From Parvularcula sp. BBD 1991-13 (GTDB lineage Bacteria > Pseudomonadota > Alphaproteobacteria > Caulobacterales > Parvularculaceae), in NCBI GenBank assembly GCA_001657385.1, contig LYSZ01000006.1, positions 1 to 64,000 on the forward strand: a DNA stretch of 64,000 bases, in the 5' to 3' direction. Below the pieces are notes generated by a model. It was given only the letters and a program-made list of their open reading frames with translations, did not search any database and was not told where the DNA came from. The stretch's first letter is position 1. Each line of letters begins with the position of its first letter. This document shows positions 1 to 64,000 of the stretch, in pieces. Position numbers and translations under genes: made by a program.

Positions 1-105
1 GCGCCGGTCCTCCTCATAGCGGACCGACGCGGCGAGGTTGAGCCGCGCCGTTACGTCCATATCGGCGCTGGCGTAGGCGGCGATGACGGTCTGAAAAGGG
101 GCCGC
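1..105 (-). pseudogene. Truncated TonB-dependent receptor beta-barrel fragment (runs off the left edge)
   Basis: Read on the minus strand, this stretch encodes a peptide containing TVIAAYASADMDVTARLNLA followed by ASVRYEEDRR. That alternation of beta-strands ('YASA...RL.LAASVRYE') is typical of outer-membrane receptor barrels and resembles a mid-barrel stretch of the intact receptor at 12908-15040 (AAYASASFSLTDRLSLDAAL). The frame stays open upstream, but the translation there is arginine/proline-rich and unlike a receptor, and there is no room for a signal peptide, plug or first half of the barrel. I infer an N-terminally truncated remnant whose 3' part lies outside the window. It could instead be a very short domain protein; the assignment rests on about 35 residues. 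Confidence 0.4.
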
Positions 106-253
106 TTGAAAAGACTTGTTCACCGACGCTAACGCCGGCTTTTGGCGATTAATTCCCGCCGCCCCCATTCGCCTCGACCGGGGCGGCGGCGCCCCAAGAT
201 GGAAGGGGCCCCGGGATGGAAGGAGGCGAGACATCGCCATCGCCGGCCTCGCC

Positions 254-348
254 TGAACGACCTCCCTTAAACGACCTCCCCTGAAAAAGTTCCCCTGAAA
301 GATTTCCCACGAAGGGCTTACCCTGAAGGATTTCCCTTAAACCATTCC
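254..348. repeat. Degenerate tandem repeat, about seven 13-15 bp units
   Basis: Seven consecutive units follow the pattern T(G/T)AA-purine-rich-YNTCCC: 254-266, 267-281, 282-295, 296-309, 310-323, 324-336 and 337-348. Each begins TGAA, TTAA or CGAA and ends in a C-run. The tract is non-coding and sits between the receptor fragment and the protease gene. The rest of the gap (349-559) becomes AT-rich towards the protease start and shows no gene. Confidence 0.6.
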
Positions 349-559
349 GACCAGCGGCGCCGGCCCGGCGTTTGACCGTTCAACGCTCTGCGTCTGATGC
401 GGTTGTCTTACGCATTGCCTTATGTGATGGCCTCGCCCGCAGACGCCTTATCTTCTTCAATATCATGACAAGAATTTTATTTAGTTAATACACAGCCTCT
501 TTTTATGATTTCAGATTCGTGCTTAAAGTGTATTGTCAATAAAATTAGAGGAGATCCCT

Positions 560-1723
560 ATGGGAAAAAAATTCCTTTTAAGATCAGCGATTGCCGGCTT
601 TCTCGCCGTCGGATTGGCGTCGGCGGCTGCGGCTCAGACAGTGACAATGAACAACAACGGAAACGCGGTCGCCTATACGCCGTCTTTCGCCCCGGCGAAT
701 AAAATGACGGCCGCGCAGATGGAGAATGCGAAACCGCGCCTGCCGCTGCTGAAGGATATCAGCCAGCTTCCCAATATCGGGCTGTTGCAGGAATCGGAGT
801 CCGAATTTTCGCCTCAAGCCTTTGGCAGTTTCGGCGGCTTTCCTTTTACGTCGAGGATTGTCGCGCAACGGCCGAATTCCGATAACGGCGCCCCGGTCAA
901 CGCGGCCCCCTATCGCCAGACCGGCAAACTCTTCATGCGTTTCGGACAAAGTTTCTTTGTCTGCTCCGCGTCCGTCATCCGGCCCGGCCTGGTCCTGACC
1001 GCAGCGCACTGCGTGCATAATTTCGGCCAGGGCAATGCGGGCTTTGCGGACGAGGTGTTTTTCCAGCCCGCCAGACATAACGACAGCTTGCCCTACGGAG
1101 AGTGGACATCGCAGTCCATCATCATTCCGGGCGTTTACTTCAACGGCACCGACCGCTGCCTGCCCGGCGCCATAGGCATTGTGTGCGAAAACGACATCGC
1201 CATTCTGGTGATGAACGCCCGCATCAACGACAAGGGCGTCGAAGAAGAAATCGGCGACATTGTCGGCAGGTACAGCCTTTACCAGAACGATCAGGGGTAT
1301 ACTGAACTCGGCGGCGACGGCGATCTGGCGGCGCATCTGACGCAGATCTCTTATCCTCAGGCCGGGTATACGGGCGTCCGGATGATTCAGAACGAATCGG
1401 TTGCGGTTCAGGATTCTCCGCTGGCGCTCGGGCCGGATACGGATTTCAACCAGGTCGTCATCGGCTCCAACACGACGGGCGGCAGCAGCGGAGGCCCGTG
1501 GCTTCATAACTTCGGCAAGTCCGACGGCTATACGGGCACCCCGGCGGTGGATTCGAATCGCAACAGAGTGGCCGGCGTCACCAGCTGGGGCTTTGTCGAC
1601 GACTCGATCAAAATCCAGGGCGCGTCCCGGTTCGGCAACAACACCGCATTTCCCGAAGGCGGTCCGACCAACGTCAATACGCTCATCAACTTCGGTTGCA
1701 GCTTTGGCCCGTCCAAATGCTAA
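560..1723 (+). CDS. Secreted trypsin-like serine protease
   Basis: A 387-residue exported serine endopeptidase. The start chosen is the ATG preceded by an AGAGGAG ribosome site (547-553); the reading frame extends nine codons further upstream, but this start puts a clean signal peptide first (MGKKFLLRSA...ASAAAAQ, cleavage after about residue 25). The chymotrypsin-fold triad is visible: His150 in TAAHC, Asp212 in ENDIAIL, and Ser310 in GGSSGGPW. Cys135 and Cys151 could form the usual disulfide near the active-site His. About 100 residues precede the protease domain and could be a propeptide. It acts in the periplasm or outside the cell; the substrate is unknown. The gene stands alone, its leader is AT-rich compared with neighbours, and it ends in a strong terminator. 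Confidence 0.85.
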   Translation: MGKKFLLRSAIAGFLAVGLASAAAAQTVTMNNNGNAVAYTPSFAPANKMTAAQMENAKPRLPLLKDISQLPNIGLLQESESEFSPQAFGSFGGFPFTSRIVAQRPNSDNGAPVNAAPYRQTGKLFMRFGQSFFVCSASVIRPGLVLTAAHCVHNFGQGNAGFADEVFFQPARHNDSLPYGEWTSQSIIIPGVYFNGTDRCLPGAIGIVCENDIAILVMNARINDKGVEEEIGDIVGRYSLYQNDQGYTELGGDGDLAAHLTQISYPQAGYTGVRMIQNESVAVQDSPLALGPDTDFNQVVIGSNTTGGSSGGPWLHNFGKSDGYTGTPAVDSNRNRVAGVTSWGFVDDSIKIQGASRFGNNTAFPEGGPTNVNTLINFGCSFGPSKC

Positions 1724-1792
1724 TCCGCTGAAGTCTTCACGGATTTTGTCTTTACTGTTTTGACCCGTGTCAAAGCGCGTAACGCAAAGAAG

Positions 1793-1819
1793 AAAGGGCC
1801 GTTTTTCGGCCCTTTTTTT
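1793..1819 (+). terminator. Rho-independent terminator of the protease gene
   Basis: A 9-bp perfect stem AAAGGGCCG / CGGCCCTTT with a five-T loop, followed by a run of T. It lies 70 bp after the protease stop and faces the convergent MBL-fold nuclease gene. The A-run on the left side could make it work in both directions. Confidence 0.85.
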
Positions 1820-1951
1820 CACCCCCCGCCGTCGGCCGGCGTCCCGGGATAAAGGGCGTAGGGACGAAAGAGCGGTGCTCATCCCGGCGATTGAATCAAT
1901 CACCCCCAGCGTCGGCAGTAGTCTCGACGCGTAGCGGCGAGCCGGCCGCCC

Positions 1952-3559
1952 TTATGGCTTTTCTGCGCCGTCTTCTTCCAGGGCGCGGCTGAGCCGGCGG
2001 AGTATTTTTCGGCGCGAGCGCTCGTCGGCGGCGCCTTCCAGCGCCTCGCGGATGTCCAGCGACAGCTGCGCAAGGTCGTTGTGCCAGTCAAGCTGCGCGA
2101 CGGCGAGCGGGTCGATACGCGGCCGCGGCGCCGGTTTCTCCCTGGCCGCAGGAAACGACAGCTCGAACTCGTCGTCCAGCGCCGGGAGCACAACCCTGTC
2201 TCCGGATAATCCGGCGTCCGCCAACCGCGCCTTCAACGCTTCGCGCGCGGGCTGCTCGCCATGGGTCAGGAACACGCCGCGCCGGATCGGCATGCGCGCC
2301 AGGATCCATTCCTGCAATTCCAGGGCGTCGGCGTGGCCCGAGTAAATGTCGAGCTTCTGAATCCGCGCGCGCACCTTGACGTCCTCTCCCTGGATGCGCA
2401 CCGCCCTCTTGCCCGCAAGCAAGAGCGCGCCAAGCGTTCCCGGCGCCTGATACCCGACCAGGAGAACGGTCGCATGCCGGTCCCACAATCGCCGCTTCAG
2501 GTGATGGCGAATGCGGCCCGCCTCGCACATGCCGCTGGCGGCGACGATGATCACGCCGCTTCTGTACTGATTGATTTTTTTGCTTTCGTTGACGCTTTCG
2601 GTGAACACGAAGTTTTCGTTGCGGAACAGATCGCGCCCCGGCGACATGTCTTCCAGGGCGTCGGCGTGGCGCGCAAACGTCTTCGTCGCCCGGATCGCCA
2701 GCGGCGAATCCAGGAAAACGAGATGCTCCTCGATGGCGCCGCCGTTCATCAGCCGGCTGATGTCCGCGAGCAATTCCTGCGTGCGCTCGACGCTGAAGGC
2801 GGGGATCACCAGAACGCCGTTATTCGCCATGGCGCGCCGGATGACCGCGGCAAGCCTGTCGCGGCGCGCCGCCGGCGTCAGCGCTTCGCGGGTTTCATCG
2901 CCATAGGTTGCTTCGCATATGAGATAATCGACGCCGCTCGGTCCGTCCGGGTCGGGATGAAACAGTTTGTGCTCCGGGCCGATATCGCCGGAGAACAGCA
3001 GCCGCATCGGATCGCCGCCGCCATGTTCCTGGGCGAGTTCGATTTCAACCGACGCGGCGCCCAATATGTGACCGGCGTTCCAGAACCGGACACGCACCCC
3101 CCGGCCCGGCGAGAACCACGCCTGATAACTGACGGGGTTGAACCGTTCCATCGCCGCCTCGCCATCCGCCTGCGTATAGATCGGATCGACGGGCGCCTTG
3201 CCGCGCTGCTGGTTGCGGCGGTTGAGAAACTCAACTTCCGATTCCTGAATGTAGCCGCTGTCGGGCAGCATGAATCGCAACAGATCGCGCGTACCCTCGG
3301 TTGCATAAACGCGCCCCTGGAAGCCCTGTTTGATGAGTTTCGGCACGAGCCCGCTATGGTCGATATGGGCATGGGTCAGCAGGACGAAGTCAACGCCTTC
3401 CGGCGCGAACGGAAAATCCGCATAGTTAAGGCTTTTCAGCGTCTTCGAGCCCTGGAACATCCCGCAATCGACGAGAAATTTCAGCCCGTTATGCCTAATC
3501 AGGTAGCACGAGCCCGTCACCGTGCCGGCGGCGCCGAAGAACTTGATCGCAGTCTTCAT
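1952..3559 (-). CDS. Beta-CASP metallo-beta-lactamase-fold RNA nuclease
   Basis: A 535-residue cytosolic protein of the RNA-processing exonuclease (YSH1/RNase J-related) branch of the metallo-beta-lactamase superfamily. The dinuclear zinc motif HAHIDH is at residues 63-68. The later ligands are GHILGAAS (His) and FSGDIG (Asp). The beta-CASP motifs follow: an acidic residue near ICEATYGDETR, SGHADALELQEW (His) and LTHGEQPA (His). No separate KH or S1 domain is apparent. Family members cleave or trim RNA; the substrate here is unknown. Its start codon overlaps the stop of the PRPP-synthetase homologue by 4 bp, making it the last gene of a three-gene operon. In that context it would supply nucleotides from RNA for the two salvage enzymes upstream; this link is inference. 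Confidence 0.9.
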   Translation of the reverse strand: MKTAIKFFGAAGTVTGSCYLIRHNGLKFLVDCGMFQGSKTLKSLNYADFPFAPEGVDFVLLTHAHIDHSGLVPKLIKQGFQGRVYATEGTRDLLRFMLPDSGYIQESEVEFLNRRNQQRGKAPVDPIYTQADGEAAMERFNPVSYQAWFSPGRGVRVRFWNAGHILGAASVEIELAQEHGGGDPMRLLFSGDIGPEHKLFHPDPDGPSGVDYLICEATYGDETREALTPAARRDRLAAVIRRAMANNGVLVIPAFSVERTQELLADISRLMNGGAIEEHLVFLDSPLAIRATKTFARHADALEDMSPGRDLFRNENFVFTESVNESKKINQYRSGVIIVAASGMCEAGRIRHHLKRRLWDRHATVLLVGYQAPGTLGALLLAGKRAVRIQGEDVKVRARIQKLDIYSGHADALELQEWILARMPIRRGVFLTHGEQPAREALKARLADAGLSGDRVVLPALDDEFELSFPAAREKPAPRPRIDPLAVAQLDWHNDLAQLSLDIREALEGAADERSRRKILRRLSRALEEDGAEKP

Positions 3560-4455
3560 GTTATGAACTCCCGGCGCAGCGCCTCGGCGATCAACGGCGC
3601 AACGGCGCCGGCGTTCGTCACATGGGCGATCGTATCGGTGCTTCTGACGCCGTCGAGCCCCGCGGCGCGCAACGCCTCAAGGTCTTCGGCGGAACACAGG
3701 GCGTGCACGACCAGCGCCTCGGCGGAAGCGGCCCCGCTGTCCAGCACCATGCGGCATGCCGCGGCGAGGGTGGCGCCGGACGATACGACATCGTCCAAAA
3801 GGCAGACATGTTTGCCGGCGAACCGTGTTTTGTCGTCAGCGCTGACGGAGACCGTGCGGTCGCCATGCCGCACCTTCGACAAGACCGTATAGGGAATATT
3901 CGCACACTGCGCCGTCCGCTGCGTCCATGCCCGCGCTTCCTCATCGGGACCGACGAGAAGCGTGTTGTCGCGAGCCCCGCGCGCCATGATCATCTCGGCC
4001 AGAACCGGCGACGCGGAAAGCGCAACGGCGCGAATATCGGGAAAAACAAGATCGAGGCTTTTGACCCGGTGCAAATGGGGCTCCACGGTGACAAGTCCGT
4101 CGATCCACGGCGACAGCATTTTCGCGATCACCCGTTGCGACACCGCCTCGCCGGAGGAAAACGCCTTGTCCTGGCGCATGTAACACAGATAGGGCGCGAC
4201 AAGAATAATGGTTTCGGCGCCCAGATCGCGAAGGGCGGACGCGGCAAGAATGAGCGGCGTCAGTTTTTCGTCGGGATGATCGAGCGCGTGCACCAGTATC
4301 GTTGTTTCCGCGGCGCCGTTCGCACGCACCCGCGTCTCGCCATCGGGGAAACGCCGCGCGTCGATCGGCGCCGCGGCGAATCCCGTCACCGCCGCCAGGG
4401 CGTGCGCCGCGGCCATGTTTTCCGGCGTCGCCGCGATCACTACGTCTCGTAACAT
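3556..4455 (-). CDS. Ribose-phosphate pyrophosphokinase (PRPP synthetase) homologue
   Basis: A 299-residue phosphoribosyltransferase-fold protein related to PRPP synthetase, which transfers pyrophosphate from ATP to ribose 5-phosphate. Visible elements are the F-x-DGE segment ([10 protein letters not shown], residues 35-44), the flexible-loop-like [11 protein letters not shown] (194-204) and the PRPP-binding loop DDVVSSGAT (221-229). Where housekeeping enzymes carry a DLH-type metal/ATP motif this protein has VEPHLHR (124-130), and its pyrophosphate-loop segment is GPDEEARA. It is therefore probably not the housekeeping Prs but a divergent paralogue. It sits between the phosphorylase (16-bp overlap) and the beta-CASP nuclease (4-bp overlap), which argues for co-translation and a role in salvaging the phosphorylated ribose made by the phosphorylase. 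Confidence 0.85.
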
Positions 4456-5966
4456 GGCGCGTTCTCGTTGCTCGTTCGTTTTTCGCCGATGACGACGCCG
4501 GCGTTTTCCTCGACAAGCTCCATCGCAAACTCGAAGTCGGACTGAAAGCAGGAATGCACCCTGTACAAGGGCTCGCCTTTTACAACCGGCTCGCCGATTT
4601 TCTTGAACAGGTCGATGCCGGCGCCCTTGTCCATCGGCGCGCCCGCAAGGCGCGCGACCCGGCCTAACCGATGGCAGTCCATGGCGCTGACGACGCCGGA
4701 CCGCGCCGCCTGGACATCCGCGGTGATGGCGCCCAGGGCGTATTGCTGCGGCGCGGCGCCCTGCGCCTCGACGATCCGCTCCATCGCCGCCAGCGCCGCC
4801 CCGGAATCCAACAGCGCCTGCGCCCTCGCCCGCCCGGCGCCGCCGCGCAAATCCGGATCGAACTCCAGCACCTTACCGGCCAGCAGCAACGCCCGCGCCC
4901 TCAAGTCGCCCGGCGCCCGAGGCGAATTGCGCAGCACCGCCATGACGTCGCGCGCTTCGAGAACGGGGCCGACGCCGCGGCCGACCGGTTGGCTGCCGTC
5001 CGTCAGGATCACGTCAAGCGACAGCCCCATCTCATCGCCGACAAATTCAAAAAGCTTCCGTAGGCCGATCGCTTCGCTTCGTGAGCGGACTTTCGCGCTT
5101 GGGCCGACGGGAATGTCGATCAGCAGATGCGTCGACCCCGCCGCGACTTTCTTGGAGAGGATCGACGCGACCATCTGTTCTCTCGTATCGATGCGCAAGG
5201 GGCGCTCCACGGAGATCAGAACGTCGTCAGCGGGGGACAGATTGACATGCCCGCCCCACACCAGGCACGCCTTTTCCCGCTCGACCACGGCGCGCATTTC
5301 CTCCGCGGTGAGATCGACGCGCGCCAGGACTTCCATCGTATCCGCCGTACCGGCGGGGGACGTGATCGCGCGCGACGAGGTTTTCGGCATGTAAAGACCG
5401 TGCGCAGCGACAATCGGCGTGACGATCATCGACGTCCGGTTGCCCGGCACGCCCCCGATGCAATGCTTGTCGACGACGATCGGCCAGTCCCATCGCAGGG
5501 ACCGGCCCGCATTCGCCATCGCCCGTGTCAGGGACAGGACTTCCCGCGTCGTCATGAAACTTGCCGAGGAAATCAGAAACGCCGCGATTTCCATCGGCGA
5601 ATAGCGAAAGGCGGCGATGTCCCCGATCACCGCTTCAATCTGCGACGGCGTCATTTCCGCACCGTCGATCTTTGCGCGCACCGCGTCGAGGCTTTTGCGG
5701 GGCGCGGCCTGCGCGATCGAAACCTCGGCCCCCTCGGCGAGACCAAGCCGCCGGAAAGCGGGCGAGGCCAGCCCCAGTTCATCCGCGCGCACAATGCCGT
5801 CATCGTCAGCGATAATCAGCGTCGCAAGGATTGTCTTGTGATCGCTGACAACCTCGATCTTTTTCAGAGCCGTGAACTCCTCGGCCCGGTACGCGACGCA
5901 GTTCCTGGAAAGGAACGCGGTGTTTTCCGGCGCGGTGTCGACCGCAACATTCTTCAGCTTGAGCAT
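4440..5966 (-). CDS. Thymidine/AMP phosphorylase family protein (TYPH2 type)
   Basis: A 508-residue nucleoside or nucleotide phosphorylase of the long class related to archaeal AMP phosphorylase. An N-terminal double-psi-like domain (about residues 1-90) precedes the alpha domain and the signature [14 protein letters not shown] (167-180), followed by [20 protein letters not shown]. Thymidine phosphorylase lacks such an N-terminal extension; AMP phosphorylases have one and act on nucleoside 5'-monophosphates, giving base plus ribose 1,5-bisphosphate. It is the first gene of the operon with the PRPP-synthetase homologue and the nuclease. Its promoter region contains an FNR/FixK-type palindrome and a 17-bp tandem repeat. 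Thymidine phosphorolysis remains possible; NMP phosphorolysis fits the operon better. Confidence 0.85.
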
Positions 5967-5982
5967 TTTCGCCGTCGCCCCC

Positions 5983-6050
5983 GTCGCTTGAGCAAACTTG
6001 TCGCTTGAGCAAACTTGTCGCTTCAGCCAGCCCGCCGCCTGAACAAGCCT
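5983..6050. repeat. 17-bp tandem repeat in the phosphorylase leader
   Basis: Units 5983-5999 and 6000-6016 are identical (GTCGCTTGAGCAAACTT). Units 6017-6033 and 6034-6050 are degenerate, and a partial fifth begins GTCGC at 6051. The array lies between the phosphorylase start (5966) and the FNR-type palindrome at 6095, so gain or loss of a unit would shift that spacing by 17 bp. Confidence 0.75.
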
Positions 6051-6094
6051 GTCGCATGGTTCCGGTTAGCCTAACCCCGCCCCCCGAAAGAAAC

Positions 6095-6108
6095 TTGATC
6101 TCGATCAA
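6095..6108. promoter_or_regulatory. FNR/FixK/Anr-type operator
   Basis: A perfect palindrome TTGAT-CTCG-ATCAA, matching the consensus TTGAT-N4-ATCAA of FNR/FixK/Anr regulators, which control genes in response to low oxygen. Its centre is about 132 bp from the ATP-grasp start and 136 bp from the phosphorylase start, so it could serve both divergent operons. CRP-family relatives with similar half-sites cannot be excluded. Confidence 0.7.
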
Positions 6109-6232
6109 CGCATTGCCGAGGGGCCGCATCCGATCATACCGGGCCTTACGGCTGTGCGCTTCCCGGTTTTTACCGGTTTTGCATTGAGCCAGAGCAATGA
6201 GCAACGCCTTTCCATGAGCATAATGCGGCCCC

Positions 6233-7534
6233 ATGAAAAATGTCGGCGTTGTCGGATACGATGCGTTCAATCGGGAGCTGCTGAGCGAGCTTCGCGATCC
6301 CCACGGCTTCGCCTTTCACGGACTGCTCGACTATGAAGAAGCGGTTCGTCCGGCGTCGGGCCGCATTGACTTCGACGCCCTTGTCGCCCTTGCGGAGCGC
6401 CGCATAGGCGATCTCCCCGCGCCGCTCGACGCGGTCATCGGCTGGTGGGACTTTCCGACCTCGGCGATTGCGCCGCTGTTGAAACGCCGCCATGGCCTGC
6501 CCGGTCCGGCGCTGGAAGCGGTCGCCGCCTGCGAACACAAATACTGGTCGCGTCTCGAACAGGCCGCCGTCCTGCCCGATCTCGTTCCCCGGTTTCAGGC
6601 GCTGGATCCGTTTACGGACGATCCATGGCGGACGATCGACCTGCCGACGCCGTTCTGGATCAAACCCGTCAAGGCCCATTCCTCCTATCTTGGATTCAAG
6701 ATCGACGGCGAGGCGGATTTCGCCCGCGTCCTGCCGCTGATACGCGCCGGGATCGGCCATTTCGGCGAGCCGTTCAATACATTCTTGCAATCGGTCGACG
6801 TGCCCGCACAAGTCGCGCCGATCGACGGCAATCACTGCATCGCCGAAACCATCATCTCGGAAGGAAGCCAATGCACGCTTGAAGGATACGTCCAGGACGG
6901 CAAAACGACGGTCTATGGCGTGGTCGATTCAATCCGCGAGGGGCGTCACCGCTCGTCGTTTTCACGTTATCAATATCCCTCCCGCCTCCCCGCCGGCGTT
7001 CAGACCCGAATGATAGAGGCTGCGGCTCTTTACATGCGGCGGATCGGCTACGACAGTGCGCCGTTCAACATGGAGTTCTACTGGTCGCCGGTCGACGACA
7101 GGATTCGCCTGCTCGAAGTGAACACGCGGATTTCCAAATCGCACAGTCCCTTGTTCGCCATGGTCGACGGCGCGCCGCATCAGCAGATTGCGCTCGACCT
7201 CGCCCTGGGGAAAAGACCGCGCATTCCGGAACGCGAGGGGCCCCACCGGATTGCGGCGAAATTCATGATGCGCGTATTCGAGGACGCAGTCATACGCCGG
7301 GCGCCGGATGCATCGGACCTCGCGACACTCAACCAGCAGGCGCCGGATATTCGTGTACGAATTATGACGGCGCCCGGCGAACGCCTGTCGCACATGCCCT
7401 ATCAGGACAGCTACAGCTATGAAATTGCGGAGTTGTTCGTGGGCGCATCGTCGCAAGAAGCCCTGTTGGAGAAATACCGGGCCGCGGCGCGCCTTCTTCC
7501 CTTCGAATTCGCGCCGCCCGAGACCGAAAGATGA
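6233..7534 (+). CDS. ATP-grasp domain protein
   Basis: A 433-residue soluble protein with an ATP-grasp fold. The N-terminal region (1-110) looks like a pre-ATP-grasp domain (MKNVGVVGYDAF...). The nucleotide-binding lysine is probably in PFWIKPVKAHSSYLG (about residues 142-156), and metal-binding acid and asparagine residues lie in LLEVNTRISKSHSP. Such enzymes join a carboxylate to an amine or thiol through an acyl-phosphate; substrates here are unknown. The first ATG after a weak ribosome site is used. The CocE/NonD hydrolase starts 10 bp downstream, so the two are probably co-transcribed from the FNR-box promoter. A biosynthetic amide/peptide ligase is the best guess. Confidence 0.75.
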   Translation: MKNVGVVGYDAFNRELLSELRDPHGFAFHGLLDYEEAVRPASGRIDFDALVALAERRIGDLPAPLDAVIGWWDFPTSAIAPLLKRRHGLPGPALEAVAACEHKYWSRLEQAAVLPDLVPRFQALDPFTDDPWRTIDLPTPFWIKPVKAHSSYLGFKIDGEADFARVLPLIRAGIGHFGEPFNTFLQSVDVPAQVAPIDGNHCIAETIISEGSQCTLEGYVQDGKTTVYGVVDSIREGRHRSSFSRYQYPSRLPAGVQTRMIEAAALYMRRIGYDSAPFNMEFYWSPVDDRIRLLEVNTRISKSHSPLFAMVDGAPHQQIALDLALGKRPRIPEREGPHRIAAKFMMRVFEDAVIRRAPDASDLATLNQQAPDIRVRIMTAPGERLSHMPYQDSYSYEIAELFVGASSQEALLEKYRAAARLLPFEFAPPETER

Positions 7535-7544
7535 GGGCCGCGAC

Positions 7545-9587
7545 ATGAAGACGGTGAGGGAATTGCCGGCGGCGGTGATCGAGGAGGAGAACGTCTTCAT
7601 CTCCATGCCGGACGGCGCCCGGCTGGCGGCGCGGATCTGGCGGCCGGACGCACCGAACGACGCGCCGTCGCCCGCCATTCTCGAATACATTCCTTACCGG
7701 AAACGTTTCGGCACCACTGTCCGCGACGCCGTCACGCACGGATATCTCGCCGGGCACGGCTATGCCTGTGTGCGGGTCGACCTTCGCGGCAGCGGCGAAT
7801 CGGACGGCGTTCTGCGCGACGAATACCTGGAACAGGAACTCGCCGACGGCGAGGCGGTCATCGACTGGATCGCGCGCCAGCCCTGGTGCGACGGCCAGGT
7901 CGCCATGATGGGAATATCCTGGGGCGGGTTTAACGCGCTGCAGCTCGCGGCGCGCCGGCCGAAGGCGCTGAAGACCGTCATAACGCTGTCCTCCACCGAT
8001 GATCGGTACGCCGACGACATACACCATATGGGCGGGTGCCTGCTTGGCGATAATCTTTCCTGGGCGTCGGTCATGCTGTCCTATAACACCCTGCCGCCGG
8101 ACCCCGCGCTTGTCGGCGCGCGCTGGCGGGAAATGTGGCTGGAGCGGCTCGCACATGTCACGCCCTGGCTCGAAACCTGGCTCGCTCATCAACGCCGGGA
8201 CGCCTATTGGCGCCGCGGATCGGTCTGCGAGGATTATGGCGCCGTCGCGTGCCCGGTTTTCGCCGTGGGTGGGTGGGCCGACGGCTATTCCAACGCCGTG
8301 TTCCGCCTGCTGGCGAATCTTTCCGTCCCCAGACTGGGACTGATTGGCCCATGGGGACATCGCTACCCTCATTTCGGCGCGCCCGGTCCGGCGATCGGAT
8401 TCCTTCAGGAAGCGCTGCGCTGGCTGGATCACTGGCTGAAAGGCGTCGACACCGGCGTCATGGACGAACCGATGCTGCGCGCATGGATGCAGGAGAGCGC
8501 GCCGCCTACAAGTCAGTACGCCCATCGGCCGGGCCGCTGGGTCGGCGAACGCAGTTGGCCGCCCGACGCGATGGATCTCCGGGTGTTCAGCCTCTCGCCT
8601 TGCGGGCTGACGGAGCGAGCGGAGACCGCCGCCGCGGCCAGCGAGACAGTCTCCGTTCAATCTCCGCTGACAGTGGGGCTGTTCGCCGGGAAATGGTGTT
8701 CTTACGCTTCCGGCCCGGATCTCGCCCATGACCAACGCCAGGAAGACGGCGGCGCGCTTGTCTTCGACAGCGCTCCCTTGTCGGAACCGCTTGAGATTCT
8801 CGGCGCGCCAACGCTGGAAATAGACGTCTGCGCCGACAAGCCGGTCGCGATGATCGCAGCCCGACTTTCCGACATACGCCCGAACGACGAAGCGACGCGC
8901 GTCACTTACGGCCTTCTCAACCTGGCGCATCGCGACGGCAGCGAACGCCCCGCGCCGCTCGAACCCGGGCGGCGCTACCGCATCCGGTTGCAGCTCAACG
9001 AAATCGCCCAGTCATTTCCCGCCGGCCATAAACTGCGCCTGTCGCTATCGAGTTCCTATTGGCCGCTCGCATGGCCGCCGCCTGAGCCCGTGCGGTTGAC
9101 GTTTCATCTGCGGCATAGCCGCTTCGTTCTGCCGACGCGCCGGTCCGACGGGCGGGCCGACGCGTCGGTGATCGCGTTCGCGCCGCCGGAAGGCGCCGCC
9201 GCGCCGACGCGTCATCTGCTGCGTCCCGAAGCGCACGCATGGACGGTGCGCCGCGATCTGGCGAGCGACGTTTCGGTGCTTGACGTCACCAATGATCGCG
9301 GCTGCTGGCGTCTGGAGGATATCGACCTGGAAGTCGACGCCGCAGCGTGGGAATGGTACCGTGCCCGTGGAAACGACTTCAGCTCTGTTTCCGGCGAGAC
9401 ATTGTGGCGGCGCGGTCTTGCGCGCGGCGACTGGCGGATCCGCACGGAAACCCGAACAATTCTGACGTCTACGGCGAAATCCTTCCAGCTTGAAGCGCAG
9501 GTCGACGCCTACGAACAGGCGGGTTATCATGAGCGGCGCGTATTCTGCCGAAGCTGGTCGCGGGAAACGGCCCGCGATCTTGTCTAG
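7545..9587 (+). CDS. CocE/NonD family alpha/beta hydrolase (peptidase S15-like)
   Basis: A 680-residue serine hydrolase of the cocaine esterase / X-Pro dipeptidyl-peptidase (S15) family, with the two-domain layout: an alpha/beta-hydrolase core with helical cap (about 1-350) and a C-terminal jelly-roll domain (about 380-670). The nucleophile is Ser125 in MGISWGGF. The Asp is likely in GGWADGYS and the His in GPWGHRYPH. The ATG at 7545 is used; the frame runs 42 codons further upstream but only overlaps the ATP-grasp gene in another frame. No signal peptide is seen. Family members cleave acyl esters or N-terminal amide/dipeptide bonds. Its pairing with an ATP-grasp ligase suggests it processes the same class of compound; the substrate is unknown. 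Confidence 0.85.
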   Translation: MKTVRELPAAVIEEENVFISMPDGARLAARIWRPDAPNDAPSPAILEYIPYRKRFGTTVRDAVTHGYLAGHGYACVRVDLRGSGESDGVLRDEYLEQELADGEAVIDWIARQPWCDGQVAMMGISWGGFNALQLAARRPKALKTVITLSSTDDRYADDIHHMGGCLLGDNLSWASVMLSYNTLPPDPALVGARWREMWLERLAHVTPWLETWLAHQRRDAYWRRGSVCEDYGAVACPVFAVGGWADGYSNAVFRLLANLSVPRLGLIGPWGHRYPHFGAPGPAIGFLQEALRWLDHWLKGVDTGVMDEPMLRAWMQESAPPTSQYAHRPGRWVGERSWPPDAMDLRVFSLSPCGLTERAETAAAASETVSVQSPLTVGLFAGKWCSYASGPDLAHDQRQEDGGALVFDSAPLSEPLEILGAPTLEIDVCADKPVAMIAARLSDIRPNDEATRVTYGLLNLAHRDGSERPAPLEPGRRYRIRLQLNEIAQSFPAGHKLRLSLSSSYWPLAWPPPEPVRLTFHLRHSRFVLPTRRSDGRADASVIAFAPPEGAAAPTRHLLRPEAHAWTVRRDLASDVSVLDVTNDRGCWRLEDIDLEVDAAAWEWYRARGNDFSSVSGETLWRRGLARGDWRIRTETRTILTSTAKSFQLEAQVDAYEQAGYHERRVFCRSWSRETARDLV

Positions 9588-9614
9588 AAAACTCATCCGT
9601 ACAGAGTGAACGCC

Positions 9615-10067
9615 ATGACCGACTCTTCCGATTCCCCGCCCGCACCACAATGCCCCATCCGCATCAATCATATCCTCGCGCCGGTCGATATGCGCCACCG
9701 CGACGCGTCTGAAACGGCGATGGACGCCGCCGCGTGGTTCGCCCGTCAGACGGGGGCGCGCATCTCGGTATTGACCGTGGCCAGGCCGTTGGGCGACGCC
9801 ATCACCGAAATGCCTGAAATTCATCAACCGGCGTTCGAGGATTATGTCGCGTCCTTGGCGGAAAAGCACGGCTGCCGGTTCGAGGCGCTCTTCCGCAGCC
9901 ACGAATCCGTGGATCGTGTGATTCGCGATGTTGTCAGGGATTGTGAAATCGACTTCGTGGTGATGGCGACGCATCATCCGAAACTGACGGACCACCTGTT
10001 CGGTTCGCATGCGTCGCAAACGGCGCTCCGCGCCGATTGTTCTGTTCTGGTCATACGCAGCGAGTAG
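9615..10067 (+). CDS. Universal stress protein (UspA) family protein
   Basis: A protein of about 150 residues with a UspA fold: an N-terminal strand INHILAPVDM, a middle ARISVLTVARP strand, and a C-terminal MATHHPKLTDHLFGSHA followed by ADCSVLVIRS. The usual ATP-binding pattern G-2x-G-9x-G(S/T) is only partly kept: HLFGS preserves the last part, while the first glycines are replaced by Thr/His. ATP binding is therefore doubtful. An in-frame GTG lies nine bases upstream (9606); the ATG is preferred because AGAG sits at a suitable distance. It follows the hydrolase by 27 bp. Universal stress proteins often occur in FNR/hypoxia regulons, which agrees with the upstream operator. Confidence 0.8.
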   Translation: MTDSSDSPPAPQCPIRINHILAPVDMRHRDASETAMDAAAWFARQTGARISVLTVARPLGDAITEMPEIHQPAFEDYVASLAEKHGCRFEALFRSHESVDRVIRDVVRDCEIDFVVMATHHPKLTDHLFGSHASQTALRADCSVLVIRSE

Positions 10068-10223
10068 CTTTTCATTCGGTCGACGCCATCCGCGATGCGC
10101 AAGATAAAACCCATTCGCGGCGCGTCTCATCACGGGCGGCGACGTCGGACTTGCCGCGACGCATCTGGGCATGCGTCCGGGGTGGCGCATGCGGGCCAGG
10201 CGCTTCGCAAGGGGCGGCGTCGC

Positions 10224-10610
10224 CTAGAGCGGACCCGTCACCGCCTCGATGCAGCCCCGCAGGGACGCGCTGGTGAACGGCTTTGCGAGATAGTTGTTCA
10301 TTCCAAGGGCGTTGCCCCGGTTGACGACCTCCGCATCCTGCGAGCCCGTGATCAGAATGAATCCCGTTTCCTTTGTTTTGGGATTCGAACGGATGGCTTC
10401 GAGCAGTTCAAGACCGTCCATCACCGGCATATTGTAGTCGGATATGACAAGATGAACCGGCGCGTTTTCAATGCTCCTGATCGCCGCCGCACCGTCCTTT
10501 TCCGACGCGTAATCGGAAACGCCGATTTCGTCCAGGGCGGCGGTGATCAGCCCGCGGCTTGTGGACGTATCATCCACGACCAGTATCTTAATGCTTGTTC
10601 GTAATGACAT
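10224..10610 (-). CDS. Single-domain response regulator (CheY-like receiver)
   Basis: A 128-residue stand-alone receiver domain. The acidic pocket is VVDD (residues 11-14), the phospho-acceptor is Asp58 in VISDYNMPVMDG, the conserved Thr is in ILITGS, and the Lys is in LAKPF. There is no output domain, so it must act by protein contact, as CheY or DivK do. No chemotaxis gene or cognate kinase is adjacent; the hybrid kinase at 36144 and the EnvZ-type kinase at 59619 are far away. Flanking gaps of about 156 and 220 bp show no other gene. Confidence 0.9.
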   Translation of the reverse strand: MSLRTSIKILVVDDTSTSRGLITAALDEIGVSDYASEKDGAAAIRSIENAPVHLVISDYNMPVMDGLELLEAIRSNPKTKETGFILITGSQDAEVVNRGNALGMNNYLAKPFTSASLRGCIEAVTGPL

Positions 10611-10831
10611 AAAAATATCTCGTTATGAATATCAGGCGATACCGCGAAAGCCTAAGACCGCGGTTTTATTCTCGTATTAAATTTACATTTTTACGGATGC
10701 GCCCGGCGCGCGCCGCACATGATGCGCAGTCAATGCCGAGTCAGCACCATGAAATTCTGTATAAAGATTTATGACGCCGAAAAGACGAACGCCGGCCTCG
10801 CCGGATCCGGCCTGCGACGTCCTGGAGCGGA

Positions 10832-11671
10832 TCAGAGGATGACGAATTCCTCGACCAGAATGTCTTCGATGGCGGCCTCGGGCAGGAGGGCGGTGATTTT
10901 TTCCAGCAGTTGCTCGGAAATCTGCTCCGGCGCAGTTAACTCATGAAGGCTCGCCTGATCCATCGACGTCAGAATCGACGCCAGGACCTCGTTGACGGCG
11001 CGCCCGTGATCAAGCAGCAGTTCGGCCGTGACGTCATCGGTCTCAAACACCAGTGAAATACTGATTTTGGTTTCCGACTCGTCCGCGCCCAACGACGCGC
11101 TGACGGGATTCATCGACACATAGGACGCCTCGCCGATAGTGGCGATTGCGCCGTATGCGTTCTTTCTCCCGGCGGCGGCCGCTTTTTTAAGCGCGCCCTG
11201 GAGGCAGTCCTCGCCTCCCACGTTTTTCGACACCGCCGCCAGAGCAAGATACGTCCTGCCATCGACGCTCTCTTTCCTGACGAATTCCTCCGACGTCGCG
11301 CCCGGCCGTGCGGAACCGTCCTCTGCACAATTGAGAACGCCCTGCGCCTGCTGCGCATCCGGTCCCGCCCTGTCGGAAAACATCGTCCCGTCGGCGCGCA
11401 CCGCCATGGAGGCGTAACCGCCGATGTCCCAGGTTTGCGAAGCGAGAAACAAGAAGCCGGAGACCAGGACAATCGGCACGGCGAGCTTGATCGCCGAACG
11501 CGACAACGCGGAGCGGCCGGCGCTTGCGTCATTGTCGGCGCTTTGACCGGCCTGGTCGGCGTAGCTTTCAAACCCGTCAACCCTGTCCGGCAGATCGATC
11601 TCGCTCACATTCAGTTTGATCGGCGTAACACGTTTCATTGTCGCTGTCCCCGGCATCGCCATGTCCGGCAT
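10832..11671 (-). CDS. FliL-like membrane protein with an extra periplasmic segment
   Basis: A 279-residue bitopic membrane protein: a cytoplasmic N-terminus, one transmembrane helix (about 61-79, LAVPIVLVSGFLFLASQ), and a periplasmic remainder. Residues 183-279 resemble the FliL fold: a first strand VSMNPVSASL, a long 'KISISLVFE' strand, then helices and a terminal VEEFVIL strand like the FliL end (FTDFVIQ type). Between membrane and FliL-like part are about 100 residues with two cysteines that ordinary FliL lacks. FliL stabilises the flagellar stator and rotor; no flagellar genes adjoin this one, so a motility role is inference. The start is uncertain: ATG at 11638 (MKRVTPIKL) is an alternative. 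Confidence 0.5.
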   Translation of the reverse strand: MPDMAMPGTATMKRVTPIKLNVSEIDLPDRVDGFESYADQAGQSADNDASAGRSALSRSAIKLAVPIVLVSGFLFLASQTWDIGGYASMAVRADGTMFSDRAGPDAQQAQGVLNCAEDGSARPGATSEEFVRKESVDGRTYLALAAVSKNVGGEDCLQGALKKAAAAGRKNAYGAIATIGEASYVSMNPVSASLGADESETKISISLVFETDDVTAELLLDHGRAVNEVLASILTSMDQASLHELTAPEQISEQLLEKITALLPEAAIEDILVEEFVIL

Positions 11672-11866
11672 GGCGGCGTCATTTCATCCCGAGGCGGACG
11701 GTATTCGCCAATTCCTGAACGGAGTGTTAATCCGGAAACCCCATTTGTCTCCACCGGCCGAATTTGAACTGGAACCTGCGCTCCGTCGATATGACGAGAC
11801 CGGCCGCCCACCATGGAAAAGCGACGCCCCGAGAAGGCCGGCGCGCGGCGGCAGGCGCGGCGCGCT

Positions 11867-12907
11867 TTATCCCCCGACCGCCATGCGCCCTTCAATCCGT
11901 TTACGGATTTTCTGGTCGAACTCGACGATCGAGTCGATATTATGCTTGCTGAAACGCTCCCATTCCGCGATGGCGATGAGCAGCGGGGTCATGCCGTCAT
12001 AATGCGGGCATTCGCGGAGATAAGGATTGCTGGACTTGTCGCCGAAGAACGGCATCGGCGCGAAATCGCCGCCGCCGACAAAGATGTTCACGGATCGACG
12101 CGCGGCGGCGGGGTCGGCGACATAGACGCGATGGTGAAGGGTTTTTATCAGTCCCGCCGTTGCGATTTCCAGCGCTTTCGCAGCGAAGATGACGATCCCC
12201 CCGGCCCCGGGGGTGACCGCGCCGTAATGGTCGTCGTCAATTTTCACCTGCAGGCCCGGCTCCTCGCTCAGGACGACGGAGACCAGGCCGAAATCGGGGT
12301 GCTTCAGGATGCGTTCCTTTGGCTCGACCGGCGGGTAGCGATTAAGCCGGATGTCGATGAACGAATACTCCATGCAGGCGTCGAAGAAGCTTTGATCCTC
12401 GCCCAGCCCCACGGAAATCGCCCTCAGCACGTTGGCGGCGATCTCTTCGGTTTTCTCCGCCGCCTCATCCATTACCGCGGTGACGCCTGGCAGGTAAGCG
12501 TCGAAATCCACGTCGTCAGGCTGCCGGAAGGCGTGAACGTTCGGGGGAACGCCCGCGGGCTGTTCGCGAAGAAAGCCGAAGACGTCGCGCCATCCCATCT
12601 TGTCGGCGCCGACATTCTGGAAACCGTGCTGGTTGAGCAGTTCCGGCTTCAACGCCTTCTTGACGTCGCCGCTCAGATTATGGGCGCGCACGGCGCAATC
12701 GTTGATGACCGGGAACATCTCGTTCAGCGGCGTCTTTTCGATCACCGCCCAGCCGCGCTCGGTAAAGTCGCGAAACACCGCCTTTTGAAAGCGCGCCCGT
12801 TTTTCCGGATCGTCCGAAACGCAGTCCGCATAATCGATCGCGTCATAGTCAACTGTCACGACGGTGACGTCGTCATTGTCGGTTACGGTGTGGCTGGTCG
12901 CTGTCAT
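11867..12907 (-). CDS. Isopenicillin N synthase-family 2-oxoglutarate/Fe(II) oxygenase
   Basis: A 346-residue non-haem iron oxygenase. The DIOX_N-like N-terminal domain has the typical RGWAVIEKTPL segment. The iron triad is His203 and Asp205 (HPDFGLVSVVL) and His259 (LHHRVYVADP). The Arg-x-Ser co-substrate motif is Arg270-x-Ser272 (ARRSVNIFV), which points to 2-oxoglutarate use, as in plant-type dioxygenases. The start codon directly follows the TAA of the TonB-receptor gene, so the two form an operon behind an inverted-repeat promoter. The partner receptor suggests that the imported compound, or an iron chelate, is oxidised inside the cell; the substrate is not predictable. The 195-bp space to the FliL-like gene holds no gene I can see. 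Confidence 0.85.
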   Translation of the reverse strand: MTATSHTVTDNDDVTVVTVDYDAIDYADCVSDDPEKRARFQKAVFRDFTERGWAVIEKTPLNEMFPVINDCAVRAHNLSGDVKKALKPELLNQHGFQNVGADKMGWRDVFGFLREQPAGVPPNVHAFRQPDDVDFDAYLPGVTAVMDEAAEKTEEIAANVLRAISVGLGEDQSFFDACMEYSFIDIRLNRYPPVEPKERILKHPDFGLVSVVLSEEPGLQVKIDDDHYGAVTPGAGGIVIFAAKALEIATAGLIKTLHHRVYVADPAAARRSVNIFVGGGDFAPMPFFGDKSSNPYLRECPHYDGMTPLLIAIAEWERFSKHNIDSIVEFDQKIRKRIEGRMAVGG

Positions 12908-15040
12908 TTAAAATCTCCCTCTGAGTTCAACGCCGTACCGGCGCGGACGCCCGACAACGGAGAGGGCGTTGGGGCGTCCGGTATTTTCAAAACCGAGCGT
13001 GTTTTCGGTATAATCCGTATCGGTTGCGTTACTGACGAACCCGGCCAGTTCGACGCCGCCGAAGGCGACGCCGGCGCGCGCGTTCAGGAAAAAGGCCGGG
13101 TCCTCAACGGCGGTGTTTTCCGCATTCCAGACGCGCCGTCCCTGGCGGCTCGCGTCGAGGGTGGCGACAAGGTCGACGCCGCCGCCGATGGGCTGGCGAA
13201 AGGCGCCGCCGAGATTGAACGTGGTGCGGATCGTGTTGGGGGTTTCGTTTCCTTCGAGATCCGGGCGCGGCCCGGCGTCGCGGATCGTCGTGTCGACGGC
13301 GCCGAAATTCCCGTACAGGGACAATCGGTCGCCGGCGGCGAAGTCGAACGCGCCCTCCGCGCCGCAAATCCGCACGCGGTCGAAATTGACGACGAATTGC
13401 GCCGCGTCCACGAGGGTGAAGATCTGATAATCCTCAACCCTCATGCAAAAGCCGGTCGCGCTGACATTGAGCCGTCCGCCCATCAGGCCCGCCTTGACGC
13501 CGCCCTCCGCCGTACGGGCGGTTTCCTCCGCGCCGAAGGGCAGTCCCGCCGAATTAGGGACAGGCCCGCGCGTCGCCGAGCCGACCCCGGCAAACAGGAG
13601 ATAGGGGCCGGCCTGGTATGACAAAGTCACGTCATAAGGGGTGGAGACCACCGTTTCCTCCGCGCTGAAGCCGGACAAGGCTTCGCGGGTCTCGACGCGC
13701 TGGCCCTCGACCCTGAGAGCCGCGTCGAGCGAGAGCCGGTCGGTCAGGGAAAAGGACGCGCTGGCGTAAGCGGCCCAGATTTCCGTCGTATCCTCCCGTT
13801 CCTGGGCGAACAGGACCGGCGCCGGATTGGCGGGGGAGAAGAATGCCGCGCGGTCAAGGCTTCCGTCGTCGACGCGGAAGGTGGCCGGGAATTCGATGTC
13901 GACATGGGTATAGACCGCGCCGATGTCGGCGGCGTTCAGAATGCCGCTAGCGGGTTCGCTCAAGGACAGGCGCAGCTCCTGTGTAAAGGAATCGATGTTC
14001 TGCGACGACGCCCCGGCCGAGCCGCCCTCGCCGAAGGCGCCGAAGGGGTTTTCGAGCCCGTTGCTGTAGTCGAGATCCTGGCGGTTCCGCTCGTTAAGGT
14101 GCGAAAATCCGCTGATGCTCAGCAGGTCGACCGCGCCGAGATCGACCCGCGCAGCCAGGGTCGCGCCGATTTCCTCCCCGCGCGAGCGCCCGAGACGATT
14201 GGATGTGGGCGGAGGAACCGCGTCGAAATCGTTCTCGGTGACGAAGGAGTAAGCGGCCGTGCCCTGGTTGAAAAAGACGTAGCGCCCCTGCAGATCGATT
14301 TCCACGCGGTCGCTCGGCGCATAGACGCCGCGCAGACGCAAGCCGTAATTGCCGTCTACGAAATCAACGTTTTCGTTCAGGAACGTATTCTCGATCCGCC
14401 CGCCGTCGGTTTCGTAAAACCCGTCGAGCCTCAGCCCCAGCCCGTCGGCGACCGGTCCCGAAACGCCCCCTTGCGCGCGGAACAGCCCGCCATTGCCGCC
14501 GCGCACGAGCCCTTCGGCCGCAAACGCGTCGCCCGGCCGGGCGGTGTTGATAACGACCGCGCCGGCGAGCGCGTTGGCGTAGTAAGCGCCGTGCGGGCCG
14601 GTGGTGAACACCGCGTCATCGATTCCGAACAGGTCCAACGGCGTCAGCCGCGCGTCGATCACCTGCACCCCGTCGACGACGAAGGCGCAAGGCGCGGGCC
14701 CGTTCGGCAACAGCGTCAGGCCGCGGCACCCGACCGGGTTGGTGCGGCTGGTGAAATCCGCGCCGAAGGTCAGGTTGGGCAGGCGGTCGTAAAGCGCGTC
14801 CACCGTGAAAATCCCGCTGTCGACAAGCGCGCCGCCGCCGATCCCGATGGCGAAGACGGGCGCTTCGGAAAGCGGCGCGCCGCTGCGGTCCGCGGTGACC
14901 AGAATCTCGTCAGCCGCGCCGTCCCCCGCCGTCATGTCGTCAGTCGTCATCGCAATTGCCCGCGCGCCGGGCGCGGCGGCGATCGCGGCCGCGAGAACGC
15001 CTGAAAAGAACGCCCCCAAACATTTCTTGTCACTAGTCAT
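12908..15040 (-). CDS. TonB-dependent outer-membrane receptor
   Basis: A 710-residue receptor with a signal peptide (MTSDKKCLGAFFSGVLAAAI, cleavage near residue 28), a plug domain (about 45-165; DEILVTADRSG at its start, VVINTARPGDAF at its end) and a C-terminal beta-barrel ending in a terminal aromatic residue (GVELRGRF). Energised by TonB-ExbBD, such receptors import iron chelates, vitamins or carbohydrates. Two cysteines in the plug (VGCRGL and APCAFV) may form a loop disulfide. It has no N-terminal signalling (STN) domain. It is the first gene of an operon with the 2OG-Fe(II) oxygenase; the promoter side carries a long inverted repeat at 15076-15117. The ligand is unknown. Confidence 0.9.
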   Translation of the reverse strand: MTSDKKCLGAFFSGVLAAAIAAAPGARAIAMTTDDMTAGDGAADEILVTADRSGAPLSEAPVFAIGIGGGALVDSGIFTVDALYDRLPNLTFGADFTSRTNPVGCRGLTLLPNGPAPCAFVVDGVQVIDARLTPLDLFGIDDAVFTTGPHGAYYANALAGAVVINTARPGDAFAAEGLVRGGNGGLFRAQGGVSGPVADGLGLRLDGFYETDGGRIENTFLNENVDFVDGNYGLRLRGVYAPSDRVEIDLQGRYVFFNQGTAAYSFVTENDFDAVPPPTSNRLGRSRGEEIGATLAARVDLGAVDLLSISGFSHLNERNRQDLDYSNGLENPFGAFGEGGSAGASSQNIDSFTQELRLSLSEPASGILNAADIGAVYTHVDIEFPATFRVDDGSLDRAAFFSPANPAPVLFAQEREDTTEIWAAYASASFSLTDRLSLDAALRVEGQRVETREALSGFSAEETVVSTPYDVTLSYQAGPYLLFAGVGSATRGPVPNSAGLPFGAEETARTAEGGVKAGLMGGRLNVSATGFCMRVEDYQIFTLVDAAQFVVNFDRVRICGAEGAFDFAAGDRLSLYGNFGAVDTTIRDAGPRPDLEGNETPNTIRTTFNLGGAFRQPIGGGVDLVATLDASRQGRRVWNAENTAVEDPAFFLNARAGVAFGGVELAGFVSNATDTDYTENTLGFENTGRPNALSVVGRPRRYGVELRGRF

Positions 15041-15075
15041 TTCATCACCCCTTCTGGACCCTTACGGGATTTTTC

Positions 15076-15117
15076 TTTTCGGTACTTTATTAAGTGAATG
15101 ACGACTAGTGCCGAAAA
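15076..15117. promoter_or_regulatory. Interrupted inverted repeat in the receptor promoter (possible operator)
   Basis: Arms TTTTCGGTACT (15076-15086) and AGTGCCGAAAA (15107-15117) match at 10 of 11 positions and are separated by 20 bp. Their centres are about 31 bp apart, close to three turns of the helix. The repeat ends 36 bp upstream of the receptor start codon, which follows a good ribosome site (AGAAGGGG). It does not resemble a Fur box. Confidence 0.5.
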
Positions 15118-15472
15118 CTATATTTAGTTCGGAATTTTGTTCTTGGCGCAGGAATGGGTTTCCACGCGGCTGCCGGTCTTGATCCGGACGATTACGCTTC
15201 GGGCGCCGCGGGCCTGGCAACGGCCGTGTTTGTTCCGTACACGGCGCGTTTTGCGCCGAGCCGCGGCGCGCGCCGCACGCGATGGGAGAATGACGGCGGG
15301 CGCGACACGTTCCTCGCGGCCAAGCGCCCACGGGTTATTCGTTAAGCGAGGGAACGGCGCGCATTGTCGCCGGGGGGCATCTTCAGGAAAGCGCGATCAC
15401 AGGAAAGCGTCCGCGCGCGGGCGCCGCCGAAGGCGTCGGCGGCTGTCGCTCGCGCCGCATGGATCATGAAAA
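15118..15472. other. Intergenic gap between the receptor promoter and tRNA-Met
   Basis: About 355 bp with no convincing gene. A short open frame from 15154 on the plus strand encodes 63 low-complexity residues and lacks a ribosome site. A GC hairpin (GCCGCCGA / TCGGCGGC, 15423-15443) lies about 30 bp past the tRNA 3' end and may help terminate it, though no T-run follows on the minus strand. Confidence 0.5.
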
Positions 15473-15549
15473 TGGTAGCGGGGGCGAGACTTGAACTCGC
15501 GACCTCAGGGTTATGAATCCTGCGCTCTCACCAACTGAGCTACCCCGCC
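15473..15549 (-). tRNA. tRNA-Met (CAU)
   Basis: A 77-nt cloverleaf on the minus strand. It starts GGCGGGGTAGCTCAGTTGG, has a seven-base anticodon loop TTCATAA (anticodon CAT) on a stem with one A-C mismatch, a TTCAAGTC T-loop, and an encoded CCA end. The GGCGGGG/CCCCGCT acceptor stem fits elongator tRNA-Met; a CAU-anticodon tRNA-Ile2 is less likely because its acceptor stem is usually different. Confidence 0.93.
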
Positions 15550-15732
15550 ATCCGGGCCGCGGAGGAGCCCTGGCCGCCCCGCGAGCCGCGTTCTATAGCG
15601 GGGCTTGGCGCCGCCCGCAAGCGCTATCGCCGAAAGATCTCAGGCGCTCCGCCCGCCGCGGACCCCGCCGGCAGGCGGAGTCGCGGACGGGAAAGAGAGC
15701 CGGGGGAACGGGCGGCAGGGGCGTTGCCCGTC

Positions 15733-16101
15733 CTAGTCGGTGGTGGCGACCCATTCCGGGTCGTCCTGCACCTCGCGCTCCCAGATCAGGAACTCGTAAT
15801 AGCCGCAGCGTTTCTGGGTCGGAAAGTCCCGGCAGATTTTCGGGCGGCCCTCATAGATGGTGCAGTTTCGGGTTTCCTTGTCGAGAAACATGCAGGTCGA
15901 GCCGTAAAACTCGTCGTCGGTATGGCGCAGGACGCGCGGGTTTTCCGCGTCGCCCTTCTTGGTGTACTTCTTTTCGGCCTTCTCGACGCTGACGCCGTGA
16001 TGCTTCGCCAGCCGCTTGATGTCCGTCTTGTTGACGGGAATGTGCGTGTAGGAACAACAATAGGCGGTGCACTTCAGGCAATCGTACAGCTTCTTGGCCA
16101 T
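15733..16101 (-). CDS. YkgJ-family cysteine-cluster protein
   Basis: A 122-residue soluble protein with the cysteine pattern of the YkgJ / zinc- or iron-chelating family: C-x2-C-x3-CC (CLKCTAYCC, near residues 8-16), then C in STCMFLD, C in RNCTIYEGRP, C in KICRDFP, and C in KRCGYYEF. The conserved IYEGRPKICRDFP block is diagnostic. It probably binds a metal or Fe-S centre; the biological role is not established. It lies between tRNA-Met and mnmA, with 147 bp to the mnmA stop, so operon membership is uncertain. It is unusually lysine-rich for this genome. Confidence 0.85.
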   Translation of the reverse strand: MAKKLYDCLKCTAYCCSYTHIPVNKTDIKRLAKHHGVSVEKAEKKYTKKGDAENPRVLRHTDDEFYGSTCMFLDKETRNCTIYEGRPKICRDFPTQKRCGYYEFLIWEREVQDDPEWVATTD

Positions 16102-16248
16102 CCATCTCCCCGGCGGAAAACTATTCGGAACGCCGGTACTGAACGAACTCGCTCAATGTTGCAAGCCTGTCGTGGAAAAGTCGCCCGGCGGTTTCGCCCT
16201 CGCCGGCGGGCCGGCGATCGCGGGAACGGCCGGCTTCGCCCGCCGCGT

Positions 16249-17445
16249 TCAGGCGCGAACCGGCGTCACACGGGGCGCAGCGGCGGTCGCCGCGATCCAG
16301 CCGCCGCCGAGAACGCGATCGTGGGCGGGGTCCGGCGAATAGAAGACGCAGGCCTGCCCCGGCGCGACGCCCTCCTCCGGCTCGGCGAGATCGACGGCCC
16401 AGCCGCTCGGGCTCGCCGCGTCCCAGGCGAGGGCCGCCGGCGCCGGCGGGCGCGTGGAGCGCACTTTCACCGCCACGGGCGCCCCGGCGCGCGCCGCCGC
16501 CTCGCCCTCGCCGTCGCCGAGCCAGGCGACGTCCTTGAGGTGAATGCGCCGCACCAGCAGCGCCTCGCGCGGGCCGACCACAACCCGCCGACGCTCGGGG
16601 TCGAGGCGAACGACGTAAAGCGGATCGCCGGTGGCGACGCCAAGGCCCCGGCGCTGACCGACCGTGTAATGAATAACGCCCGGATGGCGGCCCATCACGC
16701 TTCCGTCGACATGCACAATCTCGCCGGGTTCGGCCGCGCCGGGCCGCAGGCGCTCGACCACGGCGGCGTATTTTCCTTCCGGAACGAAACAGATATCCTG
16801 GCTGTCGGGCTTGTCCGCCACGACGAGACCGAGCGCGGCCGCGATGCGGCGCACCTCGTCCTTGGGCATCTCCCCCAGCGGGAAGCGCAGAAAATCGAGC
16901 TGCTCTTTGGTCGTCGAGAACAGGAAGTAGCTCTGGTCCTTGGACGCGTCATGGGCGCGCCGCAACTGCGGCCCTTCGGCGCCCTCGACCCGGCGGATGT
17001 AGTGGCCCGTCGCCATGGCCGCGCCGCCGAGATCGCGCGCCGTCTCCAACAGGTCCCTGAACTTCACCCGCTCGTTGCATCGCACGCACGGGATCGGCGT
17101 CGCCCCGGCGAGATAGGTGTCGGCGAAATCCTCCATCACCGCTTCGCCGAACCGGCTTTCATAGTCGAGCACGTAATGGGGAAAGCCCATGGCCTCGGCG
17201 ACGCGCCGGGCGTCATGAATATCCTGTCCGGCGCAGCACGCGCCTTTTTTCTGGATGGCGACGCCGTGATCGTAAAGTTGCAGGGTGACGCCGACGACAT
17301 CATAGCCGGAAAGCTTGCACAGGGCCGCGGTCACGGAGGAATCGACCCCGCCGGACATGGCCACCACCACGCGCGCGCCCTTCGGCACGCCGAGATCGAG
17401 GCGCGGCAGGTCGCCGGCGAGGGATATGTCCGTCAGCATCGTCAT
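16249..17445 (-). CDS. mnmA: tRNA-specific 2-thiouridylase MnmA
   Basis: A 398-residue cytosolic enzyme that adds sulfur to U34 of Lys, Glu and Gln tRNAs, using ATP and a sulfur relay. The PP-loop is [14 protein letters not shown] near residue 29. The catalytic cysteines are in [12 protein letters not shown] and [11 protein letters not shown]. The tRNA-binding ATGHYIRR and central DQSYFLF segments are present, followed by the C-terminal beta-barrel (VGQRRGLG...). The ATG at 17445 is chosen because AAGGAAG precedes it by six bases; the frame continues 35 arginine/proline-rich codons upstream with no support. Confidence 0.95.
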
Positions 17446-17934
17446 CGGTTCTTCCTTGCGCGTTGGGGAACATAAGCGCGACGCCGCCGGGATAAAAGCC
17501 CGCGCCCGCCCGCTGGCGGCGACGGCGGGACGGCGCCCGCCGCGCGGCAATTGCCTTAAATGAAAACCAGTTGATTGACCCTGTCAGGCGCGGCAAGGGC
17601 GCCCGCATAGAGCTTTCGTTAACCCCCGCGCCGGGCGCCGCGGCCTCCGTCCCCGGGCGGGACAGCGTGCGCCCGGGCGCGGCTCATCCGTCCGGCGCCG
17701 CGCTGCGGCGTTGAAAAACTTGGCAAAAGCGCGCGCCGCGCCCTCTTTCGGAACGGTTTTCCAAGGTCCGAGGGCGGGTTTTGTTTTGTCCTGATACAAT
17801 TTCCTTGAACTATTTTTTTCATGATTAATCAACCGCTTATAGAAGCTTTTACCTTGACGTTTAGGCGTTTTTTAAGCGCGCGCGACTAATCTCCAAGTCA
17901 ATATTGTTGTGTACCAAGGGGATTTGGAAAGCCA
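17446..17934. other. Intergenic region between mnmA and sciP, with a CtrA-like half-site
   Basis: About 490 bp. The left part is GC-rich and shows no gene; a minus-strand 82-codon frame (17584-17832) is arginine/proline-rich and unsupported. The last 110 bp are AT-rich and form the likely sciP promoter. TTAA-TCAACCG-CTTA at 17825-17839 matches the CtrA pattern TTAA-N7-TTAA at seven of eight positions, and a second TTAA lies about 45 bp further on. Confidence 0.35.
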
Positions 17935-18225
17935 ATGAGTGTTGCTGCAAACAACACGGCGTCCGCCGCCATCAAGGACCCGTATGTGATCGGGCCTGAC
18001 GGCACGCCGCTGACTTTGAAGGATCTGCCGCCGCCGTCAACCAAGCGCTGGGTCATCCGGCGCAAGGCGGAGGTGGTTGCAGCCGTGCGCGGCGGCTTGC
18101 TGACCCTTGAGGAAGCCTGCGACCGCTACCAGCTGACGGTCGAGGAGTTTTTGTCCTGGCAAAAAGCCATCGACCAGTTCGGCCTGCCCGGCCTGCGCGC
18201 CACCCGCGTCCAGCAATATCGCTGA
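17935..18225 (+). CDS. sciP: CtrA inhibitor SciP (DUF1153)
   Basis: A 96-residue helix-turn-helix protein that in Caulobacter binds CtrA in G1 and blocks transcription of CtrA-activated flagellar and motility genes. The near-invariant family segments are present: YVIGPDGTPLTLKDLPPP (about 18-35), TKRWVIRRKAEVVAAV (37-52), and the helices GGLLTLEEACDRYQLTVEEF followed by LSWQKAID. The length equals that of the family. The gene is monocistronic with its own terminator. A near-match to a CtrA box upstream suggests feedback by CtrA. It indicates that the organism uses the CtrA cell-cycle circuit. Confidence 0.95.
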   Translation: MSVAANNTASAAIKDPYVIGPDGTPLTLKDLPPPSTKRWVIRRKAEVVAAVRGGLLTLEEACDRYQLTVEEFLSWQKAIDQFGLPGLRATRVQQYR

Positions 18226-18259
18226 TCCCCTCCATAACGACAAAAACAACGCCTTTCCG

Positions 18260-18287
18260 CCCGCGCCCCTCCGGCGCGGGTTTTTTT
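18260..18287 (+). terminator. Rho-independent terminator of sciP
   Basis: A perfect 8-bp stem CCCGCGCC / GGCGCGGG with loop CCTCC, followed by seven T. It lies 35 bp after the sciP stop and separates sciP from the FlhF-like gene. Confidence 0.9.
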
Positions 18288-18433
18288 ATCGGCGACCGGA
18301 TCCGCCGGCGCCCGCGCGGCCCATGGAAGGAGAAATCTCCGGATCGGCCCTGGGGCGCCCCTTGTAAGCGCTTTCCCAAGATGCAATTCGGGACCATACT
18401 GATTTTGCAGATCATCCGGGCGGCCGCGCATCC

Positions 18434-19534
18434 ATGATGAAATTTATCGCCTCCGACCTTGAAGCCGCCAAAGCGAAAGCGCGCCGCGCGCTCGGAGACG
18501 GCGCGGCGATCCTTTCGGCGCGCGACCTGCCGAGCGGCGACGTGGAAGTGACCGCCTCGGACAAACCCGCTCCCGCCGCGCCCGAACCCGCCCCCAAGGC
18601 GCGATACGCCGGCGCGGCCCGAGACGCGGTGGACGAAGGCCCGTTCCGCTCCAGCGCCGGGGCGCGGCTCAACGAGAGCATCGAGCACAAGTTTTCCGAA
18701 GAGGCGCTCGCCCGCCTCAGCGGAACCCTTGCGGGCGGCGGCAAGGCGGCGCGCATGATCGACATGGGCGACGCGGCGGTGCGCGCCATGGCGGAAATCC
18801 TGACGCCCCACGGCGTCGGCAACAAGCTGCTGGCGGCGCTGGTGGACGGCGCGCGCCAGGCGCGCATCGACGACGACCTTCACCGCCTGGAGACCGCCTT
18901 CGCTTCGTCCTTCGCCTTCGCGCCGATCGTGTTTTCGCCCGCCGCGCCGATCATGCTGGTCGGGCCGACCGGCGCCGGGAAGACGTCGTCCGCCGCGAAG
19001 CTCGCCGCCGCCGCCGTCGGCAAGGGCGAGGGGGCGTTCATGATGACCGCCGATATCGGCCGCGCGGGCGCCGTGGAGCAGATCCGCTCCTACAGCGAAG
19101 CGCTGGGCGCGGACTATTACATCGTGGAATCCCCGCTCGACGTGCAGCAGGTGCTGCGCGCCGAACGCCCGAACGGCGTCATCATCCTCGACACCCCGGG
19201 GGTCAGCCCCTATGACGGCGGCGACGTCGCCGCCCTGCGCAGCTATTGCGAGGCCTGCAACGCCGAGCCGGTGCTGGTCCTGCCGGCCAGCGGCGACGCG
19301 GAGGAATATGCGGACTGGGCGCTCGCCTTTCGCGAGATCGGCGTTCAGCGCTGCATCGTCACCAAGTTCGACGCCACCAAGCGGGTCGGGGCGGCCCTGC
19401 GCGCCGCCTACGAAGCGGAACTGACGCTGGCGCATTTTTCCGAAACGCCGTTCATTTCCGAGGGCTTTCTGGACGCGAGCCCGGAGTTTCTCGCACGGCG
19501 CCTGATCGCCAGCCGGCCCGGCCGGATCGGATAG
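18434..19534 (+). CDS. FlhF-like SRP-family GTPase
   Basis: A 366-residue protein resembling FlhF, the signal-recognition-type GTPase that sets flagellum position and number. The N-terminus (MMKFIASDLEAAKAKARRAL then GDGAAILSAR) matches the FlhF B domain. An acidic/proline linker and an N domain follow. The G domain has P-loop GPTGAGKTSS (177-186), TADIGRAGAVEQ (G2-like), ILDTPGVSPYD (G3) and TKFDATKRVG (G4). The DTPG in place of DTAG is minor. The neighbour is SciP, a flagellar-gene regulator, but no structural flagellar gene is present in the window. A polar-organising role is inferred. Start codon context is weak. Confidence 0.75.
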   Translation: MMKFIASDLEAAKAKARRALGDGAAILSARDLPSGDVEVTASDKPAPAAPEPAPKARYAGAARDAVDEGPFRSSAGARLNESIEHKFSEEALARLSGTLAGGGKAARMIDMGDAAVRAMAEILTPHGVGNKLLAALVDGARQARIDDDLHRLETAFASSFAFAPIVFSPAAPIMLVGPTGAGKTSSAAKLAAAAVGKGEGAFMMTADIGRAGAVEQIRSYSEALGADYYIVESPLDVQQVLRAERPNGVIILDTPGVSPYDGGDVAALRSYCEACNAEPVLVLPASGDAEEYADWALAFREIGVQRCIVTKFDATKRVGAALRAAYEAELTLAHFSETPFISEGFLDASPEFLARRLIASRPGRIG

Positions 19535-19560
19535 CGCGCTCGCCCCCGCCCCAAAGAAAA

Positions 19561-19583
19561 TGGCGGACCGAAGCGGTCCGCCA
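19561..19583. terminator. Hairpin between convergent flhF-like and LytM-factor genes
   Basis: A perfect 10-bp inverted repeat TGGCGGACCG / CGGTCCGCCA with loop AAG, flanked by AAAA on the left and only ATT on the right. It lies between two converging genes and may act as a bidirectional terminator, though the T-run is weak on the plus side. Confidence 0.6.
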
Positions 19584-19673
19584 ATTGGTACTGTACCGGT
19601 CTTATTATAATCCGTATCGGGAGCGGTTCGTCCCGGGCGCCGTCGCCGCGCGCCCCGTGCCGTTGCGTCCCGC

Positions 19674-20888
19674 CTATTGCGTTCCCAGGAGCGACGTCGG
19701 ATCGACCGCCTTCAGCTCCCGGCGTATCTCGAAATGCAGTTGCGGTGTCTTGACGTCCCCGGTCTGGCCGACCTTGGCGATCACCTGTCCCTGGCGCACC
19801 CGGTCCCCCTTGCGCACCAGCATGGCGTCGTTGTGGGCGTAGGCGGTGACATAGCCGCCGTCATGCTTGATCAGGAGGAGATTGCCGAACCCGTCCAGTT
19901 CCGAGCCGCGATAGACGACCTCGCCCGCGGCGGCAGCACGCACCGGAGCGCCCGCGGGCGCGGCGATGTTGATCCCGTCATTGCGCCGGCCCAGTTCGCC
20001 CATGCCGAATTCGGAGACGATCGCGCCGCGCAGGGGCCACTCGAAGGCCGATGACGAGGATGGCGCGGCATAGGACACCTGCCGAGTCAGTTCGCTGACG
20101 CTGGCCGGGGCGGCGGCGGAAGAAGCGGGTTTTGCGGCGGATGCCGGCCGCGGCGCGGGCGCGGCGGCGGTCCGGGTCCGGGGCGCGTCGCCGATATGCG
20201 CCTGCGGGATGACAAGCTGCTGGCCGACATCGATCGCATAAGGGGCGCGCAGGCGGTTGGCGCTGGCGATGGCGTCGACGGAAACCTTCGAGGCGCGCGA
20301 AATCGAATAGAGCGTGTCGCCCTTGCGCACCGTGTAGAGCGTGTCGCGGGCGACCACCCGCCGGGTCGCGGCCGGCGCCTCGACGACGCTCGCCCCGCGC
20401 GGCAGTTTGAGCGCCTGGCCGACGCGCAGCGTATACGGCGCGGCGAGGTCGTTGGCCTCGATGATCTCTTTCGGGGCAACGTCGAAACGCTGGCTGAGCG
20501 CGTAGACCGTGTCGCCGCGCTGCACCTCGATATAGCCCTTCGCCGGGCGGCGCGCTTGCGCTTCGGGACGCCCGTCCGAACCGGCCTCAGCGACCGGCTT
20601 CAGGCTCACCGTTTCGAAATCGCGGGCGCCGGCCGCAGCGTAGGACGCCGCCGGACGCTGGGCGGCCTGCACGCGCTCCAGTTGGGCGCGCTCAAGACGC
20701 TGCTTGGCGTAGATCTCCTCCGGCGAATTGTAGATCCGGCCCGTGTGGCCGTCGCCCGATCCGTAGACGATGGGCGCAGACTGGTGCGACCCGCAGGCCG
20801 CCAGCACGAGGCCGGACGCAGCGGCGGCCGACGCCAGCATGACACGCCGCAGGCCGGCGCTTCGAAGCCCTAAGGCGCGTATGAACAT
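19674..20888 (-). CDS. NlpD/DipM-like LytM-domain lipoprotein with two LysM repeats
   Basis: A 404-residue envelope protein. The ATG at 20888 is chosen for its GGGAGAGG ribosome site and signal sequence; the lipobox LAAC puts the lipidated cysteine at residue 32. Two LysM repeats follow (YIEVQRGDTVYALSQRF..., TLYTVRKGDTLYSISRA...), then a C-terminal M23/LytM domain. The M23 zinc ligands look lost: HxGID has become NDGIN and the final HLH has become QLH, while YAHNDAML keeps its His. It is thus probably a non-catalytic LytM factor that activates amidases for daughter-cell separation, as NlpD and DipM do. A perfect CtrA box and a GATTC (CcrM-type GANTC) site lie just upstream. Confidence 0.85.
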   Translation of the reverse strand: MFIRALGLRSAGLRRVMLASAAAASGLVLAACGSHQSAPIVYGSGDGHTGRIYNSPEEIYAKQRLERAQLERVQAAQRPAASYAAAGARDFETVSLKPVAEAGSDGRPEAQARRPAKGYIEVQRGDTVYALSQRFDVAPKEIIEANDLAAPYTLRVGQALKLPRGASVVEAPAATRRVVARDTLYTVRKGDTLYSISRASKVSVDAIASANRLRAPYAIDVGQQLVIPQAHIGDAPRTRTAAAPAPRPASAAKPASSAAAPASVSELTRQVSYAAPSSSSAFEWPLRGAIVSEFGMGELGRRNDGINIAAPAGAPVRAAAAGEVVYRGSELDGFGNLLLIKHDGGYVTAYAHNDAMLVRKGDRVRQGQVIAKVGQTGDVKTPQLHFEIRRELKAVDPTSLLGTQ

Positions 20889-20949
20889 TCGCCCCTCTCC
20901 CGTCCGTTCATAGGACACAGATTCGGGGACGAGTGTTTGTAAACTTTGG

Positions 20950-20964
20950 TTAACATGGCGTTAA
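20950..20964. promoter_or_regulatory. Full CtrA binding site
   Basis: TTAA-CATGGCG-TTAA, an exact match to the CtrA consensus TTAA-N7-TTAA. It sits 62-76 bp upstream of the LytM-factor start codon and 21 bp from the surE stop. A CcrM-type site GATTC at 20920-20924 lies between it and the gene. Confidence 0.7.
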
Positions 20965-20984
20965 CACCGGGGCTTCGACCGCGA

Positions 20985-21746
20985 CTAATCGGCGGCGAAG
21001 GCCTTTTTCAGCGCGGCGTGGCTGTCGGCATGGGTCAGTTCAAGGTGAAGCGGCGTAATCGAGATGCGCCCCTCATAGATCGCCTTCAGATCGGTCCCCT
21101 GCGGCGGATCGGACAATTCGCCCGTATAGCCGTACCAGTAATAGACCCCGCCGCGCAGGTCCTTGCGCTCCTCCGCGAAAAGCTGCACCGCGTCGCGCCG
21201 CCCCTGCACCGTCGCCTCGACGCCGGCGACGTCGTCCGGGTCGCGGTCCGGAAAGTTGACGTTGATCACCACGTCGTGCGGCCAGCCCGCGTCCAGCAGC
21301 TTGCGGATGATGGCGGGCGCATGGACCTCCGGCGTCGCCCAGCGCGCGGTGTCGCGGGAAAAGCGCGACAGGGAGAGGGCGATCGACGGAACGCCCATGG
21401 TCATGCCCTGAAAGGCGGCGGCGATGGTGCCGGAGACGGTGACGTCCTCGGCGATGTTCTGGCCGTTATTGACGCCGGAAAGGATCAGGTCCGGCTTTTT
21501 GTCCTTGAGGATCTTGGTGACGCCCATCAGCACCGCGTCGCTGGGCGTGCCGGTGACCGAAAACCGCCGCGGGTCGTATTCGTTGATGCGGATCGGATGG
21601 GCGAGCGTCAGCGCGCGGGCGGCGCCGGACTGCTCATCCTGGGGGGCGACGACCCAGACGTCGTCCGACAGCTCGCGCGCGATCTTCACGAGGCTTTCCA
21701 GGCCGCGCGCATGCACGCCGTCATCGTTGGAGCAGAGAATTCTCAT
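20985..21746 (-). CDS. surE: 5'/3'-nucleotidase SurE
   Basis: A 253-residue divalent-metal phosphatase that removes phosphate from nucleoside 5'- and 3'-monophosphates and short polyphosphates. The signature MRILCSNDDGVHARGLE supplies the two metal-binding Asp residues. SGVNNGQNIAEDVTVSGT carries the conserved Asn and Ser. The start at 21746 is taken because MRIL is the usual family start and GAGGA precedes it; the frame extends nine codons upstream. It follows serS with a 157-bp gap in the conserved tatABC-serS-surE order. The pcm gene often found next to surE is absent here. Confidence 0.94.
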   Translation of the reverse strand: MRILCSNDDGVHARGLESLVKIARELSDDVWVVAPQDEQSGAARALTLAHPIRINEYDPRRFSVTGTPSDAVLMGVTKILKDKKPDLILSGVNNGQNIAEDVTVSGTIAAAFQGMTMGVPSIALSLSRFSRDTARWATPEVHAPAIIRKLLDAGWPHDVVINVNFPDRDPDDVAGVEATVQGRRDAVQLFAEERKDLRGGVYYWYGYTGELSDPPQGTDLKAIYEGRISITPLHLELTHADSHAALKKAFAAD

Positions 21747-21903
21747 GGCGTCCTCATTTGCGGCGTCCCTCATCCTTCGGGACCGCGCCGAGGCGCAGCC
21801 TCATCGTAAAGGGACGGATTCAACATGAAACTGGCGTCATCGCGAGGCGCGCGCCGCGAGATCCGCGTCGCCGGGGGCTCAATCGGCGCCAGAAGCGCCT
21901 CGC

Positions 21904-23181
21904 TCAGATCGCCTCGATTGTCTTCAGTCCCCCCATATAGGGCTGCAACGCCGCGGGCACGGCGACGGCGCCGTCCGGCTGCTGATAGTTTTCCATAATC
22001 GCAACCATGGCGCGGCCGATCGCCAGCCCCGAGCCGTTCAGCGTGTGGACGAAGCGCACCGTCTTGTCTTCCGCCGGCCGGTAGCGGGCGTTCATCCGCC
22101 GCGCCTGGAAGTCGCCGCAGTTGGAGCAGGAGGAAATCTCGCGGTAACGCCCCTGGCCCGGCAGCCAGACCTCGATGTCGTAGGTCTTGCGCGCCGAAAA
22201 ACCCATGTCGCCCGTGCACAGGACCACGGTGCGGTAGGGAAGCTCCAGCCGTTTCAGCACGGTTTCGGCGCATTCGGTCATGCGCTCGTGCTCTTCGTTG
22301 GATTGCTCCGGCGTCGTGACCGAAACGAGTTCGACCTTGGAGAACTGGTGCATGCGGATCATGCCGCGGGTGTCGCGCCCCGCCGCCCCCGCCTCGGAGC
22401 GGAAGCACGGCGTCCAGGCGGTGAACCGCAGGGGCAGCGCCTCGTCCTCGATGATGTCCTCGCGCACGATATTGGTCAGCGAGACTTCCGCGGTGGGGAT
22501 CAGCCAGTGGTCCCCGGTCGTGCGGAAAAGGTCCTCGGCGAATTTCGGCAACTGGCCCGTCCCGTAAAGCGCCTCGTCGCGGACCAGCAGGGGCGGCTGG
22601 CACTCGGTATAGCCGAATTCCGTCGTATGCAGATCGAGCATGAAATTTGCGAGCGCGCGTTCGAGCCGCGCCAGCCCGCCCTTGAGCAGCACGAAGCGCG
22701 CGCCGGACATCCTAGCCGCGGCCTCGAAATCCATGAGCCCCAGCGCCTCGCCGAGATCGAAATGCTCCTTCGCGTCGTTGACGCGCCCGGGCTCGCCCCA
22801 TTTGCGGATTTCCACATTGGCGTCCTCGTCCGCGCCGTCGGGCGTCTCGGCGTGCGGCAGGTTCGGCAGGGTGGAAAGAATATCGTTGATCGTATCGAGT
22901 TTTTTCTTCCGCTCGGCTTCCGCCGTCGGCATCTGGCGCTTGATGCGCTCGACGTCCTCGCGCAGGCGGTTGAAGGCATCCTCGTCGCCGCGCGCCTTGG
23001 CCGCGCCGATCTCCTTCGAGGCGGCGTTGCGCTTGGCCTGAAGCTCGTTCAGCGCTTCGGTGTATTTGCGCGCCTCCTTGTCGAGGGCGATGATCTCGCC
23101 GGCCCGCGGGGGCAGGCCGCGGCGGGCGAGCCCCGCATCGAAAGCGTCGGGATTGTCGCGAATGAACTTGATGTCGAACAT
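21904..23181 (-). CDS. serS: Seryl-tRNA synthetase
   Basis: A 425-residue class II aminoacyl-tRNA synthetase. The N-terminal long coiled-coil arm that grips tRNA-Ser spans about residues 35-100 ([20 protein letters not shown]...). The catalytic core has motif 2 [20 protein letters not shown] and motif 3 near [20 protein letters not shown]. Length and ends are standard. It is downstream of tatC by 54 bp in the common alphaproteobacterial order. Confidence 0.96.
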
Positions 23182-23235
23182 GGGGCTCTGGTTAGCCGGG
23201 TTGAAAGCGAAGGTAAAGCGACCTCCGGGGCGGGT

Positions 23236-24063
23236 TTACGCCGAGGCTTGCCCCGCTTCCTCCGAGCCTTGGGCGGCCTTGCGCTCGGCGAGGCGCACCG
23301 ACAGGACCGAGACCTCGTAAAGCGCGATCACCGCCGCCCCGAGGACAAGCTGGCTGATCGGGTCCGGCGGGGTCAGGAAGGCGGCGAAGATGAAAATGAT
23401 CACGATCGCATAGCGCCGGTTGCGGCTGAGAAAGCCGGCGGTCACAAGGCCCGCCCGCGCCAGCAGGGTGAGAAACACCGGCAACTGAAAGGCAAAGCCG
23501 AACGCCATGATCAGAGTCGTGATGAGGGCGAGGTAATCGCCGACCCGCGTCAGGAGTTCGATCGCGACGCCCGAACCTTGCGCCGCATCACGCTCCATCC
23601 CCACCGCGAACTGCATTACGAAGGGCATCAGCACGAAGTAGACCAGCGCCGCGCCGAGCGAGAACAGGACTGGCATCGCCAGCAGGAACGGCAGAACGGC
23701 CTGGCGCTCGCGGCGGTAAAGCCCCGGAGCGACGAACTTGTAGATCTGGTGCGCCACGACGGGAAAGGCGAGCGCAACGCCGCCGAGGACGGACAGCTTG
23801 ACCCGGGTAAAGAAAAATTCCAGCGGCGCGAAATACAGCGTCGGCTCGTCATTGACCGCGCCCACCGCGTTCTTGAACGGAATGACCAGCACCTCGTAGA
23901 TCTGGACCGAGAACACGAAACACAACGCGAAGCAGACCGCGATCGCGGCGATGGAAATCATCAGCCGGCGGCGCAGTTCGACGAGGTGATCCATCAGCGG
24001 CGCAGCGGAAGACTCCACCTCGTCGTCTTCCTCGAAACGCCCCTTGGCGTCGGACGCGCTCAT
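23236..24063 (-). CDS. tatC: Sec-independent translocase subunit TatC
   Basis: A 275-residue inner-membrane protein with six predicted helices, the twin-arginine signal receptor of the Tat system. The N-terminal MDHLVELRRRLM segment just before helix 1 and the first periplasmic loop (FFTRVKLSVLGGVALAFPVV region) are family hallmarks, as is the later DYLALITTLIMAFGFAFQLP stretch with its conserved acidic residue. An unusual acidic N-terminal extension (EEDDEVESSAAP) precedes the conserved part. The start overlaps the tatB stop by 4 bp. The C-terminal tail RLAERKAAQGSEEAGQASA is hydrophilic. Confidence 0.95.
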   Translation of the reverse strand: MSASDAKGRFEEDDEVESSAAPLMDHLVELRRRLMISIAAIAVCFALCFVFSVQIYEVLVIPFKNAVGAVNDEPTLYFAPLEFFFTRVKLSVLGGVALAFPVVAHQIYKFVAPGLYRRERQAVLPFLLAMPVLFSLGAALVYFVLMPFVMQFAVGMERDAAQGSGVAIELLTRVGDYLALITTLIMAFGFAFQLPVFLTLLARAGLVTAGFLSRNRRYAIVIIFIFAAFLTPPDPISQLVLGAAVIALYEVSVLSVRLAERKAAQGSEEAGQASA

Positions 24064-24542
24064 GATTTCGCGCCTGCGCCGCTCGCGGCCGCCCTACTCG
24101 CCGCCGAACCGGGCGCGGCCGTATCGGGCGCCGCCGCTCCGCTTGCGGGGGCGTCTGGCGCCGCCTTCGGGGACGGGGCCCGGTCCGTTCGGGCGTCGCT
24201 TCCCGCGCCGGCCGGCCGGGAGACGGCGTCGCGGACTTCGTTCGCCTCGTCGCGCAGTTCCTTGTCGATGGGGGCAAGGGTCTCGTCCATCGCGCGCTTG
24301 ACGTCGGCCACCGGATTGTTGCGCTTCAGGTCATCGAGTTCGCGGCGCAAGTCCTCCATCTCCGCCTCCCGCGCCATCTGGTCGAAGGCCATGGAGAACT
24401 CGCGCGCCATGGCCCTCGCTTTCGCCACCATGCGCCCGGCCGAACGCATCAGCTTGGGCAGGTCCTTCGGGCCAACGACGATCAGCGCCACCACGGCGAC
24501 CAGCATCAGCTCGAAGAATCCGAATTGGGGGATCAGGCTCAT
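24060..24542 (-). CDS. tatB: Sec-independent translocase subunit TatB
   Basis: A 160-residue protein with one N-terminal helix (FGFFELMLVAVVALIVVGP), the conserved GPKDLPKLMRSAGR amphipathic helix, and a long alanine/proline-rich tail (residues about 100-160) likely to be disordered. The conserved Glu in the transmembrane helix (FFELML) marks TatB over TatA. TatB couples signal recognition on TatC to TatA assembly. It lies between tatA (63-bp gap) and tatC (4-bp overlap). Confidence 0.93.
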   Translation of the reverse strand: MSLIPQFGFFELMLVAVVALIVVGPKDLPKLMRSAGRMVAKARAMAREFSMAFDQMAREAEMEDLRRELDDLKRNNPVADVKRAMDETLAPIDKELRDEANEVRDAVSRPAGAGSDARTDRAPSPKAAPDAPASGAAAPDTAAPGSAASRAAASGAGAKS

Positions 24543-24605
24543 GGAACGCGGGTCTCCTTCCGGAGAGACTGAAACGGCGCGGCGGGCCGGAAAAGCGGCG
24601 CAGGC

Positions 24606-24860
24606 CTATTCGGCGGCGCCGGTCTTGCGCTCTTCACCAGACGCGTGAGGGGCGGCGGGGGTGATGTCGACCGCCTGGTCGCCCCTGTTCTCCAGGGACT
24701 TTTCGTCAAGGGACTTCTCGTCCTCCTGAAGGCCCTTGCGAAAGGACTTAATGCCTTTGGCGAAGTCGCCCATGATCGACGAAATGCGCCCGCGTCCGCC
24801 GAACAGCAGCACCGCGAGAACAAGAATGATGACAATCTGCCAAGGTCCAATCGCGCCCAT
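24606..24860 (-). CDS. tatA: Sec-independent translocase subunit TatA
   Basis: An 84-residue pore-forming subunit: N-terminal helix (GPWQIVIILVLAVLLFGGRG), then an amphipathic helix ISSIMGDFAKGIKSFRKGL and an acidic tail. The FGxGR(I/L) hinge is present as FGGRGRI. The ATG at 24860 is preferred to one four codons upstream because GAGG lies six bases before it. First gene of tatABC. Confidence 0.93.
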   Translation of the reverse strand: MGAIGPWQIVIILVLAVLLFGGRGRISSIMGDFAKGIKSFRKGLQEDEKSLDEKSLENRGDQAVDITPAAPHASGEERKTGAAE

Positions 24861-24987
24861 GATGCGCCTCATCTTTCATAAAAACAGCCTGTGGGCCCTA
24901 TAGGTAGTACCGTGAGAGCGCGGACGCAAACGCGGCGTTGCGGCGTGCGCCGGAACCCTGCGGAATCGTGCGCGCTCGCGCCCGGGC

Positions 24988-26007
24988 CTAGTCTTCCTCG
25001 TCGCCGCCGTCATCGGGCGTTGCGTCGTCAGGCGATGCGTCTTCGGCGGCGAGGAAGTTCGCGGCGAATTCCGTTTCCTCGCCGTCCTCGTCCTCGACCT
25101 CCTCGTCGTCCGCATCCGCCGGGGTCGGCACGGAAAAGCCCGGCGGCAGGCGCGCATCGAGCAGGCCGGCCGCTTTCAGGTCCGCCTGGCCCGGCAGATC
25201 CTGGATCGACTCTAGCCCGAAATGCTCAAGAAAGGCTTGCGAGGTTCCGTATAATGTGGGCCGGCCCGGCGCGTCCCTGCGCTTGCCGCGCAGCCGCACC
25301 CAGCCGATTTCGAGAAGCTGGTCGAGGGAGCCCTTGGCGACCTGGACGCCGCGCACGTCCTCGATGTCGGCGCGCGTGCAGGGCTGGTGATAGGCGATGA
25401 TCGCCAGCGTCTCCAGCGCGGCCCGAGAAAGCTTGCGCGGCGCGGTCTGTTCCTTCGTCAGCACATGGGCGACGTCAGGGGCGGTGACGAAACGCCACTT
25501 GCCCTCGACGGTTTTCAGGACGACGCCGCGCGCCGCATAGTCTTCGGCGAGGCGCGCCATCACCGCGTCGACCGCCGCCCCGACGGGCAGGCGTTCGGCG
25601 ATGGTCCTGGCGTCGAGGGGCTCGGCCGCGGCGAAGACAAGGGCCTCGGCCATGCGCATGTGGGCGCGGATGTCGTCCTCGGTCCACTCCGGATCGACCG
25701 CCGCCCCGGCTTCCTCCGCCCTTTCATCCTTAGCCCCGTCGCCCTGGCCTCCGTCGTCCTGAACCGCCGCCATTTCATCCGTACCGAGATTTTCAGCGTC
25801 TTTCGCGCGCCCTTCCGCGCCCCCTTCCGCGCCTCTGTCCGCATCGCCGGAAGGAGGTGAAGAAGAAGCGGGGGAGGACGCCGCCTCTTCGCCCGGCTCC
25901 CCCCCCGGTTCCTCGGTGTCGGCGTTCAGCTCCTCGGCGAGCGCCTGTTGTGCGCCGCGGGCGTCGAGCCCCTTGAAGTCCCTGTCCAGATCCATGTCAG
26001 CACTCAT
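24988..26007 (-). CDS. scpB: Segregation and condensation protein B
   Basis: A protein of about 339 residues, longer than typical ScpB (about 200). The core winged-helix pair spans about residues 110-275, with MAEALVFAAAEPLDARTIAE at its start, ALETLAIIAYHQPCTRADIE in the middle and GRPTLYGTSQAFLEHFGL at its end. An acidic low-complexity N-terminus (about 1-100) and a very acidic C-terminal tail (DDEEVEDEDGEE) flank it. ScpB bridges ScpA and SMC in chromosome condensation. The start is uncertain: ATG at 26019 overlaps the scpA stop and sits immediately after GGGGAG, while 26007 has that site 12 bases away. Confidence 0.9.
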   Translation of the reverse strand: MSADMDLDRDFKGLDARGAQQALAEELNADTEEPGGEPGEEAASSPASSSPPSGDADRGAEGGAEGRAKDAENLGTDEMAAVQDDGGQGDGAKDERAEEAGAAVDPEWTEDDIRAHMRMAEALVFAAAEPLDARTIAERLPVGAAVDAVMARLAEDYAARGVVLKTVEGKWRFVTAPDVAHVLTKEQTAPRKLSRAALETLAIIAYHQPCTRADIEDVRGVQVAKGSLDQLLEIGWVRLRGKRRDAPGRPTLYGTSQAFLEHFGLESIQDLPGQADLKAAGLLDARLPPGFSVPTPADADDEEVEDEDGEETEFAANFLAAEDASPDDATPDDGGDEED

Positions 26008-26011
26008 AACG

Positions 26012-26926
26012 CTATTCATCTCCCCGTGGCGCCCGCGGGCGCCCGGCCTCGCCCTCGCCTTCTTCCGTCTCCTGACGGGCGCGGATGTAAATCGGTTCGA
26101 ACGCCCCCAGCTGGCGCAGCTCGATCCGCCCGTTCTTGGCGAACTCAAGCGCGGCGTTGAAAGCGCTCGCAATCATCGACGAGGCCGGCGCGTCGACATC
26201 GTCCACCCGCGCCAGGCTGCGCAGTTCGGTCCAGTCGGGAATGGCGCCGAGAATGCGCGCGAGGCGCTCGCGCGCCCGCTCGATGGAATACACGCGGGGC
26301 GGCTCGATATGATAATCGCGATCAACCGCGGCGATCCGCTGGGTCGCATAGGCGCGCAGGAGATCGTACAGATCCGCCCGCCATTCCGCCTTGCGCCGGA
26401 CGCGCACCCCCTCCGGCGCGCCGCGCGGGAAAAAGTGCACGCCAAGCTGCGGCAGCGCCTGAATGTCGTCGACCGCCTTGCGCATCGCTTCGAGGCGCTG
26501 AAGCTGGAACGCGAGGCGCGCCGCCATTTCGTCCGCCGTCGGCTCTTCCCCGTGATCCTCCTCCACCGGCAGGAGCAGTTTCGATTTGAGGAAGGCGAGC
26601 CAGGAGGCCATGACGAGATAATCGGCGGCCAGTTCAAGATTGCGCTCCTTGGCGATGGCGACGAACTCAAGATACTGATCGACCAGCGCGGCCATGGAGA
26701 TCTTGCGGATATCGACCTTCTGCGTGCGCGCGAGATCAAGGAGAACGTCGAGCGGGCCTTCATAGCCGTCGAGATTGACGACCAGCGCATCAATATCCAC
26801 CCCGCCGGCGTCGCTCGCCGGCGTGCGCACGGGCGTATCGAATGGCGCTTCCCCGTCGCCGTCGGGACCGCCGGCGCCGCCCCCGCCGCCCTGCACGATC
26901 ACAGTCATATGTTCGCCATCCGCCAT
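26012..26926 (-). CDS. scpA: Segregation and condensation protein A
   Basis: The kleisin subunit of the SMC-ScpAB complex, about 304 residues. The diagnostic N-terminal helix region is NLDGYEGPLDVLLDLARTQK, followed by VDIRKISMAALVDQYLEF and ELAADYLVMASWLAFLKSKL; a C-terminal winged helix is near AFNAALEFAKNGRIELRQ. A glycine-rich stretch (VQGGGGGAGGPDGDG) precedes the kleisin part. The start is ambiguous between 26926 and ATG 26908. It lies 228 bp downstream of nagZ and runs directly into scpB. Confidence 0.93.
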   Translation of the reverse strand: MADGEHMTVIVQGGGGGAGGPDGDGEAPFDTPVRTPASDAGGVDIDALVVNLDGYEGPLDVLLDLARTQKVDIRKISMAALVDQYLEFVAIAKERNLELAADYLVMASWLAFLKSKLLLPVEEDHGEEPTADEMAARLAFQLQRLEAMRKAVDDIQALPQLGVHFFPRGAPEGVRVRRKAEWRADLYDLLRAYATQRIAAVDRDYHIEPPRVYSIERARERLARILGAIPDWTELRSLARVDDVDAPASSMIASAFNAALEFAKNGRIELRQLGAFEPIYIRARQETEEGEGEAGRPRAPRGDE

Positions 26927-27154
26927 TCGTCCATGTTTGGGGCGATTCTGGTTTCTGTCTATCGCCGGACGCGCTTTCGGGGCGAGCGACGCCGGCGCCA
27001 GGGATCGAAACCTCGCCAATTCAACAGGGTAAAGTTCATCATATCCGATCCGCTTGCGGATCGCAGCGCCCCGGCTCGCCCCCGCCCAACAACGCGCCTG
27101 TTGAGTAAAGCGCCAGCCCTTAGGCGCCCGCCCCCGACGTGAAGGCGGTCAGCC

Positions 27155-28174
27155 TCAGGCAAGCGCCGGTTTCAGGAGCGCGTCGAGGCGTTCGTAATGC
27201 GCCGCGACATCATCGCGCTCGACCGGCGCCAGCAAGGCCAGGGCCGCCGCCGCGCGCGCCCCGGCGCGCCCGTCGAGGGGCCGCAGGGCGGGCCCGGCCT
27301 CGTTCTTTTCATCCATGGTGAAATTGCAGCAGCAGGCAACGTCGCAGCCGGCCGCGTAAGCGCCCGAGATGCGTGCGTCGAGGGGCCCGCGCAGCGCCTT
27401 CATCTTGAGATCGTCCGTAAACAGAAGGCCGTCGAAGCCGATTTCGCCGCGGACAACCTCTTCGATCACGACGGGCGACAGGGTCGCGCAGCGCGCATCG
27501 TCGTAAGCCTCGAACACCAGGTGGCCGGTCATGCCCAGGGGCGCGTCGCGCAAGGCGCGGAAGGGCGGGAAATCCGTCGCCCGCAAATCCTCCTTCGGGG
27601 CGGCGATGCGCGGCAGGTCGTGATGGCTGTCGCACAAGGACCGCCCGTGCCCCGGCAGGTGCTTGATAACCGGAAGCGCGCCGCCCTCCAGGCTGCCCGC
27701 GACCGCCTCCGCGCCCAGGGCGGCGATGATCTCGGGGTGTCTGGCGATGGCGCGGTCGCCGATCACCGCCGGATCGGCGTCGATTTGCGGGACATCCAGC
27801 ATGGGAACGCAATTCAGGGTGACGCCGCAGTCTGACGCCATCCGCCCCAAAAGACGGGCGTTGAGCCGCGCCGCCTCCTTCGCCTTCGCCGGATCAAGAC
27901 GCCACAATTCGCCGAAAACCGCCGGCGCCGGATGCTTCGGAAAAGCCGGGGGCGCCATGCGCGCCACGCGCCCGCCTTCCTGGTCGATCAGGATCGGCGC
28001 GTCTTCCCGGCCGACGGCCTCGCGCAGTTCGTCGCAATGGGCGCGCAACGCATCGGCGCTCTGGCAATGGCGGGCGAAAACGATGAAGCCCCAGGGATCG
28101 ACGTCGCGGAAAAACGCTTTTTCCTCCGCGCTCATGCGCGGACCTTCGCAGTCGAAAACGGCGGCTGTGGGCAT
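27155..28174 (-). CDS. nagZ: Beta-N-acetylhexosaminidase NagZ
   Basis: A 339-residue cytosolic glycoside hydrolase family 3 enzyme that removes GlcNAc from anhydro-muropeptides in cell-wall recycling. KHLPGHGRSLCDSHHDLP carries the catalytic His/Asp loop, and GFDGLLFTDDLKMKAL holds the nucleophile Asp. Length and start (MPTAAVFDCEGPRMSAEEK) fit the family. It sits 59 bp after the SPOR-domain gene, a frequent pairing in alphaproteobacteria. Confidence 0.95.
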   Translation of the reverse strand: MPTAAVFDCEGPRMSAEEKAFFRDVDPWGFIVFARHCQSADALRAHCDELREAVGREDAPILIDQEGGRVARMAPPAFPKHPAPAVFGELWRLDPAKAKEAARLNARLLGRMASDCGVTLNCVPMLDVPQIDADPAVIGDRAIARHPEIIAALGAEAVAGSLEGGALPVIKHLPGHGRSLCDSHHDLPRIAAPKEDLRATDFPPFRALRDAPLGMTGHLVFEAYDDARCATLSPVVIEEVVRGEIGFDGLLFTDDLKMKALRGPLDARISGAYAAGCDVACCCNFTMDEKNEAGPALRPLDGRAGARAAAALALLAPVERDDVAAHYERLDALLKPALA

Positions 28175-28233
28175 GGGATCGGACCTTTACGCAACGAAGA
28201 CGGGGCCGGGGCGGCGCGCGTCGAAAAGACGTC

Positions 28234-29163
28234 TCAGATGGATTTCACCAGACAATCCTGACCGCGCTCCTTCAGGCCGGCGCAATAGCGCCGCGCATCC
28301 TCGGACGAGGCGAACGGACCGACGCGCAGGCGGTGATAGACGCCGCGCGCGCCAAGATCGGCGCGCTCAACGTCGGGCAGTTTGCCCTCAAGGTAATCGC
28401 CCAGGCGCGCTTCCATGCGGGACCACTGCGCGGCGGCTTCCTCGTTGGACCGGAAGGCGCCGACCTGGACGAGATGGGTGCCCGACAGGGGGCCGGACGC
28501 GGGCATTCGCGCCGGCGTGACGCTCGCCGCGGTCGGCGTCGTCGCAGACTGGGACGACTGAGGCGACTGAGACTGGGACGACGCGCTGGCGGGCGTGGGG
28601 CGAGCGGCCTCGCGCGCGGGCGCGCGGGACGGCGCCCGGGCGGGAACCGCGGGCGCCGATTGCGGCTCGGCGTCCTCGAAAAGCGCCGCATCCTCGGCGG
28701 CGAGGCTGGCGAGGCGGCTTTCCACCGCGTCGCTCAGGTCTTCAGCGGCGGCGTCGGCAGGGGCGTCCCCGGCGTCCGCGGCGAGCGCGCCGATCGGGTC
28801 CGCGCTGTCGCGGCTGACCGGCTCCTCCGGCCCCTCGGCGAGGACCGTCACCGGTTCCTCCGCGTCGCCGTCAAACGCATCGTAGACTTCCCGGTCGGCG
28901 GCGGCGTCGCCGTCGGCTCCGGCGGTTTCGATCTTGATCGGTTCCGGATCGGCGGCGACATAGGGCGTTTCCGCGCCGAGGCCGTTTTGTCCGGTCTTGA
29001 TGCCCTGCTGGTAGGCGATCCACACCACCGCGAAAAAAGCGCAGATCATGACCACGCCCATCAACAGGACGACGAGACCGGAAAGCCCCCGCTCTTCCTC
29101 GTCATCCTCGAAAGCGTCGTAATCCTCGTATTCTTCGTCGAATGTTTCGTTCGCGTTCGTCAT
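28234..29163 (-). CDS. SPOR-domain membrane protein
   Basis: A 309-residue bitopic protein: an acidic cytoplasmic N-terminus (DEEYEDYDAFEDDEEERG), one transmembrane helix (about 29-50, LVVLLMGVVMICAFFAVVW), a long acidic and Ser/Ala/Pro-rich periplasmic linker, and a C-terminal SPOR domain (about 230-309; HLVQVGAFRSNEEAAAQW...YHRLRVGPFASSEDARRYC). SPOR domains bind denuded glycan strands at the division septum. It is expressed in line with nagZ. The leader holds a 16-bp tandem repeat. Confidence 0.9.
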   Translation of the reverse strand: MTNANETFDEEYEDYDAFEDDEEERGLSGLVVLLMGVVMICAFFAVVWIAYQQGIKTGQNGLGAETPYVAADPEPIKIETAGADGDAAADREVYDAFDGDAEEPVTVLAEGPEEPVSRDSADPIGALAADAGDAPADAAAEDLSDAVESRLASLAAEDAALFEDAEPQSAPAVPARAPSRAPAREAARPTPASASSQSQSPQSSQSATTPTAASVTPARMPASGPLSGTHLVQVGAFRSNEEAAAQWSRMEARLGDYLEGKLPDVERADLGARGVYHRLRVGPFASSEDARRYCAGLKERGQDCLVKSI

Positions 29164-29218
29164 GATCCAAGACGCTCCTTCGTCGGCGCTCCCAGCGGTC
29201 TTATGTTTCTTCCCGCCC

Positions 29219-29260
29219 GTCTCTTGTCTCGCCCGTCTTTTGTCTCGCCCGTCTCTTTCG
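29219..29260. repeat. 16-bp tandem repeat in the SPOR-gene leader
   Basis: Units 29219-29234 (GTCTCTTGTCTCGCCC) and 29235-29250 (GTCTTTTGTCTCGCCC) differ at one base; a partial third begins GTCTCTTTCG at 29251. It lies about 55 bp upstream of the SPOR-protein start, between it and dgt. Confidence 0.7.
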
Positions 29261-29347
29261 CGCGCCGGCGGCGATCGGCGGGACGGTTGCGTCCCGAATC
29301 ATCGCCGTCCGGCAGTTTACCACCGGCGAACGAAATGACAGAGCGCG

Positions 29348-30583
29348 CTATTCGAGAAAATGCCCGCCGAACAGGCGGCGGTATTCCCGCGCAGCATATC
29401 GGTCCGTCATGCCTGCAATATAATCGCAGACGACCCGGGCCAGCCGCGCTTCCCCCGCATCCGAACTCCGGGCCTCAAGGCCGCTTTCATAGCGGGCGCG
29501 CCATTCCGGCGGCAAGGTCCCGGGCTCGGAAAAGAACACCTCGAACAGCGATTTCACGATCCGCTTGGCCTGGCTGCGGGCGCGGTTGACCTTGTAGTGG
29601 CGGTACATGTTGCGGTGGAGAAAGTCCCGCAGCGCGCGCACCTGGGCGTTCATCTCGTCTGAAAAGCCGCACAGCGCCCGCCCCGCCCGGCGCACCGCGT
29701 CGGCGTCGGCCGGCGCCGCCATGGTCAGCCGCCGCTCGGTTTCCGCCTGCACGTCGCTCACCATGGCGCCGATCAGGTCCGAGACCGCCTCGCCGATCAG
29801 GACCCCGCGGGGCGCATCAGGCCAGCGCGCCGCCACCGCGGCGAGCGCGTCGCCCACCAGCGGCAGCGCGCGCGCTTCGTCAAGGTCGAACAGCCCCGCC
29901 CGCAGCCCGTCGTCGACATCGTGGTTATTGTAGGCGATGTCGTCGGCGATGGCCGCGACCTGCGCCTCCAGCGAGGGGAAGCTGTCGAGCCAGAGGTCGT
30001 GGCTCGCGGCGTATTCGACGATAGCCGCCGGGAGCGGGTCGTCCTTTTCCGCCAGCGGCCCGATCAGCGGACCGTTATGCTTGACCACCCCCTCAAGGGT
30101 CTCCCAGGTCAGGTTGAGCCCGTCGAACGCCGCGTGCCGCCGTTCGAGCTTGGTCAGGAGCCGCAGCGTCTGGGCGTTGTGATCGAAGCCGTCATAGGGC
30201 GCCATGCATTCCTTCAGCACATCCTCGCCCGTATGGCCGAAAGGCGGATGGCCGAGGTCGTGCGCAAGCGCCAGGCTCTCGGCGAGATCCTCGTCGAGCT
30301 TGAGGCTGCGCGCCAGCGTGCGGGCGATCTGCGCCACCTCCAGCGAGTGCGTGAGCCGGGTGCGGTAATGGTCCCCCTCATGGGAGATGAAGACCTGGGT
30401 CTTGTGCTTCAGGCGGCGGAACGCCACGGCGTGAATGATCCGGTCCCGGTCGCGCTGGAAGGGCGTTCGCGTCGCGCTCTCGCCCTCTTCGTGGAGCCGG
30501 CCGCGGGTCGCCTCGGCCCGCGCCGCGTATGGCGTCAGCGGCGCGGGAAACGCAATGGGCGAGGATGTTTCTGAATTGCGCAT
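29348..30583 (-). CDS. dgt: Deoxyguanosinetriphosphate triphosphohydrolase-like protein
   Basis: A 411-residue HD-domain protein that hydrolyses dGTP (or dNTPs) to nucleoside and triphosphate. The N-terminal [20 protein letters not shown] and LKHKTQVF segment, [12 protein letters not shown] (first metal His), and [16 protein letters not shown] (HD pair) are diagnostic of the type 2 dGTPase family. [18 protein letters not shown] supplies a later metal Asp. It is the first gene of the long minus-strand block and divergent from erpA. In many relatives argS follows; here it does not. Confidence 0.94.
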
Positions 30584-30713
30584 TTACATCAATGATTTAA
30601 AGGATTTTCCAAAGGCGCGGCGCGAAGCGATGGAACGCCATTCGCCGCATACCGACCGGCGACTGGGCCAGCGAATGGGAAAGACTTTCAGGCGATTCTA
30701 TCGTCAAGCCTAA
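30555..30713 (+). CDS. Possible small basic protein (hypothetical)
   Basis: A 52-codon frame, [20 protein letters not shown] then [20 protein letters not shown], ending RRFYRQA. The composition is protein-like and less arginine-skewed than random frames here, and its base composition differs from neighbours. It overlaps the divergent dgt start by 29 bp, and no strong ribosome site precedes it. It could be a real small gene before erpA or chance. Confidence 0.25.
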
Positions 30714-30779
30714 AAGGCCCCCCTCGAAAATCGAACCGCAACCCTATATGTATTACACGTCGCTTCCAAAGAGAGAATC

Positions 30780-31145
30780 ATGACCGCCAGCACCGTGACC
30801 GACCAGACGCGTTCCGACAATACGCCCGTCACCGTATCGGCCCGCGCGGCAGCGCGGATCGCCAAGATCCTGTCAACGGAATCGGACGCCGCGATGCTGC
30901 GCGTCGCGGTCGAGGGCGGCGGCTGTTCCGGCTTTCAGTACAAGTTCGACATCGTCGAGACGCGCGAGGACGACGATCTGGCCCTCGACGCCGAAGGCCG
31001 GCAGGTGCTGATCGATTCGGTGTCGGTGGAGTATCTTTCCGGCTCCGTCATCGATTTCTCCGACGAGCTGATCGGCGCGGCTTTCAAGATCGAGAACCCG
31101 AACGCCACCGCGTCCTGCGGCTGCGGCACCAGCTTTTCCCTCTGA
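30780..31145 (+). CDS. erpA: Iron-sulfur cluster insertion protein ErpA
   Basis: A 121-residue A-type carrier protein (HesB/IscA family) that delivers Fe-S clusters to apo-proteins. The three cluster cysteines are in GGGCSGFQYKF and the C-terminal SCGCGTSFSL. The N-terminal extension (first 20 residues) is slightly longer than in E. coli ErpA. A GAGAGAATC ribosome site precedes the ATG. Confidence 0.93.
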   Translation: MTASTVTDQTRSDNTPVTVSARAAARIAKILSTESDAAMLRVAVEGGGCSGFQYKFDIVETREDDDLALDAEGRQVLIDSVSVEYLSGSVIDFSDELIGAAFKIENPNATASCGCGTSFSL

Positions 31146-31187
31146 GACCGCCGGTCAATAGATGGGGCTGTGCGGAAGCCGCCGGCC

Positions 31188-31841
31188 TCACTCCAGCCGC
31201 TGTATGATCCCCGAGCCCTCGTCCATCAACTCACGCCCCGTGCGCCAGACGTCCCGGCCGCGCCATTCCGCGACCAACCCGTCGAGCCAGGCGGTGTTGA
31301 TATCCGAATTGACGAAGAAGTCGCGCACGAACTTGTCGCTGGCGTAGCGGCGCTCGAATTCGGGGATGCGAACTTCCTCGCCGGTCACCGCGTCCATGGC
31401 CGTGGGCTCGTGGAACATCCAGCGCGAGGACGGCGCCGCAACGCGCACCTCGCCCGTGAGGAAAATCGGCACGCACATGGACAGGCAGGCGCGGCCCGGC
31501 CCGACCCGCGTCTCGACCGTGTGGCTGCGCTTCATCTCGTCGATCACGCCGATCACCGCCCGCCCCTCGGCCAGCGAACCGCCGGGAGAGTTGAGATCGA
31601 TGATGATGCGCTCGCTGCGGCCGCGCCACTCCTCGAAAGCGTCCTCGAAGCGCCGCGCCATGGGTGCGGCGACGGGGCTGCGCCAGGCGAAACGCACGGT
31701 CCCCGGCGCCTCCTCGGTCACGGCGAGGCGGGCGCCGGTCAGGAAAATGCGCTGCTCGCTTTGCCAGGCGAGAAACACCAGTATAACGCACATGAGAAAA
31801 AGCGCGATCTGGTTCAGTCTTAGCCGCTGCGCCTGGGTCAT
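31188..31841 (-). CDS. ClpP/crotonase-fold predicted periplasmic protein (COG3904-like)
   Basis: A 217-residue protein with an N-terminal membrane anchor (about 11-25, IALFLMCVILVFLAW) and a ClpP-like fold outside the cytoplasmic face. IIIDLNSPGGSLAEGRAVIG resembles the oxyanion-hole strand of ClpP/SppA proteases, and GPGRACLSMCVPIFLTGE occupies the place of the nucleophile helix, with ACLSMC containing the candidate Ser. MFHEPTA supplies a candidate His. Whether it is an active peptidase is unknown. It converges on erpA and stands alone. Confidence 0.65.
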   Translation of the reverse strand: MTQAQRLRLNQIALFLMCVILVFLAWQSEQRIFLTGARLAVTEEAPGTVRFAWRSPVAAPMARRFEDAFEEWRGRSERIIIDLNSPGGSLAEGRAVIGVIDEMKRSHTVETRVGPGRACLSMCVPIFLTGEVRVAAPSSRWMFHEPTAMDAVTGEEVRIPEFERRYASDKFVRDFFVNSDINTAWLDGLVAEWRGRDVWRTGRELMDEGSGIIQRLE

Positions 31842-31954
31842 TACGTTTCCTGGCCGTTTCCCATTTTTTCCGGGTCCTGGTTTTTTCAGAGTCCCGGTCT
31901 TTTCCGGGCCGTTTCCTGAAGCCTTCGCCGCCCTGAGCTTTTATATAGGCAGTC

Positions 31955-32626
31955 ATGAACGTCACAGAAGCCGTCAAAACCCGCATCTCCGTGCGCGCCT
32001 TTCTCGACGCGCCCGTCCCGGAGGCGGAGATCCGCGCCATCCTCGACATCGCGCGCTGGGCGCCGTCCGGCGGCAACCTCCAGCCCTGGCGCGTCCATGT
32101 GGTGACGGGCGCGGCCCGCGACCGGCTGGTCGAGACCGTGAAACAGGCGATCGCCGCCAATCCGCTCGGCGACGAGGCGGAGCTTGCGATCTATCCGCCC
32201 GGCCTCGCCGAACCGTGGCGCTCGCGCCGGTTCGAGCTGGGCGAGCAGATGTACGCGCGCCTCGGCATCCCGCGCGAGGACAAGGGCGCGCGCCTCACAT
32301 GGCTGCTCAACAATTATGCGTTTTTCGGCGCGCCGGCGGGGCTGTTCTTTTCCCTCGACCGGCGCTTCGACAAGGGCCAGTGGGCGCATCTCGGCATGTT
32401 CATGCAGACGATCGCCCTCGTCGCCGCCGAAAAGGGGCTCGCCACCTGCATGCAGGAAGCCTGGGCCGCGCGGGCGAGGACCGTCTCGGCGTTTCTCGGC
32501 CTTGATGAGGGCGAACAGCTTTATTGCGGCATGGCGCTCGGCCACGCCGATCCGGACGCGCCGGTGAACGCCCTGCGCTCCGCCCGCGCGTCGGTGGAAG
32601 AGTTCGCGACCTTCATCGCCGAGTAA
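31955..32626 (+). CDS. Nitroreductase family flavoprotein
   Basis: A 223-residue FMN-dependent oxidoreductase, probably a homodimer. The N-terminal AVKTRISVRAFLDAPVPEAE and RWAPSGGNLQPWRVHVV (FMN phosphate contacts) and the C-terminal LYCGMALGHADPDAPVN are typical of NfnB/YdjA-like enzymes using NAD(P)H to reduce nitroaromatics or quinones. The physiological substrate is unknown. It begins the plus-strand group nitroreductase-SRPBCC-xth-helicase, with 49 bp to the next gene. A degenerate repeat-like tract lies just upstream (31845-31920). Confidence 0.88.
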   Translation: MNVTEAVKTRISVRAFLDAPVPEAEIRAILDIARWAPSGGNLQPWRVHVVTGAARDRLVETVKQAIAANPLGDEAELAIYPPGLAEPWRSRRFELGEQMYARLGIPREDKGARLTWLLNNYAFFGAPAGLFFSLDRRFDKGQWAHLGMFMQTIALVAAEKGLATCMQEAWAARARTVSAFLGLDEGEQLYCGMALGHADPDAPVNALRSARASVEEFATFIAE

Positions 32627-32675
32627 TCGCATCGTCCGCCGCACCCGACGGCGGCGTTTTGACAAAGGGAGTTTC

Positions 32676-33170
32676 ATGCCCGGCGCCGCCAACGCCTCCG
32701 TGCAGACATCCGTCGCCGTTATCGTCAACGCCGGTCTCGACGCCGTTTTCGAGACCGCCGCCGGCATGGACCCGCGCGCCCTCATCCGGCCCTACGGCCC
32801 CCTGCCCGGCATCGTCGACGTGGAGGGCCATGACGCCGCCTGGAGCGCGCCCGGACAGCGCCGGCGCTACCGCCTGTCCGACAATTCCTCCGTAAGCGAA
32901 GAGTTGACGGGCTTCTGCCGCGGCCAGACTTACGCCTATGCGGTGACGGGGTTCACCGGGCTGTTCGCCGCCCTGGCGCGGGAGGCGCGCGCGGAATGGC
33001 ACTTCACCCGGGTCGGCGCCGGGAAGAGCCAGATCGACTGGACCTATTTTTTCACCCCCGCCGGTCCGGTCGCCGAGCCCCTTTTGTGGTTCATTGTCAA
33101 GACGCTGTGGCCCGGCTACCTGAGGGCGGCGCTGGCGCGCGTCAAAGAGAAAGCGGAAAACCCCGGATGA
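32676..33170 (+). CDS. SRPBCC (polyketide cyclase/START-like) family protein
   Basis: A 164-residue protein with a predicted helix-grip fold: an N-terminal strand and helix (SVAVIVNAGLDAVFETAAG), a central strand RRRYRLSDNSSVSEEL, and a C-terminal amphipathic helix (LRAALARVKEKAENPG). Such folds bind hydrophobic ligands; no catalytic residue can be assigned. Its stop codon overlaps the xth start by 4 bp, so translation is probably coupled, although no functional link is evident. Confidence 0.7.
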   Translation: MPGAANASVQTSVAVIVNAGLDAVFETAAGMDPRALIRPYGPLPGIVDVEGHDAAWSAPGQRRRYRLSDNSSVSEELTGFCRGQTYAYAVTGFTGLFAALAREARAEWHFTRVGAGKSQIDWTYFFTPAGPVAEPLLWFIVKTLWPGYLRAALARVKEKAENPG

Positions 33171-33952
33171 AAATCGCGACCTTCAACGTCAACTCCATCA
33201 ACGCCCGCCTGCCGCGGATCCTTGAATGGTTCGACGCCGCCGCCCCGGACGTCGCCGTGTTGCAGGAGATCAAGTGCGTCGACGAGAAGTTCCCGGCGGC
33301 GGATTTCGAGGATCGCGGCTACAATGTCGCGGTTCACGGACAGAAGACCTATAACGGCGTCGCGCTCCTGTCGAAACATCCGGTGGAGGATATCGTCCGC
33401 GGCCTGCCCGGCGACAGGGACGACGACCAGGCGCGCTATATCGAGGGGCTTGTCTGCCCCGAAGACGCCGGACCGGTGCGCGTCGGCGGGCTCTATCTGC
33501 CCAACGGCAACCCGGCGCCGGGGCCGAAATACGACTACAAGCTGAAATGGATGAAGCGGCTGAAAAAGCGCGCCGAAACGCTGCTGCGGGACGAAGAGGC
33601 GTTCGTCCTCGCCGGCGACTACAACGTCATTCCGCAGGCGGAGGACGTCTACGACCCCGCGGCCTGGGCCGAGGACGCGCTGTTCCTGCCGCAGACCCGC
33701 GCGGCCTTCCGCGAAATCCTCCATCTCGGCCTCACCGACGCCGTGCGTCAGGCCGATCCCGCCGGCGTGCGCTACACCTTCTGGGACTATCAGCGCGGCG
33801 CCTGGGAAAAGGATCACGGCATCCGCATCGACCACCTCCTGCTCAGCCCGCAGGCCGCGGACCGCTTTCAAAACGCCGGCGTCGACCGGAAAGAACGCGG
33901 CAAGGAAAAACCTTCCGACCATGTGCCGGTGTGGGTGGAGTTGAGTTCATGA
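33167..33952 (+). CDS. xth: Exodeoxyribonuclease III
   Basis: A 261-residue DNA repair enzyme of the endonuclease/exonuclease/phosphatase family that cleaves at abasic sites and removes 3' blocks. The start at 33167 (MKIATFNVNSINARLPRILE) is the standard family start and overlaps the SRPBCC stop. QEIKCVDEKFP carries the catalytic Glu, and GIRIDHLLLSPQA plus KPSDHVPVW the Asp/His. The GDYNVIP motif supplies Asp and Asn. Its stop overlaps the helicase start by 4 bp. Confidence 0.95.
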   Translation: MKIATFNVNSINARLPRILEWFDAAAPDVAVLQEIKCVDEKFPAADFEDRGYNVAVHGQKTYNGVALLSKHPVEDIVRGLPGDRDDDQARYIEGLVCPEDAGPVRVGGLYLPNGNPAPGPKYDYKLKWMKRLKKRAETLLRDEEAFVLAGDYNVIPQAEDVYDPAAWAEDALFLPQTRAAFREILHLGLTDAVRQADPAGVRYTFWDYQRGAWEKDHGIRIDHLLLSPQAADRFQNAGVDRKERGKEKPSDHVPVWVELSS

Positions 33953-35034
33953 AATGGTCTCCGGAACAGGACGACGCGCTGCGCGCCGTCGATCAGTGGC
34001 TGCACAAGGGCGACAGCCAGGTCTTTCGCCTGTTCGGCTACGCCGGCGCGGGCAAGACGACGCTGGCGCGTCATTTCGCCGAGCACGCCGGCGGCGAGGT
34101 CGCCTTCGGCGCGTTCACCGGCAAGGCGGCCCATGTGATGCGCCAGAAGGGCTGCGCCGGGGCGACCACGATCCACTCGCTCATCTACCGCCCCGCCTCG
34201 GCCGAGGAAGAAGGCGAGCCCGCCTTCGCCCTGCGCCACGACGCGCCGGCGTCGAAAGCCGATCTCATCATTATCGACGAATGCTCCATGGTGGACGAGG
34301 ATTTAGGCCGCGACCTTCTCTCCTTCGGCAAACCGGTGCTGGTGCTCGGCGACCCGGCGCAATTGCCGCCGGTCAAGGGCGGCGGGTATTTCACCGAGGG
34401 GGCGGCGGATTTCATGCTGACGCAGATCCATCGCCAGGCGGCGGACAACCCGATCATCCGCCTTTCCATGGCGATCCGCGAGGGAACCGAGTTCGACGAA
34501 CAGTCGGACGCATGCCGTATGATCGGCAAGCGCGACGTCGATGCGGCCGACATCATGGCGGCGGACCAGATCCTTGTCGGCACCAACCGGACCCGCAAGC
34601 GCTATAACGAGCGCCTGCGCGAGCTGCACGGGTTTTCCGAGGAGACCCCGGAAGCGGGCGAAAAGCTCGTCTGTCTGCGGAACAACAAGAAAAAGGGGCT
34701 GCTCAACGGCGGCGTCTGGACCGTCGGCCTGCGCCAGAAGCCGAAGGGCGGGCGCGTGCGGTTTTCCGTCATGCCGGAAGAAGGCGGCAAGTCCGTCAAC
34801 GTGTCGGTGCCGCGCGCGTTTTTCACCGACGGGCCGGAAACCGTGCCGTTCCTGCAACGCAAGGGCGCGGACGAGTTCGACTACGGGTACGCCCTCACGG
34901 TGCACAAGGCGCAGGGCTCGCAATGGGACAAGGTCGTCCTGTTCGATGAAAGCTTCGCCTTCCGCGAGCACCGCCAGCGCTGGCTCTACACCGCCGTCAC
35001 CCGCGCGGCGGAGCGCCTGATCCTGGTGCGGTGA
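33949..35034 (+). CDS. RecD-like SF1B DNA helicase
   Basis: A 361-residue ATP-dependent helicase. The ATG at 33949 overlaps the xth stop (ATGA). Walker A is FGYAGAGKTTLARHF (residues 26-40), then GAFTGKAAHVMRQKG (motif Ia), LIIIDECSMVDEDLG (Walker B), VLGDPAQLPPV (motif III) and the C-terminal YALTVHKAQGSQWD and YTAVTRAAERLILV (motifs V and VI). It is about half the length of RecD and has no RecBC partners here, resembling the Dda/short RecD2-like group often placed next to exonuclease III. Its 3' end overlaps the convergent DUF3137 gene by 38 bp. Confidence 0.88.
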   Translation: MKWSPEQDDALRAVDQWLHKGDSQVFRLFGYAGAGKTTLARHFAEHAGGEVAFGAFTGKAAHVMRQKGCAGATTIHSLIYRPASAEEEGEPAFALRHDAPASKADLIIIDECSMVDEDLGRDLLSFGKPVLVLGDPAQLPPVKGGGYFTEGAADFMLTQIHRQAADNPIIRLSMAIREGTEFDEQSDACRMIGKRDVDAADIMAADQILVGTNRTRKRYNERLRELHGFSEETPEAGEKLVCLRNNKKKGLLNGGVWTVGLRQKPKGGRVRFSVMPEEGGKSVNVSVPRAFFTDGPETVPFLQRKGADEFDYGYALTVHKAQGSQWDKVVLFDESFAFREHRQRWLYTAVTRAAERLILVR

Positions 35035-36013
35035 CGCTGTCCCGGTTGCGCACCGCCTCGACGGAAAACGCGCCGTCGAGCCGGCCCTCGATGCGCGCCG
35101 TCAGGACGTCGATGAGGTCGAAAACCAGATCGATCTCCTTCAGGATCGCCTCCACGCGGGTGGGACTTTCAAGGTTCCTGAACATGGAGCCCATGTTCAG
35201 CTTGTCGCCGGTCTCCATCGCGACGTATAGCCGGCCGCCGGAAAACGCCGCGCGCAGCCTGGCCCCGTCGAAGATCCGGTCAAGCTCCTCGAACCGTTCG
35301 AGCACGACCGGGTCGAGCAGCATGCGCGCCTCCACCTGGTCTGTCGACCACGCCTCGAAGATCTTCTCGAACCGGGGCGAGGCGAGGCCGACCCGCTGAA
35401 ACCGCCCGCCGGGTTTCATCAGCCGGTTGAACACGCCGCGGTCGCGCTTGATCACGGTCTCTCCCAGGAACGGCCGGTGATAGTCGATCACCAGGAGCTG
35501 ACCGTGGAAAACCGTCCTTGTACTGCTGTTCTTGCCGTGGGTCCTGTATTTCAGATGCGCCTCGCACAGGACGAAGTCGGCGCCGCCGCGGGCGCCGCGC
35601 ACTTCGTCCTCCCAGTGTTCGCGGTTAAAACTGGGCAACAGGCCCAGGCGGTCGAAATCGGCGCAATAATCCGGGCGGTTCATGGTTAACGTAAAGCGAA
35701 AGCCCAGCCGGGCGCAGATCTTGTGCATCAGCCCGCCGGCGATCGACCGGCGCGTCCGGTTAAGCCGCCACGCGGCGAGCGCGGCGCCGGCCATGGCGGT
35801 GAAAAGAGCGCCCTGAAGCGCGCCGCCGCCAAGCGGCGCGAAGCGATAAACCGCGAAGGCGGCCACCGCCGTCGCGATGACGATCAGCCCCAGATGCAGC
35901 ACCGCCTCCTGGCGCGCATCCTCGCGCGCGCGGAGATAAGGGGCGATTTCGGCGTCGTAAAACGCGCCGAACCCCGCAAATTCGCTCCGGTCTGACGGCG
36001 TGCGCAGGCTCAT
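34997..36013 (-). CDS. DUF3137 domain membrane protein
   Basis: A 338-residue protein with two adjacent transmembrane helices near the N-terminus (about 42-82: LGLIVIATAVAAFAVYRFAP and GALFTAMAGAALAAWRL) and a soluble C-terminal domain of the DUF3137 type (FVLCEAHLKYRTHGKNSS, VFHGQLLVIDYHRPF). The family's function is unknown. The ATG at 36013 is chosen because the 57 upstream codons of the frame overlap the promoter region and are unlike the family. It is divergent from the hybrid kinase (130 bp apart). Confidence 0.8.
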   Translation of the reverse strand: MSLRTPSDRSEFAGFGAFYDAEIAPYLRAREDARQEAVLHLGLIVIATAVAAFAVYRFAPLGGGALQGALFTAMAGAALAAWRLNRTRRSIAGGLMHKICARLGFRFTLTMNRPDYCADFDRLGLLPSFNREHWEDEVRGARGGADFVLCEAHLKYRTHGKNSSTRTVFHGQLLVIDYHRPFLGETVIKRDRGVFNRLMKPGGRFQRVGLASPRFEKIFEAWSTDQVEARMLLDPVVLERFEELDRIFDGARLRAAFSGGRLYVAMETGDKLNMGSMFRNLESPTRVEAILKEIDLVFDLIDVLTARIEGRLDGAFSVEAVRNRDSVTAPGSGAPPRG

Positions 36014-36143
36014 GGTCCAGTGAATACTCCGGTTCGGTGAAAAATCAGTTGCCCGCCGCGCGCCGCGCCGCGCCCCTAACCCGGCCTTAACTATCTTATC
36101 CCATGGTAATTGAAAGCGATTACCAAAAGAAACGGCAACACTC

Positions 36144-39100
36144 ATGGCGGACGGCGAAAATAAACTTGCGCGTTTGTTTTGCACCGTTTCCGGCGCTCCG
36201 TCCGAAGCGGCGGCGGACCGTCAACTGCAGGACCTGAAACGGCAGCTGCCGCGCATTCTTGTCGGCATCGGCGTGTGCTCGGCCATCGTCAGCTATCATT
36301 TTCTGGGCGCCGCGCCGGGGTTCATCATCGCGGGCAACGCGCTCTATGCGGGGTTCCTCGCCGCCGCCCTGTTCTACTGGTTCCGGCTCGACATCCGCGC
36401 GCTGACGCTCGGCCAGAAACGCCGCCGGCTCGACATGATCACCCCGGCGGCGGTCCTGCTCGGCGCGGTGTGCACGATGACGGCCTTTTACCTGGCGCGG
36501 CACGCAAGCCTGAACGAATTGATCCTGCTCGGCTGCTGGTGCGCGTTTTGCGGCATCGGGTCCGGCATGGCCATGACGGCCGCCCCGCGCGCGGCGACGG
36601 CGGCGATGGTGAGCTGTTTCGTTCCGTTCGGGATCTATCTGCTCGTCACCGGAGACGGCATGCTGATGAGTTTCGCCGGCATGGTTCTGTCGGCGATTTT
36701 CATCAGCCATCTGCAATACGCCCATGTGGGCGGGCTGCTGGCGGATCTCGCCACCCGCGAACAGGTTCTCGCCGACAAGGCGGGCCGGATCAACAAGCGG
36801 TTTTTGAACTTCATTGAAACCGCCTCCGACTGGGCCTGGGAAACCGACGTGAGCGGACGAATTATCTACCTCTCACCCAGTTTCGAGACCATTACCGGGC
36901 AGCCTGTGGACGACATTCTCAACCAGAGCCACGAAGTCTATTACGACCGCCATCCCGGCGGCAAATGCGAGGAAACGCTGCAGCGACTGCGCACCCTGTT
37001 TGCCCGGCGCGAACCCATGCACGACATTCGTCAGACCGGAAAGAACGCCCGCGGTCAAACGCTCACCCTGTCGACCACCGGCATGCCGCGTTATGACGAG
37101 AACGGAGAATTCATCGGCTATGTCGGCTGGACCAAGGACATTACCGCTCAGGCCGAAGCCGAAAAACGCCTCAAGCGCAGCGAGGAGCGGTACCGCGACC
37201 TCGCGGAAAGCGCCGGGGACTGGGCGTGGGAAACCGACGCCGACCTCAACTATTCCTACATCGCCGAAAGCGCCGCGGACGCCGTCGACCGCCACGCCCT
37301 TCTGGGCGGGTCGATCCTGGCGACCGGCCGCCGTGAAAGCGAGGCGGAAACTTTCCGGCTCGTTGAACAGCTGGAGGCGCGCGCGCCGTTCAAGAACGTC
37401 ATCTTTCAGGTCGAAAAACCGGACGGGGAACTCGCCTGGATCAGCCAGAGCGGCCGGCCAGTGCGAAACGACAACGGCGAATTCATGGGCTATCGCGGCG
37501 TCTGCCGCGAAGTGACGGCGAAAATCCGCGCCCGCCAGGAGACCGCCCTCGCCCGCCGGCAGCTTGAGGAAACGAACGCGCGGCTTGAAGACATCGTCAA
37601 GGAGCGCACCGCCGCCCTGGAAATCCGCACACGCATGGTGCAGGAAGTGCTCGAAACCATGGCGCAGGGAATCGTCGTGCTCGACAACGATTACGCGATC
37701 GTCGAGCGCAATGAAAAAGCCTGGCGCATGTCGGGACTGCCGGAATCGGTCTGGCGGCCGGGAGCGAAAATCAAGGACGTGCTGGAAATCGGCATCCGCC
37801 ACGGACTTTACGAATATGACAGCGTCGAGGCGTATTTCAAAGACTGCATCACCCATCTGAACAGGGGGATCGAGTTTCGCGCCCTGCGCCGTCAGCGCGA
37901 CGGACAGGTGATCGAGGAAAATGTCCGCCGCCGCCCCGCCGGCGGCGTCGTGGTCACGTACAGCGACATCACCCTCGCCCAGGCGCGCGAGGACGAGTTG
38001 CGCCAGCTCTCCGAAGAGCTGACCCTGTCGCGCGACGCCTCCGAGGCGGCCAACCGGGCGAAGTCGGAGTTCCTGGCCAATATGAGCCATGAAATCCGCA
38101 CCCCGATGAACGGGATCGTGGGGATGGCCTCGCTCCTGCTCGACACCCGGCTGAACAAGAAACAGGCCGACATGGCCCGCGTCATCGTCAGTTCGGGCGA
38201 CGCGCTGTTGAAGATCATCAACGATATTCTCGACTTCTCCCGCCTGGAAGCGCGCAAGTTCCGCCTCGCGCGCGAACGGTTCAACCTGCGCGCCTCGATC
38301 GAGGACGTCGCCGCGCTGCTGACGCTGCCGGTCGAGGAAAAGCGCCTGGAGCTGATGCTGCGTTACCAGCCCGATCTCGGCGACCATTTCATCGGCGATC
38401 CCGGCCGCCTCCGCCAGCTCGTCACCAACCTTCTCGGCAACGCGGTGAAGTTCACCGAGAGCGGTCACATTCTGGTCGACGTAAGCGGCCGGCGCCGCGG
38501 CGAGATCGCCGATATCTCCATCACCGTGGCCGACACCGGCTGCGGCATCCCGCAGGACAAGCTGAACAGCATTTTCGAGGAATTCGAACAGGTGGATTCC
38601 TCGGCTGCGCGGCGCCATGACGGCGCCGGGCTCGGCCTCGCCATCAGCAAGCGGATGGTCGAGGCGATGGGCGGGGAAATCTCGGTTGAAAGCGTCGTCG
38701 ACAAAGGCTCGCGCTTCAGCATCAGCGTGCCGCTTGCGATCAGCGACGAGGACGCGCCGGACTATCCACCCACGCTTCTTTCTTTCGAGAACATGCGCGC
38801 GCTGATCGTCGACGATAACGAAGTCAACAGGGTCATCCTCCAGGAACAGCTCGGCGCCTGGGGCTTTGCCGCAAGCGCTTTCGACGCCGCCGACGATGCA
38901 TGCGCCGCCATGAAGCGCGCCGCCGAAGCCGGCGCGCCTTATGCGATCGCCATTCTGGACATGCAAATGCCGGATACGGACGGCGCCGCGCTGGCGCAGC
39001 GAATCAAGGGCGACGCCGCGCTCGCCGACACGCCGCTGATCCTGTTGACCTCGACGGGAGCCAAGGGCGACCTCAAGGGACTGAACGACGATCTGTTCGC

Positions 39101-39680
39101 CGCCTATCTCGTCAAGCCGGCGCGGGCGTCGATGCTGCTCGACTGCATTATCAGCACATTGAACGACAGCGCCGTCGGCGCCCTGCGCAAACAGGCCCGG
39201 ACCATGCGAAGCGGCGGGGACGCCGAACCCCCGCCGTCGCTTTGCAGAACCGACGGCGGGCGACTGAAAGTCCTTGTCGCGGAGGACAACAGCGTCAATC
39301 AGATGGTGGTCAAGGCGATGCTGACCAAGCTCGGCTGCGACGTCATCATCGCGGGCAACGGCGCGCTCGCGGTCGAGGAATACATCAACAACGGCGCCGA
39401 CATCATTCTCATGGACATTTCGATGCCGGAGATGGACGGCGAGGAAGCGACGGGCCATATCCGGCGTCATCAGGAACGGACCGGCGCGCGCGCGCCGATC
39501 ATCGGCGTTACCGCCCACGCCCTGCGCGAGGACCGCCAGCGCTGTCTCGACGCCGGCATGGACGACTACCTCCCCAAACCGGTGAAACAGGACGCCCTGG
39601 CGGACATCCTGAAACGCTGGACCGGCGCGCGCGATGACGCGCCCCCGGCCGCGCCCGCCGACCGGCGTGCCGGGACCTGA
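36144..39680 (+). CDS. Membrane-bound hybrid histidine kinase with three PAS domains and two receivers
   Basis: A 1178-residue hybrid kinase. About six transmembrane helices (residues 30-190) are followed by three PAS-type domains (about 220-335, 345-460, 495-600) separated by a coiled coil. The HisKA domain has His649 in [12 protein letters not shown]. The ATPase domain has LLGNAVKF (N box), [10 protein letters not shown] (G1) and [12 protein letters not shown] (G2). Receiver 1 carries Asp939 ([12 protein letters not shown]) and receiver 2 Asp1091 ([12 protein letters not shown]). There is no Hpt domain, so an external phosphotransfer protein is probably needed. The three PAS domains suggest redox, ligand or light input. 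It stops 14 bp before the convergent ABC exporter. Confidence 0.92.
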
Positions 39681-39694
39681 ATAGCCGGGGCCGA

Positions 39695-41614
39695 CTAGCC
39701 GAGACCGGAGACGGCCGCCGACGGCGCGGGATCGCGATCCGCGACCGGCGTCTCCACGGCGCCGGTCTGACGCCGCCACAGCGAGGCGTAAAGGCCGTCC
39801 GCGGCGATCAGCGTTTCATGGGTCCCGCGCTCCACGATCCGGCCGTTGTCGAAAACGAGGATGAGATCCGCGCCGGCGATGGTCGACAGCCGGTGCGCGA
39901 CGGCGATGGTGGTGCGCCCACGCGCCGCCTCGTTGAGGGCGGCCTGGACTTCCTGCTCCGTTGTTGAATCGAGCGAGGAGGTCGCCTCGTCGAGGATGAG
40001 GATCGGCGGATCGAGGAGGATCGCCCGAGCGACGCCCACCCGCTGCTTCTCGCCGCCGGAAAGCTTGAGCCCGCGCTCGCCGACGCGGGTCTCCAGCCCC
40101 TCGGGCAGGCTGTCGATGAAGTCGCCGAGCTGCGCCCGGCGCGCCGCCGCCATGATTTCCGCGTCCGTCGCATCCGGCCGGGCGTAGGCGATGTTGAACC
40201 GCAGCGTGTCGTTGAACAGCACCACCTCCTGCGGCACCAGGCCGAGCGACCGGCGCAGGGACGTTTGCGTGACGTCGCGCACGTCCTGCCCGTCGATGCT
40301 GACCGCGCCCGCGGCCGGATCATAGAACCGGAACAGGAGTTTCAAAACCGTCGACTTGCCCGCGCCGGAGGGGCCGACGACGCCCACATAGGCCCCGCCG
40401 GGAACCGAAAACGTGACCTCCTCAAGCCCGCTCGCGCGCCCTTCATGGGAAAAACTAACGCCGTCGAAGCGGATGGCGCCGCCATCAGGAACGAACGCCG
40501 CGGCGCCCTCCCTGTCCGGCACCTCCGAACGCCGGTCCATCAGGGTGAACAGCTTTTCGATGTCGACGGCGCCCTGCTTGATCTCGCGCCAGGCCCAACC
40601 GAGAATGTTCAGCGGGCGATAGATATTCGTCAGCATCAGAATAACGGCGGTCACGTCCCCGACCTGCATCGCCCCGGTCATCGCGCCATAGCCGGCCATG
40701 ACCGCCACCGCCAGGAGGCCGCCGGTCATGATGAATTCCTGGCCGATATTGAGCGCCGCCAGCGACTGCATGACGCGGGTGTAAAGATGGTTATAGCGCC
40801 GCGTCGCGTCGTCGTAGCGCGCCGCCTCGCGCGCTTCGGCGGCGAAGGATTTCACCGTTTCGAAATTCGTCAGCGTGTCGAGGGCGACGCCGCGAAGCCT
40901 TGTATCCGCTTCGTTCATCACCCGGCGCTGTTTGTTGCGCCATTCCGTCACGACAATGGTGAAGGCGGCGTAGGCGGCGACGGTCGCCACCGCGGCGACG
41001 GAAAACTGAACGCCGTAAACCGCCGCCAGCACCGCCGCGGCAAGCGCCAGTTCGATCAGCGTCGGGCCGATATTGAACACCAGAAAGCGGAGAAGATATT
41101 CCATCGCCGCGCCCCCGCGCTCGATCACGCGGTTGAGGGCGCCGGCGCGGCGGGTCAGGTGAAACTGAAGATTGAGACGCTGCGCATGGGCGAAGGCGTC
41201 CACCGTGACGAGCCGCTGGGCGTCCTGCGTCACGGCGGCGAAAAAAGCGTCCCGCGCCGACGGCAGGGCGTTGGCCATGAACCGCGCCGCCGCGAAGAAA
41301 ACGAAGAACGCCGCGAAGGAAAAGCCGGCCGCGCCGAGCGTTCCCGCGGCGCTGGCGTCGGCGCCCGTTGCGGCCCGCGCCGCATCGCCGCCCGAACCGG
41401 CCCCGGCGAGGATGTTGATGCCTTCGCCCATGAAAATCGGCGCCGTCACCGACATCCCCTTGGCGAGCACCGTCAGGGCGACCGCCAGAGCGATGCGAAA
41501 GCGCCAGCGTTTCATCTCGGGACGGAACATCACCGCCAGCATGCGCCGGACCGAGCGCGCAAACGGCGTCGCCTCGCCCAGGGTCTCCAGATTGTCGCTC
41601 ATGTTCGGGGTCAT
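39695..41614 (-). CDS. Atm1-type ABC exporter (permease-ATPase fusion)
   Basis: A 639-residue half-transporter: six-helix ABC transporter domain (about 30-340) and ATPase domain (about 370-610). The ATPase has Walker A GPSGAGKST, Q-loop VPQEVVLFNDTL, signature LSGGEKQRV and Walker B ILILDEATSSLD, with the H-loop in AVAHRLST. The central LNFGQ-like region and overall similarity (REIKQGAVDIEKLFTL, LRSL) match the Atm1/HMT1 branch, which exports glutathione-linked sulfur or metal species and helps iron-sulfur and heavy-metal homeostasis. Substrate assignment is by family only. Confidence 0.88.
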   Translation of the reverse strand: MTPNMSDNLETLGEATPFARSVRRMLAVMFRPEMKRWRFRIALAVALTVLAKGMSVTAPIFMGEGINILAGAGSGGDAARAATGADASAAGTLGAAGFSFAAFFVFFAAARFMANALPSARDAFFAAVTQDAQRLVTVDAFAHAQRLNLQFHLTRRAGALNRVIERGGAAMEYLLRFLVFNIGPTLIELALAAAVLAAVYGVQFSVAAVATVAAYAAFTIVVTEWRNKQRRVMNEADTRLRGVALDTLTNFETVKSFAAEAREAARYDDATRRYNHLYTRVMQSLAALNIGQEFIMTGGLLAVAVMAGYGAMTGAMQVGDVTAVILMLTNIYRPLNILGWAWREIKQGAVDIEKLFTLMDRRSEVPDREGAAAFVPDGGAIRFDGVSFSHEGRASGLEEVTFSVPGGAYVGVVGPSGAGKSTVLKLLFRFYDPAAGAVSIDGQDVRDVTQTSLRRSLGLVPQEVVLFNDTLRFNIAYARPDATDAEIMAAARRAQLGDFIDSLPEGLETRVGERGLKLSGGEKQRVGVARAILLDPPILILDEATSSLDSTTEQEVQAALNEAARGRTTIAVAHRLSTIAGADLILVFDNGRIVERGTHETLIAADGLYASLWRRQTGAVETPVADRDPAPSAAVSGLG

Positions 41615-41693
41615 GTCGGCAAGATGGGCGTCCTCACGCCCAATGGCTAGAACAAAGGCTCATTTTTCCCGCCGCGAAGGGCGAAAGACTTTT

Positions 41694-41701
41694 TTAACCA
41701 T
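41694..41701 (+). promoter_or_regulatory. CtrA half-site TTAACCAT
   Basis: The 8-mer TTAACCAT, described as a CtrA half-site in Caulobacter, lies 64 bp before the PilZ start and 80 bp before the ABC exporter start. Chance occurrence is possible. Confidence 0.3.
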
Positions 41702-41764
41702 AAGGCGAATCGAGAAAATTGATACGCGCACGGGTTGAACTTTGGATCCTCCTGCTGATATCTC

Positions 41765-42241
41765 ATGCGCCACCCCCAGTCTTACCGCCGGACCTCGATG
41801 AAACGCCCTGAACACAAACATTCTGGACAGAAACGCTCCGGACAAAAGCATTCGGGATGCAATCTCCAGGACAGGCTCGCAAAGCTCGCCTCGGCCGAAG
41901 CGCCGGCGCCGCTTGGCGTGAGCGAGTTCGCCGCATCGCGATGCGAGGACGCGGGCCGCAGCGTGTCCCGCCGGCGGGACACGCGCCGCGCGCCGCGCCG
42001 CGCCGTCTTCAAACCCGCCAGGATCGTTTACGGCGAGGGCGGCGCGGCCGCCTGCATCGTCAGCAATCTCAGCGAAGGCGGGGCGCGCATCGCCATCGAG
42101 CGCGAGGACGCCTTCCCCCATCGCGTCATGCTGCACGTCGGGTTCGCGACGCCGCCCCGGCGCGCACGGATCGTCTGGCGCGGAAAAGGCGAATACGGAC
42201 TGACGTTCCTCGACGACGGAACGGCTACAGCGCACCCTTGA
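41765..42241 (+). CDS. PilZ-domain protein with a repeat-containing N-terminus
   Basis: A 158-residue protein. The PilZ domain covers about residues 75-155. A basic RRRDTRRAPRRAVFKPARI supplies the RxxxR c-di-GMP contact, and IVSNLSEGGARIAI the (D/N)xSxxG motif. The N-terminus contains a 15-bp in-frame tandem repeat giving HSGQK / RSGQK / HSG (DNA 41814-41855). It probably binds c-di-GMP and controls motility or envelope. The start is uncertain; ATG 41798 (MKRPEHKHSG) is an alternative. Its 3' end overlaps the convergent mmsB gene by 17 bp. Confidence 0.82.
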   Translation: MRHPQSYRRTSMKRPEHKHSGQKRSGQKHSGCNLQDRLAKLASAEAPAPLGVSEFAASRCEDAGRSVSRRRDTRRAPRRAVFKPARIVYGEGGAAACIVSNLSEGGARIAIEREDAFPHRVMLHVGFATPPRRARIVWRGKGEYGLTFLDDGTATAHP

Positions 42242-43118
42242 TCAGCTTCATGATCCCGGAAAAGTCGAGATCGTCCCGGCCCGCGGCCTCCATCAGGGCG
42301 TAGAGCGCCTCGGCCTGCGCGCCGAGCGGGGTCGCGGCCTTGGCCTGGTGCGCCGCTTCCTGGGCGAGACGCATGTCCTTCAGCATCATGCCGGCGGCGA
42401 AGCCCGGCTGATAGTCGCGATTGGACGGCGCGGCGGGCACCGGACCGGGCGCGGGACAATAGCTCGTCATCGACCAGGATTGCCCGGAAGCCGTGGACGA
42501 AATGTCGAAGAACGTCTGCGCGTCGAGGCCAAGCTTTTCCGCCAGGTTGAACGCCTCGCAGGTAGCGATCATCGTGACGCCGAGCAGCATGTTGTTGGCG
42601 ATCTTGGCGACCTGACCGTTGCCGGCGGCGCCGGCGTGAAAGATGTTCTTGCCCATCGCTTCCAGCACGGGCCTTGCGCGTTCGAACGACGCCGCCTCGC
42701 CGCCAACCATGAAGGTCAGCGTACCGCCCGTCGCGGCGGCGACGCCGCCCGAGACCGGCGCGTCGACCATGGCGAACCCCTTGCCGACGGCGGCGGCGCT
42801 GACCGCGCGTGCGCTCTCCACGTCGATGGTGGAGGAATCGATAAACAGCGCGCCCGGCCTGGCGTTGGCGATCACGCCGTAATCATCCGTATAGACTGAT
42901 TTCACATGCGCCCCCGCGGGCAGCATGGAGACGACGACATCGGCGTCTTTCACCGCGGCGGCGACCGTTTCGCCGCGCTTGCATCCCGCCTCGACCGCGC
43001 GGTCGACGGCGCCGATGGAAAGATCCGTCGCCGTCACGTCGAACCCCGCCTTGGCCAGATTCGCCGCCATGGGCCCGCCCATATTGCCCAGCCCGATAAA
43101 TCCGATGGTTATAGTCAT
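42225..43118 (-). CDS. mmsB: 3-hydroxyisobutyrate dehydrogenase
   Basis: A 297-residue NAD-dependent enzyme oxidising 3-hydroxyisobutyrate to methylmalonate semialdehyde in valine degradation. The Rossmann motif is GFIGLGNMGGPMA (residues 5-17). The substrate motif is VDAPVSGGVAAATGGTL, and the catalytic Lys is in GNGQVAKIANNM. The ATG at 43118 follows GGAGGAGA; the longer upstream frame is not supported. It is the last gene of the valine operon, 116 bp after the hydrolase gene. Confidence 0.93.
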   Translation of the reverse strand: MTITIGFIGLGNMGGPMAANLAKAGFDVTATDLSIGAVDRAVEAGCKRGETVAAAVKDADVVVSMLPAGAHVKSVYTDDYGVIANARPGALFIDSSTIDVESARAVSAAAVGKGFAMVDAPVSGGVAAATGGTLTFMVGGEAASFERARPVLEAMGKNIFHAGAAGNGQVAKIANNMLLGVTMIATCEAFNLAEKLGLDAQTFFDISSTASGQSWSMTSYCPAPGPVPAAPSNRDYQPGFAAGMMLKDMRLAQEAAHQAKAATPLGAQAEALYALMEAAGRDDLDFSGIMKLIKGAL

Positions 43119-43234
43119 AGTTTCAAGTCTCCTCCGAAATCTTCGCGGGAACGCTGCACGCCTAAGCGCCACGCGGCAAATAAGCGGGCCTCACGACGCG
43201 CGGCGCGCCGGTCGTCCGCACAGGAACGGGCGCG

Positions 43235-44293
43235 TCACGGCAGGACCAGCTCCGCGTCGCCGAGATCGTCGAAATACCGAGCCACGTCCGCCTCGCCGAC
43301 GCCGGCGATTTCGGCCGGACGCCATTGCGGCGCTCGGTCCTTGTCGATGATCTGCGCACGGACGCCCTCGAAAAAATCGTGGCCTTCCATCACGCGGCGC
43401 ACCATCCGGAACTCCATCTTCATGACCTCGTCGAACCCAAGCCCGGCGCCGCGTTTCATCTGTTCGAAGGTCAGGCGCATGGATGTGGGCGACATCCGCT
43501 CCAGAACGTCGAGGGTTTCGGCGGCGAACGCGCTGTCGTCGGCGCGCAGGGCCTCGATGATGTCGTCAAGACCGGCTTTGCCCGCGAAATGCCGGTCAAT
43601 CGCCTGACGGTGATCGTCGAGCGTCGGCGCGCCCGCGTCCTCGGCATAGGTGTCGAGGATATGGCCGATCACCGAGCCCGGATCACCGGAAAGATCCGCA
43701 TCCGTCAGCGCCGCTTCCAGCGCGGGCATTTTGTCGGTCGGCGCGTAATGGGTGGCGACGCCGGAATAGAGGCAGTCGGCGGCTTTCGCCCGCGCGCCGG
43801 TCAGCGCGAGATAAAGGCCGAGACCGCCGCCGAGGCGCGGCATGAAATGGCCGCCGCCCACATCCGGGAACAGGCCGATGCCGGTTTCAGGCATGGCGAA
43901 CAGCGTGCGGTCTCCGGCGACGCGAAAATCTCCGTGGACGGACACGCCGACGCCGCCGCCCATGACGACGCCGTCGATCAGCGCCACATAGGGTTTCGGG
44001 AAATGATGGATCGCAGCGTTGTTGCGGTATTCCTCGCGAAAGAATTCGCACGCCGAGGCGGGGTCTTTCCTGGCCTCGTCATGGAGCCAGCGGATGTCGC
44101 CGCCGGCGCAGAACGCCTTTTCGCCGGCGCCCTTGACGAGCACGGCCGAGACGCCGTGATCGTCCGCCCATTCGGCCAGCCTGGCGCGAAACGCCGCGAC
44201 CATGTCCATGGTCAGCGCATTCAGCGCCTTGGGCCGGTTGAGGGTAACGACGCCCCAGACGCCGACCCGGTCGAACACAATCTCGTCGGTCAT
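43235..44293 (-). CDS. 3-hydroxyisobutyryl-CoA hydrolase
   Basis: A 352-residue crotonase-superfamily thioesterase. GGDIRWLHDEAR and MGGGVGVSVHGDFRV form the CoA/oxyanion site, and MPETGIGLFPDVGGGHFMPR is the hallmark of HIBYL-CoA hydrolases rather than plain enoyl-CoA hydratases. It releases 3-hydroxyisobutyrate for MmsB. The start overlaps the stop of the preceding exported-protein gene by 4 bp. The enoyl-CoA hydratase step for methacrylyl-CoA has no separate gene in this operon. Confidence 0.9.
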   Translation of the reverse strand: MTDEIVFDRVGVWGVVTLNRPKALNALTMDMVAAFRARLAEWADDHGVSAVLVKGAGEKAFCAGGDIRWLHDEARKDPASACEFFREEYRNNAAIHHFPKPYVALIDGVVMGGGVGVSVHGDFRVAGDRTLFAMPETGIGLFPDVGGGHFMPRLGGGLGLYLALTGARAKAADCLYSGVATHYAPTDKMPALEAALTDADLSGDPGSVIGHILDTYAEDAGAPTLDDHRQAIDRHFAGKAGLDDIIEALRADDSAFAAETLDVLERMSPTSMRLTFEQMKRGAGLGFDEVMKMEFRMVRRVMEGHDFFEGVRAQIIDKDRAPQWRPAEIAGVGEADVARYFDDLGDAELVLP

Positions 44294-44886
44294 TGCTCTT
44301 CAGGCTCCCTTTGTCTGAAATCGCCGAACGTCACCGGCGCGTCGCTCCGGCGCAGCACCGTTTCGTTGCGGAAGGTGAAGTTCGGCCCCATGTCGTCGAG
44401 AAAATCGACCTCCTTGCGCTGGGTGTAAACGTCGCCGTCGAGGGAAAAGGTCCGGCGGATCATCGCCGGCCGATCGTCATCGACGCCCTTGTCTTCGAAG
44501 GTGAAGACCCACCCGGTCTCGGTCTGCGCCGCGCTTTTAAAGCTGTATACGAATTTTTCGATCTCGTTGTCGCGGTGATAGCTCTCGACCAGCGCGCCGC
44601 TCGCCGCGTCGATGGTGGCGATCGTCATGATGAAAACGTCGAAGCCGGGATCGGTGTAGCGCGCTTCGGTGACAAGAAAGGCCGCGTCGGGCGTCGCTGA
44701 CAGGCGCGCCGCCATGCCGATCTTCGCGCGCCGGCCGGTTCCGTAGTCGAGATAGGCAAGCTCCCCGCGCCAGTCGCCCTCAAGATCGAGGAGGTCGGCG
44801 AGCGATGGCGTCGATGGCGGCGTCGCGGCCTGCGCCGCGGCCCCGCAGAAGAAAAGCAAGGCCGCGCAAGACAGCACTCTCGTCAT
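44290..44886 (-). CDS. Exported protein of unknown function
   Basis: A 198-residue protein with a signal peptide (MTRVLSCAALLFFCGAAAQA, cleavage after about residue 20). The mature part is rich in predicted beta strands (GDWRGELAYLDYGTGRRAKI, MIRRTFSLDGDVYTQRKEV), possibly a lipocalin-like barrel; no catalytic motif is recognisable. The start at 44886 is chosen for the signal peptide; 36 further upstream codons are in frame but overlap the preceding gene. It is translationally coupled to the hydrolase gene within the valine operon. Confidence 0.75.
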   Translation of the reverse strand: MTRVLSCAALLFFCGAAAQAATPPSTPSLADLLDLEGDWRGELAYLDYGTGRRAKIGMAARLSATPDAAFLVTEARYTDPGFDVFIMTIATIDAASGALVESYHRDNEIEKFVYSFKSAAQTETGWVFTFEDKGVDDDRPAMIRRTFSLDGDVYTQRKEVDFLDDMGPNFTFRNETVLRRSDAPVTFGDFRQREPEEQ

Positions 44887-44908
44887 TGTTGGAGCCCTTC
44901 CCAAAATG

Positions 44909-45172
44909 TCAGCCGTTTTCCGGCCTGTCGCGCACAATAAGCGCGACGACGGCGATCGCAAAGAGCAGAAGCCCGAAATAGAGAAATCCCGCATATTGCG
45001 GCGCGCCGCCGGCGACCAGGTATTCCATCAGTTGAAGGACGGGGACCGAAACCTGGTCGAGGGTCTCGGAGCGCTCCATTTCGCGCACCAGCTCCACATA
45101 GGCGCCGATATAGGAATAGGCGACGAGGCCGCAGGCGGCGATCAGCAGCAGCGCCGAAATCAGCAGTCGCAT
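44909..45172 (-). CDS. Small two-helix membrane protein
   Basis: An 87-residue protein with an N-terminal transmembrane helix (MRLLISALLLIAACGLVAYS) and a second near the C-terminus (YAGFLYFGLLLFAIAVVALI), with a short loop rich in acidic residues between them. No family is recognised. It lies 40 bp after the acyl-CoA dehydrogenase and 22 bp before the exported-protein gene. Confidence 0.7.
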   Translation of the reverse strand: MRLLISALLLIAACGLVAYSYIGAYVELVREMERSETLDQVSVPVLQLMEYLVAGGAPQYAGFLYFGLLLFAIAVVALIVRDRPENG

Positions 45173-45212
45173 CCTGTTCCTGTTCCGCTCCGCCTCCGGA
45201 GCGCATTGACGG

Positions 45213-46361
45213 TTACGCCTGATAGTCCTTCAACAGATCCCGCGCGACGATGACGCGCATAATCTCGTTGGTTCCTTCGAGGATCTGGTGCACGCGCACG
45301 TCGCGCAGCATCCGCTCCAGCGGGTAGTCGCGCAAATATCCGTACCCGCCATGCAGTTGCAGCGCCTCGTTGACGATGTCGAAGCCGCGGTCGGTGACAA
45401 GGCGCTTGGCCATGGCGCAGAAGCGGGTCGCGTCCGGCGTCTTCCTGTCGAGCTTCCACGCCGCCTGGTACAGCATGACGCGGGCGGCCTCCAGCTCGGT
45501 CGCCATGTCGGCGAGTTTAAACTGGAGCGCCTGCTGCTCGTTGAGGCGCTTGCCGAAGGCGCGGCGCTCATTGGCGTAGTCGAGGGCGGCCCTGAGCGCC
45601 GCGTTGGCCGCGCCGAGGGAACAGGCGGCGATGTTGAGCCGGCCGCCGTCGAGCCCCATCATGGCGAACCTGAAACCGTCGCCCTCCTCGCCGACGCGAT
45701 TGGCGACGGGAATGCGGCAGTCCTCGAACGTGACAATGGCCGTGGGCTGAGAATTCCAGCCCATCTTGCGCTCATTGGCGCCGAAGGAAAGGCCGGGCGC
45801 GTCCTTTTCCACCAGGACCGTGGAAACGCCCTTCGGCCCGTCCCCGCCGGTGCGAACCATGACAACGTAAAGATCCGACACGCCGGCGCCGGAGATGAAC
45901 GCCTTCGAGCCGTTGAGCACATACTCGTCGCCGTCGCGCACGGCCTTCGTCTTCAGCGCCGCCGCGTCTGAGCCCGAGCCCGGCTCGGTCAGGCAATAGC
46001 TCGACAGCATCTCCATGGAGGTCAGTCTGGGGCAGTATTTGCGGCGCAGATCCTCGGACCCGAAACGGTCGATCATCCAGGCGCACATATTGTGAATGGA
46101 GATATAGGCCGCCGTGGACACGCAGCCTTCCGACAGGGCCTCGAACACCAGGGCGGCGTCGAGGCGGCCGAGCCCCGAGCCGCCGACGTCGTCGCTGGTG
46201 TAGATGCCCGCGAGGCCGAGTTCCGCCGACCGCCTGATCACATCGACCGGAAAATGCTTCTTCTCGTCCCATTCCCCCGCATGCGGCGCCAGTTCGTCCG
46301 CCGCGAAGCGGCGCGCCATCTCCTGAATGGCTTCCTGCTCCTCCGTCAGCGCAAAATCCAT
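45213..46361 (-). CDS. Acyl-CoA dehydrogenase, probably isobutyryl-CoA dehydrogenase
   Basis: A 382-residue FAD enzyme of the acyl-CoA dehydrogenase family. [19 protein letters not shown] and [18 protein letters not shown] are the two family signatures. [17 protein letters not shown] holds the catalytic Glu region near the C-terminus. Operon context with MmsA, MmsB and HIBYL-CoA hydrolase makes isobutyryl-CoA (valine branch) the likely substrate, giving methacrylyl-CoA. Electrons pass to ETF. Confidence 0.9.
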
Positions 46362-46367
46362 CCGACG

Positions 46368-47096
46368 TTACTCCCTTGTCTTGCGCATCCCCGTCCGATG
46401 CATCGCGTCATGATGCAACCTCGTCTGATGCACGGTCTTGTTATCGTTCCCGCCGGCGGACGGCGCAGCGCCGTCCGCCATCTCCGGCAGGGGGCGGTCC
46501 GGCTCGTCGCTGAGCGGCGTCATCGGCCCCAGGGCCTTGTTACGCTTGTGCCGGATCCAGCGATAGGCGACATATAGCGTCAGGATGGCGATCGCGATCA
46601 CCGGCAGCCAGACCTTCGCCTGTTCGCCGACCACCGCGCCGACCGTGTGGAAAAGGACGAACATGAGCCCGACATAGAGCGAGGCGGTCATGATCAGCAC
46701 GATCACGTAACGCGGGTAGTCGGCCTGGAAAAAACCGCAGGCGATATAGGTCGGAATCCGCGTGCCGGGCACGAACCGCGCGGTGAGCATGGTCTGGATG
46801 AACTCCTTGCGGACAAGGTCGCCGGCGACCGACACGCCGGGCTTTTCCGCGAATTTGTGGGCCCAGCGATGGCGCCTGGCGAAGTGGCCCAGCCAGTATT
46901 TCCAGGCGTCGGAACAGACAAGACCGCACATCACCGACAGGACAATGAGCCCGGTCGAGCCCGCCCCGCCGAGCGACGCCGTCGCGGCGCCGATAACCGC
47001 CGCGTCCTCCTGCACGAAGGGCAGGACGAACAGCGCGAGATAGAGCGCCATTCCCGTCAGCATGCTCATGTCGTCCGCGCCGAGCCCGAAAAACAT
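46368..47096 (-). CDS. DedA-family (VTT domain) membrane protein
   Basis: A 242-residue inner-membrane protein with several helices. PFVQEDAAVIGAATASLGG is the re-entrant E(D/E) loop of the DedA/VTT family, and RFVPGTRIPTYIACGFF carries the conserved F.PG.R motif. Such proteins are linked to lipid (undecaprenyl phosphate) transport and membrane homeostasis. The C-terminal tail is long and basic/hydrophilic (RHKRNKALGP...). Its place inside a valine operon is unusual; it is 6 bp from the dehydrogenase gene. Confidence 0.82.
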   Translation of the reverse strand: MFFGLGADDMSMLTGMALYLALFVLPFVQEDAAVIGAATASLGGAGSTGLIVLSVMCGLVCSDAWKYWLGHFARRHRWAHKFAEKPGVSVAGDLVRKEFIQTMLTARFVPGTRIPTYIACGFFQADYPRYVIVLIMTASLYVGLMFVLFHTVGAVVGEQAKVWLPVIAIAILTLYVAYRWIRHKRNKALGPMTPLSDEPDRPLPEMADGAAPSAGGNDNKTVHQTRLHHDAMHRTGMRKTRE

Positions 47097-47110
47097 TGAG
47101 CTTACTCCTT

Positions 47111-47557
47111 TTAAAAGGTCGCCTTCTGCGGCAGCCCGTCGGCGATATCGTAGTAATCGCCCTTGTCCGCGACGAAAATATGCCCGTCAAGACGAAGCCC
47201 CGTCGGCGCGTCGAGCGCGCCCATCGCAACGGACATGCGGTCCTTGTGCTCGGCAAGGCCGTCCGCATGCCAGAACAGGGCCGAGCCGCATTCGCGGCAA
47301 AATCCGCGGCGCGCCTCCTCGGACGATTTGAACCATGTCAGCGCGTCCTCGCCCTTGAGGATGTCGAAATCGCCGAGCGGCGCATTGACGGCGGCCCAGA
47401 CATGTCCAGACCAGCGCCGGCATTGGGAGCAGTGGCACAGGCCGGGCTCGCGCAGATCCCGCGCATCGACGGCGAACGCGACGGCGCCGCACAGGCAGCG
47501 GCCCGACAGGCGCGCGGGCGGGGCTTTGTTCGGGGCGGGCGTATCCGCAGGGGTCAT
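47111..47557 (-). CDS. GFA-family zinc protein
   Basis: A 148-residue protein of the GFA (glutathione-dependent formaldehyde-activating enzyme-like) family. Zinc cysteines are visible in GRCLCGAVAF, CHCSQCRRWSG and CRECGSALFW. Family members bind zinc; few have a proven reaction and most are not GSH-formaldehyde enzymes. The ATG at 47557 overlaps the VOC stop codon (ATGA) and follows a GGAG site. Confidence 0.85.
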   Translation of the reverse strand: MTPADTPAPNKAPPARLSGRCLCGAVAFAVDARDLREPGLCHCSQCRRWSGHVWAAVNAPLGDFDILKGEDALTWFKSSEEARRGFCRECGSALFWHADGLAEHKDRMSVAMGALDAPTGLRLDGHIFVADKGDYYDIADGLPQKATF

Positions 47558-47994
47558 CGGGTTTTCTCCTCGAAGGCGCGGGCGGCGGCGGCCAGGTCGT
47601 CGTCGCTCATGAGCTTGCGATGGGTCGAGACCCACCAGATGTTGCCGCAGGTGTCTTTCACGCCGCCGTCATAGGCGCCGTAAAACTGCTCCGCCGGCGG
47701 CATGACCGTTTCCGCCCCGGCCGCCAGCGCCTTTTCGTAGACGGCGTCGGCGTCGGGGACATGAACGTAGATGAAGGCGGGCATGGCGTGGCCCCCGGCG
47801 GCGTCCGTGAACATCACGGTGGAATCGCCGATTTTCATCTCGGCGTTCCACAGCGAGCCGTCGGCGCGCATCAGCGGCGCGCCGACCGGCTCGGCGTCGA
47901 GAACGGCGCGCGCGAACTCGACCGCCTTCATGGCGTTCTCGACCATGACGATGGGCGTGACGGCGGAGCGTTTCGGGGATTGCCAGCCAGCCAT
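47554..47994 (-). CDS. VOC-superfamily (PhnB/glyoxalase-like) protein
   Basis: A 146-residue protein with a beta-alpha-beta-beta-beta vicinal oxygen chelate fold of the PhnB type: VTPIVMVENAMKAVEFARAV, FIYVHVPDADAVYEKALAAG, and GGVKDTCGNIWWVST. Metal-binding residues cannot be placed with confidence. It lies between mmsA (4-bp gap) and the GFA gene (4-bp overlap); its role in the operon is unknown. Confidence 0.8.
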   Translation of the reverse strand: MAGWQSPKRSAVTPIVMVENAMKAVEFARAVLDAEPVGAPLMRADGSLWNAEMKIGDSTVMFTDAAGGHAMPAFIYVHVPDADAVYEKALAAGAETVMPPAEQFYGAYDGGVKDTCGNIWWVSTHRKLMSDDDLAAAARAFEEKTR

Positions 47995-47998
47995 CGCC

Positions 47999-49495
47999 CT
48001 AACCCATCGTCGGGATAACGAACTCCGAGCCGGACACGTCTTCCGGCCAGCGCTGGGTGACGGTCTTGACCTTGGTCCAGAACTTCACGCCTTCCGGCCC
48101 GTGCTGGTTGGTGTCGCCGAAGCCCGAGCGCTTCCAGCCGCCGAAAGTGTGATAGGCGACCGGCACCGGGATCGGCACGTTGACGCCGACCATGCCGACA
48201 TTGACCCGCTGCGCGAACTCGCGCGCCGCCGCGCCGTTGCGGGTGAAGATGGCGACGCCGTTGCCATATTGATGCTGCGAGGGGAGCGCCACCGCGTCCT
48301 CGAAATTCCCGGCGCGGACGACCTGCAGGACGGGGCCGAAAATCTCCTCGTCATAGGACTTGTGCCCCGGCTTCGCCCGGTCGAGCAGCGTGCCGCCCAT
48401 GAAAAAGCCGTTCTCATAGCCTTGCAGCGAGAAGTCGCGCCCGTCGACGACGAGTTCCTGGCCCTCGTCCACCGCCATCTGGATGTAGTTGGCGACGCGG
48501 TCGCGATGGGCCGCGGTGACGAGCGGGCCGAGATCGGAATCCTCCGACAGCGACGGACCGATGCGCAAGCCTTCGACGCGGGGTTTCAGCATGGAGATCA
48601 GCGTATCGGCCGTCTCCTCGCCCACCGGCACGGCGACCGGCGTCGCCATGCAGCGCTCGCCCGCCGAGCCGTAGGCCGCGCCGAGCAACTGGTTGACCAC
48701 GTTTTCCATGTCCGCGTCGGGCAGGATGACCATGTGGTTCTTCGCGCCGCCGAACGCCTGCACCCGTTTGCCGTGGGCCGCGCCGTTGGAATAGATGTAA
48801 TGCGCGATGTCGGACGAGCCGACGAAGCTGATCGCCTTGACCCGCGGGTCCTCGATGATCGCGTCGACCGCTTCCTTGTCGCCGTTGACGACGTTCAGAA
48901 CGCCTTCCGGCGCGCCCGCCTCCATCATCAGCTCGGCTAGGCGAAGCGGCGTGGACGGATCTTTTTCCGACGGCTTGTTGATGAACGTGTTGCCGCAGGC
49001 GATGGCGACGCCGAACATCCACATCGGGATCATCGCGGGAAAGTTGAACGGCGTGATCCCGGCGACGACGCCGAGCGGCTGGCGCATCGAATAGACGTCG
49101 ATGCCGGGACCGGCGGCCTCGGTGTACTCGCCCTTCTGGAGATGCGGGATGCCGCAGGCGAACTCCACCACTTCGAGGCCGCGCTGCACGTCGCCGCGCG
49201 CGTCCGGCAGGGTTTTTCCGTGCTCGGACGAGATCAGCGTGGCCAGATGCTCCATGTCCTTTTCGACAAGCTCCTTGAAACGGAACATGACGCGGGCGCG
49301 CTTCTGGGGATTGACCGCGGCCCAGGCGGGAAAGGCCTTCTGCGCGGCGTCGACGGCCCTGGCCATCTCCTCGCGCGTCGCCAGCGCGACGCTGGACTGC
49401 ACCTCCCCCGTCGTCGGGTTGAAGATATCATGCGTCCGCCCGCCCTCGCCCGCGACCCGCGCGCCGTTGATGAAGTGCCCCTGTTGCGTCGTCAT
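47999..49495 (-). CDS. mmsA: CoA-acylating methylmalonate-semialdehyde dehydrogenase
   Basis: A 498-residue aldehyde dehydrogenase converting methylmalonate semialdehyde, NAD and CoA to propionyl-CoA and CO2. The MmsA-type N-terminus (HFINGARVAGEGGRTHDIFN), ITPFNFPAMIPMWMF, and the catalytic Cys in GSAGERCMATPVAV identify it over ordinary aldehyde dehydrogenases. It is the first gene of the nine-gene valine operon. The region upstream is the likely promoter. Confidence 0.95.
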   Translation of the reverse strand: MTTQQGHFINGARVAGEGGRTHDIFNPTTGEVQSSVALATREEMARAVDAAQKAFPAWAAVNPQKRARVMFRFKELVEKDMEHLATLISSEHGKTLPDARGDVQRGLEVVEFACGIPHLQKGEYTEAAGPGIDVYSMRQPLGVVAGITPFNFPAMIPMWMFGVAIACGNTFINKPSEKDPSTPLRLAELMMEAGAPEGVLNVVNGDKEAVDAIIEDPRVKAISFVGSSDIAHYIYSNGAAHGKRVQAFGGAKNHMVILPDADMENVVNQLLGAAYGSAGERCMATPVAVPVGEETADTLISMLKPRVEGLRIGPSLSEDSDLGPLVTAAHRDRVANYIQMAVDEGQELVVDGRDFSLQGYENGFFMGGTLLDRAKPGHKSYDEEIFGPVLQVVRAGNFEDAVALPSQHQYGNGVAIFTRNGAAAREFAQRVNVGMVGVNVPIPVPVAYHTFGGWKRSGFGDTNQHGPEGVKFWTKVKTVTQRWPEDVSGSEFVIPTMG

Positions 49496-49815
49496 CGCCG
49501 TTTCCTTTCCTACTTGTCGTCGCGACGTTGTTCGTCTTGTCGTTGGCGTCTTGCCGTCGCCGTCCCCGGTTCCGCGTCTCGGACCCGGTTTCAGCCCCCG
49601 GTATCATGACGACGGGACGGGGCTTGCCCGCGCAATGGCGCGCGCGGCGCGGAGCCCCTTCGCCGTCGCGGCGGACCCTAGAGGGCAAAAACCGGGGTGA
49701 AAACCGGTTTCGCAGCCAAATTGTCGAAAATCCCCCCATAGCGCTCCCATCAAGGGCGCTCAAGTCGCAGCGCTCAGAGAACGGGGCTCAGAGAACGGGG
49801 CTCAGGGAACGGCGC
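49496..49815. other. Intergenic region upstream of mmsA
   Basis: About 320 bp, GC-rich, without a gene I can support. The left end is a T/G/C-rich simple-sequence stretch (49500-49560) that must contain the valine-operon promoter and leader. The right end holds the 14-bp tandem repeat. Confidence 0.5.
49772..49813. repeat. 14-bp tandem repeat, three units
   Basis: Units 49772-49785 and 49786-49799 are identical (GCTCAGAGAACGGG); 49800-49813 is GCTCAGGGAACGGC. It abuts the 3' end of the PAS gene at 49816. Confidence 0.8.
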
Positions 49816-50295
49816 TTATGGGCCGCAGGGGGCGAAGCGCCCGTTGGCGGCGCCGACCACGTGGGTGATGGTTTCGCCATCGTCGGCGAGCGGCGCAGTG
49901 ACCGCGCGGAACAGAACCTTGCGCCCGTTGCACAGGGTCAGGGTGCTCTCGCGATAATGCGGCCCCTCGGCGGCGACCGCCGCTTCCATGTCCGCCACCG
50001 CCTTTTCCAGCACGGTCATGGTCCAATCGGTTTCGCCGGTCAGGTAGATGTTGGAAAGCTTGCCGAGATGCTCGCCGAGATAAATGAAGTAGGGAAAACC
50101 GGCGCTCTTCTCCAGGTCCACCGCAAAGACCCAGCCCCAGTCCTCGCCGAGATCGCGCTCGCGCAGGGCCGCCCAGCTCGGGAACCGGCCGCGCGCGGCG
50201 CGCGCCCAGGCGTCGATCAGCCGGCGGGTCAGGCGTCGGTCGGCGGCGGGCGCGAGATCCTGCGCTTCAAACAAAGCCGCCGCACTGTTCCACAT
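49816..50295 (-). CDS. PAS-domain protein (PAS_5-like), copy 1
   Basis: A 159-residue single-domain PAS protein. ADRRLTRRLIDAWARAARGR then FPSWAALRERDLGEDWGW is the typical N-terminal helix of alphaproteobacterial PAS_5 proteins, followed by the PAS core (VFAVDLEKSAGFPYFIYLG...RAVTAPLADDGETITHVVGA). ATG 50295 (MWNSAAALFEA) is chosen; the long upstream frame is arginine-rich and unsupported. It has no output domain and its ligand is unknown. It is a tandem paralogue of the next gene. Confidence 0.78.
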   Translation of the reverse strand: MWNSAAALFEAQDLAPAADRRLTRRLIDAWARAARGRFPSWAALRERDLGEDWGWVFAVDLEKSAGFPYFIYLGEHLGKLSNIYLTGETDWTMTVLEKAVADMEAAVAAEGPHYRESTLTLCNGRKVLFRAVTAPLADDGETITHVVGAANGRFAPCGP

Positions 50296-50479
50296 CGCCG
50301 TCGCCCCCAGCGTTGGTTGTCCCTGTCGCGATAAAGGATAGGCAAGAGGCGTGATCAGGATGTTGCGACGGGGCGCGCATTTTTCATCGCCGACAACGCA
50401 ATTGGTTAAGCCTAACGGACGTTTTCGCCGCGACCTGCGAAAGCGCGCCCGCATCGCGACGCCCAATCGCGGCCCCCGA

Positions 50480-50944
50480 TCACGACGAACGCCCGCTGGC
50501 GGCGCCGAATACATGGGTGACGTCCACACCGTCCTCGGCAAGCGGCAGGATCACCGAACGGAAGGTCATGCGTCCGCCGCCGTCGAGCCGCAGAACCCCG
50601 ACATAGGATACCGGCGCCTTGTTGAGCGCGGCCTCGTTCATTTTCGCCGCCGCCACGTCGATCAGCGCGGTCTCCCACTGTTTTTTGCCGGCGAGATAAA
50701 GACTAGAGAACCGCCACAGGGCGTCGCCGACGAACACGAAATACGGCCTCGTGTCGGAGATCCGCATGTCGACGGCGAAACAAAAGGCGAGATCCTCGCC
50801 GAGCGCGTCGTCGCGCAGCTCACGCCATGACGGCAGGCGCCGGCGCGCCCTTTCCCGCCACACCGCCTCAACGCGCCGGGTCAGACGCCGTTCCCTGAAC
50901 CGCCGGACAAGTCCCGCCGGCGCTGGCGCAAGCTCAGACTGCAT
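50480..50944 (-). CDS. PAS-domain protein (PAS_5-like), copy 2
   Basis: A 154-residue paralogue of the neighbouring gene, aligning along its whole length: LTRRVEAVWRERARRRLPSW, FAVDMRISDTRPYFVFVGDA, and the end ILPLAEDGVDVTHVFGAASG. Such small PAS proteins are common in this class and mostly uncharacterised. The gap between the two copies is 184 bp, so they may be separate units. Confidence 0.78.
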   Translation of the reverse strand: MQSELAPAPAGLVRRFRERRLTRRVEAVWRERARRRLPSWRELRDDALGEDLAFCFAVDMRISDTRPYFVFVGDALWRFSSLYLAGKKQWETALIDVAAAKMNEAALNKAPVSYVGVLRLDGGGRMTFRSVILPLAEDGVDVTHVFGAASGRSS

Positions 50945-51196
50945 CGATCCCCCCTCACTTTATGGCCGAAAGCGTAGGAAGCGGGTCTGAAGAGAGGATT
51001 GCCGAAATCGCTCCAGTTTTGCGAAATTCGACGGCATGCGCCGGGGGCGCGACAGGCCCGCAAGGCGGGCGGGGGCCGGGCGCGGAAATGGACGTGGAGC
51101 CGGGCGCAGGGTGGGCTCGAGCGCGAAAGAGGGGTGACGCATGGCCCGGCGCGCCCTATATAGCGAGGGCTTCAAGTTACAAGGAGGGGTTTCCCG

Positions 51197-51289
51197 ATGG
51201 GCGCAGCTTGGATCGGCGTGATCATGATCGCAGTATTTATCGGCGTTTTCGCCGTCCTGAACCTGGTCGAAAAAGGCAGCGTGGACTAA
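51197..51289 (+). CDS. 30-residue membrane microprotein
   Basis: A 30-codon gene reading MGAAWIGVIMIAVFIGVFAV then LNLVEKGSVD. It has one transmembrane helix (about residues 4-22) and a short polar C-terminus. Support comes from a textbook ribosome site AAGGAGG at 51181-51187, nine bases before the ATG, a TATATA element near 51155 and a perfect hairpin just after the stop. No family is recognised. It is one of the few very small genes here with such strong translation signals. Confidence 0.65.
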   Translation: MGAAWIGVIMIAVFIGVFAVLNLVEKGSVD

Positions 51290-51291
51290 CG

Positions 51292-51309
51292 CCGGCCGCA
51301 TGCGGCCGG
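51292..51309. terminator. Perfect palindrome after the microprotein gene
   Basis: CCGGCCGCA / TGCGGCCGG, an 18-bp perfect palindrome starting three bases after the stop codon. It lacks a T-run, so it may protect the mRNA end or aid termination. Confidence 0.45.
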
Positions 51310-51844
51310 GCCTCGCCGTCCAGCCCCTGATCCCCAGCCTCCGATCCCGCCAGCCGATCCCGGCTCTCCATTCAGGCCGGTGCCACGGCTAGTATTCGGA
51401 TAAGATGGGCTTCTGATAAGATGGGCTCCGGATCAAACGGGCGCCGCTCCAACCGGTCTTAGCGCCGATCACGCCCCGCGGCGCTGCATGGTTTCACGTT
51501 CGTTCGGAACGACAAGCGCGGCGTTCCCGTCTCCCGGCGGGACGCCGTAAGACGCGGACGGCGGACGCAGACGCCTTTAAAAGACGCGGCGCACGCGCCA
51601 TGTAGGCTCCTGCGCCGCGCTCCGGACGGAACGGGACAGAAAAGCCGGGCGGTGCGGGCAAGCAGTTGCAGGGAACCGGATGCAGAAACATCGCACGCAA
51701 ACGAACAGACCGCGCCGCCGCCCGTCCGCGGCCCCCGGCGCCGTCGGAGGGCGCGCGCTCGATACGCCCCGATGCCGCCCATAGCCGCCGGCGCCGCCCT
51801 CGCCCAACCGCCGCAAAGGTTTTCCCCAATGGTTTTTCCCCTTC
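51310..51844. other. Gene-free gap with two tandem-repeat tracts
   Basis: No convincing gene on either strand; open frames on both strands in 51459-51881 are arginine/proline-rich. Two degenerate tandem repeats are visible. One has a 13-14 bp unit of the type CGATCCCNNCNNC (51328-51367); the other has a 16-bp unit GATAAGATGGGCTYCK (51399-51414, 51415-51430, 51431-51446). The end of the gap contains the antiporter promoter. Confidence 0.55.
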
Positions 51845-52816
51845 ATGTTTGCTGAGATCGTTCTCGTCGTCCTCGGGTTGATCCTCCTCCTGGTCGCCGG
51901 CGATCTCCTGGTGCGCGGCGCCGTCGGCCTCGCCGCGGCGCTCAACGTGCCGACGCTGATCATCAGCCTCACCATTGTCGCGTTCGGCACCTCCGCGCCG
52001 GAGCTTGTGGTCACCGTCCAGGCGGTTCTCAGCGACAATGACGGCATCGCCCTTGGCAACATCATCGGGTCCAACATCGCCAATGTGCTGCTCGTGCTCG
52101 GACTGCCGGCGGTCATCTACCCCATCAGCACTCATGTGCCGGGCCTGCGCCGCCATCTCGTCGTCATGCTGCTGGCGACCGCGGCCTTTGTCGGCGCGGC
52201 TTTTGCGGCGGGCTTCATCGACACGCGCATCGGCGCGGCGCTGTTTTCAGGCATTCTTCTTTATATCGCCTATATGTGGGCGCGCGCGCGAAAGGGCGCG
52301 GGCAATGATCCGGTCCTTGACGAAGTCGAGGAGTTTCAGGATGCGAACCGGATTTCGCCGAAGGTGATCGCGTTCGTGATCGCCGGCCTTGTCGGCCTTC
52401 CCGTCGGGGCGCACCTCCTGGTGACGAACGGCGCGGCCCTCGCCGCCGGCTTCGGCGTGCGCGAGGAAGTCATTGGACTGACGATCGTCGCCTTCGGCAC
52501 GTCCCTGCCGGAACTGGCGACCGTGGCCGCCGCCGCGCTGCACCGCAAGTCGGACGTCGCCATCGGCGGCATCATCGGCTCCAACATCTTCAACATTCTC
52601 GCGGTCGGCGGCGCGGCGGGCCTCGCCGGCACGGCGGCGTTCGATCCGGCCTCGCTGCAAACGGAAATCCCGGTGATGATCGCGGCCGCCCTCGCGCTCT
52701 CGTTCTTCGTGGCGACCAAACGCGACATCGGGCGCGCAGCGGGCGCGGCGATGTTCCTCGCTTACGCCGGCTTCATCATCCTGCTGGCGGTCCAGTCCGG
52801 CGGGGGCGCGTCATGA
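51845..52816 (+). CDS. Calcium/sodium antiporter (YrbG/CaCA family)
   Basis: A 323-residue inner-membrane exchanger with about ten helices in two inverted halves. Each half carries the alpha-repeat: TLIISLTIVAFGTSAPELVV ... GNIIGSNIANVLLVLG, and EVIGLTIVAFGTSLPELATV ... GGIIGSNIFNILAVGG. The acidic residues in the two PEL motifs bind the ion. It exports Ca2+ against Na+ or H+. Its stop overlaps the start of the SDR gene by 4 bp. Confidence 0.92.
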   Translation: MFAEIVLVVLGLILLLVAGDLLVRGAVGLAAALNVPTLIISLTIVAFGTSAPELVVTVQAVLSDNDGIALGNIIGSNIANVLLVLGLPAVIYPISTHVPGLRRHLVVMLLATAAFVGAAFAAGFIDTRIGAALFSGILLYIAYMWARARKGAGNDPVLDEVEEFQDANRISPKVIAFVIAGLVGLPVGAHLLVTNGAALAAGFGVREEVIGLTIVAFGTSLPELATVAAAALHRKSDVAIGGIIGSNIFNILAVGGAAGLAGTAAFDPASLQTEIPVMIAAALALSFFVATKRDIGRAAGAAMFLAYAGFIILLAVQSGGGAS

Positions 52817-53586
52817 ACGCCGGGCGCGCATCCGCCGGCGCCGCGCTCGTCACCGGCGCGGGCAAACGCATCGGCAAGACCCTCGCCCTCGCCCTCGCGG
52901 CGGCGGGATACGACATCGCCGCCCATTACCGCACCTCGAAGGCCGACGTGGACGACACGCTGGCGCAGATAACCGCCATGGGGCGGCGCGCCGTCGCGCT
53001 TCAGGCGGACCTTTCCAGGGAAGCCGAAACGGCGGCGCTGATCCCCGCCGCACGGCAGGCCCTGGGACCGGCGACGCTGCTCGTCAACTCCGCCTCCGTC
53101 TTCGAGCATGACGAGATCGACACCATGACCCGCGAAAGCTGGGACATGCATATGGAGACCAATCTGCGCGCGCCCCTCAAACTGGCGCAGGATTTCGCGG
53201 CCCAGGCGGAAGCGGGCGCGAACAACCTGATCGTCAACATCATCGACCAGCGCGTCCTGAAACTGACGCCGCAGTTTCTGTCCTACACCCTATCCAAGGC
53301 GGCGCTCCTTACCCTGACCAAGACCCTCGCGCAGGCGCTGGGGCCGAAAGGCGTGCGGGTCAACGGCGTCGGACCGGGGCCGGTCCTGCGCAACACGCGC
53401 CAGTCGGAAGAGGACTGGCGGCGCCAGAACGAGGCGACGATCCTCGGGCGCGGCGCGACGCCGCAAGACGTCGCCGGCGCGCTTCTCTATTTTGTTGACG
53501 CGACATCGGTGACGGGCCAGATGATCGCTGTCGACGGCGGTCAGCATCTCTCCTGGGCGACCCCCGACGTGATGGTGAAGGAGTAG
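52813..53586 (+). CDS. FolM-like pteridine reductase (SDR family)
   Basis: A 257-residue short-chain dehydrogenase. The cofactor motif VTGAGKRIGKTLA has the TG-x3-RIG form typical of pteridine reductases. ADLSREAE and NSASVFEHD are dinucleotide-site elements. The active-site pair is Tyr-x3-Lys in FLSYTLSKAALL, with a Pro/Gln near TPQFL in place of the usual Ser. It lies 4 bp from folB, which fits a dihydromonapterin or dihydrofolate reductase. A plain SDR cannot be excluded. Confidence 0.75.
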   Translation: MNAGRASAGAALVTGAGKRIGKTLALALAAAGYDIAAHYRTSKADVDDTLAQITAMGRRAVALQADLSREAETAALIPAARQALGPATLLVNSASVFEHDEIDTMTRESWDMHMETNLRAPLKLAQDFAAQAEAGANNLIVNIIDQRVLKLTPQFLSYTLSKAALLTLTKTLAQALGPKGVRVNGVGPGPVLRNTRQSEEDWRRQNEATILGRGATPQDVAGALLYFVDATSVTGQMIAVDGGQHLSWATPDVMVKE

Positions 53587-53590
53587 CGTT

Positions 53591-54040
53591 ATGGCCAAGC
53601 GGCCGTCTGTCCGTCCCCCTTCGGACGAGCCTTCCGCCGGCGGCGCCGCAAACGTGGCGGCCCTGCCCCGCGCGGCGAATGCGCCGCGGCGCAAGGTGTT
53701 CCTGCGCAACCTGACCCTCGATGCGCAAATCGGCGCTTATGACAGCGAACAGGGCGTCGCCCAGCCGGTGCGAATCAATCTGGAGGCGGAGGTCGCCGAA
53801 CCGTCCGAGCCCATCGGCGACCGGCTCGAAGACGTCATGTGCTACAACCGGCTGACGCAAGGCATCAAGGCGATCATCGCCGAGGGCCACATCAAGCTTG
53901 TCGAAACCCTGGCCGAGCGCATCGCCGAACTGGCCCTGTCGCACCCCATGGTGGAAGCCATCGCGGTGCGGGTCGAAAAGCCGCATGCGATCGCCGAGGC
54001 CGAGGCGGCGGGCGTGGAAATCATCCGCACCAAGCGCTGA
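53591..54040 (+). CDS. folB: Dihydroneopterin aldolase
   Basis: A 149-residue enzyme that splits dihydroneopterin to 6-hydroxymethyl-dihydropterin in folate synthesis. The core begins at about residue 33 (RRKVFLRNLTLDAQIGAYDS). CYNRLTQGIKAIIAEGHIKL then VETLAERIAE contains the conserved catalytic Tyr and Glu, and AIAVRVEKPHAI is the active-site Lys region. An N-terminal extension of about 30 Pro/Ala-rich residues is unusual. It is co-transcribed with the pteridine-reductase gene. Confidence 0.88.
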   Translation: MAKRPSVRPPSDEPSAGGAANVAALPRAANAPRRKVFLRNLTLDAQIGAYDSEQGVAQPVRINLEAEVAEPSEPIGDRLEDVMCYNRLTQGIKAIIAEGHIKLVETLAERIAELALSHPMVEAIAVRVEKPHAIAEAEAAGVEIIRTKR

Positions 54041-54064
54041 GCCCGCCGGCGGCGCACGCGGCGG

Positions 54065-54535
54065 TCACGACCCGGCCGCGTCCTGCGCGCCCGCCACCGT
54101 CAGGGTGCGAACGATCCCGCCGACGCCGAGAAAAACGCAGCTCCCGGCGAGAACCAAAGCGATCACGAAGACCGCCCCGGACCCGCCCGGCGCGAGGACC
54201 GCGAAACCGTGATTTTCAGGGTCGACATAAACCCGCACCGTCTCGCCCGGCGCCGCCGTCAGCGACTCGCCGTCGCGCGAGAAGAGACCGGAAAAGAACC
54301 GCCGCCGCGCCCCTTCATAGATGCGCCCGTTCACGGAATAGACATAGCGCATGTCGTCGCCGCGCCCGCGCGCGCTCAGGACCACGCCGTCATAGACAGG
54401 CCAGGCCGCGCTCGCCCGCGCGCGCGCATAATCATTGACGGCGTAGCCGGCGGCCGCGGCCCCCGCGATCGTCAGCGCGATGAAGAAAACGAGGACGATC
54501 GAGACGTCGGAGCGGCTTTTTAACGTGTCGTCCAT
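54065..54535 (-). CDS. DUF3592-type membrane protein
   Basis: A 156-residue protein with an N-terminal helix (VSIVLVFFIALTIAGAAAAG), a beta-rich loop domain (AWPVYDGVVLSARGRGDDMR ... VYVDPENHGFAVLAPG) and a C-terminal helix (VFVIALVLAGSCVFLGVGG). The VYVDPENH segment resembles the DUF3592 family of two-helix envelope proteins of unknown role. The start at 54535 is preferred to the longer frame because GGAC precedes it and the extension is arginine-rich. Confidence 0.7.
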   Translation of the reverse strand: MDDTLKSRSDVSIVLVFFIALTIAGAAAAGYAVNDYARARASAAWPVYDGVVLSARGRGDDMRYVYSVNGRIYEGARRRFFSGLFSRDGESLTAAPGETVRVYVDPENHGFAVLAPGGSGAVFVIALVLAGSCVFLGVGGIVRTLTVAGAQDAAGS

Positions 54536-54763
54536 GTCCGTCCCCGCCCGCTTGCGAAGCGCCGCGTCCCGAAGCGCCTGGCGCCGAAGCGTTCCGCCCT
54601 GTATCGTCCAGTCGTGCGTCGCAGGCCCCTGCATGGCCCTTTCCCTTATGGTTCCCGCCGGCCGCCGTTTGACCTGCCGATGCGGCGGCGTTAGCTCTTT
54701 TTCATGGTATGAAGCCTATCGTGAACGACCCGTTAACCGCCGCGCCGCAAACACCCGTCGCCC

Positions 54764-56800
54764 GTGATCATTACGCCGGAACAGCCCACAGACAAGCACT
54801 CTGAAACCGGGAACGCCCCAAGCGGCGAGGCGGTCGCCGATGCGGCCGCCGGTCCGGCCGGGGGCGCGGCGGGCGATCCGAAAGGTTTCCACACGGGCGT
54901 CCCCGCGGACGAAGCGGGGAACGCGCTCGCGGGCGCGGCGCTGATCGCCGACACGGTCCGGCGCCTGCCCGCCAAGCCCGGCGTCTACCGGATGATGGGC
55001 GCCAAGGGGGAGGTTCTCTATGTGGGCAAGGCGAAAAACCTGAAAAACCGCGTCGGCTCCTACGCCAAATCCGGCGGGCATTCGAACCGGATCATGCGCA
55101 TGATCGCCGATACGCGGGCGATGGAATTCGTCATCACCGCCACGGAGACCGAGGCGCTGCTGCTTGAAGCCAACCTCATCAAGCAGCTGCGTCCGCGTTA
55201 CAACGTGCTGCTTCGGGACGACAAGTCGTTTCCGTTTATTCTGGTTGCGGAAGATCACGAAGCGCCGCAAATCCTCAAGCACCGCGGCGCGCGCAAGCGC
55301 AAGGGCGCCTATTACGGCCCCTTCGCCTCCGCCGGGGCGGTGAACCGCACCCTGAACACCCTGCAAAAGGCGTTTCTCCTGCGCTCCTGCTCGGACAGCG
55401 TTTATGAAGCGCGCACGCGCCCCTGCCTCCTGCATCAGATCAAGCGCTGCGCCGCGCCGTGCGTGGGGCTGGTGGGCGCGGCGGAATACGCCGCGCTGGT
55501 CGGCGAGGCGAAAAAGTTCCTGTCCGGAGACAACGCAGCGGTCCAGCAGACCCTGTCGCGGCAGATGGAGGAAGCGGCGGCGGCGCTCGACTTCGAACGC
55601 GCCGCTTCGTTACGCGACCGCATCCGCGCGCTCAGCTATGTGCAAAGCGCGCAGGACATCAACACCAGCGCCGTCTCGGAAGCCGACGTCTTCGCCATCC
55701 ATGAAGAAAGCGGCCAGGCCTGCGTGCAGGTGTTTTTCTTCCGGGCGGGACAGAACTGGGGCAACCACGCCTATTTTCCCCGCCACGACAAGATTGACGC
55801 CCTGCCCGACATCCTCGGCGCCTTCATCGCCCAGTTCTATGACGGGCGCGAACCGCCGCGGCTTGTCCTGACCAGCGAGCCGCCGGCGCAGGCGGCGCTT
55901 CTCGGCGAAGCCCTGAGCCTGCGCGCCGGGCGCAAGGTGGAGGTCGCGACGCCCCGGCGCGGAGAAAAGCGCGACCTCGTCAACGCCGCTCTGATGAACG
56001 CCCGCGAGGCGCTGGCGCGGCGCCTCGCCGAGACCGCGACCCAGCGGCGCAGCCTTGAGCGGCTGGCCGAGGCCCTCGGCCTCGACGCCCCGCCGGAGCG
56101 CATCGAGGTCTACGACAATTCCCATATCCAGGGCTCGAACGCGGTCGGCGCCATGGTCGTCGCGGGGCCGGAAGGGTTTTTGAAAAACCAGTACCGGAAG
56201 TTCAACATCAAGACCGCCTCCCTCGCCCCCGGCGACGACTACGGCATGATGCGCGAGGTGATGACCCGGCGCTTCGCCCGCCTCGTCAGGGAAGAGACCG
56301 CCGAGCGCCCCGATCTCGTAATCGTGGACGGCGGCAAGGGACAGCTCGGCGCCGTCCTGGAGGCCGTCAGCGAAGCGGGCGTCGATCCGGCGACCGAAGG
56401 GATTGCGTTCATCGGCGTCGCCAAGGGACGGCGCGAGACCGAGAGCGGAGAAAAACGCACGGACCGCACCATGAGCGCCACCGGCGAACAGGTGTTCATG
56501 CCCGACCGGGCCCCATTCACGCTTCCGGCGCGGGACCCGGCGCTGTTCTATCTCCAGCGCCTGCGCGACGAGGCGCACCGGTTCGCCATCGGCGCGCACC
56601 GGGAAAAGCGCAAAAAAGCGGTAAGCGCCAATCCGCTGGACGACATTCCGGGCATCGGCGGCAAGCGAAAACGCGCGCTGCTCAACCATTTCGGCTCCGC
56701 GCGGGCGGTGGCCCGCGCCAAGGCGCAGGACCTGGCGGCGGTCGACGGCGTCTCCGCCGCGCTGGCGCAACGGATTTACGATCACTTCCATAGCGAATAG
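54764..56800 (+). CDS. uvrC: UvrABC system excinuclease subunit C
   Basis: A 678-residue nucleotide-excision repair nuclease. The GIY-YIG domain for the 3' cut is [20 protein letters not shown] (about 73-92), then the UVR motif [19 protein letters not shown], the RNase H-like domain for the 5' cut ([30 protein letters not shown]) and two C-terminal helix-hairpin-helix motifs ([20 protein letters not shown]). It begins with GTG and has an unusually long low-complexity N-terminus of about 60 residues. In many relatives pgsA follows directly; here an HTH gene and a gap intervene. Confidence 0.94.
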
Positions 56801-56810
56801 AGTAAACGCC

Positions 56811-57470
56811 ATGGAAGCGCCCTGGATGAAAGCGACCGCAAATAATGTGAAAGCGATGCGGCTTCAGTTGTTACTGACGCCGAAACAACTTGCCGACCGC
56901 CTGGGCGTGACGACAAGGCGGCTGCGCATGCTCGAACAGTCGGACGCGCCGCTGACCGAGGAGTGGGCCGAAGCTTTCGCCCACGCCCTCGGCGTGTCCG
57001 TGGAGGCCGTTGTCGATCCGAGCACGGATATAAAAAAGGCGGCCGCGGCGGCGCGCGAGCGACAGACCGGCGAGCGCCGCCTGTGCCGGGTGGCGGCGCG
57101 TTACGCCATTCAGGCCATGGTGGCCAAAATCGGCGGCCTGAACGTCGCCTCGTCGCTCGCCGAAGAGGATCTGGAGCTGGCCCTCCAAAACCTTCTGCTT
57201 TATACGGAAAATTCTTCGCACCCAACGGCGTCAGGACATCCCGCTGCGTCAGGGCGTCCCACGGCGCCGGGCGCGGCTGACGGAACGGACGAAATCAGTC
57301 GTCTGTCGCAATCTCTTCAAATAACTGTCTTAGCAGTCCTTCAATCCCACGGGGTCGATCCTGAGCGGGACCTTCTTCGAGAGTTGGAGATTGCCCGGGA
57401 CGGAGCGCTTTCGCTGATTGAGGCGTTTTCGCGCGCTGATCAGCCCGGCCTTGAACCGGAAACGAAATAA
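56811..57470 (+). CDS. Helix-turn-helix protein with an 18-bp coding repeat
   Basis: A 219-residue protein starting 10 bp after uvrC. The N-terminal Xre/Cro-type helix-turn-helix is about residues 13-62 (MRLQLLLTPKQLADRLGVTT ... RMLEQSDAPLTEEWAEAFAH). The middle is alpha-helical and basic. Around residues 138-156 a six-residue repeat (HPTASG, HPAASG, RPTAPG) comes from three 18-bp DNA units. The C-terminal helices (LQITVLAVLQSHGVDPERDL then LRELEIARDGALSLIEAF) could oligomerise. Regulatory target unknown; start could be the second Met (56826). Confidence 0.65.
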   Translation: MEAPWMKATANNVKAMRLQLLLTPKQLADRLGVTTRRLRMLEQSDAPLTEEWAEAFAHALGVSVEAVVDPSTDIKKAAAAARERQTGERRLCRVAARYAIQAMVAKIGGLNVASSLAEEDLELALQNLLLYTENSSHPTASGHPAASGRPTAPGAADGTDEISRLSQSLQITVLAVLQSHGVDPERDLLRELEIARDGALSLIEAFSRADQPGLEPETK

Positions 57471-58268
57471 CGTTGTTCTTTCGTCTTTCCGTCGCATGGC
57501 GGTCGCCGAAGATCGTTCGCAGCCGATAATATAGTTTTTCAGCTCTTTCTCTATCTTTCTCGCTCAATGTTTTGCCCCTATTACAAACTGTTTTCAATCG
57601 CCTTCCATTAATTCAAACTTTCATCATCAATACAATAGCTTTTTCTGGTAGAGACGCACATCTCTTCAATATTTTTAAAAAAATCAAGCAAAACACACCA
57701 CGCAGGCAAGACTGTTCTTTTATTCTACAATGTATAAAGCAACAACACAGCGCCAGTTGCGCGACATTGCGGCTATGGACCCGGGCGAATTCATGAAGCG
57801 TCGGCGCATTTGGCGACGCGCTGCGCCGCGCCGTCGCTTCTGCGATATCAAATTTCCCCCAAGCCCTCTGACATCTATAAGAAAGCGGGCCCGAATAGAA
57901 GCATTTTTTGCGATTCGGCGGCGCAGGTCCGCGCCGGCCAAGCGCAACACGGCCTGCACTGGTCGGCATGGTTAACGGCGCGCCCGACGCGAGACGCGAA
58001 ACCGAGGCGGCGGCGCGGGGCGTTAGCCTGAGGGGACCGCCGCCCTCGCCCGAGCAAGCACCCAGACAAAACCCCCTTTATTAACCATAGGACGTGAACT
58101 ATTAGAGAGAAATTCCTCGGCACTTAGATGTTGACCTTTTTTCCACGCGCCTCGATTACGCCGGCCTTATCGCGTTTCCATGTCTGCATTTCGTAACCGC
58201 TTTGCCGGCGGCGTTTCCTGGCGGCGGGCCGGCTTGCGCAATCGCGCCGTTTCCGTCAGATCTGGGCC
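57471..58268. other. AT-rich gap between the HTH gene and pgsA
   Basis: About 800 bp, clearly more AT-rich than its surroundings from 57540 to 57730. No gene is convincing: plus-strand frames at 57572 and 57730 and minus-strand frames ending near 57613 lack ribosome sites and sensible composition; a minus-strand TTG frame at 57597 overlaps the HTH gene. Two CtrA half-sites in opposite orientation (57968-57975 and 58081-58088) are present. A possible pgsA promoter is TTGACC (58131) with GATTAC (58154) at a 17-bp spacing. I see no DnaA boxes of the TTATCCACA type. Confidence 0.5.
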
Positions 58269-58823
58269 ATGGCCAACGCCCTCACCCTCGCCCGGATCGC
58301 CCTGATCGCGCCTTTCGTTGCGGTTTTCTTCGTCGGCGCCGCCTGGGCCATGACCGCGGCGCTGGCGATTTTCGTCCTCGCCGCGGCGACGGATTTCCTC
58401 GACGGGCGCATCGCCCGGGCCAGGGGCGAGGTCTCCGCCCTCGGCGCGGCCCTCGATCCGCTGGCCGACAAAATGCTCGTCGCGGCGGCCCTGATCCTGC
58501 TGACGCGCAACGGCGTCGTCTCCGGCGCCGGCGTCCTCCCCGTCCTGATGATCGTCCTGCGCGAGGTCGCCGTCAGCGGCCTGCGCGAGGCGGTGTCCGC
58601 GCGCGGCGGCGCCTTGCCGGTCACCGGGCTGGCGAAATGGAAGACCGCCCTGCAACTGGCCGCTGTCGGGGCGCTCATCGCCGCCGCGCCCGGGGGCGTC
58701 GCAGGCGCGCCCCTGCGCCCCGCCGCGACGGGGCTGCTCTGGGTGGCGGGCGTCCTTACCTTTTGGACCGGCGCGGACTATGCTGTGCGCGCCGCGCGTA
58801 TGTTGCGCGAGGAAAACCGGTAG
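58269..58823 (+). CDS. pgsA: CDP-diacylglycerol--glycerol-3-phosphate 3-phosphatidyltransferase
   Basis: A 184-residue inner-membrane enzyme making phosphatidylglycerol phosphate from CDP-diacylglycerol and glycerol 3-phosphate. The CDP-alcohol phosphotransferase motif D-x2-DG-x2-AR-x8-G-x3-D-x3-D is complete: Asp42, Asp45, Gly46, Ala49/Arg50, Gly59, Asp63, Asp67. Four to five helices are predicted. Downstream genes of the two-component pair follow at 31 bp. Confidence 0.92.
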   Translation: MANALTLARIALIAPFVAVFFVGAAWAMTAALAIFVLAAATDFLDGRIARARGEVSALGAALDPLADKMLVAAALILLTRNGVVSGAGVLPVLMIVLREVAVSGLREAVSARGGALPVTGLAKWKTALQLAAVGALIAAAPGGVAGAPLRPAATGLLWVAGVLTFWTGADYAVRAARMLREENR

Positions 58824-58854
58824 CAGAAGCGGCGACAACAAGACCGAAAGGCCC

Positions 58855-59613
58855 ATGTCGGAGCGCAGCAACATCCACCTGTCGCCTCATGGCGCGTCAT
58901 CCCCCGGCGCGTCATCCCCCGGCCCGTCGCCGCTCGCCGAGGACGCGCCGCACCTTCTGGTGGTGGACGACGACGACCGCATCCGCGAACTCCTGAAGCG
59001 GTATCTGTCAGAGAATGGATTTCGCGTCTCCGTCGCCGGCGCCGCCGGCGAGGCGCGCGCGCTGATGAGCGGGGTCGAATTCGACATGCTGATCCTCGAC
59101 GTGATGATGCCGGGCGAGAACGGGTTCCAGCTCACCCGGGCGGTGCGCGCGGCGTCGCTGGTGCCGATCCTGCTGCTCACCGCGCGCGGCCTGCCGCAGG
59201 ACCGGATCGAGGGGCTGGAGCACGGGGCGGACGACTACCTCTCCAAACCGTTCGAGCCGCGCGAACTGGTGCTGCGCATCAACGCCCTCCTGCGCCGGGC
59301 GCGGCCGCGCGCGCTTGACCGCCAGGAGCTGACTTTCGGCGCGTGCTCGTTTTCCGTCGGACGCGGCGAATTGCGCCGCAACGGCGAACTGGTCAAGCTC
59401 ACTACCGGCGAGGCGGCGCTTCTCAAAGCGCTGGCGCAAAAGCCGGGCGAGCCGATCTCCCGCCAGGCCCTCGCGGAACAGACCTCGACGGCGATGGAGC
59501 GCTCGATCGACGTTCAGGTCACGCGCCTGCGCAAGAAAATCGAGGAGGATGCGCGCGCGCCGATCTATCTGCAAACGGTGCGCGGCGTCGGCTACGTGCT
59601 GATGGCGGACTAA
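58855..59613 (+). CDS. OmpR-type response regulator
   Basis: A 252-residue DNA-binding response regulator. A disordered N-terminus contains a 15-bp in-frame tandem repeat (GASSP GASSP GPSP; DNA 58891-58920). The receiver has VVDDDDR (37-43), phospho-acceptor Asp82 in LILDVMMPGENG, Thr in LLTARG and Lys in LSKPFEPRELV. The C-terminal winged helix ends in SIDVQVTRLRKKIEEDARAP. ATG 58855 is used. It is paired with the histidine kinase starting 5 bp after its stop. Confidence 0.92.
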   Translation: MSERSNIHLSPHGASSPGASSPGPSPLAEDAPHLLVVDDDDRIRELLKRYLSENGFRVSVAGAAGEARALMSGVEFDMLILDVMMPGENGFQLTRAVRAASLVPILLLTARGLPQDRIEGLEHGADDYLSKPFEPRELVLRINALLRRARPRALDRQELTFGACSFSVGRGELRRNGELVKLTTGEAALLKALAQKPGEPISRQALAEQTSTAMERSIDVQVTRLRKKIEEDARAPIYLQTVRGVGYVLMAD

Positions 59614-59618
59614 CGGCG

Positions 59619-60929
59619 ATGCTGCGCCGATATCTTCCGAAAAGTCTTTACGCGCGGGTGGTGCTGATCGTCATCCTGCCGATTTTCCTGATGCAGGCGG
59701 TCGTCACCTACGTCTTTTTCGCCCGCCACTGGGAACTCGTCACGGCGAACCTGTCGGCCAATGTGGCGGGGCAGATCGCCCTTGTCGCGCGGCTGTACGA
59801 GGAAACCCCGCTCGACGAGGCGCGCGAGGAAATCGAGCAATGGGCCCTCAACGACCTCGATCTCAGCGTGCGCTACGACGACGGGGCGAGCATTCCGCAA
59901 ACGGACAAACTGTCTATCTTCAACGTCTATAACTCCACCTTCGACCAGCAGCTCGGCGACAGTCTCGACCAGCCTTACTGGTTCAACACCCAGAGTTGGC
60001 CCGCCTTTGTCGAGGTGCGCGTTCAGCTCCGCGAGGGCCAGCTCGTCTTCTTCGCCTATCGCGACCGGGTGTTCGCGACCACCGGCCCGCTGTTCCTGTT
60101 CTGGCTCGTCGGCACGTCGGTGCTGCTCGGCGCGATCGCCATCGTCTTCCTGCGCAACCAGGTGCGCTCGATCCTGCGCCTGGCGACGGCGGCCGAGGCG
60201 TTCGGGCGCGGGCGCGACGCGCCGGACTACCGCCCGAGCGGCGCGACGGAGGTGCGCCGGGCCGGCTACGCCTTCATCGCCATGCGCGAGCGCATCAAGC
60301 GCCAGATCGAACAGCGCACCGCGATGCTCGCCGGCGTCAGCCACGATCTCAGAACGCCGCTGACCCGCATCCGCCTCGCCCTGGAGATGCAGCCCGACAG
60401 CCCGGAACGCAACGATCTGAAAAACGACGTGCGCGACATGGAGCGGATGGTCGAAGCCTATCTCGAATTCGCCCGCGACGAGGCGGCGGACGAAGACCCG
60501 GACGCCTTCAATCTCGCCGCCATGATCGACGAAATCGAGCGCGAGGCCCGCCGCGGCGGGCGGCGCATCGAAACCGAGGCGCCTGAGCGCATCGTCGTCA
60601 CCGCCCGGCGAAGCGCGCTGAAGCGGGCCGTCGGCAACCTGGTGGCCAACGGCCTGCGCCACGGCGACGCGGTAAAAGTGTCGGCGAAGGCGACGGACCG
60701 CCATGTGGACATCATCGTCGACGACGACGGGCCGGGCATCGATCCGTCCCTGTATGCGGACGTCTTCAAACCCTTCACGCGCCTGGACGACGCGCGCAAC
60801 CTCAACGAAAGCGGCATGGGGCTGGGCCTGACGGTGGTGCGCGACGTCGCCCGCGCCCATGGCGGCGACGCGGTGTTGAGCGCATCGCCCATGGGGGGCC
60901 TGCGCGCCTCGATCCGTCTGCCGGTTTAA
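59619..60929 (+). CDS. EnvZ-type sensor histidine kinase
   Basis: A 436-residue kinase. Transmembrane helix 1 (about 12-34), a periplasmic sensor domain (about 38-155) and transmembrane helix 2 (about 156-178) are followed by a HAMP linker. HisKA has His242 in GVSHDLRTPLTRIRLA. The ATPase domain has NLVANGLRHG (N box), VDDDGPGIDPSLY (G1) and SGMGLGLTVVRDVARAH (G2). It would phosphorylate the adjacent OmpR-type regulator. Signal unknown. Confidence 0.93.
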   Translation: MLRRYLPKSLYARVVLIVILPIFLMQAVVTYVFFARHWELVTANLSANVAGQIALVARLYEETPLDEAREEIEQWALNDLDLSVRYDDGASIPQTDKLSIFNVYNSTFDQQLGDSLDQPYWFNTQSWPAFVEVRVQLREGQLVFFAYRDRVFATTGPLFLFWLVGTSVLLGAIAIVFLRNQVRSILRLATAAEAFGRGRDAPDYRPSGATEVRRAGYAFIAMRERIKRQIEQRTAMLAGVSHDLRTPLTRIRLALEMQPDSPERNDLKNDVRDMERMVEAYLEFARDEAADEDPDAFNLAAMIDEIEREARRGGRRIETEAPERIVVTARRSALKRAVGNLVANGLRHGDAVKVSAKATDRHVDIIVDDDGPGIDPSLYADVFKPFTRLDDARNLNESGMGLGLTVVRDVARAHGGDAVLSASPMGGLRASIRLPV

Positions 60930-60933
60930 GCGC

Positions 60934-60974
60934 GCCGATCAGGTCCTTTGGGACCGGCATCCATTCGGATCGGC
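60934..60974. terminator. Nested inverted repeat between convergent kinase and proC genes
   Basis: Outer arms GCCGATC (60934-60940) and GATCGGC (60968-60974) enclose an inner hairpin GGTCC / GGACC (60942-60946, 60951-60955). It lies wholly in the 52-bp space between converging genes and could act as a bidirectional terminator. Confidence 0.4.
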
Positions 60975-60981
60975 GGCCCGG

Positions 60982-61806
60982 CTACTCGGTCAGTTCCCCG
61001 GCGCGCCGGGCGGCGGCGGCCGTCGCTTCCTTCATGAGTCGGCGCAGGGGCGCGTCGCCGGCGTCGAGGACCTTGAGGGCGGCGGCCGTCGTCCCGCCGG
61101 GAGACGTGACGGCCTCGCGCATCTGCGCGGCGGATCGCCGATCCGCGTCGAGCAGCGCGCCGGCCCCGGCGGCGGCGGCGCGGGCGAGCGTTTCGGCGGC
61201 GTCACGCGGCAAGCCAAGGGCCTCGCCCGCTTCCGACAGGGCCTCGACCATGAGGAAGAAGTAAGCCGGTCCGGAGCCGGATATCGCCGTCACCGCGTCG
61301 ATGGCCGCCTCGCTGTCCACCCAGACGGTCCCGCCGGCCGCGCGCATCAGCCGCTCCACCACGTCGCGCTGCGACGCCGTCACCGCCTCCCCGGCGTAAA
61401 GGCCGGAAACGCCGCGGCCGACCGACGCCGGCAGGTTGGGCATCGCGCGCACGATGCGCGGCGCCCCGCCGAGCAGCGCGGAAATTCGCGCAACGCTCTT
61501 GCCGGCCATCACGGAGACGACGACCGCGTCCGCCGCCAGGGCCGCGTAAGCAGGCAGCGCGTCCGCCGCGGCCTGGGGCTTCACCGCGCAGACGAGGACG
61601 TCAACGCACAGGGATTGCGCGCCCGAAGCGGGGTTCACGGCGAGCCCGCGGGCGTCGGCGAGGTCGGCGATCTCCTGCGGCGGGGCGGGATCGAACAGGG
61701 CCGACCCGTCGACGTCGATCGCGCCCGCCTCAAGCCAGCCCCTGAGCATCGCGCCGCCCATGGCGCCCGCGCCGATCAGCGCGACGGAAGGTCTGAAATC
61801 GGTCAT
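60982..61806 (-). CDS. proC: Pyrroline-5-carboxylate reductase
   Basis: A 274-residue enzyme for the last step of proline synthesis. The Rossmann motif is ALIGAGAMGGAMLRG; MPNLPASVGRGVSGLY and ISGSGPAYFFLMVEAL are family signatures, and ALKVLDAGDAPLRRLM is the C-terminal helix pair for dimerisation. ATG 61806 is chosen because MTDFRPSVALIGAG fits the family and the 41-codon extension does not. It is commonly near YbjN and UbiK genes in alphaproteobacteria, as here. Confidence 0.93.
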   Translation of the reverse strand: MTDFRPSVALIGAGAMGGAMLRGWLEAGAIDVDGSALFDPAPPQEIADLADARGLAVNPASGAQSLCVDVLVCAVKPQAAADALPAYAALAADAVVVSVMAGKSVARISALLGGAPRIVRAMPNLPASVGRGVSGLYAGEAVTASQRDVVERLMRAAGGTVWVDSEAAIDAVTAISGSGPAYFFLMVEALSEAGEALGLPRDAAETLARAAAAGAGALLDADRRSAAQMREAVTSPGGTTAAALKVLDAGDAPLRRLMKEATAAAARRAGELTE

Positions 61807-61900
61807 GGCCACTTGTGTAGCGCATCCGCGGCAAAACGGAAGGCGCGAAGCCGCCCCGCATCTTTCGCCTAACCCGTCCTTCGACTTATCCGCCCGCGCC

Positions 61901-62602
61901 TTACGGGCCGTCAAGGCGGGCGCGCGCATCCTCCCGATAGAAGCGGTCGGTTTTTTTCGCGAACGCGGCGCGCCAGTTTTCCGACAGCGCGTCGAGGGCG
62001 GCGAGCCGTTCGGCCATCGCCGGATCGAGGCGGCGGGCGAAGCGCGCCTGCGTCACGGCGTGTACGGAGAGATCGGGATGCAGACGGTCGAGGAGCCGCA
62101 TCTCGTCGCCGGCGGCGGCCGAGCCGCCCTTCAGGACGCGGTAGTACCACCCCGTGCGGCCCGTCAGCTGGAACTGCGCGGCCATGTCCTTGAGGCCGAC
62201 ATGGGCGCTCAGCTTCCAGCAGGGCTGGCGCCCCTGGCAGACCTGGACCCTCGCCGATCCCAGCGAAAGAACGTCGCCGATGCACAACGCGTGTTCGGTA
62301 ATCCCTGTCGTGGAGACGTTCTCGCCGAAACAGCCCGGCCTGAAGAAATCCGCGCGGCCGGGATACATGGTCCGCCAGAACGCCATGTGCTCGGCCGCGT
62401 AGTGATGGACGGCTTTCTCGGGGCCGCCGTGAACGGCGAGATCCGCCTGGAGGTCGCCGACAAGACCGCTCGCGTCGATCTCGACAGGCCCGTCGAGCGG
62501 GCGCTTGCGGATCGCCGAGGGCGGCTTGCCCGGCCACAGCGCCTCCGGCTTTCCGGCGTAAAGGCCGATCACCGGCCCGGATAAAGAAAAAGCCTTGTTC
62601 AT
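61901..62602 (-). CDS. MOSC-domain protein (YiiM-like)
   Basis: A 233-residue protein of the MOSC family, related to molybdenum-cofactor sulfurase C-terminal domains and YiiM, which reduce N-hydroxylated compounds. GLVGDLQADLAVHGGPEKAV begins the MOSC core; GCFGENVSTTGI and VCQGRQPCWKL (a possible Mo-ligand Cys) follow, then a C-terminal 3-alpha-like segment (ARRLDPAMAERLAALDALSE). ATG 62602 is used over a longer arginine-rich frame. Confidence 0.88.
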   Translation of the reverse strand: MNKAFSLSGPVIGLYAGKPEALWPGKPPSAIRKRPLDGPVEIDASGLVGDLQADLAVHGGPEKAVHHYAAEHMAFWRTMYPGRADFFRPGCFGENVSTTGITEHALCIGDVLSLGSARVQVCQGRQPCWKLSAHVGLKDMAAQFQLTGRTGWYYRVLKGGSAAAGDEMRLLDRLHPDLSVHAVTQARFARRLDPAMAERLAALDALSENWRAAFAKKTDRFYREDARARLDGP

Positions 62603-62609
62603 GCCCGCA

Positions 62610-62735
62610 TCATGCCCACTCGCCGCTGAAAAACGCCTTCGGAACCGTCGCCGGATCATGGATATGCCGCCATGAGGACAGGATCGGCGCGACCGCCAAG
62701 ACCACACTGACCGAACCGGCGGTGCGGCTCAACAT
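62610..62735 (-). CDS. Possible 41-residue hypothetical protein
   Basis: A minus-strand frame reading MLSRTAGSVSVVLAVAPILS then SWRHIHDPATVPKAFFSGEW, ending just 7 bp before the MOSC start codon. The first half is hydrophobic enough for a membrane segment. No ribosome site stands out, and length alone does not make it significant. It may be a leader peptide or a relic. Confidence 0.22.
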   Translation of the reverse strand: MLSRTAGSVSVVLAVAPILSSWRHIHDPATVPKAFFSGEWA

Positions 62736-62834
62736 CGCGCTCAAGGCTTAGCGTCGGACCCGCCGGCGGCGGTTTGCCCGCTCAAGAGCGACCCTGCGTC
62801 AGCATTGACGTCGCAGATCAGCGCGGGCCGCGGG

Positions 62835-63338
62835 TCAGGCGCTCCCCGCCGTCTCGAACAGCGAGGCTTTGAGCGCGTCCTGCGGGCTCTTGCCGCCCCA
62901 GATCAGGAAGTTGAAGGCCGGGTAGAAGCGGTCCACCGCCTCGTTCGCCGCCTTGATCAGCAACTGCGCCTGGCCTTCGTCGACCGCGCCCGAGGCCGGC
63001 AGGATCGAGGCGTTGCGGTAGACGATCGCGTTATCGTCCGTCCACAAATCGAAGTGCCCGACCCAGAGCCGTTCGTTGACCATGGTGACGAGCGCGCTCG
63101 CCGCTTCGAGCCGCCCGACCGGCGCTTTCAGGTCGAGGGGCGCGCCCATTTGCAGGGTGCAAAGCTCCGGGCGCCACGTAAACCACAGGCCGATGTCGCG
63201 CCATACGCCCGGCAGCATGACATGCAACTCCGCCTCGCCGACTTTTTCGGTTTCGACGTCGAGACCCGCCGCGGCGGCCTCGATGATTTCCAGAGGATCG
63301 ACGCTACGGTTCGGCGACTGAATAAGCTCGATGGACAT
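62835..63338 (-). CDS. YbjN-domain protein
   Basis: A 167-residue protein of the YbjN family (type III secretion chaperone-like fold). GLDVETEKVGEAELHVMLPG and IGLWFTWRPELCTLQMGAPL, plus AVDRFYPAFNFLIWGGKSPQ near the C-terminus, are typical of the alphaproteobacterial members found next to proC. Function unknown; E. coli YbjN affects stress tolerance and motility. It lies about 160 bp downstream of the UbiK gene on the same strand. Confidence 0.85.
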   Translation of the reverse strand: MSIELIQSPNRSVDPLEIIEAAAAGLDVETEKVGEAELHVMLPGVWRDIGLWFTWRPELCTLQMGAPLDLKAPVGRLEAASALVTMVNERLWVGHFDLWTDDNAIVYRNASILPASGAVDEGQAQLLIKAANEAVDRFYPAFNFLIWGGKSPQDALKASLFETAGSA

Positions 63339-63501
63339 CGGCGTTCCCTTGTTCCCGGGGTTTCGGTCCCGGTATTGCGGCCTGCGGCCCCGGTCTTTGT
63401 TCGGGGTCTCCGGTCGGGATATTCCCGGTTAGCGGGACGCTTTCCCGACCGTCTCAACCGTCATGACGCGGCGATTCGGAACGCTGACAAATGATTCGAT
63501 T

Positions 63502-63756
63502 TCAATTGTTTTCCTCAAGACGCTGTTCCAGCGCCGCGATTCGCGCGGCGAGCGCCTCGTTCTCCTCGCGCGCGGCGCGGGCCATGTCGCGCACCGCCTC
63601 GAACTCCTCGCGGGAGACGAACTCCATATCGGCGACCAGACGCTGCAACTGGCTGCGGAAGACGGTCTCGGCCTCGCGGCGCACGCCGTCGGCGGCGCCC
63701 GCCGCCTCGCCCATCAGTTTCGCCAATTCGTCAAAAAATGCGCTTTGGGTTTGCAT
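63502..63756 (-). CDS. UbiK-family ubiquinone accessory factor (BMFP domain)
   Basis: An 84-residue coiled-coil protein. The N-terminal FFDELAKLMGEAAGAADGVR and the central EFVSREEFEAVRDMARAARE, then LAARIAALEQRLEE, match the YqiC/UbiK family, which helps a ubiquinone-synthesis complex at the membrane. The C-terminal half is a heptad-repeat coiled coil. It is divergent from lgt. Confidence 0.85.
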   Translation of the reverse strand: MQTQSAFFDELAKLMGEAAGAADGVRREAETVFRSQLQRLVADMEFVSREEFEAVRDMARAAREENEALAARIAALEQRLEENN

Positions 63757-63946
63757 AAGCCTTAATCCTTTCCGGCTTTGTTATAAACGCTCGCGGGCGG
63801 GGCGACAGGGGGGCCAAAGCGCGCTATTGAGACGCGGCGCAGCTGCTGCGCCGGAAACAGACGCGACGCCCGATCAGGGCCGGTATCGGCGGGGTCCGGC
63901 GTCGCACCACGGTCAACACGAACGAAACGGCGTCATACTCCGGCCA

Positions 63947-64000
63947 TGATCCCTTATCCCGATATCGACCCCGTCGCCTTGCAGTTGGGTCCGGTCCCGA
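63947..64000 (+). CDS. lgt: Start of prolipoprotein diacylglyceryl transferase (cut by the window edge)
   Basis: Only the first 18 codons are present: MIPYPDIDPVALQLGPVP. The pattern M-x-(Y/F)P-x-IDPVA is the usual Lgt beginning, and lgt is a frequent neighbour of UbiK/YbjN genes in alphaproteobacteria. The enzyme attaches diacylglycerol to lipoprotein cysteines. The rest lies to the right of the window. Confidence 0.7.

Follow-up and report, generated by a model that had tools for sequence, protein, structure and literature searches.

The window analyzed here, a stretch of 64,000 nucleotides from Parvularcula sp. BBD 1991-13 (GCA_001657385.1, contig LYSZ01000006.1, positions 1-64,000), contains two divergently arranged sets of three genes each. 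The minus strand codes for a β-CASP/MBL metallo-hydrolase predicted to be an RNase (1952-3559), a homolog of PRPP synthetase of the PRK07199 type, predicted to act on a ribose product to give PRPP (PRS; 3556-4455), and TYPH2, a predicted nucleoside-5'-monophosphate (NMP) phosphorylase that would make ribose-1,5-bisphosphate (R15P; 4440-5966). The β-CASP and PRS genes overlap by 4 bp and the PRS and TYPH2 genes by 16 bp. On the plus strand an ATP-grasp ligase gene (6233-7534) is followed after 10 bp by the gene for a CocE/NonD (Peptidase_S15) hydrolase (7545-9587) and, after 27 bp, by that for a single-domain universal stress protein (Usp; 9615-10067); the latter gap applies to the later Usp start, and an alternative GTG start at 9606 reduces it to 18 bp. 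Nearly midway between the first genes of the two strands lies an FNR/FixK-type box. The six genes, their overlaps and gaps and the perfect FNR box, as described in an earlier sequence-only reading, were all confirmed, and the family names given there were upheld by profile scores: TYPH2 matched NF003338 with 681.8 bits (cut-off 434), PRS matched NF005537 with 339 bits (cut-off 322), the CocE protein matched TIGR00976 (CocE_NonD) with 236.1 bits (cut-off 66.3) and recovered cocaine esterase 1ju3 as its PDB match, the Usp protein matched PF00582, and the β-CASP protein carries an MBL domain together with Beta-Casp (PF10996) and RMMBL (PF07521) domains, the latter two over cut-off. The closest solved structure to the β-CASP protein is the RNase TTHA0252 (E 7.1e-68). 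It falls below the equivalog cut-offs of two narrower families, namely the type VII CRISPR protein Cas14 (328.8 bits, cut-off 800) and the archaeal aCPSF1 (227.6 bits, cut-off 580.2).

TYPH2 scores below the cut-off of the AMP phosphorylase equivalog TIGR03327 (464.1 bits, cut-off 535), and the closest solved structure to it is the Thermococcus enzyme 4ga5 (E 3e-95). In a segment comparison it was found to share three active-site segments, including WGG...ER, with the archaeal NMP phosphorylase, whereas five DeoA-like proteins show GGVGD, MISGRGLGH and IGQ...RD at these positions; this rules out a plain DeoA. Two other bacterial TYPH2 proteins (L073 and L077) deviate by single residues in these segments. 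By analogy to the archaeal enzyme, the bacterial versions would catalyze the phosphorolysis of an NMP to a free base and R15P, and the proposal that the minus strand encodes a phosphorolysis operon is supported. Genes of this type are numerous in bacteria and are still named thymidine phosphorylase.

The association of TYPH2 with the two other minus-strand genes recurs at other TYPH2 loci. Among 22 other TYPH2-containing stretches of relatives all have a PRS gene and 21 an MBL gene, and at 80 named TYPH2 loci PRS occurs within 6 kb in 70 and MBL in 40. Some contigs are short; where the flanks were complete, the MBL gene is present in 28 of 51 named loci. PRS is placed directly downstream at 39 of 48 TYPH2 places. 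No PRS match within 6 kb was detected at 10 of the 80 named loci, and no PhnN was found near these ten. Across 398 sampled genomes of the phylum, in counts uncorrected for relatedness, TYPH2 is present in 45 and a PRK07199-type PRS in 41 (40 over cut-off and one, G038, at 299.6 bits). Forty genomes have both and 6 have one alone; one of these (G429) has a PRK07199-type PRS without TYPH2. In 10 genomes lacking TYPH2, chosen from 39, no PRK07199-type PRS was recovered. TYPH2, PRS and the β-CASP protein together constitute a widespread conserved accessory operon.

The plus-strand genes show a different pattern of linkage. The ATP-grasp gene adjoins a CocE gene at 11 of 11 close homolog loci, with the trio absent from the flanks. 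Conversely, the ATP-grasp/CocE pair was recovered in none of the 22 stretches of relatives (nothing above 42 bits) and at none of the 80 named TYPH2 loci (thresholds of 60 and 100 bits, flanks of up to 10 kb), and the trio at none of the 14 ATP-grasp loci examined beyond the window, with flanks reaching to about 10 kb. G008, a genome of the same genus, has both modules, each on its own contig and over 20 kb away from where that contig ends. The window-type Usp had no match at the 14 ATP-grasp loci (E 1e-4), none above 42 bits across the relatives' TYPH2 stretches and none above 30 bits at the 80 named loci (E 1e-5); at the latter two thresholds it is not the Usp of other TYPH2 islands. Some TYPH2 operons do have a Usp gene nearby, but of a different type. 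The region comprises two independent modules, placed back to back here and, as far as sampled, nowhere else, with ATP-grasp/CocE being a separate and unrelated ligase/hydrolase module. The sequence-only reading had viewed all six genes as a single oxygen-controlled stress unit with a common operator, to which the divergent layout around one perfect box, the Usp gene at the end of the plus-strand operon and the other-type Usp genes near some TYPH2 operons lend some appeal. The missing cross-linkage (0/22, 0/80 and 0/14) and the separate contigs in G008 speak against such a unit at the level of gene linkage, the two half-clusters not having been found side by side at the other loci sampled, an outcome that the sequence-only reading had itself named as refuting; TYPH2 is found in 3 of 11 ATP-grasp genomes, that of the window included (p 0.12). 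A single stress response is thus unsupported because ATP-grasp/CocE is a separate pair without the trio in its flanks, and we regard this alternative as very improbable.

The ATP-grasp protein has a CPSase_L_D2 domain match, and its AlphaFold model (pLDDT 92.0) retrieved the L-amino acid ligases BL00235, BacD/YwfE and RizA among the best structural matches in Foldseek searches (best 3vot and 3vmm, with E 6.4e-21 for 3vot and TM 0.71-0.77; RizA at rank 8), at 13-15% identity in the structural alignments. This fold match is not exclusive, as biotin carboxylases score almost equally; in profile searches chains of carbamoyl-phosphate synthetase and urea amidolyase rank ahead of BL00235 (E 8.8e-8). 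Unlike the L-amino acid ligases as compared, the ATP-grasp protein of the window has a CocE partner in every close relative.

The box between the two modules, the palindrome TTGATCTCGATCAA at 6095-6108, is a perfect match to the FNR consensus pattern TTGATNNNNATCAA, and the window contains no second one. Genome-wide (4.24 Mb) the perfect pattern has 6 sites, as against 1 for a reversed control pattern. A promoter scan of 5900-6300 found no σ70-like promoter. Perfect boxes precede 6 of 103 TYPH2 operons (5 of 102 without the window) versus 0.03 in shuffles, and with up to one mismatch the pattern is seen upstream of 30 of 103 versus 2.8 in shuffles; the remaining 73 lack a box even with one mismatch allowed. 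Of 11 further ATP-grasp/CocE pairs none has a perfect box upstream and one has a box with a single mismatch, which speaks against an operator common to both halves, and by comparison the box is assigned to the minus-strand operon. Bradyrhizobium diazoefficiens has an operon, bll3117-bll3116-bll3115, with the same three gene products in the same order and with low-oxygen control like that proposed for the window trio (PMC9104804, PMC6515984). In microoxia bll3115, bll3116 and bll3117 rise in protein level by log2 values of 2.9, 4.4 and 2.1 and in transcript level 15.4-, 7.7- and 5.1-fold, respectively; in that study they stand in the less strict list and are not marked as FixK2 targets (PMC6515984). 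A FixK2 box, ATGATCTGGGTCAA, precedes the operon, and deletion of fixK2 lowers bll3117 6.6-fold and bll3115 30.6-fold (PMC9104804). In the accessible parts of both papers the operon is a table entry with no assigned pathway. The Bradyrhizobium loci among the 80 named TYPH2 loci have no ATP-grasp/CocE neighbor, unlike the window. The oxygen control earlier suggested for the minus-strand genes is supported by the conserved boxes and by the published Bradyrhizobium data. We propose that the operon is under an FNR/FixK-type regulator, with the box enrichment seen here and the regulator-dependent expression taken by analogy from Bradyrhizobium. A term search of an alphaproteobacterial regulon paper (PMC4999443) gave no matches, and no open-access literature was found that links TYPH2 to FixK and Usp or to PRPP synthetase and Fnr.

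In the archaeal pentose bisphosphate pathway of Thermococcus the NMP phosphorylase is accompanied by R15P isomerase and RuBisCO; the likeness to the window lies in the phosphorylase homolog predicted to make R15P, and the difference in a predicted conversion of R15P to PRPP. Neither R15P isomerase (TIGR00511) nor RuBisCO (PF00016) was detected over cut-off in 21 TYPH2 genomes (that of the window and 20 others), in searches that detected the positive controls; each profile had one sub-threshold match, including an R15P-isomerase-like one in G016 (140 versus 314 bits). This speaks against the archaeal route in these genomes, and the absence of both enzymes noted in the sequence-only reading extends, at these cut-offs, to the whole genome and to the 20 further ones. 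PhnN, the ribose-1,5-bisphosphokinase of Escherichia coli, is over cut-off in 1 of the 21, so that genomes with TYPH2 and PRS do not usually pair them with a separate PhnN. Four of the five TYPH2 genomes that lack a PRK07199-type PRS encode a PhnN-TYPH2 fusion, with the PhnN part scoring above the TIGR02322 cut-off. The predicted step from R15P to PRPP is shared with the PhnN route, and from this phyletic pattern the PRS homolog would seem to replace PhnN, a PRPP-synthetase homolog standing in its place.

An alternative is that PRS is an ordinary, oxygen-induced PRPP synthetase acting on ribose-5-phosphate, with TYPH2 feeding it indirectly or removing its AMP. The NCBIfam family is named ribose-phosphate diphosphokinase, the nearest solved relatives are PRPP synthetases (1u9y being the nearest), and in pattern searches RQD and the catalytic KxR were each found in 95 of 96 PRK07199-type proteins, with K194 and R196 invariant among 16 aligned. 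Against this, a canonical, housekeeping PRS is present in 20 of 21 TYPH2 genomes; the window protein is a second PRS beside such a copy, and not the only PRPP synthetase of its genome. Furthermore, SPDxGG and LHAxQIxGF, found in 6 of 6 housekeeping copies, occur in 0 of 96 PRK07199-type proteins, all 96 of which instead have PDxE[AS] and H[LI]HR; the replaced SPDxGG loop is located by the ribose/metal site. TYPH2's alternative partner, PhnN, is an enzyme acting on R15P. We consider an ordinary PRPP synthetase rather unlikely. The earlier suggestion that PRS handles the ribose product can be retained and refined: it probably takes this product on to PRPP, and we infer that R15P is the substrate. 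Two points speak against such a substrate: the Glu newly present in the loop (PDxE) may not readily accommodate a second phosphate, and the enzyme would have to transfer a phosphoryl group where its relatives transfer a diphosphoryl group, for which we know of no precedent on the PRPP-synthetase fold.

Together, these observations suggest a low-oxygen operon whose three proteins would convert nucleotides to free bases and recover the sugar as PRPP, next to an unrelated ATP-grasp/CocE module, a reading to which we assign about an even chance. As oxygen runs out and RNA is degraded, the β-CASP nuclease would supply 5'-NMPs, a feeder role suggested by its family; TYPH2 would split these with phosphate into free base and R15P; and PRS, of a type hardly ever seen without TYPH2, would convert R15P to PRPP, the step performed elsewhere by PhnN. 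The net effect would be recovery of RNA ribose as PRPP, ready for base salvage, without RuBisCO or R15P isomerase. The proposal is grounded, here or in print, in gene linkage, co-occurrence, box enrichment, the oxygen control in Bradyrhizobium, the lack of over-cut-off matches to the archaeal R15P route, and the fusion of PhnN to TYPH2 in genomes that have no PRK07199-type PRS. Phosphorolysis is reversible, and TYPH2 and PRS could in principle work in the building direction, from bases to nucleotides under low oxygen; a phosphoribosyltransferase-domain gene lies near three loci of relatives. Such reverse use is mentioned in PMC9700705, which describes the archaeal enzyme as part of nucleotide breakdown. 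With a nuclease gene near TYPH2 in 40 of the 80 named loci and no evident source of R15P, we find the building direction improbable. Were the degradative reading correct, R15P would have a fate other than those provided by R15P isomerase and PhnN, proteins now labeled PRPP synthetase would form a family with another substrate, RNA turnover at low oxygen would be linked to PRPP supply, and a FixK2-linked operon of the soybean symbiont would gain a pathway.

A wider and more tentative proposal, which we place somewhat short of even, is that the PRK07199 group is a second, unrelated enzyme for the conversion of R15P to PRPP, which with TYPH2 forms a low-oxygen NMP-to-PRPP shunt of proteobacteria without RuBisCO that recycles RNA ribose, and that elsewhere the shunt takes the form of a PhnN-TYPH2 fusion joined to NadC for a PRPP-cycling decarboxylation of quinolinate. 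NadC converts quinolinate and PRPP to NaMN and CO2. Part of this is stated in PMC11452294, which places nadC beside phnN in both Variovorax and Jezberella and makes no mention of a phosphorylase. In the proposed cycle NaMN and phosphate would then yield nicotinate and R15P, and R15P with ATP would regenerate PRPP, which would thus serve in a new way, as a handle that is used again and again while pyridines are broken down. Open-access literature, to which our search was confined, yielded neither this module nor a role of PRS in the conversion of R15P to PRPP. The nadC gene adjoins the fusion in all four fusion genomes, and searching the family of one fusion with that protein as query retrieved 30 loci, 28 of them with PhnN and TYPH2; of these 28, 26 match the fused query nearly end-to-end and 26 also have nadC. 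The flanks of one locus (L202) resemble nicotinate breakdown genes. Two of the four fusions lack the beginning of TYPH2.

All six genes of the divergent cluster lie where the sequence-only reading had placed them, and their family names were upheld on checking. The minus strand codes for a predicted nucleoside-5'-monophosphate phosphorylase (TYPH2, 4440-5966), a PRPP-synthetase homologue of the PRK07199 type (PRS, 3556-4455) and a beta-CASP/MBL nuclease (1952-3559), with the reported overlaps of 4 and 16 bp; the plus strand codes for an ATP-grasp enzyme (6233-7534), a CocE hydrolase (7545-9587) and a Usp protein (9615-10067), with the reported gaps of 10 and 27 bp. The FNR/FixK-type box TTGATCTCGATCAA at 6095-6108 is indeed a perfect match, one of 6 perfect copies in the 4.24 Mb genome, and, as measured on the sequence, roughly 135 bp separate its centre from the start of TYPH2 and roughly 132 bp from that of the ATP-grasp gene. 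A single-domain CheY-like receiver (10224-10610, minus strand) and a FliL-domain protein (10832-11671, minus strand) are encoded 3' of the cluster. Also in the window are genes for a 2OG-Fe(II) oxygenase (11867-12907, minus strand) and, judged by eye, a long TonB-dependent-receptor-like protein (12908-15040, minus strand), the oxygenase gene directly following that of the receptor.

The earlier proposal that the six genes form one oxygen-controlled stress unit did not withstand comparison with relatives. In a sample of 60 genomes, including that of the window, TYPH2 of this kind (at least 45% identity; weaker matches of 26-33% were taken as DeoA-like or other relatives) was found in 21, at 23 places, one of which is split between contigs. 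The stretches flanking the 22 places besides the window (10 to 20 kb, some ended by the contig) contain PRS of the window's type in all 22 cases and the beta-CASP gene in 21; PRS is some 4 kb away from the beta-CASP/TYPH2 pair in L080 and truncated at the end of the contig in L083, and the beta-CASP match of L075 is fragmented. ATP-grasp and CocE gave no match above 42 bits in any of these 22 stretches, and the trio was likewise not found in the flanks of any of the 14 ATP-grasp loci examined outside the window. The TYPH2-PRS-beta-CASP linkage is conserved; its extension to ATP-grasp/CocE was not found. Counting the window's own genome each time, close relatives of the ATP-grasp protein are limited to 2 of the 60 genomes, a sample of 398 genomes of the phylum has matches at E 1e-30 in 11, and TYPH2 is present in 3 of those 11 (p 0.12). 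In a member of the same genus (G008) the trio and the ATP-grasp/CocE pair are on different contigs, C77 and C70 respectively. The trio and the ATP-grasp/CocE pair are two modules, not one, and because each is found elsewhere without the other, their adjacency is, as far as sampled, private to the window.

Among the 14 ATP-grasp loci outside the window, CocE directly adjoins ATP-grasp at all 11 with at least 37% identity and is absent beside the 3 distant ones (29-34%). The L-amino acid ligases BL00235 and BacD are the top structural matches of the ATP-grasp protein, modelled with 11 relatives (pLDDT 92.0), and are closely followed by further ATP-grasp enzymes and by biotin carboxylases; among the protein's invariant columns are E281, E295, N297 and R299. 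The CocE protein matches cocaine esterase and aligns over residues 1-680 with 10 of its 11 partners and over 1-678 with the remaining one. We would guess that ligase and hydrolase act on one amide- or ester-like compound. Two distant ATP-grasp relatives without CocE (33-34% identity; L103 7836-9203 and L104 7728-9071) are on Paraburkholderia and Sphingobium plasmids, with copper-related genes close by.

The trio itself is widespread. Across the 398 genomes of the phylum TYPH2 was detected in 45 (44 over the cut-off) and the PRS type in 41 (40 over the cut-off, plus G038); with kinship ignored, both occur in 40, TYPH2 only in 5 and PRS only in 1, and PRS directly follows TYPH2 at 39 of 48 places. 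This PRS type scored at least 262 bits versus at most 168 for other PRS among the matches listed. In a scan of named genomes we considered the best 80 of 580 TYPH2 candidates, mainly from Alpha- and Gammaproteobacteria (L122 and L124 were taken as contigs of G024 and G025); percentages from these loci describe close relatives. Within 6 kb of TYPH2, PRS is present at 70 of the 80 and not nearby at 10, the beta-CASP gene is present at 40, both at 33 and neither at 3, while ATP-grasp or CocE is near none; the 51 with full flanks yield 42, 28 and 22 for PRS, beta-CASP and both. TYPH2 is also carried on 115 plasmid records at E 1e-60, with annotated orders such as Usp-TYPH2-PRS-MBL (Bradyrhizobium), MBL-TYPH2-PRS (Paracoccus), TYPH2-PRS (Novosphingobium) and TYPH2-MBL (Azospirillum). 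Two trio-bearing plasmids, L101 (Bradyrhizobium) and L102 (Paracoccus), are typed conjugative, and the latter also encodes copper and heavy-metal P-type ATPases.

Published data on the Bradyrhizobium operon bll3117-bll3116-bll3115, which has the box ATGATCTGGGTCAA (PMC9104804), had already shown the trio to be under low-oxygen control. According to the figures reported there, loss of FixK2 lowers bll3117 6.6-fold and bll3115 30.6-fold, bll3116 having no row of its own in the passage that gives these values; PMC6515984 records an increase of all three proteins under microoxia, in the less strict of its lists, and does not mark them as FixK2 targets. As far as the accounts of these genes in the two papers go, neither assigns them a pathway. 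The same box precedes two Bradyrhizobium loci of the present comparison (L147, L191). The 103 upstream stretches compared, of at most 300 bp, include that of the window and exclude two duplicates and two short-flanked loci; perfect boxes precede 6 TYPH2 operons (5 of 102 without the window) versus 0.03 in shuffles, and TTGAYNNNNRTCAA with at most one mismatch precedes 30 versus 2.8. Upstream of 11 ATP-grasp/CocE pairs there was no perfect box and one one-mismatch pattern. Neighbours of TYPH2 in some relatives encode a phosphoribosyltransferase-domain protein, a PPDK/PEP-synthase-like enzyme, a Crp-type regulator, Hsp20 and tandem Usp. A perfect FNR box also marks another island of the window's own genome (L084 on contig C7, 1319-6988); some of its genes cluster with the relatives' host-attachment-type, Crp-type regulator and Hsp20 genes, and others resemble, by eye, genes for flavodoxin, BON and CBS proteins. 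An alternate F1F0 ATPase (alpha over the cut-off, beta just under) is encoded upstream of the TYPH2 operon in L062 (1944-3344, 6173-7711), with a homologue in L061.

The closest solved structure to TYPH2 is the Thermococcus NMP phosphorylase (E 3e-95), three signature segments of which it shares, rather than those of five DeoA-like proteins; that enzyme is described as converting AMP, CMP and UMP to ribose-1,5-bisphosphate (R15P) (PMC9700705). Unlike in the archaeal route, R15P isomerase and RuBisCO are over the cut-off in none of the 21 TYPH2 genomes (G016 and G028 have sub-threshold matches), and PhnN is over it in just 1. Canonical PRS is additionally present in 20 of the 21, making the trio PRS an extra copy, and in each of 10 selected genomes that lack TYPH2 canonical copies are the only ones. 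Pattern searches over whole frames (sequence obtained from 96 of 105 loci) showed that the trio type retains RQD and KxR, each in 95 of 96, and has PDxE[AS] and H[LI]HR in all 96, where housekeeping PRS has SPDxGG and LHAxQIxGF (6 of 6).

The five TYPH2 genomes without trio-type PRS were read individually. In G309 the TYPH2 match is partial and includes a stop, and a beta-CASP gene lies alongside. In the other four (G303, G358, G428, G438) a single open frame encodes PhnN (TIGR02322, over the cut-off) followed by TYPH2, directly preceded in all four by a nadC-type gene (TIGR00078, over the cut-off); the fused TYPH2 part lacks the first 84 residues in G303 and 44 in G428. Such fusions beside the nadC-type phosphoribosyltransferase gene are at L202 7659-9719 and L203 7619-9775 (minus strand) and at L204 7331-9433 and L205 7275-9080 (plus strand), and likewise in the further loci L210-L235. 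When 299 genomes of the G303 family were searched with the fusion as query, which biases the outcome towards fusions, 30 matches were obtained, with PhnN and TYPH2 together at 28 loci. At 26 of these the query is matched nearly end to end; nadC is also found at 26, in some cases about 1 kb off, the other two having a short fetched flank. The other 110 of 114 TYPH2-type loci searched, including L208, which has PRS alone, gave no match to a profile built from the PhnN domains of the four fusions. PhnN is described as converting R15P to PRPP (PMC9700705, PMC11452294), and together with the fusions this therefore makes R15P to PRPP very probably the step after TYPH2; the PRS homologue would then occupy the place held by PhnN elsewhere. 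The combination of PhnN-TYPH2 with nadC resembles a route that would take quinolinate to nicotinate while cycling PRPP. MarR regulators and transporters are encoded near some of the fusions, and L202 additionally has an FAD monooxygenase.
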